A stretch of DNA of 47,083 nt from Candidatus Pacearchaeota archaeon (GTDB lineage Archaea; Nanobdellota; Nanobdellia; Pacearchaeales; GW2011-AR1). Below the pieces are notes generated by a model. It was not told where the DNA came from and searched no databases. It saw only the letters and a program-made list of their open reading frames with translations. Each line of letters starts with the position of its first letter. Within the stretch, counting starts at the first letter, position 1. The DNA is taken from NCBI GenBank assembly GCA_023132255.1, contig JAGLYK010000006.1, positions 1 to 47,083 on the forward strand, read 5' to 3'. Below are positions 1 to 47,083 of the stretch, one piece after another. Both the position numbers and the translations under genes were made by a program.

Positions 1-2
1 AA

Positions 3-383
3 GATGTTGAGGGAATTTTTGTGCAGAGGGGTGTGGAAAGATTGTTTTTATTTCAGGGAGATTTTTTGCCAAAGCAAATTTATAATTTAGAAAGAACAAT
101 TCCAATTGAAAGAGTTGGAATTTATTTTGGAAAAATCCAAAATGAAAAAGCAAGATTAAGTATTGAAGGAGTTCATATTTTGAAAAACCAGATAACAAAA
201 AATATTTTTGAACTTGATGAAAAACAGGCAGAACTTTGGATGAAAGGAAATGAACTTGAAATCCAGACAGGGAAAAATGATTTTTTAATTATGAAATATA
301 AAGACAATTTTCTTGGGTGTGGCAAGGCATCAGAATTGAAAATTGGAAATTATGTTCCTAAATCAAGAAGACTTAAAAAATAA
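3..383 (+). CDS. C-terminal part of an RNA methyltransferase/PUA-like protein (5' truncated by window edge)
   Basis: Frame is open to the window edge (DVEGIFVQRG...); PUA-like C-terminus ending NYVPKSRRLKK, as in archaeal NSUN-type rRNA/tRNA m5C methylases. Confidence 0.5.
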   Translation, partial: DVEGIFVQRGVERLFLFQGDFLPKQIYNLERTIPIERVGIYFGKIQNEKARLSIEGVHILKNQITKNIFELDEKQAELWMKGNELEIQTGKNDFLIMKYKDNFLGCGKASELKIGNYVPKSRRLKK

Positions 384-400
384 AGAATTCTACTAAAATA

Positions 401-1324
401 ATGAACACTAAAAAAATTCTGGTTGCAGGAAAAATTTCTTCACAAGTCAAAGAATATGCAAGAACATTTATAAAAAAAGATATGCCTCTTTTAGAAATCG
501 CTGAAAAAATAGAAGACAAAATAAAAGAACTTGGAGGGGAATTTGCTTTTCCAACAAATTTAAGCATTAATGAGATTGCTGCACATTATACTCCTTCTTA
601 CGACGACAAAACTCTTGCTCATGGTTTATTAAAAATTGATTTAGGAGTTCATGTTGATGGCTGGATTGCTGACACTGCTTTTTCTTTGGATTTAGAAGAT
701 AATGAGGAAGACTCTCACAAGTTCGGTCTGCATCCTGAAAACAAGTTTCAGAACACAAACAAAAAATTGATTCAGGCAAGTGAAAAAGCTTTAGAAAATG
801 CAATTGAAATTCTTAAAGAAGATATTTTAATAAGCAGTATCGGGGGAAAAATTCAGGAAACAATTGAATCTTATGGGGCTTTGCCAATAGTAAATTTATC
901 AGGGCATGAAATGAAAAAATATGAATTGCATGCAGGAGTTACAATTCCAAATATCAATGATAAAAAAAATATTATTTTAAAAAAAGGGCTTTATGCAATA
1001 GAACCTTTTGCAACTTTTGGAAATGGAAAAGTTCATGATGGAAAACCTTCTGGCATTTATATTTTAATAGACAGCAAAAATGTCAGAAGTCCTATTGCAA
1101 GAGAAGTTCTGGAATTTATTGAAGAAAAATACAAAACACTTCCTTTCTGCTCAAGATGGATTGTAAAAAAGTTTGGGACAAAAGCATTGTTTGGCTTAAG
1201 GCAGTTAGAAGAAAATGGAAATTTACACCAATTCCCGCAACTTGTAGAAACATCGGGAAAACCTGTCAGCCAGACAGAGCAAACTATTTTGATTGATGAT
1301 GAGAAAATTGTGACTACAGAATAA
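401..1324 (+). CDS. map: Methionine aminopeptidase, type II
   Basis: HGLLKIDLGVHVDGWIADTAFSL, LSGHEMKKYELHAGVTIPN and EPFAT motifs. Confidence 0.93.
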   Translation: MNTKKILVAGKISSQVKEYARTFIKKDMPLLEIAEKIEDKIKELGGEFAFPTNLSINEIAAHYTPSYDDKTLAHGLLKIDLGVHVDGWIADTAFSLDLEDNEEDSHKFGLHPENKFQNTNKKLIQASEKALENAIEILKEDILISSIGGKIQETIESYGALPIVNLSGHEMKKYELHAGVTIPNINDKKNIILKKGLYAIEPFATFGNGKVHDGKPSGIYILIDSKNVRSPIAREVLEFIEEKYKTLPFCSRWIVKKFGTKALFGLRQLEENGNLHQFPQLVETSGKPVSQTEQTILIDDEKIVTTE

Positions 1325-1325
1325 A

Positions 1326-1718
1326 TTATTTTTTAGAACCGCCAAGAATTCTTTCAACCACTTTAGCAATATCTACATAAGAAACAGGTTTTATGAAATA
1401 AGCAGAAGCACCATTTCTTAAAGCTTCTTCTCCAATGTCCTCTGCTCCAGCATATATTAATATAAAAGGAATATTTTCAAACCCCTCTTTTCTAGAATAT
1501 CTTTTTATTATTTCATTTCCATTGATACCTGGCATCTCATTATCAGTAAGAACTATTCCAACATTTTTAACATCTTTTTCTAATCTTCCATCAAGAGAAG
1601 TTCCGTCTTCATAAAGTTCAATATCATAATCTGGAAGAAGTTCTTTAAAAAAATCTCCAGCCATATCTCTTAATGATTTTACATCTTCTGCATAAATTAT
1701 TAGTTTATTCTTTTCCAT
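1326..1718 (-). CDS. Stand-alone CheY-like response regulator receiver domain
   Basis: IIYAEDV..., VLTDNEMPGINGNEI, FIKPVSY. Confidence 0.85.
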   Translation of the reverse strand: MEKNKLIIYAEDVKSLRDMAGDFFKELLPDYDIELYEDGTSLDGRLEKDVKNVGIVLTDNEMPGINGNEIIKRYSRKEGFENIPFILIYAGAEDIGEEALRNGASAYFIKPVSYVDIAKVVERILGGSKK

Positions 1719-1773
1719 TGTATATTCATATAAGATTCCTTTTTAAATCTTTCCATTTGTTGTCATTAAGAAG

Positions 1774-4068
1774 TTACCCCAGATAGCTGGTTGCAACAGG
1801 AACAGCTGCCTTGGCAGATTTCAAAAAACTCTCTTCAACTTTCTTGTAAACATCCATTGTTGCTTTAGTCACACTTGGCTTAATTTTCTTTAATGCCTCT
1901 TCAAAATGTTTTTTATTTACCTCTTTGGAATCAATAGATTCTCTCAACGCAAGCATAGCTGCCTCACGAACAAGTGCTTCCAAGTCAGCACCTGTAAAAC
2001 CAACTGTTTTCCTGGCAATTTCCTTAATCTTAACATTTTTAGTCAAAGGCATGTTCTTAGTATGAATCTCTAAAATCATTTTTCTGCCTTCTTCTTCAGG
2101 AGCATTCACCAGCAAAATCCTGTCAAATCTGCCAGGTCTCAACAAAGCAGGGTCAAGCATGTCAGGACGGTTAGTTGCTCCAATAATAAGAATATCATTT
2201 AAATCTTCCAAACCATCTATTTCTGCAAGCATTTGATTTAAAACTCTTTCAGTAACTTTTGTTCCTGTTTCTGCTCCTCTTCGTCCAGCCAAAGAATCAA
2301 TCTCGTCAAAAAACACAACACACGGCGCAACCTGCCGAGCTCTCTCAAAAATCTTTCTCATGCCTTCTTCAGATTTACCAACCCACATGCTCAACAACGA
2401 CGGTCCTTTAACCTGAATAAAATTCGCCTCTGATTCTTTTGCAACTGCCTTTGCCAAAAGTGTCTTCCCTGTTCCAGGCGGCCCAAAAAGTAAAATACCT
2501 CTTGAAGGTCTAATCCCCATTCTCTTAAAACTATCAGGATATTTCATTGGCCATTCAACTGCTTCTTTTAACTCTCCTTTCACATTATCCAAGCCTCCAA
2601 CATCATCCCAATCAATATTCGGTGTCTCAACCAAAACCTCTCTCATTGCCGACGGCCGAACAACCCTAAGAGCATCTGTAAAATCATCTTTGGTCACAAC
2701 CAATTTGGACAAGACTTCTGGAGGAATCTGCTCTTCGCTATCAAGTTTCAACTTAGGAAGAAACTTTCTCAAGACACTCATAGCAGCTTCTTTTGACAAT
2801 GCTTCCAAATCAGCCCCGACAAAACCATGTGTAATAGAAGATATTTCATCTAGTTTAACGTCTTTAGTTAAAGGCATCCCCCGAGTATGAATTTTCAAAA
2901 CAGCGAGCCTCCCCTTTTTATCCGGAACATTAATTATAATTTCCCTGTCAAACCTGCCTGGCCGCCTTAATGCGGAGTCAAGAGCATTAACCCTGTTTGT
3001 CGCTCCAATAACCACAACATTGCCCCTTGACTTCAAACCATCCATCATTGTCAAAATTTGCGACACAACTCTTCTTTCAACCTCGCCGCCAACATCCTCT
3101 CTCTTCGGAGCAATCGCGTCTATCTCGTCAATAAAAATAATTGAAGGTGCGTTTTTCTCTGCCTCTTCAAAAATATCCCTGATTTTTTTCTCTGATTCTC
3201 CATAAAACTTTGACATAATTTCCGGACCGTTCAATAAAATAAAATGCGCCTCAGATTCATTCGCAACTGCCTTTGCCAAAAGTGTCTTCCCTGTTCCGGG
3301 CGGTCCGTGCAACAAAACACCCTTCGGCGGTGCAATTCCCAACTTCTGAAAAATTTCAGGATGCTTTATTGGAAGTTCAACCATTTCACGAATTTTCTTA
3401 ATCTCCTCTGAAAGCCCACCAATATCTTCATAATTAATTTCAGGTACACTATCTTCGCTAATTTCAACTGCCTTGGGATTCAAAATAACTTCTGTGTTCT
3501 CTGTGATGATAACCGGTTGATTAGGATTAGTTGACACAACCAAAAACTTAATCTGCGCAACACCCCCCCCTAAATTTCCAAAACCTAAATTCCCTAACAT
3601 GCCTCCAAGCATGTCGTTAAAGTCACCAAAATCATCTGACAATAAATCCTGTCTTCTTTGCACGCCTCCCAAAACAACAAGATCTCCTTTTAAAGTCGCC
3701 CGCCCCAAAAGTCCTCTTCTCAAACTTTCAGGATCTCCCTGAACCATAATTCCTTTCTGAGCAGGCGCAATCGTAACTTTTTTTGCCTCTTTAATATCGA
3801 CCTTGGAAACCTCAACAACATCTCCCAAACTTGTTTTTGCATTTCTTCTAAGAATACCATCAATCCTGATAATGCCCTCGCCAACATCAGCAGGATATGC
3901 CCTGTCAGCAATCGCAACAGTCGCACGATTACCATTAATTATAATCACATCCCCTCGCTGAACCCCTAACTCTTTCATTAACTCATAATCCAGCCGAGCA
4001 ATACCTTTGTAAACATCGTCCTGCTGAGCCTCAACAACTTTCAATTGAATTTTCTTTTTTTCTGCCAT
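1774..4068 (-). CDS. CDC48/VCP-like AAA+ ATPase
   Basis: Two GPPGTGKT Walker A motifs, [12 protein letters not shown] / [14 protein letters not shown]-terminal double-psi beta barrel. Confidence 0.97.
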
Positions 4069-4069
4069 T

Positions 4070-4615
4070 TTAATTTTTATTAGAGAATTGTGATTTCACA
4101 ATTGCGTCTCTTAATTGTTTATATTTTGATTTTTGTAATTCTAATGCTGCGTTTTTTCCTTGATATATCTTTAGGGGATTATTGAAATTAATTTTTAAAC
4201 TTTTCTCATTTTCATCAAAAACCTCTAAATGTAAATGTGGAGAGGATGTGTATCCAATCATTCCAATTCCTTTTGCAATTGGCTGTCCTTTTTTAACTTT
4301 ATCATTTTTTTTAACAAGAGAAGAATTTGGTAATAGATGGAAATATTGTGAATATTCGTCATTATCATGTTTAATTGTAATATAATTTTGATATTTTAAT
4401 GCACCAAATTTTTCATTATTGCCCCCAACTTTAGAATTGTCTTTTACATTATGGACTGTTCCTTTTGCAATCGCCAAAATTTTAGTATTTGGTTTAATTA
4501 AAAAGTCAATTGCATGTTCATTGTTTAATTTTTTTGAATGAACTTCTGGATTTGAAACTGCAAGAGTCAGAGTATCTTTCTTAAAAGGCAGTGAGTAAAT
4601 ATTTTTTGTTTTCAT
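4070..4615 (-). CDS. M23-family (LytM-like) metallopeptidase
   Basis: HAIDFLIKPNTKILAIAKGTV ... GYTSSPHLHLEVF; HxxxD and HLH metal ligands present. Confidence 0.8.
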   Translation of the reverse strand: MKTKNIYSLPFKKDTLTLAVSNPEVHSKKLNNEHAIDFLIKPNTKILAIAKGTVHNVKDNSKVGGNNEKFGALKYQNYITIKHDNDEYSQYFHLLPNSSLVKKNDKVKKGQPIAKGIGMIGYTSSPHLHLEVFDENEKSLKINFNNPLKIYQGKNAALELQKSKYKQLRDAIVKSQFSNKN

Positions 4616-4953
4616 AGTCTATTAAAATTTAAACTTAACCTCCCCATTTCTTCAAAACATAATTTTACCATATCATCCATTTCTCTTTCCTGCTGATTCA
4701 TAAACAAAACAATTTCCTTTGGAATAGACACGGCATAACTGTTTCCAACCAACCTCATCTTAACATTAAATTCTTTATTTTTTAAATTTATAAATTTATT
4801 GTACTCTTGTTCATCAACAGGATGAATAATTTTCTCGTCGCACTTTGGGCAAATCACAGCCCTGAACAAAAATCCTCTCTTTGCTATTTTTGCTTTTTTC
4901 ATTTTTGCATTGCATTTTTTGCAGAGGATTGTGTTGTCAAATATGTCTGCCAT
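4612..4953 (-). CDS. Zinc-ribbon protein with AbrB-like C-terminal segment
   Basis: CKKCNAKMKK...CPKCDEK zinc ribbon, then VKMRLVGNSYAVSIPKEIV; overlaps the downstream M23 gene start. Confidence 0.6.
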   Translation of the reverse strand: MADIFDNTILCKKCNAKMKKAKIAKRGFLFRAVICPKCDEKIIHPVDEQEYNKFINLKNKEFNVKMRLVGNSYAVSIPKEIVLFMNQQEREMDDMVKLCFEEMGRLSLNFNRL

Positions 4954-5040
4954 TCAAAAGACACCTCGCGGTTTCTTTTGTAAACTTCCCTTCCTGTTCT
5001 GGTGGGCGATTTCTTTACATATTTCGATGGAAATCACATG
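4954..5040 (-). promoter_or_regulatory. Candidate structured 5' leader RNA (leader copy 1)
   Basis: CATGTGATTTCCAT...AAATCGCCCACCAGAACAGGAAGGGAAG...GAAACCGCGAGGTGTC-ATG; aligns to the leader at 29054; stem GTGATTT/AAATCGC covaries with GCGACTT/AAGTCGC. Confidence 0.65.
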
Positions 5041-5110
5041 ATTTAATTTATTTATCATTTTTCTTTATCAATATAAAACCACGCTTTTGGTGTGGCTGGG
5101 TTGAAAGAAG

Positions 5111-5156
5111 GTGTACAGAAATGTATACCTTACGTGTATACACAACAAGTGTATAC
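5111..5156. promoter_or_regulatory. Cluster of GTATAC palindromes upstream of signal peptidase gene (candidate operator)
   Basis: TGTATAC at 5122, 5135 and 5150 plus GTGTAC at 5111; located upstream of a TATA-like TATACTATTTAAAG. Confidence 0.45.
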
Positions 5157-5213
5157 TATTTAAAGTTTTTGGTAATCATACATTTTAAAAACTATATTTT
5201 TCTAAACTATTTA

Positions 5214-5843
5214 ATGATTAAAAAGAGTGATTTGAAAAAATTTTGGGATAGATTTATTTTCATAGTCTGGAAAGACGACAGCCCAAAAGGTTGGCTTATT
5301 TCAGTAATTTTTATTTTCATTGTAATAAAATTTATATTTTTTCCAACCTTGAGTTTTGTAACAGGAACTTCTCTTCCTTTGGCAATTGTTGAATCCTGTA
5401 GCATGTACCATGATGGAAATTTATTGTCTAATTTTGACAACTGGTGGGGAAACCACGAATCAAAATACTCAGAGCAGATAATAAACAAATTAGATTTTCA
5501 GGATTTCATATTTAAAAATGGTTTTAATAAAGGAGATATTTTATTTATTGTAGAAGCAAAACCAGAAAAATTAGAAGTTGGTGATGTAATAATTTTTCAA
5601 TCAAACCAAAGAAATCCAATAATCCACAGAATAATTGAAATTAAAAAAGAAAACAATGAATATCTTTTTTCAACAATAGGGGATAATAATAACCAACAAT
5701 TAATTTTTGAGAAAAATATTGAAGAAGAACAATTAATAGGAAAAGCTGTTTTCAAAATTGCTCCTTATATTGGTTGGGGTAAATTAATATTTTACGAATA
5801 TGCAAAACCTAAATCAGAAAGAGGGTTATGTCAAGAGAATTAG
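5214..5843 (+). CDS. Signal peptidase I (S26-like), membrane-anchored
   Basis: LAIVESCSMYHDGN catalytic-Ser region, GDVIIFQSNQRNPIIHRIIEI, GDNN; start moved to MIKKSDLKKFW within ORF 4881..5843. Confidence 0.8.
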   Translation: MIKKSDLKKFWDRFIFIVWKDDSPKGWLISVIFIFIVIKFIFFPTLSFVTGTSLPLAIVESCSMYHDGNLLSNFDNWWGNHESKYSEQIINKLDFQDFIFKNGFNKGDILFIVEAKPEKLEVGDVIIFQSNQRNPIIHRIIEIKKENNEYLFSTIGDNNNQQLIFEKNIEEEQLIGKAVFKIAPYIGWGKLIFYEYAKPKSERGLCQEN

Positions 5844-5877
5844 GAAAGTTTTTAAAGAGGTTTAATTAAAATATAAA

Positions 5878-6186
5878 ATGCAATTCTGTCCAAAGTGCGG
5901 CACAATTCTCATGCAAAAGAGAAAGAATTTCGGATGCCCGAGATGTAATTATTCTACTAAAGAAAAAATAAAAATAATTTCTTCTGAAAAAATAGACGAG
6001 AGAAAAGAAGTTGCAGTGATTAGGGAAAAAGACATTGATGTCAGACCAATCACAACAGAAAAATGCGTGAAGTGCCCAAATGATAAGGCATATTTCTGGA
6101 CTGTTCAGGCACGGGCAGCAGATGAAGCAGAAACAAAATTCTTTCAGTGCACAAAATGCGGGCACACTATTAAGGACACTACTTAA
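5878..6186 (+). CDS. tfs: Transcription factor S / RNA polymerase subunit M
   Basis: Two zinc ribbons; CVKCPNDKAYFWTVQARAADEAETKFFQCTKCGHT with catalytic DE. Confidence 0.93.
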   Translation: MQFCPKCGTILMQKRKNFGCPRCNYSTKEKIKIISSEKIDERKEVAVIREKDIDVRPITTEKCVKCPNDKAYFWTVQARAADEAETKFFQCTKCGHTIKDTT

Positions 6187-6509
6187 GAATCTTTTCCGAC
6201 TCTTTCTGAAAACCCACACTTACCGCATTTAACTAAAAATAAATTATCTTCGTCAGAATAAGAAATTCCTAAATCTAAAACTTGTGCTTTGTCATAACCA
6301 CACTTTGAACATTTATGTTCATAAGTCGCAAAAATATTTTCGTCTTTAGAAATACCTTTTCCAACTTTTTCTTTTTTAGGAATATTTTCACGCGAAGTTA
6401 AATCTGTGTTTGACTCAAAACCGCACTTAGAACATTTCAAGAAAACTTCCCCATTTTTTTTCTGGGGGCTTAGTAAAGTTTTACATTTCTGGCAAAACTT
6501 TAATGTCAT
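6183..6509 (-). CDS. Divergent TFS/RpoM-like zinc-ribbon protein
   Basis: N-terminal CQKCKTLL...CSKCG and C-terminal CSKCGYDKAQVLDLGISYSDEDNLFLVKCGKCGF. Confidence 0.75.
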   Translation of the reverse strand: MTLKFCQKCKTLLSPQKKNGEVFLKCSKCGFESNTDLTSRENIPKKEKVGKGISKDENIFATYEHKCSKCGYDKAQVLDLGISYSDEDNLFLVKCGKCGFSERVGKDS

Positions 6510-6556
6510 TGTTTTTCTAAAAAGAGATAATTTAAAAAAGTTTCTATAATTATTAA

Positions 6557-6713
6557 TGGCCCTGGAGGGATTTCTTTATCTCCCGACTTCACACGGGTTA
6601 TTTATTTTAAATTTACTCCCTACCACGAAATCGCTCGACCCCCGAGATTAAATCTATTTGAATTTACCTGACTTGAAATCCAAAAGAATAAAAGGGATTT
6701 GCAATCCCTTATA
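6557..6713 (-). repeat. Tandem structured unit 1 of the tRNA-Lys-linked array
   Basis: Ends with the tRNA-Lys 3' sequence (tggccctggagggattt on +), shares AATTTACCTGACTTGAAATCCAA and GCTCGACCCCCGAGA with unit 2, contains hairpin core shared with 29114-29170. Confidence 0.75.
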
Positions 6714-6873
6714 TGGCCCTGGAGGGATTTCTTGCTCCCACACGCACTTGTTTATAACATTCGCTTTGCTCACAAATACATGCAAGTGCGAATGCTCGAC
6801 CCCCGAGAACTAAATATTAAAATTTACCTGACTTGAAATCCAAGAATTAAATGCTATCTGGCGATAGCATAAA
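6714..6873 (-). repeat. Tandem structured unit 2 of the tRNA-Lys-linked array
   Basis: As unit 1; period 157-160 bp; hairpin ATGCTATC/GATAGCAT at 6851-6870. Confidence 0.75.
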
Positions 6874-6948
6874 TGGCCCTGGAGGGATTTGAACCCCCGA
6901 CACCTAGATTAAGAGTCTAGTGCTCTAACCAAGCTGAGCTACAGAGCC
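6874..6948 (-). tRNA. tRNA-Lys (anticodon CTT)
   Basis: Minus strand GGCTCTGTAGCTCAGCTTGGTTAGAGCACTAGACTCTTAATCTAGGTGTCGGGGGTTCAAATCCCTCCAGGGCCA; full cloverleaf; CCA not encoded. Confidence 0.95.
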
Positions 6949-6983
6949 ATAAATACTTAATCAAAATTAACTTTAAATATTTT

Positions 6984-8576
6984 TCATAAACCTTTTCTTT
7001 TCAAAGCAGCTTCAACTAAACCTTTAAACAAAGGAGCAGGTTTTAACAAACTACTTTTTAATTCAGGGTGTGCCTGGGTTGCAGCAAAATAAAGGTGCTC
7101 GTTTTTTGGCAATTCAATAAACTCTACAAGTTTTCCATCAGGGGACATTCCCGAAAAAATCATTCCCTTCTCCTGAAGAATTTCGTGATACTCTGGATTA
7201 ACTTCATATCTATGCCTGTGTCGTTCTGAAATTTCTTTAAAACCATATAAAGAATGCACCAATGAATCTTCTTTAATAATTGCGGGATAAGCACCAAGCC
7301 GCATTGTCCCACCTTTATTTATAATATTCTTCTGCTCTTCTAAAATTGTGATTACTGGATTAGAGCAATCTTTAACAATTTCTGTAGTGTTTGCTCCCTC
7401 TAAACCGCAAACATTTCTTGCAAATTCAATTACTGCCAACTGCAATCCCAGGCAAATTCCTAAAAAAGGGATTTTGTTTTCCCTGCAATGCTGGATAATT
7501 TTTATCTTGCCTTCTATCCCTCTTGAACCAAATCCCCCAGGAACAATAACTCCGGAAACTTTTTCCAAATCAAAATGATTTTCTTCTGTGTTAATCCATT
7601 TAATATTAATTTTAGTTGAAAAATGAGCCATGCAGTGCTTCAATGCTTCAACAATACTTGCATAAGAATCCTCAAGAGATGTATACTTTCCTGCAATTGC
7701 AATAGTTATTTCCTTATCTGCATTCTCGCGATTTCTGATAAATTCTTTCCATTTTTCCAAATTAGGATGCACTGCCAAATTTAATTTCCTGGCTAATAAT
7801 TGAGACAAACCCTGCTCTTCAAAAACAAGAGGAATTTTGTAAACATCATCCACATCAATTCCGGTAATTATTTCTTCTTCAATAAGATTACTTGTTGCAG
7901 CAATTTTTCTTTTTATATTAGGGCTTAACAGCTCACTGCATCTGGCAATAATAATATTTGGCTCAATCCCTTTCTGCCTTAATAATCCAAGACTTTGTTG
8001 AGTTGGTTTTGATTTTTGCTCGTCAACTCCTGAGGGAATTGGAACATAGGTTAAATGCACAAATAAAATATTATCTTTCCCGACATCTCTCCTGAGAGAC
8101 CTGACAGCATCAATATAAAGTTCATTTTCCATATCTCCGATTGTTCCTCCGATTTCTATTAACATAATGTCTGCTTTGTTTTCCTCGCCAATGCGGACAA
8201 AATAATTTTTAATAAAATCAGAAACATGGGGAATCATCTGAACAGTCTGCCCTAAATAATCTCCTCGTCTTTCTTTTTCTCTGACTTCCTTGAACACTTT
8301 TCCCATGGTTAAATTCCAGTCAGATTTACAACTCACTCCTAAATATCTTTCATAATGCCCGAAATCCATGTCCACTTCTCCCCCGTCATCTAAAACAAAA
8401 ACCTCTCCGTGTTCTATAGGGTTCATTGTTCCGGGGTCAACATTGAGGTATCCATCGCATTTGATTGGGACGACTTTGTATTTTGATGCGAGAAGACTTC
8501 CGATGCTTGCGATTGCAATACCCTTGCCAAGACCGCTCAAAACACCGCCGGTAATTACAATATATTTCCTCTTCAT
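6984..8576 (-). CDS. pyrG: CTP synthase
   Basis: KYIVITGGVLSGLGKGI, GGTIGDMEN, glutaminase PFLGICLGLQLAV. Confidence 0.97.
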   Translation of the reverse strand: MKRKYIVITGGVLSGLGKGIAIASIGSLLASKYKVVPIKCDGYLNVDPGTMNPIEHGEVFVLDDGGEVDMDFGHYERYLGVSCKSDWNLTMGKVFKEVREKERRGDYLGQTVQMIPHVSDFIKNYFVRIGEENKADIMLIEIGGTIGDMENELYIDAVRSLRRDVGKDNILFVHLTYVPIPSGVDEQKSKPTQQSLGLLRQKGIEPNIIIARCSELLSPNIKRKIAATSNLIEEEIITGIDVDDVYKIPLVFEEQGLSQLLARKLNLAVHPNLEKWKEFIRNRENADKEITIAIAGKYTSLEDSYASIVEALKHCMAHFSTKINIKWINTEENHFDLEKVSGVIVPGGFGSRGIEGKIKIIQHCRENKIPFLGICLGLQLAVIEFARNVCGLEGANTTEIVKDCSNPVITILEEQKNIINKGGTMRLGAYPAIIKEDSLVHSLYGFKEISERHRHRYEVNPEYHEILQEKGMIFSGMSPDGKLVEFIELPKNEHLYFAATQAHPELKSSLLKPAPLFKGLVEAALKRKGL

Positions 8577-8681
8577 CAGATTTTCAAGAACAACCTGCTT
8601 TTAAATTATATTATACCAGAGAAGCTATTTCATACTGCATACTCTATTTTCAGAATTCTTCATATTCAGGGGCGGTAGATT

Positions 8682-8948
8682 TTATTTAATCAAATTTTGT
8701 ATATTTTCAATCGCGTCTGCAACTTCTCTGCCTTTCTTTGTCAGCTGTATAATTTTTATTCGCCCCTTTTTTTCGAATTCAACTAACTTCAGCAACTCGA
8801 GAGTCTGCAGAATTTTCACTGCATGGCTGTAAGTGCAATCCACTTCCTTAGCCAACACACTACCATACCTCATCCTTGTGTTCTTTCTCAAAGAAACCAG
8901 CATCATCGCCGGCTTTCTCCTAAAAAAGATATCTAAATTGTCTTTCAT
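8682..8948 (-). CDS. Winged-helix (MarR/PhiH1-like) transcriptional regulator
   Basis: CTYSHAVKILQTLELLKLVEFEKKGRIKIIQLTKKGREVADAI. Confidence 0.75.
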   Translation of the reverse strand: MKDNLDIFFRRKPAMMLVSLRKNTRMRYGSVLAKEVDCTYSHAVKILQTLELLKLVEFEKKGRIKIIQLTKKGREVADAIENIQNLIK

Positions 8949-9136
8949 CTTAGGTATTCCAATGTATATATCCAGAAAGTGATATCCTTATAAATGTTTT
9001 GGAATATATATTTTCCACCACCATAGTAGTGAATTTCAGAAGTTTTATTAATTAAAAAAACATTTAATTATCATGAAAAAGAAAAGCAAATCAATACCTC
9101 AGGAGGCATAAAAGATTTTCATTTGCACTTTTTAAA

Positions 9137-9754
9137 ATGATAACTAAAAAACACAAAACAAAAATACTTGCAATAGGCGACATCCACGGCGATACAGGGT
9201 TAGTGAAAAAACTCGCTCAAAAAGCAAAAAAAGAACATGTTGATTTGGTAATTCTTGCAGGAGACATGACTTTTTTAGAATCGTCCATAGACAATCTAAT
9301 CGGTCCTTTCATAAAAGCAAGCAAACAAGTTTTATTAATCCCGGGAAATCATGAATCTGTTGCGACTGTGGATTTCCTGGTGCAAATGTATCCTAAAACA
9401 AAAAACATCCACGGCTATTCTTTTAAGAAAAACAATTTAGGAATATTTGGGGCAGGCGGAGGCGACGTCATAAACATCACACCAGACAAAGAAATATTTA
9501 ATGCACTTCAGCGAGGGCATGAAACTATTAAAAATATGGAAAAGAAAATCATGGTTACGCATATGCATCACAAAGGGAGTCAGGCGGAGTTCTCTGGTTT
9601 TGCAGGTTCAAAAGCAGTAACAAGGGCGATTAAAAAATTTTGTCCGGATATTTTAATCAGCGCGCATATTCACGAGGCAGGAGGATTACAGGAAAAAATT
9701 GGGAAAACAGAAATAATAAATGTGTCAAGAAATCCTGCAATTTTTGAGATATGA
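9137..9754 (+). CDS. Calcineurin-like metallophosphoesterase
   Basis: GDIHGD, LAGDMTF, IPGNHE, THMHH, SAHIHE. Confidence 0.92.
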   Translation: MITKKHKTKILAIGDIHGDTGLVKKLAQKAKKEHVDLVILAGDMTFLESSIDNLIGPFIKASKQVLLIPGNHESVATVDFLVQMYPKTKNIHGYSFKKNNLGIFGAGGGDVINITPDKEIFNALQRGHETIKNMEKKIMVTHMHHKGSQAEFSGFAGSKAVTRAIKKFCPDILISAHIHEAGGLQEKIGKTEIINVSRNPAIFEI

Positions 9755-9855
9755 AATTTTTTCATTGCTATTAGTTTCTCCAAATAGGGATTGATTTTTA
9801 GTGCTATATTAAAAATGAAGTTCCTTTAATTTAAATAATCTATGATACAAAAAAA

Positions 9856-10158
9856 CTATTGTTCTATTTTTGAATGAGTTGGCAATAATGCTAATTCATA
9901 AACTTTTATTGCCTCTTCATAAATATGCCTTGCAGTTAAATCAACTGAATTCTGAACTCTTTCAGAAACATTCCATGGGTAATATTCTTCAGGAATTATT
10001 TGAGAAAAATATTTTGTGTACTTTTTACTAAATAATTTAGCTGATAAACCCATAAATTTCTCTTCTGTTTTTTGAAAACCATCTATTAAATCCATAGTAA
10101 TTTTATGAATTCTTCCCCCTTCTTCATGAATATATTTACACATTTCTTCGTATTCCAT
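9856..10158 (-). CDS. Hypothetical protein
   Basis: Intact 100-aa ORF in an intergenic space; no family recognised. Confidence 0.5.
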   Translation of the reverse strand: MEYEEMCKYIHEEGGRIHKITMDLIDGFQKTEEKFMGLSAKLFSKKYTKYFSQIIPEEYYPWNVSERVQNSVDLTARHIYEEAIKVYELALLPTHSKIEQ

Positions 10159-10353
10159 ATAACAATAAACTACATTAGATTATTTAATACTTTTGTTTTT
10201 TTGTGGAGTCATTAAATATAACACTCTCTAATTGAACTTTTAACAAAACTATAAAAAACTCTTTTTCTACAAAGATTTAAAAGTAATATCTTACCATTTT
10301 TTAAAATGCCAACAAAAGAGAAGTAAACTTCTCATTCATTCGCCTAAAGCCAA

Positions 10354-12756
10354 ATGAAACCAAAAAAAACAAAAGAAGAAAAAACAGCTGAGAGTTATTT
10401 TCCTGTTGATGAAACTGACTTGAAATACACAACTGAAAAACAGGAAAAAGAAGCTCCTGAAAAAGAAGAACTTCTCAAAGGTTCAATTGAAAAACAATAC
10501 AAAAAACCAGAAAGAGCTTCTTTGGAAACAGTGCACCACGGGCGTACCCCGAAAAATTTTCGTGGAAAATTTTTACAAGGGGCAAAAAAATCAAAAAGAC
10601 CAAGGAAAAAAACTACTGCAAAAAAATTCATTCCGCAAAAAATAAAATTAAAAGAAAAAGGTTATGAATTAATTATCACAGAAAAACCTCAGGCTGCCTC
10701 AAAAATTGCCCAGGCACTTGGAAAAGCAACTCAGAGAGTTAATAACAAAATTTCTTATTATGATGTGAATCGGGATGGGACGCAGATAATTGTTGCGTGC
10801 GCTGTTGGGCATTTGCTGACTTTAAAACAAAATGTTCCTGGTTCTTCTGTCCCGATTTTTGACATTTCATGGACTCCAAATTATCTGGCAAACAAAAAAG
10901 CAGGTTTTACAAAAAGATATTTTGACACTTTGCTGAAACTCGCGAAAAACGCGGGGAGCCTGACAGTCGCAACAGATTATGATGTTGAAGGAGAGGTTAT
11001 AGGAATGAATGTTGTGAAATATATCTGCGGTCAAAAAGACGCGAATCGGATGAAGTTCTCAACTTTGACAGACAAGGAATTAAATGATGCTTATGAAAAA
11101 AAATTTTCTCATATTGATTGGGGGCAGGCAATTGCAGGTGAAACAAGGCATTATCTTGATTGGTTTTATGGAATAAATTTGTCACGGGCTTTAATGAATG
11201 CGATAAAAACAACAGGCAAGTTTCGGATAATGTCAATTGGCAGGGTTCAGGGTCCTGCTTTGAATTTGATTGTTCAAAGAGAGAGGAAGATTCAGGCTTT
11301 CAAATCAGAACTTTATTGGCAGGTTTTTATTAAGGTGAGAAATTCTCATAAATTAGAGCTTAAACATAATAAAGATATATTCAACAAAAATGATTTATCA
11401 AAATTTGAAAATCTAGTCGGAAAAACAGTTGAAGCAAAAACAAAAAAAACAGAACAAATTGTTTCTCCAAATCCTCCATTCAATCTGACAATTCTTCAAA
11501 CAGAAGCTTACAAGTTTTATGGTTTAACTCCGTCAAAAACTCTTCAAATTGCCCAATCACTTTATTTAGCAGGACTAATTTCTTACCCAAGAACTTCTTC
11601 TCAAAAACTTCCTGTTTCAATTGGCTACAAAGAAATTTTAAAAAAACTTGCAAAAGAATACAATGTTGAAAAACTGATTACAAAAGATAAACCAGTTGAA
11701 GGAAAAAAATCAGACCCTGCTCACCCCTCAATTTACCCAACAGGTAACAAACAAATTTTGTCTGGAGATGAAGAAAAAATTTACAATTTAATTGTCAAGA
11801 GATTTTTGTCCTTATTCTGCGATTCTGCAATAATTGACAACAAAACAGTTTCAGTAAATGTGGATAATTTATTATTCATCGCGCGAGGGTCGTCAATTAG
11901 AAAAAAAGCCTGGATGGAAATTTATCCGTCTAAATCTAAACATGTTGAGATTCCTGATTTAGAAGGTGAAGTAAAAATTGTGGATATGAGAACAGAAGAA
12001 AAAGAGACTCAGCCTCCAAGAAGATATTCTCCTGCTTCAATCCTCTCTGAACTTGAAAAAAGAAACCTCGGAACAAAAGCAACTCGTTCTGCAATTCTTG
12101 AAACACTCTACGACAGAAGTTACATAAAAGAAAAATCAATTGAAGCAACACCTTTGGGAATGTCTTTAATTTCAACTCTTGAAAAACATTCCCCAATAAT
12201 AATTGATGAAAAATTAACCCGAAGTTTTGAAGATCAAATGCAATCAATTATAGAAGCAAAGAAAGATTTTTTACAAAGACAAAATTCTGCGAATTTTAAC
12301 TTGTTCTTAAAAGAATTAAGAACAAAAGAAGAAAAAGTTCTTGATAATGCAAAAAAAACTTTGATTGATATTTCAAAAGATTTCAGCAAAAATGAAAAAG
12401 AAATTGGGAGAGAACTTCTTATTGCAAACTTGCAATTAAGAGAACAGCAAAAAATAGAGAACACATTATGTGTTTGTCCTGTCTGCAAGAAAGGAAACCT
12501 TGCGATAACTTATTCAAGAAAAACAAAAAGGCATTTTGTTGCCTGCGACGCTTACCCAAATTGCAAAACAACTTTTAGTCTTCCTCCGGGCACAATTAAA
12601 AAAACAGAAAAAACCTGTGAAAAATGCGGGTTTCCTTTAATGATGAGTTTAAAGAGGGGAAGAAAGCCGTGGATTTTTTGTTTTAACAGAGAGTGTGAAA
12701 GTAACAAAAAGAGAATTGAAGAGTATAGGAAGAAGCAGGAAAGTGTAGCACAATAA
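10354..12756 (+). CDS. topA: DNA topoisomerase I (type IA) with C-terminal zinc ribbons
   Basis: LIITEKPQAASKIAQALG, ATDYDVEGEVIG, GLISYPRTSSQ, CPVCKKGNL...CEKCGFP. Confidence 0.96.
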   Translation: MKPKKTKEEKTAESYFPVDETDLKYTTEKQEKEAPEKEELLKGSIEKQYKKPERASLETVHHGRTPKNFRGKFLQGAKKSKRPRKKTTAKKFIPQKIKLKEKGYELIITEKPQAASKIAQALGKATQRVNNKISYYDVNRDGTQIIVACAVGHLLTLKQNVPGSSVPIFDISWTPNYLANKKAGFTKRYFDTLLKLAKNAGSLTVATDYDVEGEVIGMNVVKYICGQKDANRMKFSTLTDKELNDAYEKKFSHIDWGQAIAGETRHYLDWFYGINLSRALMNAIKTTGKFRIMSIGRVQGPALNLIVQRERKIQAFKSELYWQVFIKVRNSHKLELKHNKDIFNKNDLSKFENLVGKTVEAKTKKTEQIVSPNPPFNLTILQTEAYKFYGLTPSKTLQIAQSLYLAGLISYPRTSSQKLPVSIGYKEILKKLAKEYNVEKLITKDKPVEGKKSDPAHPSIYPTGNKQILSGDEEKIYNLIVKRFLSLFCDSAIIDNKTVSVNVDNLLFIARGSSIRKKAWMEIYPSKSKHVEIPDLEGEVKIVDMRTEEKETQPPRRYSPASILSELEKRNLGTKATRSAILETLYDRSYIKEKSIEATPLGMSLISTLEKHSPIIIDEKLTRSFEDQMQSIIEAKKDFLQRQNSANFNLFLKELRTKEEKVLDNAKKTLIDISKDFSKNEKEIGRELLIANLQLREQQKIENTLCVCPVCKKGNLAITYSRKTKRHFVACDAYPNCKTTFSLPPGTIKKTEKTCEKCGFPLMMSLKRGRKPWIFCFNRECESNKKRIEEYRKKQESVAQ
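10531..10592 (+). repeat. ORF-embedded palindromic element, copy C (in topA)
   Basis: GTGCACCACGGGCGTACCCCGAAAAATTTTCGTGGAAAATTTTTACAAGGGGCAAAAAAATC; two hairpins matching copy A. Confidence 0.75.
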
Positions 12757-12787
12757 TTCTTAAAAACAGCCCCTATTTAAAACAAGC

Positions 12788-13108
12788 ATGGATTTAGAAG
12801 ATAAATTTTACCGTAATGTTGAAGGAATATTCTTCAAGAAATTAGGATCATATGGGTTTTCTCAAGAAGAGGCAGAAAAAATCGCCCCTCAACTAACAGA
12901 CTATGTTAAAGCATCTATACATCAAAACCAAAGTCAACATGTTCCAATCAAAGGATTAAAAAGAGAATATTTGGTTTATATAGATGGTAAAGGAACAGTC
13001 ACAAAATCTCTTCCAGCACTTTCTACTACACGTTCTCCAAGTTCAATTAAACCACCAATAACTTTAAACCCTAATAAAATATTAGATTACCGCCCCCCAC
13101 TTATATAA
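12788..13108 (+). CDS. Hypothetical protein
   Basis: Intact ORF, coding-like composition; no family recognised. Confidence 0.55.
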   Translation: MDLEDKFYRNVEGIFFKKLGSYGFSQEEAEKIAPQLTDYVKASIHQNQSQHVPIKGLKREYLVYIDGKGTVTKSLPALSTTRSPSSIKPPITLNPNKILDYRPPLI

Positions 13109-13121
13109 AAAATCCGAGTAA

Positions 13122-13853
13122 TCAAATCCAGCCCTTTTTTCTAATTCCCTGTTCAACAATCTCAAAACTAAATTCTTTTTCAGGCAAACTCCGATGCTTT
13201 AGCAAAATCGCCTTTCTCCTGCTTCCATTTTTCTTTAGTTCAATTATGCACTTGCTCCAGTATTTCATTAAATCCCCTCCAACAATATTAACTTCTCTTT
13301 CTTTGCCCTGTTTCCAATCTTCCTCACTTTGAAATCCTGAATAAACCTGATTTGTAATAATAACTGGAATCTTCTGTTTTCGCGCAATTTCAGCCAAAGT
13401 CCTCATCTGTTTTGCAATTTCACGATTTACTTTCTTGATGCTGTCAGATTTTTTCGATTTAATCGCATCCCCCAACTCCAATCTATACAACATTGCCATA
13501 CCATCAATAATAATCAAACTAACATGATTTTTCTTCACTTTATCCAGCAACTTCAAAAAACACTTTTTTTGCTCCTCAAAATTCACAGGCTCCAGCAAAA
13601 AAATATTTTCCAAAACCTTTTCACAATCGTCACCGACAATCTGCTTAATCCTGTCAATAGAAAATCCTCCTTCTGTATCAACAAAAATAATCTTGTTGGC
13701 TTTTTTCGCCTGACTGCAGCAAACTAAAAAACACAAATTCGTCTTCCCGCAACCAGGAGGCCCGGCAATCATTGTAATCACATCCTTCTCATAACCCTGG
13801 TCAAGCCATTTAGTAAAATCCAAACTTCCTGTAGAAATTTTATTCTCACTCAT
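13122..13853 (-). CDS. radB: RadB, RecA-family recombinase paralogue
   Basis: MIAGPPGCGKTNLCF, IIFVDTEGGFSIDR, VIITNQVY. Confidence 0.93.
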   Translation of the reverse strand: MSENKISTGSLDFTKWLDQGYEKDVITMIAGPPGCGKTNLCFLVCCSQAKKANKIIFVDTEGGFSIDRIKQIVGDDCEKVLENIFLLEPVNFEEQKKCFLKLLDKVKKNHVSLIIIDGMAMLYRLELGDAIKSKKSDSIKKVNREIAKQMRTLAEIARKQKIPVIITNQVYSGFQSEEDWKQGKEREVNIVGGDLMKYWSKCIIELKKNGSRRKAILLKHRSLPEKEFSFEIVEQGIRKKGWI

Positions 13854-13911
13854 AAATAATAAAGAAGACTGATGTTAATAAGTATTATGATACTACTTTA
13901 ACTTGCAAATT

Positions 13912-14172
13912 TTACATTCTCTTAAAATCAGCTAAGGTTGTATCTAAATCTTTTGCAATAAAACTAACAGCATCAGTAATAGCTTTCTTTGCTGTTTTGG
14001 CTTTGGTCTTTACTTTCAAAATAGGTTTTTCTGTTGGGTGCTTTCTTTTCCACGCCGCAAAATCAACAGCAGAATCCTTGTTCAAATAAACCCTGAGAAT
14101 CTCCGCAATTGTCAAACTTTCAATTTCAACTTCAATTTCATCCTTTGAACTTTTTAAAATATTAATTTCCAT
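13912..14172 (-). CDS. rpoL: RNA polymerase subunit Rpo11 (RpoL)
   Basis: Small RpoL/RPB11-like domain ending ITDAVSFIAKDLDTTLADFKRM. Confidence 0.75.
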   Translation of the reverse strand: MEINILKSSKDEIEVEIESLTIAEILRVYLNKDSAVDFAAWKRKHPTEKPILKVKTKAKTAKKAITDAVSFIAKDLDTTLADFKRM

Positions 14173-14206
14173 AATAAATTAGAATAAAAACAATTTAAAA
14201 AGCTTG

Positions 14207-15097
14207 TCATTTTCCAAAAATAATTTTATCAATATCTTCCTGAGAAAGATTCTCTTTATCTAAATCAATTTTCTTGCCCTTAGTAAACATTTCCTCGGGA
14301 AATGTTTCAGGGTACGCCTGAGGCCTCTGTCCTCGGAGGTCATCCCTGTGGGATGGTGCACCAACTTTCCCTTCAGGTTCACTAAAAATCTTTTCTTCCT
14401 TCTTTTTTTTCATCTCCTGCAAATCAGCAATTGTCAAGGTTTTTGTGGTTGTATCATCAAATTTAATTTTATCTTCCTCAACATTTTGTAAAAACTCTTC
14501 TTTAACTTGATTTACTTCTTCATCAAAAGACACAACCCTTGCTGATTCATTTTTAATTCTAATCCCCAAATAATTCTCAATTTTATTTACTAACACAAAA
14601 TCATTTTTAGGGAGAACACCTTTCTCGGCCATGTTGATTGCTTCTTCAGATTCTTCAATCGTTTCTGCAAATTGCTTTTGAGTCAGCTTCTTGGCCCTCC
14701 TCGCTCTCATAATAATCCAGTGAAAATTATCAACCATTCCAAAAGATTTTTCTCCAATGGAGCCCAAAACATTCTTGCTGAAATTTTTGCCCTCACCAGA
14801 GGGTACTTTGTTAGAGGTTCTCGCACCCTTTGGGTATACACCAAGGCCTTCATCTTCAGAGGTCATCCTTGTGGGAGGCGGTGTTTCTTTCTCACTTTTT
14901 ATTTCAATTCCGGATAAACGAGAGAGCCGTTCATAAACCGTGGGTCTCTTTTCAGTTTTCTCTTTCAAATATTTTATAATAGGAATATTCTCTTCAAAAG
15001 AACATTTCCGGCAAATTTTAACAATTCCTTTTTCAGAAACAGCGTCAAAAAGCAAAGCTCTGTCTCCTGAAACCCCGCACTTAAAACATTTATTCAT
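14207..15097 (-). CDS. MBF1-like zinc-ribbon + HTH (XRE) transcription factor
   Basis: CFKCGVSG...CRKC zinc ribbon; MRARRAKKLTQKQFAETIEESEEAINMAEKG HTH; interrupted by two palindromic repeats. Confidence 0.82.
   Translation of the reverse strand: MNKCFKCGVSGDRALLFDAVSEKGIVKICRKCSFEENIPIIKYLKEKTEKRPTVYERLSRLSGIEIKSEKETPPPTRMTSEDEGLGVYPKGARTSNKVPSGEGKNFSKNVLGSIGEKSFGMVDNFHWIIMRARRAKKLTQKQFAETIEESEEAINMAEKGVLPKNDFVLVNKIENYLGIRIKNESARVVSFDEEVNQVKEEFLQNVEEDKIKFDDTTTKTLTIADLQEMKKKKEEKIFSEPEGKVGAPSHRDDLRGQRPQAYPETFPEEMFTKGKKIDLDKENLSQEDIDKIIFGK
14268..14362 (-). repeat. ORF-embedded palindromic element, copy A (in MBF1-like gene)
   Basis: Minus-strand GGTGCACCATCCCACAGGGATGACCTCCGAGGACAGAGGCCTCAGGCGTACCCTGAAACATTTCCCGAGGAAATGTTTACTAAGGGCAAG; several hairpins. 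Confidence 0.8.
14781..14885 (-). repeat. ORF-embedded palindromic element, copy B (in MBF1-like gene)
   Basis: Minus-strand CCTCCCACAAGGATGACCTCTGAAGATGAAGGCCTTGGTGTATACCC...GTACCCTCTGGTGAGGGCAAAAATTT; shares CCACARGGATGACCTCYGARGA with copy A. Confidence 0.75.
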
Positions 15098-15142
15098 TAT
15101 AAAAAAAGAAAAAGAGCATTTTTTAAGATTGTTGTGGTGGAG

Positions 15143-15796
15143 TTAATCAAGATGCTCCCTAATATCCTCAACACCCCCAATAGCTGTTAACTTAATTTTT
15201 TCATCAATCAAAATAGTAGGTAATTCAGTAATATTATATTTATCCAAAAGCAAATTAATTGAACCAATATTGTTGTCTGCTGCTATTGGGATTAGCATAA
15301 TTTCTGCTTTTTTCTCTTCCTTTATCTGAAAAAGTAAATTAGAAAAAACTTTTTGCTTTGCTTTTTTCTCAATTGAAACATCATTATATTGATAAAAATA
15401 AACTAAATTATGATAGTCTGAATTGCACTTTTCTTTTATCTTCATGCTGTTAATCCAGAATAAAGTTCTTAAAAGGTCATACCTTTTATGCTGCAAGATT
15501 ATATCATCATTAATTCTGTTTGCTTTTTCATATTTATTTATAATCATTGCTTCCTCATAAATTCTATCTGCAAAATTTATATTCTCTTCAACCATTGCGT
15601 CACAATTTAATTCAAGAAATTCAAACGCATCTTTTTGTATTCTTTGGTCTAAAAGTTCTATTTCAGATTGAAGATACCAATTATTTATCTTATCAATTCT
15701 GGAGGTTTCTAATTTATAACCGAGGAATATTCCAATATTAAAAATAACAAAAGCTATTATCAATGCCTGCAAAAATACATATTTTTGATTAGCCAT
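15143..15796 (-). CDS. Membrane-anchored protein with thioredoxin-fold-like C-terminus
   Basis: N-terminal TM helix; ...YNITELPTILIDEKIKLTAIGG resembles the cis-Pro region of a thioredoxin fold. Confidence 0.5.
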   Translation of the reverse strand: MANQKYVFLQALIIAFVIFNIGIFLGYKLETSRIDKINNWYLQSEIELLDQRIQKDAFEFLELNCDAMVEENINFADRIYEEAMIINKYEKANRINDDIILQHKRYDLLRTLFWINSMKIKEKCNSDYHNLVYFYQYNDVSIEKKAKQKVFSNLLFQIKEEKKAEIMLIPIAADNNIGSINLLLDKYNITELPTILIDEKIKLTAIGGVEDIREHLD

Positions 15797-15905
15797 TTTA
15801 ATTTATTAAATTGGATAATGGAAATTTTATATTTACTTTAGTCATTTTTTCTTTTTGTATTTAAATAAATGAGTTATGCAAAATCTTTTGATTTTAGTTT
15901 AGTCA

Positions 15906-17135
15906 TTATCTCCACTTGCCTGTTCCCCTAAAAAAATGATAAAGAGCCACTATCATAATAAAAGGATATATTGCAAGATAAACCAATGAATAAAAGAAGA
16001 TATTAAAAAAGTTTTGTTTTTTCAAAATCCTCTCTTTCATGACAAATAAAGCCAAAAGAGTAAAAATAACCCCTGCAATAAATAAAATAATTCCTAAATA
16101 ATTCAGAAAACTTGGAGTTACAAAAAAATCATTCATAGTCAATAAAGGTGTTCCGACGCTAATTGAGTATTTTGCGAAAACATAATTTCTTAAAACTCTT
16201 GTTGTAATCAAATAAACGAAAATACTCAAACCTAATAAACCCAAGAAAAGCTGCAGCATAAAAAAAGGAAGTATAAAAAACCCTAACATGCCTTTTGTCA
16301 AAAAACACTTTTTATATTTTGATATGCATTGCAAACCTCCTATGTTCCATCTTTTTCTTTGGTTATACCATGCCTTAAATTTATTGGGAACAGTTGTTGT
16401 AGCATGAGTTGCCAGGCACATCCTCCTCGTATAACCTGCATAAGTCAGGTGCCAGGTGGCTTCAATATCCTCTGTCATGTTATTAGGATCAAAACCCCCA
16501 ATTTCCTTTAATGCAGATTTCCTGTACAGTGCCAAGGGTCCCGGAGTAACATAAATAGCGTCGACATAATCCAAAAGTTTTCTTGTAAAAGCAATTATGT
16601 TGTATTCAATCACCTGCAATTTCTCAAAAAATTTATTCCTGTTTCTCGGAGAAAAAACACAGGTTACAGCCCCGACTTTGTCATCATCAAAAAAACCAAT
16701 CATTTTTCCAAATGAACCTTTAGTAGGATAACTATCTGCGTCAACAACTGCCACAAGCTCGGCTTTTGCTTTTACCAGTCCAAAATTCAACGGGGCTGCT
16801 TTGCTGCCTTCATTTTTTTTTGTATAAACCTTAACCTTGCTATATTTTTTTTCTAACATCCTGGATATTTTCAAAGTATTATCTGTGCTTCCGTCATCAA
16901 TAACCAACACTTCTTCCAAGTTCTCATAACCTGCATTAAGAATCGCCAGAACAGTATTTTTAATTGTTTTTTCTTCATTAAACGCAGGAACTATTACAGA
17001 AATAGAATATTGTTTTTTAGATTCAGGATATTTAAATAATTCCTTCCTGTTTCTTCTATATAACAATAAAAATAAAGAAAGAAAATAAATTGACACAAAC
17101 ATATATGCCAGGTAAATTATCGGGAGTGTTTCCAT
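15906..17135 (-). CDS. Membrane glycosyltransferase, family 2
   Basis: SVIVPAFNEEKTI, VIDDGSTDNT, VDADSYP, YNQRKRWNIGGLQ; C-terminal TM helices. Confidence 0.93.
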   Translation of the reverse strand: METLPIIYLAYMFVSIYFLSLFLLLYRRNRKELFKYPESKKQYSISVIVPAFNEEKTIKNTVLAILNAGYENLEEVLVIDDGSTDNTLKISRMLEKKYSKVKVYTKKNEGSKAAPLNFGLVKAKAELVAVVDADSYPTKGSFGKMIGFFDDDKVGAVTCVFSPRNRNKFFEKLQVIEYNIIAFTRKLLDYVDAIYVTPGPLALYRKSALKEIGGFDPNNMTEDIEATWHLTYAGYTRRMCLATHATTTVPNKFKAWYNQRKRWNIGGLQCISKYKKCFLTKGMLGFFILPFFMLQLFLGLLGLSIFVYLITTRVLRNYVFAKYSISVGTPLLTMNDFFVTPSFLNYLGIILFIAGVIFTLLALFVMKERILKKQNFFNIFFYSLVYLAIYPFIMIVALYHFFRGTGKWR

Positions 17136-17284
17136 GCTATTGTTTGGGAGATTGAGGTTTTAAAGATTTTTGTGATTTGATGAAGAAGCAAGAAATGAAT
17201 TGTGTAAGTTACATTTAGAACCTCCCGGGAATTCAACTTTCAAACATTTAAGATCCCTGATTTATGCTCTCACAAGCATGCCTT

Positions 17285-19081
17285 TTATTTCATTGGATGC
17301 CTTTCAAAAAATTCCCAAATCATATCATTTACATTAAAATCAGGAATAAGCGGACCTATGGCATTTTTCCATGCTGTACATATGAAACCATCTGGATTGA
17401 TTTTGCATGATTCAGCAGAATACTCGTCTTTTCCAGGCCAGACATGGCCCCCTCCATAACAAATGCATAAAACTATTTCAGCTCCATCTTGACAATTAGT
17501 ATAAGAAACACATGTAGTATTGTTTTCCTGATATATAATCTCCTGCTCTTCGGTGCAATTATTCAAATTCCTCCATTTATCAATATGTTCTTCTACACCA
17601 TCACAGCGATAAGTTTCATATTGAACAGGCACACCTATATTATTCCAAAAATCTGCAGCACATCCCCCACATATTTCTCCCCCTCCGTAAGGAGTGCACG
17701 GATCTTCAGTTCCACCAAAAGCAAATATCGGAACAGGTCTTGTTAAATCGCAATATTCAAAAGTACCCATAGAACCTCCTGGAGCAATAGCCGCAATTTT
17801 ATCTGATAATTCGCAAGCTATTCTATATGACATTTGGGCTCCATTTGAAAATCCTGTTGCGAAAATTCTTTTTGCGTCAATATTAAAATCTTTTTCCAGT
17901 TGTTTAATCATATTATCAATGAACCCAACATCATCAATATTATTTTCAAGCGCGCTCCCACAACATCTGCCGGCGTTCCAAGTGCCAAAGAACTTACCAA
18001 AAGCTTCTTTTCCAGTTCCCTCAGGATAGACAACTATAAAACCGGCTTCATCAGATTTATTATTTAACCCAAAATATTCAGGAGAGGAATTAGCATTTCC
18101 ACCCCCGCCATGAAAAGCCAAAACAATGGGCGTTTTAGTAATTTTGTCGTATAAATTTGGTACATGGACAATATATCTTCTTGTTAATCCATCATGAACT
18201 AATGAGAAATCATAGTCGCTAGGACCAAGAATGTAGCAAATCCCATCAACACAAATTCCTTCTGTACAAGTCCCACACTCATCAGAACCTCCACAACCAT
18301 TTGGTGCAGGACCACACACCCTGATTCCACAATCTGGTTCCAACATTCCATCACAACTCCCTCCGCAACCATCTGAACAAGTTTCTCCTACACAAATATC
18401 AGATGCGCACGAGCAATTATGGATGCATTCCCCCTTAACACAAATTCCATCAACACAACTCTCTCCACTACCACAACCAGGAGGGCAATTAACTCCTTCA
18501 CCACAATTATTTGTTTTAGTCCCGCACACCCATGTCCCGCAAGTAGTTTCAATAGGTTCAGAGATACATTCTTCTATATTAATTTCTCCAATGTCAATCT
18601 TGTATAATGAATCGCAAATCCCGCATTGTTTTCCATTTATAATTGCAGCAATTTGTATTGAATCTGGTTCTCCATCAAAACCAATCATATCATAAACATA
18701 AGTCAAATTACTATTTTTTTCAGGAAGTTTTATTCCCAAAGAACCGTTTGGATAATTCATAAGATTATTAATTGCAGATATTTCGTTGCTTATTGTAAAA
18801 CTCTTTTTTACTCCTCCTCCAGAAATTGTAACAAGAACTTTGTCAACATTTATATCTCTAATGCTTATTGAAAATTGAAGTTTATCTGAATCAGGGTCAT
18901 AATAAGTATGTAAATTATTCAGTGTTACTTTGTTAAGAGTTTTAGAACAGGATTCAATACTACTCATTTCATCTTTTATTATTTTATTTACAACTACCCA
19001 AACAATTGCAACAGCCACTAAAACTAATGCAATTAGAATTAATGTTGTAACAACTGTTGAAAGAGATCTTTTATTTTGCAT
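17285..19081 (-). CDS. Secreted PHB-depolymerase/feruloyl-esterase-like protein with pilin-like N-terminus and Cys-rich region
   Basis: RSLSTVVTTLILIALVLVAVAIVWVVV N-term; LAFHGGGGNA, FATGFSNGAQMSYRIACE, CYGGGHVWPG. Confidence 0.82.
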   Translation of the reverse strand: MQNKRSLSTVVTTLILIALVLVAVAIVWVVVNKIIKDEMSSIESCSKTLNKVTLNNLHTYYDPDSDKLQFSISIRDINVDKVLVTISGGGVKKSFTISNEISAINNLMNYPNGSLGIKLPEKNSNLTYVYDMIGFDGEPDSIQIAAIINGKQCGICDSLYKIDIGEINIEECISEPIETTCGTWVCGTKTNNCGEGVNCPPGCGSGESCVDGICVKGECIHNCSCASDICVGETCSDGCGGSCDGMLEPDCGIRVCGPAPNGCGGSDECGTCTEGICVDGICYILGPSDYDFSLVHDGLTRRYIVHVPNLYDKITKTPIVLAFHGGGGNANSSPEYFGLNNKSDEAGFIVVYPEGTGKEAFGKFFGTWNAGRCCGSALENNIDDVGFIDNMIKQLEKDFNIDAKRIFATGFSNGAQMSYRIACELSDKIAAIAPGGSMGTFEYCDLTRPVPIFAFGGTEDPCTPYGGGEICGGCAADFWNNIGVPVQYETYRCDGVEEHIDKWRNLNNCTEEQEIIYQENNTTCVSYTNCQDGAEIVLCICYGGGHVWPGKDEYSAESCKINPDGFICTAWKNAIGPLIPDFNVNDMIWEFFERHPMK

Positions 19082-19136
19082 AGGGGTAAAAGAAATAAGA
19101 AGTTTTTAAAATTATCTTAAGCATGCAAGTCTATTT

Positions 19137-19673
19137 TTAAACTTCCTCCTTAAACCTTTGCCCTAATTCAGAATCAGCAACATTAAAATAATCATAAAAA
19201 TCATCACTCAAATTTAATTCGTGAGTATGCCCTATTTTTTTCTTTTTAATTAACCCAAGTTCAGCAAATTTCTTCACATGCTCATATGCCTTGTTTCCAC
19301 GAATCTTAATCACAACTGACTGCTTTATGGGCTGCTTGAACGCAATTATTGCCAGAGTTTCCTGCTCTGCCTTTGAGAACTCAGCACTTCCTGTCGCCAA
19401 TTTATTTATTATCCCGGAATATTCCTGCCTCACATCCATTTTCCATAAACTATTTTTTTCTACAATTTCCATAGCTGACTCTTGTTTCTCATATTTATCT
19501 TTTAATTTATCAATCAGCTCATTAATTATTATCGGATTTAAATCACTAAGAGAAATTAATTCCTGCATATTCAAAAACCTGCCAGACACAAAAAAAACAG
19601 CCTCAAGTTTTTTCAAATCCTGTTTTTCTCTTGCTTCATCTATTTCCTTTAAGGTTTTGCTTGTCATCACCAT
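19137..19673 (-). CDS. scpB: Segregation and condensation protein B
   Basis: LEAVFFVSGRFLNMQEL, ETLAIIAFKQPIKQSVVIKIRGNKAYEHVKKFAELGLI. Confidence 0.88.
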   Translation of the reverse strand: MVMTSKTLKEIDEAREKQDLKKLEAVFFVSGRFLNMQELISLSDLNPIIINELIDKLKDKYEKQESAMEIVEKNSLWKMDVRQEYSGIINKLATGSAEFSKAEQETLAIIAFKQPIKQSVVIKIRGNKAYEHVKKFAELGLIKKKKIGHTHELNLSDDFYDYFNVADSELGQRFKEEV

Positions 19674-19744
19674 GAATAAAATAATAAGAAGTTATTTATA
19701 AGCATTATCAATAATTATTTAATTACAAATTCCCTACCATCTTT

Positions 19745-20248
19745 ATGAAAAAGAAAATCCTAATCCCTCTTTTAATAATTCTCTTATTTGTCTTTACATT
19801 ATTTTTAATTCGTTTAACTTCTCCTCGGGAAATAGATGATGTTTCTCCTGAAATTCTTTGTGAACAGAAATATTTAGAAAAATCAGATATTCTTTGGATA
19901 ATCCCAAAATTTAATAACAAATCAATTTCAGAAAACAAAACATGGTGTCAAAAAATTTTAAGCTTAAACAAGACACTTGGCTTGCATGGAGTTTATCATG
20001 AGTTTGAAGAATTTAATACAAACAGAAATCAAAAATATTTGCAAGAGGGAATAAATATTTTTGAAGAGTGCTTTGGATTTAAACCAGAAATGTTTAAACC
20101 ACCGCAATTAAAAATTAGCAATGAGAATAAAAAATTAATAAAAGGAAATAATATGAAATTAAAATTAAATTTTAATCAATTAACTCATAAAGTTTATCAT
20201 TGTGATGATTCTGGAACTTTTCCAAATTGGGTTGTTGATTTGTTTTAA
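19745..20248 (+). CDS. Polysaccharide-deacetylase-like (DUF2334-like) membrane protein
   Basis: N-terminal TM; LGLHGVYHEFEEF and CFGFKPEMFKPPQLKIS. Confidence 0.6.
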   Translation: MKKKILIPLLIILLFVFTLFLIRLTSPREIDDVSPEILCEQKYLEKSDILWIIPKFNNKSISENKTWCQKILSLNKTLGLHGVYHEFEEFNTNRNQKYLQEGINIFEECFGFKPEMFKPPQLKISNENKKLIKGNNMKLKLNFNQLTHKVYHCDDSGTFPNWVVDLF

Positions 20249-20847
20249 TTTTTTCCCAATTTCACAAGAACCCAATTTACAGGAATTACAAATAAAACAA
20301 AATAAGCCGTAGAAAATAAAACAGGATAAAGACTAAAATCAGGCATCCATGAAACACAGGGCTTCAAAAAACAATTCAAATTATGAGCTTCCCAAAAATA
20401 CAAAATAAAAGGCACAAGAATAAACACATGCAGCAAAGAACCTTTCCATGCATTTACTTTTTTTTCTTTTGGTTTTTGAATCAGGAAAAACCCTAAAACA
20501 GCCAAAGGTAAAACACCAAGATGCAGCAAAATTGAAATTGCTGACTCAGGAGAAATTGCTGTAAAAATATAATCTGTTGAACCTAAAAGATATTTGTCAA
20601 AAAACAACTTTGAGAGAAAATCCAAAGACCAATTAAGAGAGCCAACAGCCAGCAGGGAAATTTCTGCTGTTAGCCAAAAAAAACTTCTAAACAAAATAGC
20701 TAATCCAATCAGCAACGGGGCATGATTACACAACCAGAAAAAATCTACTAATGTTCCCTGCGTTGCCATTGAATAAATTCTTAAACTTGCAAGTAAAATC
20801 AACAACACCCCAATTGCATTTAACACACGCTCTTTTGTAATTTTCAT
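20245..20847 (-). CDS. Multi-pass integral membrane protein
   Basis: Several predicted TM segments. Confidence 0.7.
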   Translation of the reverse strand: MKITKERVLNAIGVLLILLASLRIYSMATQGTLVDFFWLCNHAPLLIGLAILFRSFFWLTAEISLLAVGSLNWSLDFLSKLFFDKYLLGSTDYIFTAISPESAISILLHLGVLPLAVLGFFLIQKPKEKKVNAWKGSLLHVFILVPFILYFWEAHNLNCFLKPCVSWMPDFSLYPVLFSTAYFVLFVIPVNWVLVKLGKN

Positions 20848-20936
20848 TTTAAACTTGAAACAGGTTGCATAAAAAATTAAGAGAAGTTAGTTTAAATTAT
20901 TTTTTGATAATAGATTATTAAGGAAAGAGTTATTTT

Positions 20937-21683
20937 TTAAATTTTATTTTCTAATCTTAATATATATTTTTCTAATCTCTTAAGAAACTTTTGCCTGATT
21001 TTTTTATTTTTAGTTGGTCTCAATCTTAATTTTAAAGTTTCATGAACAATATGATTCTTATTTTTAATAGACCTTGCTAAATCTTTCCAAGAAGTTGAAA
21101 ACTCTTTTCCATTAAATCTTTGTTCGTCCTCAACAAGCCAAAATGTTCCTTTAACAATTTCAGAAAAACCAACTTTTTTATTTTTGTAAGAAGGGATAAA
21201 AATAGTTTTATAGAATCCAATTAATTTTTTTAAATCTTCTTTATTACTTCTAACTGGAAAATTAGAATGACCTAATCCTTTTCCATAAATCAGTTTATAG
21301 TTTGGGAGTTGTTTCACAATTCTACTAGTAGATTTTCCCTCTTTATCTCCACTCTTACAATGTACGCCCTTTTTTAATTCAAACAAGGAAACGCCAGCCA
21401 AATGAATGGGAAATCCTAAACTTATTTTATTTGCTTTTTCTATTTTCTTAAACTTTTTCAAAAATCTTGAATGTCTAATAATTATCATCAAATCAATATC
21501 GCTTTTTGCATTTATTTCTCTTCTTGGAAAACTGCCCTTGGAATAAATACCAATTATTTCTTCATTTGGTATATTTTTGAGAATTAAATTTCTCGCCTTT
21601 CTTACAACTTTAATCCCTTTTATTTCTATCTTGCTCTTGTTTTCCCAATCTGTCCAAAATTCTTTTTTCATTTTGTTTTCCAA
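20937..21683 (-). CDS. Nucleotidyltransferase-domain protein
   Basis: IIGIYSKGSFPRREINAKSDIDLMIII (GS...DxD NTase motif). Confidence 0.78.
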   Translation of the reverse strand: MENKMKKEFWTDWENKSKIEIKGIKVVRKARNLILKNIPNEEIIGIYSKGSFPRREINAKSDIDLMIIIRHSRFLKKFKKIEKANKISLGFPIHLAGVSLFELKKGVHCKSGDKEGKSTSRIVKQLPNYKLIYGKGLGHSNFPVRSNKEDLKKLIGFYKTIFIPSYKNKKVGFSEIVKGTFWLVEDEQRFNGKEFSTSWKDLARSIKNKNHIVHETLKLRLRPTKNKKIRQKFLKRLEKYILRLENKI

Positions 21684-22288
21684 TATTTTTCTAAATTTTT
21701 TTCAGTCAGTGTTTTATCTAATTTTTTTATAAGATGATCAATTAATTTTGGAGGAAGATGTTTTTTGAATCTCTTTGTTTTAGCCCATTGCCTTTTTTTG
21801 ATTTGCTTTAGAACTTTCTTTTTGTTTGAGGTTAATTCAAAAACATCAATTAAAATTACCTTGTTTTTATCAATTCCTAAATTTGAAAAAAATTTAAATG
21901 TTTTTTCGTGTATTCCATATTTCCAAAGTTCTAACAAAAATTTTGTAATTTTATCAATTAATTTTAACTTCTCTACTTCCTTTAAATTTTGTAGTGCTTC
22001 TTCTAAAACCAAAACTTTTTTTTGTTTTATTTTCCCATGTCCAATAAATTCTAAATTTGCTAATAATTGTTTTGGGATTTTTGATTTTTTTACTATTTTT
22101 GTAGAGTTGTTTATATCAAAAATCATCTTGTCAGTTCTCTCATCCAATTCTTCAAGTTTATTCTTCCACGTCAAAAATTTTTCTACTTCCTGTTTTATTT
22201 CCGCACGATTTTTTGGAGTTTTGATAACATAAGAATTATGTAAGTCAACCCAACATTGCCAACCTCCCAATCTCTTTTTTTGTTCCAT
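21668..22288 (-). CDS. Hypothetical protein, possibly kinase-like fold, overlapping the NTase gene
   Basis: GHGKIKQKKVLVLEEAL...FFSNLGIDKNKVILIDVFELT suggests a divergent kinase/phosphotransferase; 16-nt overlap with 20937..21683. Confidence 0.55.
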   Translation of the reverse strand: MEQKKRLGGWQCWVDLHNSYVIKTPKNRAEIKQEVEKFLTWKNKLEELDERTDKMIFDINNSTKIVKKSKIPKQLLANLEFIGHGKIKQKKVLVLEEALQNLKEVEKLKLIDKITKFLLELWKYGIHEKTFKFFSNLGIDKNKVILIDVFELTSNKKKVLKQIKKRQWAKTKRFKKHLPPKLIDHLIKKLDKTLTEKNLEKYWKTK

Positions 22289-22330
22289 AATAAAAAATAG
22301 AGAATTATCTTTATAAAACTCCTTCTAATC

Positions 22331-23413
22331 TCAAATCCTAAACCTCAATATCCCTCCAATACCAGAGAGATTTAAGAATTGCTCTCCCTCAGGATTATCA
22401 ACAGAAATAATCTCAACTCCAGAGCCAGTATTCTTTGCAATATCAATTAACTCTTTGGAAATTTTTTTATTAATCTTCTTGGAAATCAACAAAGTTTCAA
22501 CAGCCCCGTAATTCAAGGCGTGTTTCGTATCCTTTTCTCCGCGCGTCGTTAAATCAGGTTTCTCCCCCAATGTTTCAAAAAACTTCTCCAAAACTTTTTT
22601 TTCACGAACAATCTCCTGCTCAGCCAAAACATCCTGACTTGCTGTAACCAAATCTTTCAACCCTGACTCGTCTGTGTTTCCAATGTCCTTCACCCCAATA
22701 ACTTTTTCCTGCAGCTGTGTCTTTAAATATTTCCCGTCAAGAAACTCATCTTTTGTCGGCACAGGCCCTCCAACCAAAATTCCCTTTAACTTTTTATTCT
22801 CAAAAAAAATCTTTTTCATTTCTTCAGCAACCCTCTTGTAAAAATCTCTTGTCAAGCCCTCTGTAATTCTGTGAAATCTTTGAGAACTTTGACCACCAGC
22901 CCGAATCTTACTTGGAATTCCCGAAGTCATTTTGTGTAGCATCTCAATTCTCTTTCCTTCCAGCATCCCAATAGTTGCTTCTTTTCTGTCCATTACAAGC
23001 AATCCAAAAACCTCATCAATCTCCAGCTGGTCCTGCAACGCATCCAAAACAAATTCTTTGTCACAACGGTAAAGCCTCATTTTCAACGGTTGCAGTGGCT
23101 CAACATCCCACAACTGCATATCACTTTGTCCTTCCTTCTTTGAAATATTCCCTGCAAAAACAGCCATCCCATTTTCAGGTGTCTTCTTGAAATCCTTCAA
23201 AAATCTCACAATCTTATCCAACGCCTCTGAAACATTTTTCCTCGTCGCAGTGGACTTAATATTTTTCGCAGTAGACTTCTCTGCCTCCAACTGCCTTTGC
23301 ACAGCATTCACATCATAACCCGCAGGAATATAAACACTAATCAATTCAGTTGCCCGACCCTTATGCTGAGAAAGTTCTTCTAAAACATTTTCTAATTCTT
23401 CTTTTGTTAACAT
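22331..23413 (-). CDS. prf1: Peptide chain release factor aRF1
   Basis: LISVYIPAGYDVNAVQRQLEAEKSTAKNIKSTATRKNVSEAL (NIKS), GGPVPTKDEF. Confidence 0.95.
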   Translation of the reverse strand: MLTKEELENVLEELSQHKGRATELISVYIPAGYDVNAVQRQLEAEKSTAKNIKSTATRKNVSEALDKIVRFLKDFKKTPENGMAVFAGNISKKEGQSDMQLWDVEPLQPLKMRLYRCDKEFVLDALQDQLEIDEVFGLLVMDRKEATIGMLEGKRIEMLHKMTSGIPSKIRAGGQSSQRFHRITEGLTRDFYKRVAEEMKKIFFENKKLKGILVGGPVPTKDEFLDGKYLKTQLQEKVIGVKDIGNTDESGLKDLVTASQDVLAEQEIVREKKVLEKFFETLGEKPDLTTRGEKDTKHALNYGAVETLLISKKINKKISKELIDIAKNTGSGVEIISVDNPEGEQFLNLSGIGGILRFRI

Positions 23414-23449
23414 AATCTAGGAAAAGAAATAGTGTTTATAAAATATTAG

Positions 23450-23875
23450 TTATCTTCCTTTAATTGTCTTCTGATTAAACAATTTTCCTATTCCTAAAAA
23501 ATCATTTGTTAATTTTCCTTTTCTTCCATAATTCTGTTTTAAAATTTCTTCAATTAAACTATAATCTTGTTTATCTGTACAAGCAATCCCTATAGGAATA
23601 AAAGTTCTCTCTTTAGATAAAACATAATTATAAAAAGTTTGAAGTTTTTTTGAATCTTCCTCAAGTTCACTAACAAAAACATGCCCAGTTATATTAGACT
23701 TATGGTTAGGTTTAAAATCATAAAAATCAACCCATAGGGAAGGTTTTGCAACATCTCTAAAATCCTCAAAATGTTCATATAACCAATTTACAACTTGCTC
23801 TTTGTAATCTATTGTATGATTTTGGTTAAGATACCAGAAATTTATTAAATCTCTTTTAGTAGAATCTTTTTCCAT
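23450..23875 (-). CDS. Hypothetical protein
   Basis: Intact ORF; no family recognised. Confidence 0.5.
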   Translation of the reverse strand: MEKDSTKRDLINFWYLNQNHTIDYKEQVVNWLYEHFEDFRDVAKPSLWVDFYDFKPNHKSNITGHVFVSELEEDSKKLQTFYNYVLSKERTFIPIGIACTDKQDYSLIEEILKQNYGRKGKLTNDFLGIGKLFNQKTIKGR

Positions 23876-23943
23876 AAAAAATTCATATCTTTTATCTTTT
23901 TAAGAATTATTGTTCTACAAACTCCACTTTAAATTTTCTAGGT

Positions 23944-26313
23944 TCAAACCAACCCATGAGCAACAATCAAATCCTTTTCAAAATCTTTTAAACTCTTTGG
24001 AATCTTAATTCCAGATATTTCATTTCTTAAACTAATGCTTTTGTCTTTTTTCTTTTTCCAAACCTTGCTGTTGAAGTTTACAAGTTCGTCAATTAATTTT
24101 AAATTGCTTTTGGGTTTTTTTGCTTTTGGAAATTCTTGTTTAAGCAAATTAATTTTTTTCTCTTTGGCAATTGTTGTTGTAATTTGAGGGATAATTGGAT
24201 ATGCTAATGTTAAAAATCTTTCAAGCAAGAAATGAAGAGTGTATTTAGCAGAGTCGCTTTCCTTTTTTGTGAATTTTTTATTTTGGTTATAAGCTCTGCT
24301 CTTGACAAGTTCAATATAATGCGAGGCAAAAATTTCCCATAAAAAATTTCTGAGTTTCAAGGCAGGATGATGAAAATTATATTTTGCATATTTTTTGTCT
24401 GAAAATTCTGTAAGCTCCTCAATATAATTTATAAATAATTCATCAAATTTTTCAGTCTTTGGCTTTTGCTTTGGCTTGTCAAATAACATTACAAATTTTG
24501 AGACATTTAATATTTTATTAAGTGTCTTTTTTTCAGAATCAATTCTTTGTGGTGAAACACTTAAATCTTGCTTGGACAAATCTCCTTCTGTAGCCGCCCA
24601 GAACCTTATGGCTTCTGCACCAGATTGCTCAACGATTTTTTGAGGGTTAATAATATTCCCAAGAGATTTAGACATTTTTCTGGCTTTTTCATCTAATAAA
24701 TGCTGGTGGACCCAGACATCTTTAAAACAAGGTTGTCCTGTTTCCAAATATCCTCTTAAAAGAGTATAATAAAGCCAGGTTCTAACAATTTCTTTGCCCT
24801 GTGGTCTTAAAGTTGCAGGATAAGCTTTTTTGAAAAATTCATTATCCTGTTTATATTTTAAAATATATAATTCAGAAATTGATGAGTCCATCCATGTGTC
24901 AAAAATTCTTTCTTCTCCAGTCCATTTGTGTTTGAAATCTTTGACTTTTCCAATTATTTTTCCATTGTCCAGAACATCTGCATTTTCCGGAACTTTTTCT
25001 TTCCATGGTTTATAGTATTTTCCTTGCTGTGGAACAGCAACCAAACCATTTTCAGAATACCATAAAGGGATTTCAGTAGCATAAAATCTTCTTCTTGAAA
25101 TAGGCCAGTCAATTGAAATTGAATCAATCCAGTCTTCAAGAATTTTTCTGGAGCTTTCCGGATAAAAATTAATTTTTTTAGAAATCTTTCTGATTTCTTC
25201 TTTGAATTCTAATTGTTTTAAATAAAACTCAGGCATTTCAATGAATTCAATTTCTGCTCCAGACCTTTCAGAAATAGGGGTCCTGTGAGTTATTTTTTCC
25301 TGTTTAAATAATAAATTTTTTTCTTTCAGTTTTTCAATAATTTTTTTTCTTGCTTCCTTGATTTTTAATCCTTGCAAAAACCCGGCATTTTTATTCATGG
25401 TTCCATCTTGGTTAATTGCAATAACAGGTTTTAATTTTTGTTCTCTAAAAAATTGAATGTCAGATAAATCTCCTGCAGAACACATCATAACAATTCCTGT
25501 GGCTTTTTCAGGGTCTGCTAAAGGATGCGCCTTGATTGGAATTTCTTTTTTAAATAAAGGAGAGATGGCGGTTTTTCCTTTAAGATGTTTATGTTTTTCA
25601 TCTTTAGGATTAAAAATTATCATTCCGCAAGTGCAGATTAATTCCGGTCTTGTAGTGCCGATAATTATTTCTTTTCCAGTTTCTTTGATTTTCCATTTAA
25701 CATAAACAAATTCCGAGATTAGGTCTTTGTATTCTATTTCAGAATCTGCAATTGTTGTCTGGAGTTTAGAGTCCCAGTTATTGATTCTAACATCTTCGTA
25801 AATTAATCCTTTTTTGTATAATTCAATAAAAGTTGATTGTGTCAAGGTTCTGTATTCTGGAGAATCTGTTTTGTAAACAGCTCCAATGTGGCTTCCTTCT
25901 TTGTAAGAAGTAAATGAAATCCCCAACTTTGCAAAAGAGTCCTGTGTTTCTTTAGACCCGTCGCTGATTAGTTTCTTGCAATATTCAATGAATTTTTCTC
26001 TTCCAATTTTAAATGGAGAAACTTTGAATTTTTTTTCAGCGCCCATTTCAATAGGCAAACCATTTCTGTCCAGCCCTAAAGGGAACAAAACTTCAAATCC
26101 CTTCATTCTTTTGTATCGTGCAAACATGTCCATGAAACAATAAGTAATTGCCTGGGCAATATGGATTGGCGCATTAACATAAGGTGGGGGAGTGTCGATT
26201 GAATAAATTTCCTTTTTTGTTTTTGGATTAAAATTAAACATCTCAGACTTTTTCCATTTTTCAGTAATCTTTTTTTCTATTTCAGTATTCCAGTTTTTAG
26301 GTAACCCTTTCAT
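23944..26313 (-). CDS. valS: Valyl-tRNA synthetase
   Basis: PPPYVNAPIHIAQ (HIGH-like), KMSKSLGN, class I editing domain. Confidence 0.9.
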   Translation of the reverse strand: MKGLPKNWNTEIEKKITEKWKKSEMFNFNPKTKKEIYSIDTPPPYVNAPIHIAQAITYCFMDMFARYKRMKGFEVLFPLGLDRNGLPIEMGAEKKFKVSPFKIGREKFIEYCKKLISDGSKETQDSFAKLGISFTSYKEGSHIGAVYKTDSPEYRTLTQSTFIELYKKGLIYEDVRINNWDSKLQTTIADSEIEYKDLISEFVYVKWKIKETGKEIIIGTTRPELICTCGMIIFNPKDEKHKHLKGKTAISPLFKKEIPIKAHPLADPEKATGIVMMCSAGDLSDIQFFREQKLKPVIAINQDGTMNKNAGFLQGLKIKEARKKIIEKLKEKNLLFKQEKITHRTPISERSGAEIEFIEMPEFYLKQLEFKEEIRKISKKINFYPESSRKILEDWIDSISIDWPISRRRFYATEIPLWYSENGLVAVPQQGKYYKPWKEKVPENADVLDNGKIIGKVKDFKHKWTGEERIFDTWMDSSISELYILKYKQDNEFFKKAYPATLRPQGKEIVRTWLYYTLLRGYLETGQPCFKDVWVHQHLLDEKARKMSKSLGNIINPQKIVEQSGAEAIRFWAATEGDLSKQDLSVSPQRIDSEKKTLNKILNVSKFVMLFDKPKQKPKTEKFDELFINYIEELTEFSDKKYAKYNFHHPALKLRNFLWEIFASHYIELVKSRAYNQNKKFTKKESDSAKYTLHFLLERFLTLAYPIIPQITTTIAKEKKINLLKQEFPKAKKPKSNLKLIDELVNFNSKVWKKKKDKSISLRNEISGIKIPKSLKDFEKDLIVAHGLV

Positions 26314-26364
26314 ATATTTTTACCATCAAGAAACTTTTAAAAACTATCTATCTATAAAATAATC

Positions 26365-26526
26365 ATGGCTCAAGATACACAAGTCCAGATGCCCGGCGGA
26401 TTCGGCGGGTTAATGAGGTTCAGCGAAGAATACTCAAGCAGGTTCAGTTTAAAACCAACGCATGTAATTGTATTTATAATTTTGATAATTGTTTTTAGAT
26501 TTTCCTTGGGGGTGTTTTTTGGTTAA
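26365..26526 (+). CDS. Preprotein translocase Sec61beta subunit
   Basis: Small ORF below the track cut-off: MAQDTQVQMPGGFGGLMRFSEEYSSRFSLKPTHVIVFIILIIVFRFSLGVFFG. Confidence 0.82.
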   Translation: MAQDTQVQMPGGFGGLMRFSEEYSSRFSLKPTHVIVFIILIIVFRFSLGVFFG

Positions 26527-26527
26527 A

Positions 26528-26857
26528 ATGTTTCCAGGAATGAACCCAAAAAAAATGCAGGCAGTTATGAAGCAAATGGGAATCTCGCAGGACGAGATTG
26601 ACGCTTCAAGAGTTATAATTGAAAAAACAGACAGCACCAGAATAATTATTGAACCTGTTTCTGTGACAAAAATAAAAATGCAGGGACAGGAAACTTTTCA
26701 GATTGCAGGGGAAATCAGGGAAGAAACTTCTGCTCCTGAAATTTCTGAGGAAGATATAAAAACAGTTATGGAAAAAACCAATAAATCTGAAGAAGAAGTG
26801 AGAGAGGTTTTGGAAAGAACAGGGGATTTGGCAGAGGCGATTTTGGAGTTGAGTTGA
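26528..26857 (+). CDS. nac: Nascent polypeptide-associated complex protein (NAC)
   Basis: MFPGMNPKKMQAVMKQMGISQDEIDA... C-terminal UBA-like TNKSEEEVREVLERTGDLAEAILEL; start corrected from 26489. Confidence 0.92.
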   Translation: MFPGMNPKKMQAVMKQMGISQDEIDASRVIIEKTDSTRIIIEPVSVTKIKMQGQETFQIAGEIREETSAPEISEEDIKTVMEKTNKSEEEVREVLERTGDLAEAILELS

Positions 26858-26902
26858 AAGTTGTTTGTTTACTTTTTTTCTAAAAAAGAAGATGCTTTGT
26901 GA

Positions 26903-28180
26903 TTAAGATTCTCTTACTACAAATTCATTCATTGAACAAAAAGTAGTTCCAAAATCGTCTTTTGAAGTTGCGGAATAAAATACATTCCCTCCAGAATCTC
27001 TTGAAGTTGCATCAACATAATAATATTTTTTCCCGTTGTGAGTTACATAACGCTCTGAACCGCCTAAAGTAATTCCATCAACATAAAGAATCCCGACGAT
27101 TGCGTGATAAGAAGTATAATCATGACAAGGTCCAACTAAATAGTGGGCATCGTAGCCAATTTCTCTTAATAACGCTGTCGCCATAACTGCGCTATCTGCA
27201 CAAAGCCCTTCTTTTTTGACAATTGTTTCCATTGGGAAATTTGCCCAATCTGGTAAAGGTTTATCGAAATTTAGTTTTGTGTAATCATAATTAAAAGAAC
27301 GGGAAAATGCAATAGTCATCATTAATTTATCTGCATCATTATATCCTTCTGCATTTGCTAATTGATTCATTATTTGAGCAACTTCTTCTAATTGCGGGTC
27401 TTTTCGATTAATTAAATTTTCTTTGGGCATATTTTCATAAGATGAAATAACATCTTCACTAATTTTTATTTCAAAATTAAGGTTTTGTGGGAACGGACAA
27501 AATCCCCAAATACAATTTTTTCCATAGTACCAATCATAATTAATGTTGTCTGGCAAATATTCAAAAAGAGGGTGATTGTCATAACCATCTAAAACTGTAT
27601 CTCCATCTGTGTCTGGATTATATCTGTCTGTGCCTTTTTGTATTTCCTCATAATCAAAGAAAGCATCGTTGTCGCTGTCGTCTGGTTCGCAAGAATGCTC
27701 TTGGCTATTACAAGTATAATATTGGGGGCAAGATTTATCTTGATATTTTATATCATTTATACAACAATCAAAAGGACATTCAGGTTTAACACATTTGTTT
27801 AAATTTGCATCACAAACTAAACCATTTGAACAACCAGCATCTATACAACAAGTTTCGCTCGTTTCTCCTTCGTCTTTGTATCCATCTCCACAAACAATTG
27901 TATAACATCCTAAATTATCTGATTTTGTTCTATCAGGAAAACAAATTTGGTCAGATTTACAAACACATTTTGAAGGAGTATTTTGGCAATTTTCTCCTTT
28001 ATTATATTTACAAGAAGCATCCTCTTCAAATAAACTCCAAGAAGATTTTTTTGATTCTTCTCCACTTGTTGTAGAAGAAGAATTGCTTGGTTGATAAATA
28101 AAAAATAAAACAATAAGAAAAACAATAATAACAACACTTCCTGCAATATACCAAATATTATTCTTTTTCTTTTTAGCCAT
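26903..28180 (-). CDS. Membrane-anchored Cys-rich protein with transglutaminase-like domain
   Basis: N-terminal TM, Cys-rich region, EF-hand-like DNDAFFDYEEIQKGTDRYNPDTDGDTVLDG, KEGLCADSAVMATALLREIGYDAHYLVG ... YHAIV. Confidence 0.78.
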   Translation of the reverse strand: MAKKKKNNIWYIAGSVVIIVFLIVLFFIYQPSNSSSTTSGEESKKSSWSLFEEDASCKYNKGENCQNTPSKCVCKSDQICFPDRTKSDNLGCYTIVCGDGYKDEGETSETCCIDAGCSNGLVCDANLNKCVKPECPFDCCINDIKYQDKSCPQYYTCNSQEHSCEPDDSDNDAFFDYEEIQKGTDRYNPDTDGDTVLDGYDNHPLFEYLPDNINYDWYYGKNCIWGFCPFPQNLNFEIKISEDVISSYENMPKENLINRKDPQLEEVAQIMNQLANAEGYNDADKLMMTIAFSRSFNYDYTKLNFDKPLPDWANFPMETIVKKEGLCADSAVMATALLREIGYDAHYLVGPCHDYTSYHAIVGILYVDGITLGGSERYVTHNGKKYYYVDATSRDSGGNVFYSATSKDDFGTTFCSMNEFVVRES

Positions 28181-28315
28181 CTTAAATTAATAGAGAACTA
28201 AAAGTTTAAAAGTTTATCTTTTTCTTTTCTTGGGTTTTCTAAAAATTGTATCTAACTAATTACCAAACTTGATGAGGGCAGTAATAAAATTAAAAGAACT
28301 TAAACCCAAAAATTA

Positions 28316-28891
28316 CTATCTCCAATTCCTTTTAAGACCTTGTCTTTCTTTTATTAAATCTAATAATTTAGAAGTAAACACAAAATCCAAATTATCTAAA
28401 TTTTTCGGATAAAGTGAAATAAACTCAACATCATTTGTTTTATATAATTTCTTTTTATAATCGTAACTTTTGTTTTTATACTCTTTATTGTCTATCATGC
28501 CCCAATATTCAACAAATACTTCAAATTCTGGCAAGAAAAAATCTGGTTCAACCTTGACTGAAAGAAAAGGGATTGTAATACCAAAAAAAGTTTTGTTTAA
28601 TTTAATAACAGGGTGATGACGATAAATTATGTTCTTTCTTTTAAAATAGTTCGCGATAATTTCTTCTTTTTGTGAATCATAATGATTTTTCTTATATGGT
28701 TTGATTATTTCATATTTTCTTTTTGTTTCTCCTATAAATACTAAAATTGAAAATATTATAAATAAGTAACCAAACCCTTTAATTGCTTCTATCAAATCTT
28801 TTTGTTTTGAAAAAACCATTAACAAACCTATAAGAAAAAAGAATATTGCTCCTTGCTGTCTTGTTGAAAGTATTTTAAGGAATTTTCCCAT
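28316..28891 (-). CDS. Membrane-anchored PD-(D/E)XK-nuclease-like protein
   Basis: Two N-terminal TM segments; VEPDFFLPEFEVFVEYWGM...YDYKKKLYKTNDVEFISLYP. Confidence 0.5.
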   Translation of the reverse strand: MGKFLKILSTRQQGAIFFFLIGLLMVFSKQKDLIEAIKGFGYLFIIFSILVFIGETKRKYEIIKPYKKNHYDSQKEEIIANYFKRKNIIYRHHPVIKLNKTFFGITIPFLSVKVEPDFFLPEFEVFVEYWGMIDNKEYKNKSYDYKKKLYKTNDVEFISLYPKNLDNLDFVFTSKLLDLIKERQGLKRNWR

Positions 28892-29053
28892 GTTATTTTG
28901 TTATATTTTTGATTATATAAATTTATTGAAATGAATTTCAATTTGTATTTACTTTAACCTCAAAATAATTTCTTCTTCCACCACCAACAAATATAATAAT
29001 TCTAAACACTTCTAAATAATATGGTAATTAAAAGAAAAACCTTAAATGCCTTT

Positions 29054-29198
29054 CATGCGACTTCCATGAGTGTTATAAAAAGTCGCACACCTGAACAAAA
29101 AGAGAAGGTTAAGCCGAGCGATTTCGTGGTAGGGACAAATGAAAATAAATCCCCCGTGCGAAGTCGGGAGTTAAGGAAACCGCAGGTGTCCTCGCATG
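29054..29198 (+). promoter_or_regulatory. Candidate structured 5' leader RNA (leader copy 2), interrupted by a mobile-like hairpin core
   Basis: Stem GCGACTT(29057-29063)/AAGTCGC(29080-29086); ACACCTG(29087-29093)/CAGGTGT(29183-29189) covering the SD; insert 29114-29170 flanked by TTAAG. Confidence 0.7.
29114..29170 (+). repeat. 57-nt hairpin core, homologous to minus-strand 6580-6638
   Basis: CGAGCGATTTCGTGGTAGGGA...AAAATAAAT..CCCGTGYGAAGTCGGGAG shared; TTAAG at 29109-29113 and 29171-29175. Confidence 0.72.
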
Positions 29199-29654
29199 GA
29201 TAAATTCCTTGAAAATCTTGAAGAAGCACACAAGATAATCTCCATTGCTGACCACATGCTTTATGTAACCTTTCCTTTGATTCAAGACAAAAAACTTTTG
29301 TTAAAAATTCTACTAGACACAAAAATTGCAATTTCCAAGTGCATTAGTTCTGTCCTCCAATACGAATATCTTTACAAAAGAATAAAACTTTGCAATGACC
29401 CAAAAACAAATTTCAGGACATTTACAGAAAAATGTGCCAAGAGATATAATATTACAGAACAAGAAATTAGATTAATCGCGGAATTATTTGATGTTGTAGA
29501 AGAGCATAAAAAAAGTTCAATGGAATTTATGAAAAATGAAAAAATTGTAATTCTTTCCCAAAATTTACAGCAAAAAATAGTAACAATTGAAAAAGTCAAG
29601 GAATTTTTAATATTAGCAAAAAATATTTTGGAAAAAATTAAAAAAACAGTTTAA
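29196..29654 (+). CDS. All-helical protein, possibly HEPN-like
   Basis: LENLEEAHKIISIADHMLYVTFPLIQDKKLLLKILLDTKIAISKCIS; shares N-terminal pattern with 29842..30282. Confidence 0.6.
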   Translation: MDKFLENLEEAHKIISIADHMLYVTFPLIQDKKLLLKILLDTKIAISKCISSVLQYEYLYKRIKLCNDPKTNFRTFTEKCAKRYNITEQEIRLIAELFDVVEEHKKSSMEFMKNEKIVILSQNLQQKIVTIEKVKEFLILAKNILEKIKKTV

Positions 29655-29747
29655 AGAGAACTTTTTCCTGTAACTTTGCTCTTTTGTTTTTGTGAAGTTG
29701 CCTAGTAAACCTTTTGTGTTGTTGTTTATCCTGAATTCTTAGGAAAT

Positions 29748-29777
29748 CAACTTTGCAAAAATAGAATAGCAAAGTTG
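29748..29777. promoter_or_regulatory. Perfect 9-bp inverted repeat upstream of a TATA-like element
   Basis: CAACTTTGC-12 nt-GCAAAGTTG followed by AAATATAAAAAG. Confidence 0.5.
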
Positions 29778-29841
29778 CCTAAAGATAAATATAAAAAGCC
29801 TCTGTTCCTAATGGGGTATAGTTCTAATTCATTAGATTAAC

Positions 29842-30282
29842 ATGGAAGAAATAATTCAGGAAAAAATAAGTGCAGACCATCTCCTTTATGTTAGCTTAAA
29901 ATATACAAAAACCTGTGATGTGATACTAAACCTCATTCGAAGGTGGAGGAGAATGATTGAAGTGAGTATCAACGAAATATTAAAACACGCCGAGAAAAAA
30001 AAGAAAATATCTTCAGTTCCTTTGAATCCCATAGGAAAAATAGAAGAGGTAAAAAAATTATTCAAGAAGAATAAAGATTTCTTGCAAGTCATAGAAATGT
30101 ATGAGATGTTCAGAAAAATTGAAGAATTAAAAAAAGAACGAACAGGCGAGTTCAGGAAAAACGTTAACTTGAAAATATTTTACAGAGGGAAAGAAATAAA
30201 TGTAAATTTGGAACAACTAAAAATATATGCAGAAATGTTGGAAAAGTTTATAAGTACAACAAAGCAATTTCTTCTATTATAA
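29842..30282 (+). CDS. All-helical protein, paralogue-like to 29196..29654
   Basis: ISADHLLYVSLKYTKTCDVILNLIRRWRRMIEVSINEIL. Confidence 0.6.
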   Translation: MEEIIQEKISADHLLYVSLKYTKTCDVILNLIRRWRRMIEVSINEILKHAEKKKKISSVPLNPIGKIEEVKKLFKKNKDFLQVIEMYEMFRKIEELKKERTGEFRKNVNLKIFYRGKEINVNLEQLKIYAEMLEKFISTTKQFLLL

Positions 30283-30299
30283 AGATTATATTCTTTAAA

Positions 30300-31076
30300 A
30301 TGTCAAAAATAATTGTCATTACATCTGGTAAAGGGGGTGTTGGAAAAACTACCTCTGCAATAAATCTAGGAGCAGCCATAAATTATTTTGGTAAAGACTC
30401 ATTAATTATCGACGGAAATCTCTCCACACCAAACATTGGAATCCATTTAAATTCCCCAGAAGTCCCGATAAATCTAAACCATGTGTTGTTAAATAAAGCA
30501 GAACCTTTCGAGGCTGTTTATGAACATGAATCAGGAATAAAAATCATGCCCTCATCTTTATCAATAAAAGAACTGAAAAAAATACAGCCAAAAAAAATAA
30601 AAGATTTTAAAAAAGATTTTAAGGAACTTTCAGAATATATTATTATTGACAGTGCTGCAGGACTTGGCGATGAAGCAATATCTGCAATTGAAATAGCTGA
30701 TGAATTAATAGTAGTTACAAATCCTGAAATGCCTGCAATCACTGACGCATTAAAAACAATCAAGATTGCAGAGCAGTTAAAAAAACCAGTCAAAGGAGTG
30801 ATAATAACAAGAGTCAAAAAAAATAAAATAGAAATGCCCCCTGAAACAGTAAAAGAAATGCTGGAAACCCCTGTTCTTGGAATGGTTCCGGAAGACATAG
30901 ATATTCAAAAATCCTTAAGTCTGCGGGACACTGTTGTCCATACTTTTCCAAAAAGCAAGTCAGCAAGAGCATACAAGGAAATTGCAGCAAGAATTTTAGA
31001 TGTAGAATATGATTCTAAAAAAGACAGGGAAAAATTAATTAAAAGAGTTCTTCAAAAGCTGGGATTAAGTAGTTAA
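30300..31076 (+). CDS. MinD/ParA-family ATPase
   Basis: ITSGKGGVGKTTSAINLGAA deviant Walker A; IIIDSAAGLGDEAI. Confidence 0.93.
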   Translation: MSKIIVITSGKGGVGKTTSAINLGAAINYFGKDSLIIDGNLSTPNIGIHLNSPEVPINLNHVLLNKAEPFEAVYEHESGIKIMPSSLSIKELKKIQPKKIKDFKKDFKELSEYIIIDSAAGLGDEAISAIEIADELIVVTNPEMPAITDALKTIKIAEQLKKPVKGVIITRVKKNKIEMPPETVKEMLETPVLGMVPEDIDIQKSLSLRDTVVHTFPKSKSARAYKEIAARILDVEYDSKKDREKLIKRVLQKLGLSS

Positions 31077-31412
31077 TCACTTGATTTTACTACCAACTTC
31101 AACATCTTTATCTGGTTTAATTAATTTGACTTTTGATTCATCGTTGCTAACAGAAGCTAAAACCATTCCCTGACTTTCAATTCCCCGCAATTTCCGAGGA
31201 GCAAGATTTACAAACAAAATTATTTTTTTACCAACTAATTCTTCTTTTGAATAATAAGCTTTTAAACCAGCACAAACAGTTCTTTTTTCAGAACCAATAT
31301 CCACAAAAAGTTTGAAAAGTTTGTCAGCACCTTTAATGTTTTCAACTTCCAAAATTTTTCCAACTCTTAAGTCAAGTTTTTCCCAATCTTCAAAATTAAT
31401 TATGTTTTCCAT
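31077..31412 (-). CDS. Stand-alone tRNA-binding (MetRS beta-like) domain protein
   Basis: DLRVGKILEVENIKGADKLFKLFVDIG...VNLAPRKLRGIESQGMVLA. Confidence 0.9.
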   Translation of the reverse strand: MENIINFEDWEKLDLRVGKILEVENIKGADKLFKLFVDIGSEKRTVCAGLKAYYSKEELVGKKIILFVNLAPRKLRGIESQGMVLASVSNDESKVKLIKPDKDVEVGSKIK

Positions 31413-31619
31413 TTAAACAAACACCCCATAATATTTAAGAGATATTAATGGCTCTAATCTCGGAACATGATCTCTTTGAATTTTTTGAAAACCATTATCT
31501 TGTGAATAAAGTCTTTTCAAATACCTTATTTCTATTCCCTCTTTATTAACTTCTTTTTCTAATTTTTTTAAGGATGAATTAAAATTCAGAGAATTTTCGC
31601 TTTCTAATTCTTTTTTCAT
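31413..31619 (-). CDS. Hypothetical small protein between metG and its beta subunit
   Basis: MKKELESENSLNFNSSLKKLEKEVNKEGIEI...; internal start avoids overlap with metG. Confidence 0.5.
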   Translation of the reverse strand: MKKELESENSLNFNSSLKKLEKEVNKEGIEIRYLKRLYSQDNGFQKIQRDHVPRLEPLISLKYYGVFV

Positions 31620-31620
31620 T

Positions 31621-33078
31621 TCATATTTTCTTAAAAAGAATTTCACTCTTTTTAATCTTTGTTGCACTAAACTGCTTTTTAATTTTTTCGGCACTTTCCG
31701 GAATAAATGGCCAAAGCAAATCAGCAATTTTTAAGATTGACTCTTTTAATTCATAAAGAACTTTTTTATCTCTAGTTTCCCACGGCTTTTTATTCTGAAC
31801 ATATTCATTACAAATATCAATAAAACTAAAAATTTCATTTAATACTTTATCAAATTCATAATTCTCAAAAAGTTTTTCAATTTTTGCCTCATTTAATTTT
31901 TTTAATAATTTATTTTTGCCCCCGAATACTCCATCCTGCATATCAAGGGGTACACCCTTGGGTGCAGATTTACTAATTCCAAATTTTTCAATAAGTCCGG
32001 AAACCCTTGAAACCAAGTTCCCTAATTTATTCGCGAGTTCATTATTATGCCTATCAATCAAAGCTTGCTCTGAAAAATCTCCGTCATCCCCAAAAGGCGT
32101 TTCTCTTAAAAGAAAATACCTGATTGAATCAACATTTCCGGTAATAGATATTAATTCATTCACATTGATTACTTTCCCTCGCGACTTTGAAATTTTCTTT
32201 TTATTAAATGTCCAGTATCCGTGAACAAAAATAGTTTTAGGGAGTTTGATTCCAGCAGACATTAACATAGTTGGCCAGATAACAACATGAAACCACATGA
32301 TATCTTTAGCAACAATATGCAAATCAGCGGGCCAAAATTTTGAAAATTTTTTATCATCTTTTAAATAACCAACCCCAGTAAGATAATTCAAAAGTGCATC
32401 AAACCAAACATAAGAAATATGTTTGTTATCAAAAGGCAATTTAATCCCCCAATTAAAACTTGTTCTTGAAATACTTAAATCCTGCAAATCCTCTAAACGA
32501 TTAATAATTTCTTTAACCCGAAACTTAGGCAATATAAAGTTAGGATTATCTTTATACAATTTTAAAAGCTTCTTTTTATATTTTGATAATTTAAAAAAAT
32601 AACTTTTTTCTTTTAATTTTTCTGCTTTTGTTTTATGTATTGGGCAACATCCATCAACTAAATCTCTTTCAGTATAATATGCCTCGCAACCCGTGCAATA
32701 AAGTCCCTCATATTCTCCCAAATAAATATCTCCTTTATCAAAAACTTTCTGCAGAATTTTTAAAACAACTTTTTCATGATCTTTTTCTGTTGTTCGAATA
32801 AACCGGTCATAATCAATATTTAGTTTTTTCCACGCATTCTTGAACTCAGGAACTAATTCATCAACAAACTCCTTTGGATTTTTTGTTTTTTTCTTAGCAG
32901 CAGTTTCAATTTTTTTCCCATGCTCGTCAGTTCCTGTCAAATAAAAAACATCTTCTCCTTTGAGTTTATGCCCCCTGGCAATTACATCGCCAACTATGGT
33001 TGTGTATGCGTGGCCCACATGCGGGATATCATTTGGATAATATATCGGGGTTGTAACATAAAATTTTTTCCTTGCCAT
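31621..33078 (-). CDS. metG: Methionyl-tRNA synthetase, catalytic subunit
   Basis: YVTTPIYYPNDIPHVGHAYT, CTGCEAYYTERDLVDGCCPIHK, KKISKSRGKVI. Confidence 0.95.
   Translation of the reverse strand: MARKKFYVTTPIYYPNDIPHVGHAYTTIVGDVIARGHKLKGEDVFYLTGTDEHGKKIETAAKKKTKNPKEFVDELVPEFKNAWKKLNIDYDRFIRTTEKDHEKVVLKILQKVFDKGDIYLGEYEGLYCTGCEAYYTERDLVDGCCPIHKTKAEKLKEKSYFFKLSKYKKKLLKLYKDNPNFILPKFRVKEIINRLEDLQDLSISRTSFNWGIKLPFDNKHISYVWFDALLNYLTGVGYLKDDKKFSKFWPADLHIVAKDIMWFHVVIWPTMLMSAGIKLPKTIFVHGYWTFNKKKISKSRGKVINVNELISITGNVDSIRYFLLRETPFGDDGDFSEQALIDRHNNELANKLGNLVSRVSGLIEKFGISKSAPKGVPLDMQDGVFGGKNKLLKKLNEAKIEKLFENYEFDKVLNEIFSFIDICNEYVQNKKPWETRDKKVLYELKESILKIADLLWPFIPESAEKIKKQFSATKIKKSEILFKKI
31913..31967 (-). 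repeat. ORF-embedded palindromic element, copy D (in metG)
   Basis: Minus-strand CTGCACCCAAGGGTGTACCCCTTGATATGCAGG...GGGGGCAAAAAT; hairpin CAAGGG-TGTAC-CCCTTG. Confidence 0.6.
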
Positions 33079-33153
33079 AAATAAAATACAATTACAAGAT
33101 ATAAAAAACTAACTAAAAACATTTATTAACAATAATTACTGATTAAATTAAAG

Positions 33154-34530
33154 ATGGTGGGTAAAAAACAAGAGGAAAAATTAAAGAAAAAAGCAAGAAG
33201 GCACAGCATTGCAGAAGGGATTTTCGCTTCAGCTAAAAATTCATTTGGGCATTATTATGTTTCTCCATTTGCAATAGCAATTAATTCAAGTTCATCGTTT
33301 GTTGCCATGATAAGTGCTGTTAGCGGATTGCTTGGTCCTCTAAGCCAAATGTTTGGTTCAAGACTCCCTGAAAAATTTTCCAGGAAAAAAATACTTCTTA
33401 AAACAATTTTCATTGAATCATTAATGTGGCTGCCGTTTGTTGCAATCGCGGTTTTATTTTACAAAGGAATTTTATTAGAATCACTTCCAATTTTAGTTTT
33501 ATTTTCTTTTGCATTGTATATAATTGCAGGAAATCTCGGCTACCCTGCATGGTTCTCATGGATGGGCGACATTGTTGAAAAAAAACACCGAGGAAGATGG
33601 TTCTCAAAAAGAAATTTATTAACAGGTTTTGTTTCAGTAGTTTTAGCAATCTCTGCAGCACTTTTCTTGGATTATTTTGAAAAAAATAATTGGGTAATGT
33701 TTGGGTTTATGATTTTATTTTCATTGGCACTTTTAAGCAGACTAATCTCCTGGAAAATTTTTCACAAACAATACGAACCAAAAATGAAATTAAAAAAAGG
33801 CTACTACTTCTCACTCTGGGATTTTTTGATTAACTCTAATAAAAACAACTTTGGAAAACTTGCATTATTTAGATTTTTCTTCACTTTTACAGTTGCAATT
33901 TCAACTCCTCTTTTAGTAGTTTATTTATTAAGACATTTGAATTTTTCATACACTTTATATATGATAATAATTTTTTCCGGCACAACACTTTCATTAATTA
34001 CTTTAGAGCTGTGGGGGAAATTTGCAGACAGATATGGCAATTACAAAGCCCTCTGCATCGCAGCATCAATGACCCCTTTTGTCCCGATATTATGGATTTT
34101 AAATTCAAATCCCCTTTATCTGATTTTCATACCCTCTGCAATAAACGGAATTGCATGGGCGGGAATTTACCTCGCTGAAAAAAATTTTATATATGATAAT
34201 GTAAATAATGAAAAAAGAGGTCTTGCGATTTCTTATTACAATATTTTCTGGGGTGTTGGGACTTTTTTAGGGGCATTACTCGGAGCATTTTTAATAAAAA
34301 TTTTAAACACTGATTTCATACAGCCAATAACCTTAATTTTCATCATCGGTGCAGTCGCAAGAGGAATTTCTTTACTTTGGTGGCTTCCAAAAATGAGAGA
34401 AACAAGAAAAACAAAAAAATTCACAAATTCAAAAGCATTCAACGAAATTATCCTAAAAGAATCTGTTCCGACAATTAATAAAGAAGTCCATGAAATAATG
34501 CATATAAGAAAATATTTAGATTTCATATAA
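33154..34530 (+). CDS. Major facilitator superfamily transporter
   Basis: About 12 TM segments, MFS-like architecture. Confidence 0.8.
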   Translation: MVGKKQEEKLKKKARRHSIAEGIFASAKNSFGHYYVSPFAIAINSSSSFVAMISAVSGLLGPLSQMFGSRLPEKFSRKKILLKTIFIESLMWLPFVAIAVLFYKGILLESLPILVLFSFALYIIAGNLGYPAWFSWMGDIVEKKHRGRWFSKRNLLTGFVSVVLAISAALFLDYFEKNNWVMFGFMILFSLALLSRLISWKIFHKQYEPKMKLKKGYYFSLWDFLINSNKNNFGKLALFRFFFTFTVAISTPLLVVYLLRHLNFSYTLYMIIIFSGTTLSLITLELWGKFADRYGNYKALCIAASMTPFVPILWILNSNPLYLIFIPSAINGIAWAGIYLAEKNFIYDNVNNEKRGLAISYYNIFWGVGTFLGALLGAFLIKILNTDFIQPITLIFIIGAVARGISLLWWLPKMRETRKTKKFTNSKAFNEIILKESVPTINKEVHEIMHIRKYLDFI

Positions 34531-34564
34531 AAAATTATTTAAACTACTAAAATTACATTTTAAT

Positions 34565-35212
34565 ATGTTCAAAAAAAAATTATGTAAAAACTGCGGAAAT
34601 AAAATAAGTAATAAGTATGAATTTTGTCCTTATTGCGGAAACTCTTTTAATGAAAACTCTGGAGATTGGGGCATGTTAGGAAAAACAGATACAATAAATG
34701 AATTTGAGCAATTTTCTAATTCTTTGCTTGGTGGAATTGGAGGAAAGATAATTGGAGGAATGTTGGGTAAAACACTTAAAATGTTAGAGCGGGAAATACA
34801 AAAAGAATTTCATCAAAATTCAGCACCAAGAACAAATTTTGAACTGATAATAAATGGCAAGAGAATTGACCCAAAGCATATTAAGGTGGCACAGCCAATG
34901 CAGGTTGTCAAAAAACCAAGAAAATTTCTTCCAAATATTTCAAATGAATCTCTCAAAAAAATTTCAGGATTGCCAAAAAAAGAACCTCTGACAAATATCA
35001 GGAGATTAGCAGACAGAGTGATTTATGAAATTAATATGCCTGGGGTAAATTCAGTAAATGACATTTCAATAATTAAACTTGAGAGCAGCATTGAGATAAA
35101 AGCCCTTGCAGATAAAAAAGCTTATTTCAAAGTAATCCCAATAAATCTTCCAATAGTAAATTATACATTCTTAGAAGGAAAATTAGTTCTTGAGTTTGGG
35201 ATTAGGAATTGA
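34565..35212 (+). CDS. Zinc-ribbon + HSP20/alpha-crystallin-like protein
   Basis: CKNCGNKISNKYEFCPYCGN; RVIYEINMPGVNSVNDISIIKLESSIEIKAL. Confidence 0.7.
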   Translation: MFKKKLCKNCGNKISNKYEFCPYCGNSFNENSGDWGMLGKTDTINEFEQFSNSLLGGIGGKIIGGMLGKTLKMLEREIQKEFHQNSAPRTNFELIINGKRIDPKHIKVAQPMQVVKKPRKFLPNISNESLKKISGLPKKEPLTNIRRLADRVIYEINMPGVNSVNDISIIKLESSIEIKALADKKAYFKVIPINLPIVNYTFLEGKLVLEFGIRN

Positions 35213-35254
35213 GCAACAAAACTTATAAATAACTTAATTCTTTGAATTTTATCT

Positions 35255-35328
35255 GAGCCTGTAGTTCAGTCTGGCAGAACGCTGCTCTGATAAGGCAGAG
35301 GTCCACGGTTCAAATCCGTGCAGGCTCA
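35255..35328 (+). tRNA. tRNA-Ile (anticodon GAT)
   Basis: GAGCCTGTAGTTCAGTCTGGCAGAACGCTGCTCTGATAAGGCAGAGGTCCACGGTTCAAATCCGTGCAGGCTCA folds as cloverleaf. Confidence 0.95.
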
Positions 35329-35339
35329 TATGTTTTAAT

Positions 35340-35795
35340 ATGAAAATAAGAAAAGGAGAAATTAAAGATTTTAAAAAACTTTCTTGGGGTTGGCCTAATT
35401 CTAAAAAATTGTTGAAAAAATATATAAAAGGAATAAAGGAAAAAAAACAAGATTTTTTGGTTGTTGAAGAAGGAAAATTATTAATTGGTGAAATACATTT
35501 CTTTTGGGAAAACGAAGATAAACAAAAAGCAGATACAAAAAAGAGGGTTTATTTATGTGCTTTTCGAATACATAAAAAATTTCAAGGAAGGGGAATTGGG
35601 ACTAAATTGATTAATGACGCATTTGAGTATATTAAGAAAAAGGGGTTTAATGAAGTTACGATTGGTTCGTATAAAGAAGAAAAACGAACCCAAAGATATT
35701 ATAAAAAGTTGGGATTTAATAAAAAAGTTAAAATAGACTTAGATAATTCTGGAAAAATTCCTAAAGAGTTTATTCTTTTTCTAAAAAAATTATAA
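35340..35795 (+). CDS. GNAT-family N-acetyltransferase
   Basis: AFRIHKKFQGRGIGTKLINDAFEYIKKKGFNEVTIGSYKEEKRTQRYYKKLGF. Confidence 0.88.
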   Translation: MKIRKGEIKDFKKLSWGWPNSKKLLKKYIKGIKEKKQDFLVVEEGKLLIGEIHFFWENEDKQKADTKKRVYLCAFRIHKKFQGRGIGTKLINDAFEYIKKKGFNEVTIGSYKEEKRTQRYYKKLGFNKKVKIDLDNSGKIPKEFILFLKKL

Positions 35796-35850
35796 TTCAT
35801 TGAAAATTTTTTAACCAAACCTTTAAAAATTAAAATTCTCTCAATGTTTT

Positions 35851-36456
35851 ATGACAGAAAAAGAATCTAAAAAAAATCCAAAGAGTGCAAGAGGGCTTTA
35901 TTATTATTTAAGGCAGGCATGGAAAAAACCTGACAAGAAAACTCTTCGGGAAAGAATGATTGCGTGGAGGAAGTCGGGGGTGTTTACGAAAGTTGATAAA
36001 CCACTTAGATTAGACCGGGCACGAGCCCTGGGTTATAAAGATAAAAAAGGATTTGTCATAATTAGAATAAGAGTCAGAAGGGGCGGGCACAAAAGACCAA
36101 GGCCGAACAAAGGAAGAAGGTCAAAAAGACTTCACACAAGAAAAACTTTGAAGATGAATTACAGGTGGATTGCAGAACAAAGAGTTGCGAGGAAATACAA
36201 AAACCTTGAAGTGTTGAATTCTTATGAAATTGGAAAAGATGGAGTTCATTATTTTTATGAAGTGATTTGTGTTGACCCGAGCAAGCCGGAAATAAAAAAT
36301 GACAGAACAATAAACTGGATTTGCAATTTGAAAAACAAAAAACGCCCAATGAGAGGACTGACTTCTGCAGGAAAAAAATCAAGGGGATTAAGAAGCAAAC
36401 ATCCAACAAACAAATCAAGACCAAGTGTGAGAGCAGGGAAGAGGCGAGGGAAGTGA
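35851..36456 (+). CDS. rpl15e: 50S ribosomal protein L15e
   Basis: KSARGLYYYLRQAWKKP...IRVRRGGHKRPRPNKGRRSKRLHTRKT. Confidence 0.97.
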   Translation: MTEKESKKNPKSARGLYYYLRQAWKKPDKKTLRERMIAWRKSGVFTKVDKPLRLDRARALGYKDKKGFVIIRIRVRRGGHKRPRPNKGRRSKRLHTRKTLKMNYRWIAEQRVARKYKNLEVLNSYEIGKDGVHYFYEVICVDPSKPEIKNDRTINWICNLKNKKRPMRGLTSAGKKSRGLRSKHPTNKSRPSVRAGKRRGK

Positions 36457-36457
36457 A

Positions 36458-36892
36458 ATGAGTTTAGGAAATCAATTTCGTTCAGAAGAAATCGCACAAG
36501 ATTTAGAAGAAGCATCCCTTATTGATATAAAAGATAAATTATTTGATTTAATCGATATTTTTCATGCAGAATTAAAAAAATTCCCACAAATAAGAGATTC
36601 TGGTGAAATATTTAAAAAAGGCGTAGAATTATTCGGGATTGAAAATCATTCTGCATTTCTTTATCGAAGTGCATTGATTCGAAAGCAAATTTTAGGATTG
36701 GGTTTAGAGAAGCAAATGCCTGAAATTATTGACGGGATGAATCAAACATGTAAAAGGGTTTTAGTTTCAGATTTAAAAGGCACTTATTCTATTGAACAAT
36801 ATCAACAAATTTCAAGAGCAAATTCTTATGCACTTTTCCAATTTGGACTTGATTATGTAAACAAGTGGAGCATGTATGATAATTTATTTTAA
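36458..36892 (+). CDS. Hypothetical protein
   Basis: Intact ORF immediately downstream of rpl15e. Confidence 0.6.
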   Translation: MSLGNQFRSEEIAQDLEEASLIDIKDKLFDLIDIFHAELKKFPQIRDSGEIFKKGVELFGIENHSAFLYRSALIRKQILGLGLEKQMPEIIDGMNQTCKRVLVSDLKGTYSIEQYQQISRANSYALFQFGLDYVNKWSMYDNLF

Positions 36893-37006
36893 TAGGAAAA
36901 AATAATCTTAATTTTTTTCTTTGTTTTATTAAAATTTGTTCTTTATTAACTACTGGCTAACAAATCGAAATTTTTTCATTTGACAAACATCCCACTAAAA
37001 GCATAA

Positions 37007-37201
37007 CTAATCGTCACTCCTAAAATCATAAAGAGGTTTATAGCTATCTACATCAACACCAATGCGAGTGTAAATTGTTGCGACCTTCTTTTCACGAAAA
37101 TAATTTCTGCCATTTAATTCAGCAATCTTTCCTTCACCTGCCTTTTCTCTCCTTAATGCTTCTTCTATTGTTAAAATTCCTATATAAATTTTAAAGCACA
37201 A
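37007..37201 (-). CDS. Hypothetical small protein
   Basis: LTIEEALRREKAGEGKIAELNGRNYFREKKVATIYTRIGVDVDSYKPLYDF; start uncertain. Confidence 0.4.
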   Translation of the reverse strand: MCFKIYIGILTIEEALRREKAGEGKIAELNGRNYFREKKVATIYTRIGVDVDSYKPLYDFRSDD

Positions 37202-37234
37202 ACTTATTTAAACTTTAGCATTTTTATTTCTTTT

Positions 37235-37516
37235 ATGAACCACGAGGAAAAACATTTCACAACAGAACAAGCAAAAGAAATTGGAGAAAAACTTGGGATA
37301 AAGTGGGACAAATTTAATGTTGGGCAATTTCGTATTGGAATGGATGTTGAACTTGAACACGGAACTATTGACTCTAACACAAATGTTACAGACGACAACC
37401 CATTAATCACAGGAAAAATTACTTTAGCTCATTTAAATGAATTTCCAGATTACTATACTCGACTTGAAAAAATGGAAGAAGATGCTGAAGCAGAATTAGT
37501 TAGCGAAAATGTTTAG
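37235..37516 (+). CDS. DUF5661-like protein
   Basis: FTTEQAKEIGEKLGIKWDKFNVGQFRIGMDVELEHGTID...TGKITLAHLNEFPDYYTRL. Confidence 0.75.
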   Translation: MNHEEKHFTTEQAKEIGEKLGIKWDKFNVGQFRIGMDVELEHGTIDSNTNVTDDNPLITGKITLAHLNEFPDYYTRLEKMEEDAEAELVSENV

Positions 37517-37775
37517 ATAAAAAAGGATTTTCTGATATGGCATACCATCTATCTTCAAGACCTATAACATTGTCAGCGTTAGGAAATGGAGATTCTCCTT
37601 CATAACAAAGAGCTTTTAATTTACTAGGAGACGAATTTCCTAAAATCGTATAAAGTTTTTCCCCTTCAACCACCAATAAAAAATCTTCTACATTTCTTCC
37701 ATATCCATAAAAATCATAATACTCTTCCAATCCTTTTCCCCTTACTACTCTTATCTTTTTTGCTTCATCAATCAT
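37500..37775 (-). CDS. Hypothetical protein
   Basis: Intact ORF, convergent overlap with DUF5661-like gene. Confidence 0.45.
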   Translation of the reverse strand: MIDEAKKIRVVRGKGLEEYYDFYGYGRNVEDFLLVVEGEKLYTILGNSSPSKLKALCYEGESPFPNADNVIGLEDRWYAISENPFLSKHFR

Positions 37776-37864
37776 AAAATTATAAAATTTATAGTTTTAA
37801 ATAAATTTATATTCTAAAGTATACACATCCCAAATCTTAAAAACTCATTCTTCCTAATTTAATT

Positions 37865-38104
37865 ATGGTGATAAATCTATTTTATGTTATAGCAATTATC
37901 GGGCTATCCTTAATTATTCTCGGAACTTTTTTGCTGTCTCTAAAAAAGCGAATGAAAAAAATAATATTTATGTTGCTGTTAATTGGGGGAATCTGTTTGT
38001 TAATTTATAGCTTCTACATCCAGGACATAATATTTATAATTCTACAATCAGTTTATATTATCATAACAATTTACGGATTAATTAAACTCTATCATTTAAG
38101 ATGA
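37865..38104 (+). CDS. Small membrane protein
   Basis: Three hydrophobic segments; overlaps ligase start by 4 nt. Confidence 0.6.
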   Translation: MVINLFYVIAIIGLSLIILGTFLLSLKKRMKKIIFMLLLIGGICLLIYSFYIQDIIFIILQSVYIIITIYGLIKLYHLR

Positions 38105-39804
38105 ACTACAAAAAACTCGCACAGCTTTATGAAGATTTGTCTTCAACAACAAAAAGACTTGAAAAAATAAAAATACTTTCTAAATTTTTAAAACACCTTT
38201 CTGAATCAGACAGAGATGTTATGTATCTGTTACAAGGAGATATTTATCCAGAGTATGATGAAAGAAAAATTGGGATAAGTAATCAGCTCGCAATAAAAGC
38301 AATTTCAAAAGCAACAGGAACAGAGCCGAAAAAAATAATTCACGAATGGAAGATTGTCGGGGATTTAGGAAAGACTTCTGAAAAATTTACCCTCCACAAA
38401 AAACAAGCAACACTTCATTCACATGTTATAACCACTGAAAAAGTTTTGGAGAATTTAAGGAAACTTCCGGAATTAGAAGGCAAGGGAACAGTGAATAAAA
38501 AATTAGCATTAATCACAGAACTCCTGACATCTGCAGAACCTCTGGAAGCCAAATACTTGATTAGAACACTAATAGGAGATTTAAGAATTGGTGTTCAGGA
38601 AAGCACAATACGAGAGGCGCTTTCTTCTGCGTTTTTTGACAGAGACAAAGAAGCCTCAACAAAAATACAAGAAGCAATAGACAAGTCAAACGATGTTGCT
38701 CTGGTTTTTGATATTGCGAAAAAAGGGAAAATAAAAGACTTGGAAAAAGTGTCTTTAGAAGTTGGCAAGCCAATCAAAGCCATGCTCCCAAAAAAAGTAC
38801 CGACAATAAAAGAGGGTTTCAAGGAAGTTGGAAAACCCTGTATAATAGAATACAAATACGACGGATTTAGGTCCATTATTCACAGGCAGGGAAACAAAGT
38901 CATGATTTTCACGAGGAGCCTGGAAAATGTGACAAAACAATTTCCAGAGGTTGTTGAATACATAAAAAAATATGTAAAAGGAAATTCATTTATTCTTGAC
39001 TCAGAAGCAGTTGGTTATGACAAAAAAACAAAAGAGTATAAACCTTTTCAGGAAATAAGCCAGAGAATAAGAAGAAAATACAATATTGAAAAACTCCAGA
39101 GAGAACTGCCAGTAGAAGTAAATGTTTTTGATATTTTATTTTACAATGGAAAGTCTTTATTAAAAGAGCCTTTTGAAAAAAGAACAGCAATAGTAAAAAA
39201 GATAATTGAGAATCATCCTTACAAAATAATTTGCGCAAAACAAATTACAACCAGTGATGAAAAAAAGGCAAAAGAATTTTACAAGAAAGCATTAAAAAAT
39301 AATCAAGAAGGAGTTATGATGAAAAATATAAAGTCTTCGTACAGGCCAGGAAGGAGAGTGGGCAATATGGTGAAGATGAAACCTGAAGAAAAGGATTTGG
39401 ACTTGGTAATAACTGGTGCAGAATATGGAACAGGAAAAAGAAGTGGCTGGCTTTCGAGTTTTATACTTTCATGCAGGAACGAGGAAAAATATTTAGAGAT
39501 TGGGAAAGTTGGAACCGGAATCAAGGAGAAAAAAGAACAAGGAATTTCATTTGAAGAATTAACAAAACTGCTTAAACCATTAATCACAAAAGAAAAAGGA
39601 AGATATGTAAAAATAAAACCAAAAATTGTCGTCGCAGTAACCTACCAGGAAATACAAACCTCCCCGAACTATGATTCAGGTTTTGCATTGAGGTTTCCAA
39701 GGTTTACTGCACTCAGACCAGACAAACCACTTTCAGAAATAGCAAACCTAAATGAAGTCAAAAAAGATTTTAAAAAGCAAAAAAGAAATTATCATTACGG
39801 GTAG
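38101..39804 (+). CDS. lig: ATP-dependent DNA ligase
   Basis: EYKYDGFRSIIHRQG, EGVMMKN, YRPGRRVGNMVKMKP. Confidence 0.95.
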   Translation: MNYKKLAQLYEDLSSTTKRLEKIKILSKFLKHLSESDRDVMYLLQGDIYPEYDERKIGISNQLAIKAISKATGTEPKKIIHEWKIVGDLGKTSEKFTLHKKQATLHSHVITTEKVLENLRKLPELEGKGTVNKKLALITELLTSAEPLEAKYLIRTLIGDLRIGVQESTIREALSSAFFDRDKEASTKIQEAIDKSNDVALVFDIAKKGKIKDLEKVSLEVGKPIKAMLPKKVPTIKEGFKEVGKPCIIEYKYDGFRSIIHRQGNKVMIFTRSLENVTKQFPEVVEYIKKYVKGNSFILDSEAVGYDKKTKEYKPFQEISQRIRRKYNIEKLQRELPVEVNVFDILFYNGKSLLKEPFEKRTAIVKKIIENHPYKIICAKQITTSDEKKAKEFYKKALKNNQEGVMMKNIKSSYRPGRRVGNMVKMKPEEKDLDLVITGAEYGTGKRSGWLSSFILSCRNEEKYLEIGKVGTGIKEKKEQGISFEELTKLLKPLITKEKGRYVKIKPKIVVAVTYQEIQTSPNYDSGFALRFPRFTALRPDKPLSEIANLNEVKKDFKKQKRNYHYG

Positions 39805-39837
39805 GTTTATAAACTAATTTTTATATAATAAATCAAG

Positions 39838-40404
39838 ATGGCTGGAAAAAAATCTAAAAGCAACTATAAAATCCAAAACATTGTTGCTACCACTTCTTTA
39901 GGAAAGCCAATTCCCCTGACAAAATTGGCAAGAACACAGCCAAACACCGAATACAACCCGGAAACTTTTCCAGGTCTTGTTCTAAGAGTTAAAGAACCAA
40001 AATCAGCAGTTCTTGTTTTCTCTTCGGGAAATCTTGTTTGCACAGGAACAAAATCAGTTGCCCAAGTAAGACTGGTAATTAAAGCAGTAATAAAACAATT
40101 AAGAAAAATAAATGTCAACATCACAATAAAACCAGTCATAACTGTCCAGAACATTGTTGCTTCGGGAACAATCAATCTCAAACTTAATTTAAACTTTTTG
40201 GCGCTGGAAATGCAAAACACAGAATACGAGCCAGAGCAATTTCCAGGACTTGTTTACAAACTAATAGAACCAAACGCAACATTTTTGCTTTTCAGCAACG
40301 GAAAACTTGTTTGCACAGGAACAAAAAACAAGCAGCAATTAGAATTTAGTATGCAGCAACTTTTAAAAGATGTTAAGAAGGCGTTGAAGAATTATAAGAA
40401 GTAG
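39838..40404 (+). CDS. tbp: TATA-box-binding protein
   Basis: Two TBP repeats: PETFPGLVLRVKEPKSAVLVFSSGNLVCTGTKS / PEQFPGLVYKLIEPNATFLLFSNGKLVCTGTKN. Confidence 0.97.
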   Translation: MAGKKSKSNYKIQNIVATTSLGKPIPLTKLARTQPNTEYNPETFPGLVLRVKEPKSAVLVFSSGNLVCTGTKSVAQVRLVIKAVIKQLRKINVNITIKPVITVQNIVASGTINLKLNLNFLALEMQNTEYEPEQFPGLVYKLIEPNATFLLFSNGKLVCTGTKNKQQLEFSMQQLLKDVKKALKNYKK

Positions 40405-40416
40405 TGAGATTTTAAA

Positions 40417-42372
40417 CTACCCAAAAGAAATCTTAGTAACTCCTCTGACATGTTTTATTTTTTCAATTAATTTGACAATATTATCCAGTTTCTGGGGAAC
40501 AACTACAAAAAAACATTCAGCAACATCATGAGATAATAACTTTGCATTTACTTCTTTTATTATAAAACTTTCTCGTGAAATAGTGTTTAATATATCTGCT
40601 AAAATTCCTGACCGGTCTGATGCCTGCACAATAATTTTTATCAACATGTTAAACGATTCCTTCCAAAAAACAGGAATTGCCTTGTCCTGGATATTTTTTA
40701 TTTTTTCGCAGCTTTTTGAATGCACCAGTATTTTTTTCTGAGATTTTATGACCCCTGCAAGTTCTTCTTTTGGAAGAGGTGAACAGCATTTTGCAAGAAT
40801 AAAATTTGATGTGGGAAATTCTTTAGAAACAACAATATTCTCAAATGTCTTTTTTTCTTTAGGTTTTATAGAAAGACTTTTTGAAACAGGCAAATCTCCA
40901 TGTTTTCTGATTCCCTTGCAAATCCCTTTTTTTGCACGACTGGAAATAACAAATTTAAGCCAGTCTCTTCTTGGGCGTTGATGTTTATTTGTAATAATCT
41001 CAATGACATCCCCAGAATTTAATTCTTTTTTAAGAGGGGAAAAAACACTGTTGATTCTTCCTCCAGTTGCATGATTTCCTATTTCCTGATGGATATAGTA
41101 GGCAAAATCAAGAAGTGTGGATTTCTTTGGCAGTTCAATTGCTTTTCCTTCTGGAGTATAACAATAAAATGTGTCCTCAAAAAGATTCAACTCTATTGTT
41201 TTTAAAAATTCTTTGTCTCTTGAAATGTTTTGCAAATCTAAAACTGAACGCAGCCAGGCAGTTTTTTTCTCAAACTGAATATTTGATTTTGATGTTTTGG
41301 ATTTTTTATAACTCCAGTGGGAAGCCACACCTTCTTCTGCAATATCATCCATCTTTTGAGTGCGAATTTGAACTTCTATTTCTTTTTTATTTTTGGTTTG
41401 CAGTAAAGTATGCAGTGACTGGTATCTATTTGGTTTTGGCTGGGAAATATAATCATCTAAAGTCCCAGGCACAGAATCATAATACTGGTGCAGAATCCCC
41501 AGAACATTATAACAATCTTCATCAGAAGAAACAATAATCCTCGCAGCAAAATGGTCTTGTTGTTTGTGTAAACTTTTTTTTCTTGAAGTAATTTTTTTAT
41601 AAATATTATAAATAGATTTTTCTCTGCCCTTAATTTCGCAAACATGAACTTTTCCTTTTAACAAATCCTTAATTTCTTTAATAAAATTTTTAATAAATAA
41701 TTCCCGCTCTTCTTTTGACTCTTTTAAAAAATTAGAAATTTCTTTATATTTTCTCGGGTTGATTATCTTAAATGCCTCTTCTTCCAAGTGTTTTTTCAGG
41801 TATCTTAAATCAAAGCGATTTGCTATTGGCGCGTAAATTTCAAGCACTTCTCTGGCAATGTGATTTCTTTCAGCCAATGGAAAACTTTTGATATTTAAGA
41901 GGTTGTCTAATTTGTCTGCAAGTTTGATGAAGACAATTCTGACATCGCGTAAAGAAGTTAATAATATTTTTCTTAGTGTTTCTGCTTCAATAGTTTTATT
42001 TTTAGATTTTATGATTTTTAATTGAGTTTGTCCGGAAACCAAATCAAATATTTCTCTGCTGAATTTTTCTTTGATTTCTTCAGGCAGGGCTTTTTTTTCA
42101 AGACCATAAAGAAGTCCGGCTGTTACAACTTCAGGGAAAAGTTTGCTTTTAACTAAAATACTTCCCAAAGAAATATTGCGGTTAATTGCCGGCTCTCCTG
42201 ACAAAAGTTTTTTTTCTTTAAAATGAACTTTTGAAAAAGAAATGGCTTTTTTAAAAACAGCAAGATCTTTTTGTGAGTAATTATTTTTCCTGCAAAGTGT
42301 TAAAAAATTTAATTCTTTCTTAAGCATGTTTTTATCAGATAATGCAAATTTAAAAATGTTCACAATTATCAA
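40417..42372 (-). CDS. RelA/SpoT homologue (pseudo-HD, synthetase, TGS, ACT)
   Basis: GREKSIYNIYKKI, DHFAARIIVSSDEDCYNVLGILHQYY, PKPNRYQSLHT, EVQIRTQKMDDIAEEGVASHW; TGS FYCYTPEGKAIELPKKSTLLDFAYYIH; ACT C-term. Confidence 0.93.
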   Translation of the reverse strand: MIIVNIFKFALSDKNMLKKELNFLTLCRKNNYSQKDLAVFKKAISFSKVHFKEKKLLSGEPAINRNISLGSILVKSKLFPEVVTAGLLYGLEKKALPEEIKEKFSREIFDLVSGQTQLKIIKSKNKTIEAETLRKILLTSLRDVRIVFIKLADKLDNLLNIKSFPLAERNHIAREVLEIYAPIANRFDLRYLKKHLEEEAFKIINPRKYKEISNFLKESKEERELFIKNFIKEIKDLLKGKVHVCEIKGREKSIYNIYKKITSRKKSLHKQQDHFAARIIVSSDEDCYNVLGILHQYYDSVPGTLDDYISQPKPNRYQSLHTLLQTKNKKEIEVQIRTQKMDDIAEEGVASHWSYKKSKTSKSNIQFEKKTAWLRSVLDLQNISRDKEFLKTIELNLFEDTFYCYTPEGKAIELPKKSTLLDFAYYIHQEIGNHATGGRINSVFSPLKKELNSGDVIEIITNKHQRPRRDWLKFVISSRAKKGICKGIRKHGDLPVSKSLSIKPKEKKTFENIVVSKEFPTSNFILAKCCSPLPKEELAGVIKSQKKILVHSKSCEKIKNIQDKAIPVFWKESFNMLIKIIVQASDRSGILADILNTISRESFIIKEVNAKLLSHDVAECFFVVVPQKLDNIVKLIEKIKHVRGVTKISFG

Positions 42373-42413
42373 AAAAAAGATAAAGATTTATTTTTGAAAG
42401 ATGTTAAAAAAGT

Positions 42414-42953
42414 TTATTTTTTCTTTTTTGTTTTAAGTGGTTCAACACTTTGAACTAAATAGGTTGTATCTGCTCTCCATGGCCATGTTGCTAATGGTTG
42501 CTTGTAAGTTATTTTAACTCTTTGACCATTTTCCATTTGTTGTTCTATTTGAGAATATAATTCATCAACATTTTCACTATGTTTCGCTGATTTGTCAATA
42601 CTAAAATCCCAAACTCCCGCACCTGTATAATCCCCTGTGCTTGTTCTTCCCTCTAATGAAAGTTGCCCTTCTTTAGTTTTCCAGATTAAACCTTTTTCAG
42701 AAATTTTATTTACAACTCCAACTCTTTGACCTCCAGAATATTCTATGTTGTTTCCAATTCCTTGGTAACTTCCAAAAATTAATGTGCTTGCAAGGAAAAT
42801 ACTTCTTGCCCATCTTCCAAAGAAATCTACAGAGGGAAAACTACTATAACTAAATTTTTTGTCTTTTTTTTCATATCTTTCCTTTCGCAAGTCATCGGCA
42901 TCGTTAAAAGTTGGAAACCATTTTTGTCTGAATGTGAATTTTTTCTTTTCCAT
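42414..42953 (-). CDS. Hypothetical membrane-associated protein
   Basis: Intact ORF with one hydrophobic segment. Confidence 0.5.
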   Translation of the reverse strand: MEKKKFTFRQKWFPTFNDADDLRKERYEKKDKKFSYSSFPSVDFFGRWARSIFLASTLIFGSYQGIGNNIEYSGGQRVGVVNKISEKGLIWKTKEGQLSLEGRTSTGDYTGAGVWDFSIDKSAKHSENVDELYSQIEQQMENGQRVKITYKQPLATWPWRADTTYLVQSVEPLKTKKKK

Positions 42954-43075
42954 GCTATTTATGGATAAAATGTTCTTTATAAACTTTCCTATCTGTAACC
43001 ACTTTCAAATTAATTCTTCATCCTCAAAACTACTTAATAATCTATATAAATCTATAAAAACTATCTCTGCTTTTT

Positions 43076-45106
43076 TTGGTTATGGGTGAAGATAAACCAA
43101 AACCAAAAAACGAGGAATTAATAATTGAGGCAAAAAATTTTTTTGAGTCTTATAAAAAAGAATTAGGGGAATCCCTGAAAAAAGCAGATAATGTTATTTA
43201 TCTGGATTTTATGAAATTAACAGAATTCTCAAACAAGCTCGCAGATGAAATACTTTCAAATCCAGAGGAAACCCTGAGTCTTATTGAAGTGGCTGTTGAA
43301 GAATCAGGTCTTGTGAAAAACGCCAGAATAAGATTGAAAAATCTCCCGAAAGTCCAGGAGATGAAAATCCGGAATATTCGTTCAAAGCACTTGAATGAAT
43401 TAATTGTTATAGAGGGAATTATTCGTCAGGCTTCAGATGTTCTGCCTCAGGTTGTGAATGCGAAATTTGAGTGCCCAAGCTGCGGGACAATTATTTCGGT
43501 TTTGCAGATTGAAAAAAAATTCAGAGAACCTTCAAGATGCTCGTGTGGAAGAAGAGGCGGATTTAAATTAATCAGCAAGGAAATGGTTGACACTCAAAGA
43601 TTGGTAATTGAAGAATCGCCTGAATCTCTTGTGGGCGGGGAACAGCCAAAAAGAATTGACACTTTTGTGAAGGAGGATTTAGTTGAACCGCGAATGGAAG
43701 AAAAAACAACTCCTGGTGCAAGAGTCAAAATCATCGGCGTTTTAAAAGAAGTTCCTGTGCCGTTGTCAACAGGGGGCTTGTCAACAAGGTTCGCGCTCGC
43801 AATTGAAGTGAATAATATTATTCCTTTGGAAGAAACTTTTGAAGAATTAGATATAAGTGATGAAGATGAAAGACAAATTTTAGAATTATCAGAAGACCCA
43901 GAAGTATTTGAAAAATTCGCGCGAAGCATAACTCCAAGTGTCTGGGGTTATGAGGAAATAAAAAAGTCTTTAGTGTTGCAATTATTTTCAGGTGTGCAAA
44001 AAATTTATGCAGACGGACAAAAAAGCAGGGGAGATATCCACATTTTATTAGTAGGAGACCCTGGTGTGGCCAAATCTGTCACCCTGAATTTCATGGCAAA
44101 CATCTCTCCAAAAGGAAGATATGTTGTCGGTAAATCAACATCAGGTGCAGGGCTCACAGCAACAGTAGTAAGAGACGAGTATCTTAGAGGGTGGAGTCTG
44201 GAAGCAGGAGCAATGGTCTTGTCAAACAAGGGACTTGTCTGCATAGATGAGCTGGAGAAAATGGACCCAGGGGACAGAAGTGCCATGCATGAGGCAATGG
44301 AGCAGCAAACTGTGACAATTTCAAAAGCTAATGTGCAAGCTACATTGAGATCGGAAACTTCTGTGCTTGCAGCAGCAAATCCAAAATTTGGAAGATTTGA
44401 CCCTTACCAATCAATTGCCCAGCAAATTGACTTGCCTCCAACTTTGATTAACAGGTTTGATGTTATATTTACTTTGAGGGATTTGCCAGACAAAGATAAA
44501 GACCGAAGAATTGCAAGCCATGTTTTATCTGAACACAGAAAACAAGGGGAAGACATGTTAATCCCGAGGGACCTATTCAGAAAGTACATTGCTTATGCCA
44601 AACAAAGAATAAAACCAGAATTAAGTGAGGATGCAGTTGCAGAAATAAAAAAATTCTATGTTGACCTGAGGAACAAACCTGTTTCGTCGGATAGTGCAGT
44701 AAGGCCAATCCCGATTTCAGCAAGGCAGTTGCAAGCCCTGATAAGGATGTCTGAAGCCTCGGCAAAAGTAAGATTAAATAAAAAAGTCACAAAAGAAGAC
44801 GCTCAAAGAGCAATTGGAATTATAAAATATTATCTGACTCAGGTTGGTTATGATTACGAGTCAAAAACTTTTGACATTGACAAAATCACATTAGGAAGAA
44901 CTGCTTCGCAAAGAAACAAAGTGTTTATTGTAAGGGACTTGATAACTGAGCTTGAAGATAAAATGGGAAAATTAATTCCTGTTGAAGAAATTGAAAAAGA
45001 AATCGGGGACAAGCTGACAAAAACAGAATTAGACGACGCAATAACAGAACTTGTGAAAAACAGCATCATCTTCAAACCAAGACGAGGATATGTTCAGAAG
45101 ATGTGA
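43076..45106 (+). CDS. mcm: MCM replicative helicase
   Basis: LLVGDPGVAKS, CIDELEKMDPGDRSAMHEAMEQQTVTISKA, NRFDVIFTLRD; zinc finger CPSCG...CSCGRRG. Confidence 0.97.
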   Translation: MVMGEDKPKPKNEELIIEAKNFFESYKKELGESLKKADNVIYLDFMKLTEFSNKLADEILSNPEETLSLIEVAVEESGLVKNARIRLKNLPKVQEMKIRNIRSKHLNELIVIEGIIRQASDVLPQVVNAKFECPSCGTIISVLQIEKKFREPSRCSCGRRGGFKLISKEMVDTQRLVIEESPESLVGGEQPKRIDTFVKEDLVEPRMEEKTTPGARVKIIGVLKEVPVPLSTGGLSTRFALAIEVNNIIPLEETFEELDISDEDERQILELSEDPEVFEKFARSITPSVWGYEEIKKSLVLQLFSGVQKIYADGQKSRGDIHILLVGDPGVAKSVTLNFMANISPKGRYVVGKSTSGAGLTATVVRDEYLRGWSLEAGAMVLSNKGLVCIDELEKMDPGDRSAMHEAMEQQTVTISKANVQATLRSETSVLAAANPKFGRFDPYQSIAQQIDLPPTLINRFDVIFTLRDLPDKDKDRRIASHVLSEHRKQGEDMLIPRDLFRKYIAYAKQRIKPELSEDAVAEIKKFYVDLRNKPVSSDSAVRPIPISARQLQALIRMSEASAKVRLNKKVTKEDAQRAIGIIKYYLTQVGYDYESKTFDIDKITLGRTASQRNKVFIVRDLITELEDKMGKLIPVEEIEKEIGDKLTKTELDDAITELVKNSIIFKPRRGYVQKM

Positions 45107-45122
45107 TTGGGGATTGAAAATT

Positions 45123-45842
45123 TTAAAGTAATCTTCTTAACTTTTCTCTCTCTTTTAAAAGTTTGTTAAACATTTTTTCAGAAATTTTTCCTATTTTACA
45201 TTTCTTAAATGGAATTTTCCCATAAATCCAAAATTCAGGAACTTCAAATTCCCCTTTTTTGTAATCTGAAACTCTTTTTATTGAAAGATAATATTTTCCA
45301 AAAACTTCTTTTACCATTTTAGGATGTTTTTCAATTTTAAATTTTGGATTCCAATTATTTAAGCCAAATTTCTTTTTAGAAAAAAGCGGACTCCAATATT
45401 TTTGGTCTAAAACAAAAGATTTTTTTGCAATTTCTTTTGTTACTTTAAATTTTAAAAATTGCCTGCCAATCTTATAAGATAATAAAGGAAGCATACCGCA
45501 TTTTATCCAACCTTGTGGGAGTTTTTCATCAAAACCAAGAACAAACTTATTTTGACTAAAAAATTCATTCAAAAGAGGATTTTTATATTTTAACTTTGCA
45601 CTTCTATATTTTGATTCATAAGAACCATTTTTTTGTTCTCTTTCATATTTCTTAATTGTTGATTTGTTTTCTTTTTTGTATTGCTTAAATTTTTTAATTT
45701 CCTTTTTGTCTAAAATTAATTCAGGGCATATTTCCAAAAGAATATCATAAGTATTTGTTTTAGCAAATGAAACATCTTTAATGTATCCACTTTTTTCAAT
45801 TTTGTTTATGTCTAGACTATAATGAAAAAATGTTTTAATCAT
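45123..45842 (-). CDS. Hypothetical protein
   Basis: Intact ORF; no secure family. Confidence 0.5.
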   Translation of the reverse strand: MIKTFFHYSLDINKIEKSGYIKDVSFAKTNTYDILLEICPELILDKKEIKKFKQYKKENKSTIKKYEREQKNGSYESKYRSAKLKYKNPLLNEFFSQNKFVLGFDEKLPQGWIKCGMLPLLSYKIGRQFLKFKVTKEIAKKSFVLDQKYWSPLFSKKKFGLNNWNPKFKIEKHPKMVKEVFGKYYLSIKRVSDYKKGEFEVPEFWIYGKIPFKKCKIGKISEKMFNKLLKEREKLRRLL

Positions 45843-46007
45843 AATTTATTAGAAACAACATATCTTTATTAATTTATCCTGCCCTAAAAATTAATTTTTA
45901 TTTTTTGTCAATCCTATGATTTTGTCTTCGTGGCTTTCCCCAACCCCATGCTAAATTCAAAAAAGTTCCACCAAAATGTTTTTAAAAGGACTTTTCTTGA
46001 AATTAAA

Positions 46008-46976
46008 ATGGATGAAGACAAACATATTCCTGAAAAAGAAGATGAGGAAACTCATTCTCATCAAGAGGGAAAGCTAACTAAAAAAATGAGGGAGAACCCG
46101 TGGATTCTTTCGACATTTGTTCTTGGGGTTTTGGGTTTGATATTATTAGTTGGAAATTTTTCTGGGGGGGTTACTGGGAATGTGGTTTCAGAAAATGATG
46201 CTGGAGAAGCTTTATTAAATTTTGCCAACAATCAAGGGGCAGAAGCAGAATTGGTTGATGTTGAAGATATTGGAGATTTTTATGAAGTTACTTTAATGGT
46301 GAAGGGGCAAAATCTTCCTTTGATGGTTACAAAAGATGGGGAATATTTTTTATCTGGAGGTTTAGTTTCCTTGAATGAAGTTCAACAACAAGATTCTCAA
46401 CAAGAAGAGTCTAAAGATATTATTAAATCTGATAAACCAGTTGTTGAGTTGTTTATTATGACTCATTGTCCTTATGGAACTCAGGCAGAAAAGGGAATGA
46501 TTCCTGTGATGGAAGCTTTGGGTGATAATGCAGATATTCAAATAAGATTTGTTCATTATTATATGCATGAACCAGAAGAAACAGAAACTCCAAGGCAAGT
46601 TTGTATAAGGGAAGAACAACCTGAGAAGTGGTTGACTTACTTAAGATGTTTCTTAGAAGATGGAGATGCAGATAGATGTTTGACAGAAGTAGGAATTAAT
46701 CAAGCTGAATTAAATGATTGTGTTAGTAATAATGCTGATGGATATTATGCAGAGGATTCTGATTTGAGTAATGATTATGGGGTTCAAGGAAGCCCGACTT
46801 TAGTTATTAATGGTGAAATCATAAGTAGTGCACGAAGTCCTGCAGCTTATTTAGAAACAATTTGTCAAGCGTTTAATGAAATGCCTTCAGAATGTGAATT
46901 AGAACTTGATACTAGTTCTCCAAGTCCAATGTGGGGATGGGATGCTTCTGGTTCTGATACAACTGCTCAATGCTGA
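46008..46976 (+). CDS. Membrane-anchored DsbA/GILT-like thioredoxin-fold protein
   Basis: VELFIMTHCPYGTQAEKG active site; GVQGSPTLVINGE cis-Pro; N-terminal TM; internal ATG preferred over 45930. Confidence 0.82.
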   Translation: MDEDKHIPEKEDEETHSHQEGKLTKKMRENPWILSTFVLGVLGLILLVGNFSGGVTGNVVSENDAGEALLNFANNQGAEAELVDVEDIGDFYEVTLMVKGQNLPLMVTKDGEYFLSGGLVSLNEVQQQDSQQEESKDIIKSDKPVVELFIMTHCPYGTQAEKGMIPVMEALGDNADIQIRFVHYYMHEPEETETPRQVCIREEQPEKWLTYLRCFLEDGDADRCLTEVGINQAELNDCVSNNADGYYAEDSDLSNDYGVQGSPTLVINGEIISSARSPAAYLETICQAFNEMPSECELELDTSSPSPMWGWDASGSDTTAQC

Positions 46977-47030
46977 TTAATATATTTCCACTACATAAAT
47001 ATTTTTAAACTATTCTCTTAAATTTACTTT

Positions 47031-47083
47031 ATGAAAAGGGTGATAACATCAGAATCTGTAACAGAAGGACATCCTGATAAAAT
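47031..47083 (+). CDS. metK: S-adenosylmethionine synthetase, bacterial-type (3' truncated by window edge)
   Basis: MKRVITSESVTEGHPDKM N-terminus. Confidence 0.85.
   Translation, partial: MKRVITSESVTEGHPDK

Follow-up and report, generated by a model that had tools for sequence, protein, structure and literature searches.

Short hairpin units behind archaeal tRNA genes carry copies of the adjoining tRNA 3' end and are probably mobile

Behind the tRNA-Lys(CTT) gene of a Candidatus Pacearchaeota archaeon, on the minus strand, lie two units of 157 to 160 bp, each closed by 17 bp identical to the 3' end of the tRNA. Such arrays are not confined to tRNA-Lys, and the one here exemplifies a pattern that recurs throughout the genome. 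We consider it probable (at about 0.7) that such units are mobile hairpin elements, short and non-autonomous, which insert at mature tRNA 3' ends and are repeated into arrays. The analysis revealed a copy tailored to the local tRNA, a fixed right end, precise empty and filled sites, fossil copies, interiors shared by different tRNAs, and conserved stems.

The array behind tRNA-Lys(CTT)

The window, meaning the whole stretch of DNA that was analyzed, comprises 47,083 nucleotides of contig JAGLYK010000006.1 (assembly GCA_023132255.1) and belongs to a genome (G000) of 625 kb in 39 contigs that is 78% complete. Its tRNA-Lys(CTT) gene (6874 to 6948, minus strand) is complete, was recognized by ARAGORN and by Rfam (RF00005, 70.1 bits), and has no encoded CCA; the duplicated target is its last 17 nt, AAATCCCTCCAGGGCCA. 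The genes around the site encode TFIIS/RPB9-like zinc ribbons, CDC48, and CTP synthase. Read on the plus strand, the 17-mer TGGCCCTGGAGGGATTT occurs exactly at 6557, 6714, and 6874 (spacing of 157 and 160), the 23-mer AATTTACCTGACTTGAAATCCAA is identical at 6661 to 6683 and 6821 to 6843, and GCTCGACCCCCGAGA is identical at 6633 to 6647 and 6794 to 6808. That 400 bp should hold three exact 17-mers and a common 23-mer is far beyond chance. The first-pass annotation had reported these repeats and their periods, together with 8-bp hairpins specific to each unit at 6851 to 6870 and 6692 to 6710, and every coordinate proved exact.

In minus-strand order, each unit consists of an 8-bp hairpin (HP1), the 23-mer, TCTCGGGGGTCGAGC, a second hairpin, and the 17-nt copy of the tRNA 3' end. 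In unit 1 (6714 to 6873, minus strand, 160 bp), HP1 (6851 to 6870, stem ATGCTATC/GATAGCAT) comes directly after the tRNA end and is followed by the 23-mer (TTGGATTTCAAGTCAGGTAAATT, 6821 to 6843), the core of which, AGGTAAATT, is present in tRNA-Thr and tRNA-Lys units of other genera. Then come TCTCGGGGGTCGAGC (6794 to 6808), where the copy of the T-stem 5' strand meets the foot of the inserted hairpin, the inserted hairpin module (6735 to 6797), and the exact 17-bp copy (6714 to 6730). The module is of the GAGC...GGGAG type in a CATTCGC variant that is also found in a tRNA-Thr unit at G000:C2. Unit 2 (6557 to 6713, minus strand, 157 bp) follows the same plan, with its own HP1 (6692 to 6710, 8-bp stem AAGGGATT/AATCCCTT), a 23-mer (6661 to 6683) and a T-stem 5' copy with hairpin base (6633 to 6647) that are both identical to those of unit 1, a hairpin module of the GAGCGATTTCGTGGTAGGGA...CCCGTGTGAAGTCGGGAG type (6580 to 6637), and the exact 17-bp copy that closes both the unit and the array (6557 to 6573). 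Against covariance model R1, which was built from eight units, the two score 143.7 and 144.5 bits, respectively. A comparison of unit number at this locus among relatives had been proposed at the outset, and the number does vary: the tRNA-Lys gene plus unit 1 is 92% identical to the same region in another species of the genus (G001), where unit 2 is missing.

The origin of the repeated parts can be read from the tRNA itself. The unit segment TCGGGGGTC equals the T-stem 5' strand of the same tRNA-Lys, and the 17-nt stretch equals the T-stem 3' strand, the acceptor 3' strand, the discriminator, and part of the T-loop. The T-arm and the acceptor 3' strand are thus duplicated, with a hairpin occupying the T-loop place of the T-arm copy. 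This bears out the earlier description of the units as a T-arm plus acceptor 3' strand with a hairpin replacing the T-loop and no tRNA 5' half; no 5' half is present in the Lys units, and inspection of the Lys and Thr units found no complement of the acceptor 3' strand. A further proposal, that GGATTTC and GAAATCC close the unit, holds in G000 and in several Thr units, but the pairing is poor in most Lys units of other genera, so such closing is not general.

Elsewhere, too, the T-stem 5' copy follows the local tRNA, reading CGAGGG in G045, CGTGGG in G044, and CGGGAG at the tRNA-Thr gene of G014; the tRNA-derived parts of these units are CGAGGGTC, CGTGGGTC, and CGGGAGTC, respectively. A tRNA-Trp unit in G009, a Nanoarchaeota (now Nanobdellota) bin, UBA9966, of the same family as G000, carries GGGTTAGATT with the unusual T-loop of that tRNA. 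In most cases the T-arm 5' part of the G009 units fits their own tRNA better than other tRNAs, and in many of them, by inspection, a tRNA 3' half reappears once the inserted hairpins are taken out.

Occurrence across tRNAs and genomes

We counted as an own-tail copy any stretch with at least 12 of 16 matches to the tRNA's own 3' end within 350 nt downstream of it. In five genomes of the family, 40 of 134 recognized tRNAs are followed by such a copy (7/27 in G000, 3/27 in G001, 17/29 in G009, 6/27 in G117, and 7/24 in G118), compared with 1 to 5% reaching the threshold when the tails of other tRNAs were searched on the same DNA. Upstream of the tRNAs, no own-tail copy was found among 83 tRNAs of G000, G001, and G009. 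The count was 0 of 20 in G068, from another family of the same order, and 1 of 18, equal to the control level, in G079, from another family of the same class. Arrays in G009 reach four units and more.

Within the family, the covariance model had matches in 26 of 181 genomes, drawn from 20 of 87 genera; the genomes are incomplete metagenome bins. Nearly all of the top matches lie directly behind a tRNA gene (Lys, Thr, Ala, Ser, Glu, Arg, Gly, or Leu), and the unit plan is common to tRNA-Thr and tRNA-Lys loci in many genera. The literature that we searched offered no precedent for a genome where over half of the tRNAs examined each have an insertion of their own that lacks genes and repeats the end of that tRNA, and that search, which was not exhaustive, gave no description of this tRNA-end pattern. 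We also noted that tRNA-Lys genes of other genera carry different short inserts, most of which open with an inverted T-arm and which likewise close with a copy of the tRNA 3' end.

Shared interiors and integrase elements

An interior 82% identical to that of the Lys units stands behind tRNA-Thr(TGT) in G000, closed by the tRNA-Thr end instead. An element marked by GGGGGTGACTTGTYAGG, mostly ending in ATACGA, lies behind Val and Ser(CGA) in G117 and behind Arg(CCT), Val, Ser(GGA), and Leu(TAG) in G118, with the local tRNA end coming next at every locus; a related element lies behind Pro in G117. In G001, a unit at Ser(GCT) combines the Ser(TGA) T-loop, TTCGATTC, with a 3' copy that matches Ser(GCT). 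These sequences argue that the interior moves between tRNAs.

Large mobile elements dock most often at tRNA genes, and the first-pass annotation had suggested att-like tandem cassettes. In outline this holds, since the 3'-end copy arrives with the insert and both empty and filled sites exist (see below). Classical att recombination is nonetheless unlikely because related interiors bear different 3' copies, each fitting its own tRNA, and because a survey of G000 tied no tyrosine integrase to the units. Could the units still be remnants of ordinary tyrosine-integrase elements, such as those represented by SSV, pNOB8, and genomic islands, whose att sites lie within tRNA 3' ends? The tRNA 3' end is the classic att site, and integrative elements that target tRNA genes do leave partial tRNA copies (PMC3293823, PMC9897764). 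SSV1, pNOB8-type elements, and the PYG1 island resemble the units in that they insert at a tRNA gene, keep the tRNA intact, and have a partial tRNA copy at the far end. These elements, however, span kilobases, are coding, and occupy one tRNA each, with a single attP identical to one tRNA 3' end, whereas the units are mostly 40 to 290 bp, are non-coding, form arrays, and carry at many different tRNAs copies tailored to each; in recurring with conserved structure, they are also unlike decayed large islands. A search for an integrase elsewhere in the genome had been suggested, and G000 does contain one partial tyrosine-integrase domain, but it lies away from the units; in a survey covering that genome, we saw no tyrosine integrase in or beside any unit. 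Such an origin appears very unlikely.

Empty sites, filled sites, and fossil copies

Three loci allowed an empty site to be compared with a filled one between species of a single genus. At tRNA-Asp, G000 is empty and G001 is filled, with GGCGTGGGCG plus T duplicated. At tRNA-Arg(CCT), G117 is empty and G118 has AAATCCTGTCTCGGGCATTT duplicated around about 60 bp; at tRNA-Leu(TAA), G118 is empty and G117 has the 22-bp GTTCGAACCCTGTCTCYCTCAT duplicated around a 44-bp insert. The 3'-end copy thus comes with the insert, like a target-site duplication. As in transposable elements, the direct repeat is present in the filled site only and a related interior recurs at several loci. By themselves, the pairs equally fit precise loss between repeats.

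The insert at tRNA-Val(GAC) is common to G117 and G118, and the copy in both is CTGCGCAGGACCA. The G117 tRNA differs from it in the T-stem (CCGCG) and the G118 tRNA in the acceptor (TGGGACC), the copy agreeing in each divergent part with the tRNA of the other species. The copy is thus most simply read as a fossil of the ancestral sequence that has not been kept to match the tRNA. At tRNA-Gly, the copies in G117 and G118 carry different changes. The unmatched copies at these two loci argue against selection for matching the tRNA.

These data bear on a different reading, in which the units are functional RNAs, cotranscribed with the tRNA, structured, and cut out by tRNA-processing enzymes, with their tRNA-like ends under selection. 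The folded form would indeed seem to matter, whether as RNA or as single-stranded DNA and whether for movement or for a role as RNA, given the compensatory changes: when eight related units were aligned, changes on both sides that preserve pairing were seen in 14 of the 23 pairs predicted for HP1 and the inserted hairpin, and HP1 of unit 1 has a compensatory A-T to G-C change between G000 and the orthologous unit of G001. Between G117 and G118, only about 3 of the 144 positions of the tRNA-Thr(CGT) unit have changed, whereas aligned DNA is about 88% identical, and this conservation, taken with the compensatory stem changes, could reflect function. The plan shared by tRNA-Thr and tRNA-Lys units in many genera also agrees with an RNA role. 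Yet the Lys and Thr units have no 5' acceptor strand, which a tRNA-like end requires, presence varies within a genus (7/27 in G000 versus 3/27 in G001), interiors are very different between tRNAs, and the copies at tRNA-Val and tRNA-Gly behave as described above. The earlier suggestion of a polycistronic tRNA-ncRNA transcript with tRNA-like processing signals is weakened by the same observations, the failure of the tRNA-Val copies to track their tRNA coming close to the random decay that had been named beforehand as speaking against a transcript. We regard a functional RNA of this kind as unlikely.

Single-sequence folding gave nothing unusual against shuffles (z scores of −0.9 and +0.7 for the two Lys units). 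No known RNA family in Rfam accounts for the units; in this region only tRNA-Lys itself reaches the cutoff.

Edges of the duplication

For 36 exact copies in five genomes, the match to the tRNA stops at the discriminator plus the next T, save for short T-run matches and tandem repeats. The left end of the duplicated stretch is variable, lying 9 to 23 nt upstream in the T-arm. Most transposases produce a duplication of fixed length, and the 9- to 23-bp range seen here departs from that pattern. Many inserts also open with an inverted copy of the T-arm, which scores 6.6 against the tRNA of its own locus and 5.2 against other tRNAs (4.55 and 4.46, respectively, at tRNAs without a unit). Being locus specific, this inverted copy is not an element end. 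Plain target-site duplication predicts neither the inverted T-arm copies nor the repetition of the T-stem 5' strand in longer units, and the varying length of the duplication also goes beyond it; a foldback or template-switch step may take part.

Replication alone might even be held responsible, through template switching or foldback at the T-arm palindrome that yields a tandem inversion duplication with direct, inverted, and direct copies and gains hairpin repeats by switching. Inserts that open with an inverted T-arm and close with a direct copy, and that vary in duplication length, are what such a process would leave. Against it, similar interiors and a fixed right end at different tRNAs (for example, CATACGA and then the copy) require an element rather than copying errors alone, and the right end almost always coincides with the discriminator base plus T. 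We consider this account improbable, somewhat more so than a functional RNA.

Proposed insertion and candidate machinery

The favored reading, that of mobile hairpin elements, would work as follows. Elements of about 40 to 290 bp, mostly non-coding and built of hairpins, would be inserted immediately after the mature tRNA 3' end; the duplicated stretch would end at the discriminator base (plus the T usually found next) on one side and 9 to 23 bp upstream, in the T-arm, on the other. Filling in of this offset would duplicate the stretch, so that the insert always ends in the 3' end of its own tRNA and the tRNA stays intact. Arrays would be built by repeated insertion beside the tRNA and by unequal recombination between copies. 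The copy would then be a target-site duplication made by a dedicated candidate integrase or transposase, which may be drawn to tRNAs by the universal T-arm, and the hairpins may be recognition sites or intermediates of that putative enzyme. If it recognizes the universal T-arm, nearly every tRNA gene of a genome would be usable.

Casposons, the Cas1-solo transposons, come to mind as a source of non-autonomous elements moved by a Cas1-type casposase. They share with the units target-site duplication at tRNA genes, a T-loop sequence nearby, and a repeat-insert-repeat look. Most casposons of family 2 have inserted in tRNA genes, and the Aciduliprofundum boonei casposase, which makes a 14-bp duplication, needs the T-loop sequence TCAAATC 8 bp upstream of that duplication (PMC6614799). 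In the units, however, the duplication begins within the T-arm, ends at the discriminator, and is variable in length, and there is no coding element. Cas1 (PF01867) is present in 10 of 181 genomes of the family but in none of the 26 unit-positive genomes, which are incomplete bins. We accordingly discarded the casposase as a candidate and hold a casposon origin to be the least probable of the alternatives, far less likely than the replication-based account.

Miniature inverted-repeat transposable elements (MITEs) and palindrome-associated elements of archaea and bacteria are closer in appearance, being short, non-coding, hairpin-forming, dispersed in many copies, and nested, and the units are likewise short, non-coding, multicopy, and made of hairpins. 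MITEs, however, make duplications of set length and end in inverted repeats that belong to a transposase, and those derived from IS200/605 make no duplication; none of these elements is known to prefer tRNA 3' ends. The units also recall noncanonical archaeal tRNA introns at T-arm positions, in which a hairpin is inserted in the T-arm. In the units it is a second copy of the T-arm that is interrupted, an intact tRNA stands alongside, and there is no 5' half; no bulge-helix-bulge was recognized in the units by eye.

The search for an autonomous copy of the element found none. A tRNA-Asp unit in G009 (G009:C15, about 72785 to 73875, minus strand) holds a 290-aa orphan open reading frame in its hairpin loop, between two arms; it had no family match and, in our scan, no relative beyond G009, and we rejected it as an autonomous element on these grounds. 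By eye, it contains RIWATH, an RxxxxH motif. A retroelement origin was set aside after reverse transcriptase (PF00078) went undetected in the eight unit-rich genomes (G000, G001, G009, G014, G045, G053, G117, and G118, all incomplete bins), as was reverse transcription primed from a mature CCA end, no CCA following the tRNAs. Absences from bins of this kind carry little weight. In the family as a whole, 69 of 181 genomes have reverse transcriptases, often several each. Motif scans of viral contigs gave nothing convincing as a carrier: the hairpin motif had no exact match, and four matches to the 18-mer middle motif are probably due to chance, since ARAGORN found no tRNA gene on those contigs.

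Whether the units form a new class of gene-free micro-elements, built of nested hairpin modules, acted on by a putative T-arm-recognizing enzyme, duplicating the 3' end, and forming repeat-insert arrays without Cas1, we judge an even question. If so, the building of arrays would formally resemble CRISPR or casposon integration in the absence of Cas1. The pattern points to a putative T-arm-specific integrase or transposase and offers a natural comparison for how repeat-insert arrays such as CRISPR, or intron gain at tRNAs, can begin. Because the tRNA ends persist as fossils, insertions can be counted and roughly dated, which should be useful for following element movement and tRNA evolution in uncultured archaea.

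Dispersed and nested hairpin modules

Away from tRNAs, too, copies of the units' hairpin modules are dispersed, nested in one another. That of unit 2 has copies without tRNA-end context at C17, C32, and C7 of G000 and, in the window, at 29115 to 29179 (plus strand), where it is not behind a tRNA and is nested inside another palindromic repeat. The host, at 29060 to 29200, is itself a dispersed repeat of the type GCGACTT..AAGTCGC followed by CACCTGAAC..GGAAACC, and related repeats occur behind tRNA-Asp, -Pro, -Leu, and -Gly in G000 and G001. G009 is full of nested hairpin repeats in which modules sit within the loops of others (e.g., C13:29114, C14:17409, C18:63156, and C19:24973), with outer stems such as AAAAAGTGTGTTTAATAATAAGATTTTAAC...GTTAAAATCTTTGACACACTTTTT. 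A further hairpin module, AAAGAACCCGCTGGTTCTTT...GGCGATTTC..GAAATCGC, is found both in the tRNA-Lys intron of G014 and behind tRNA-Ile in G181.
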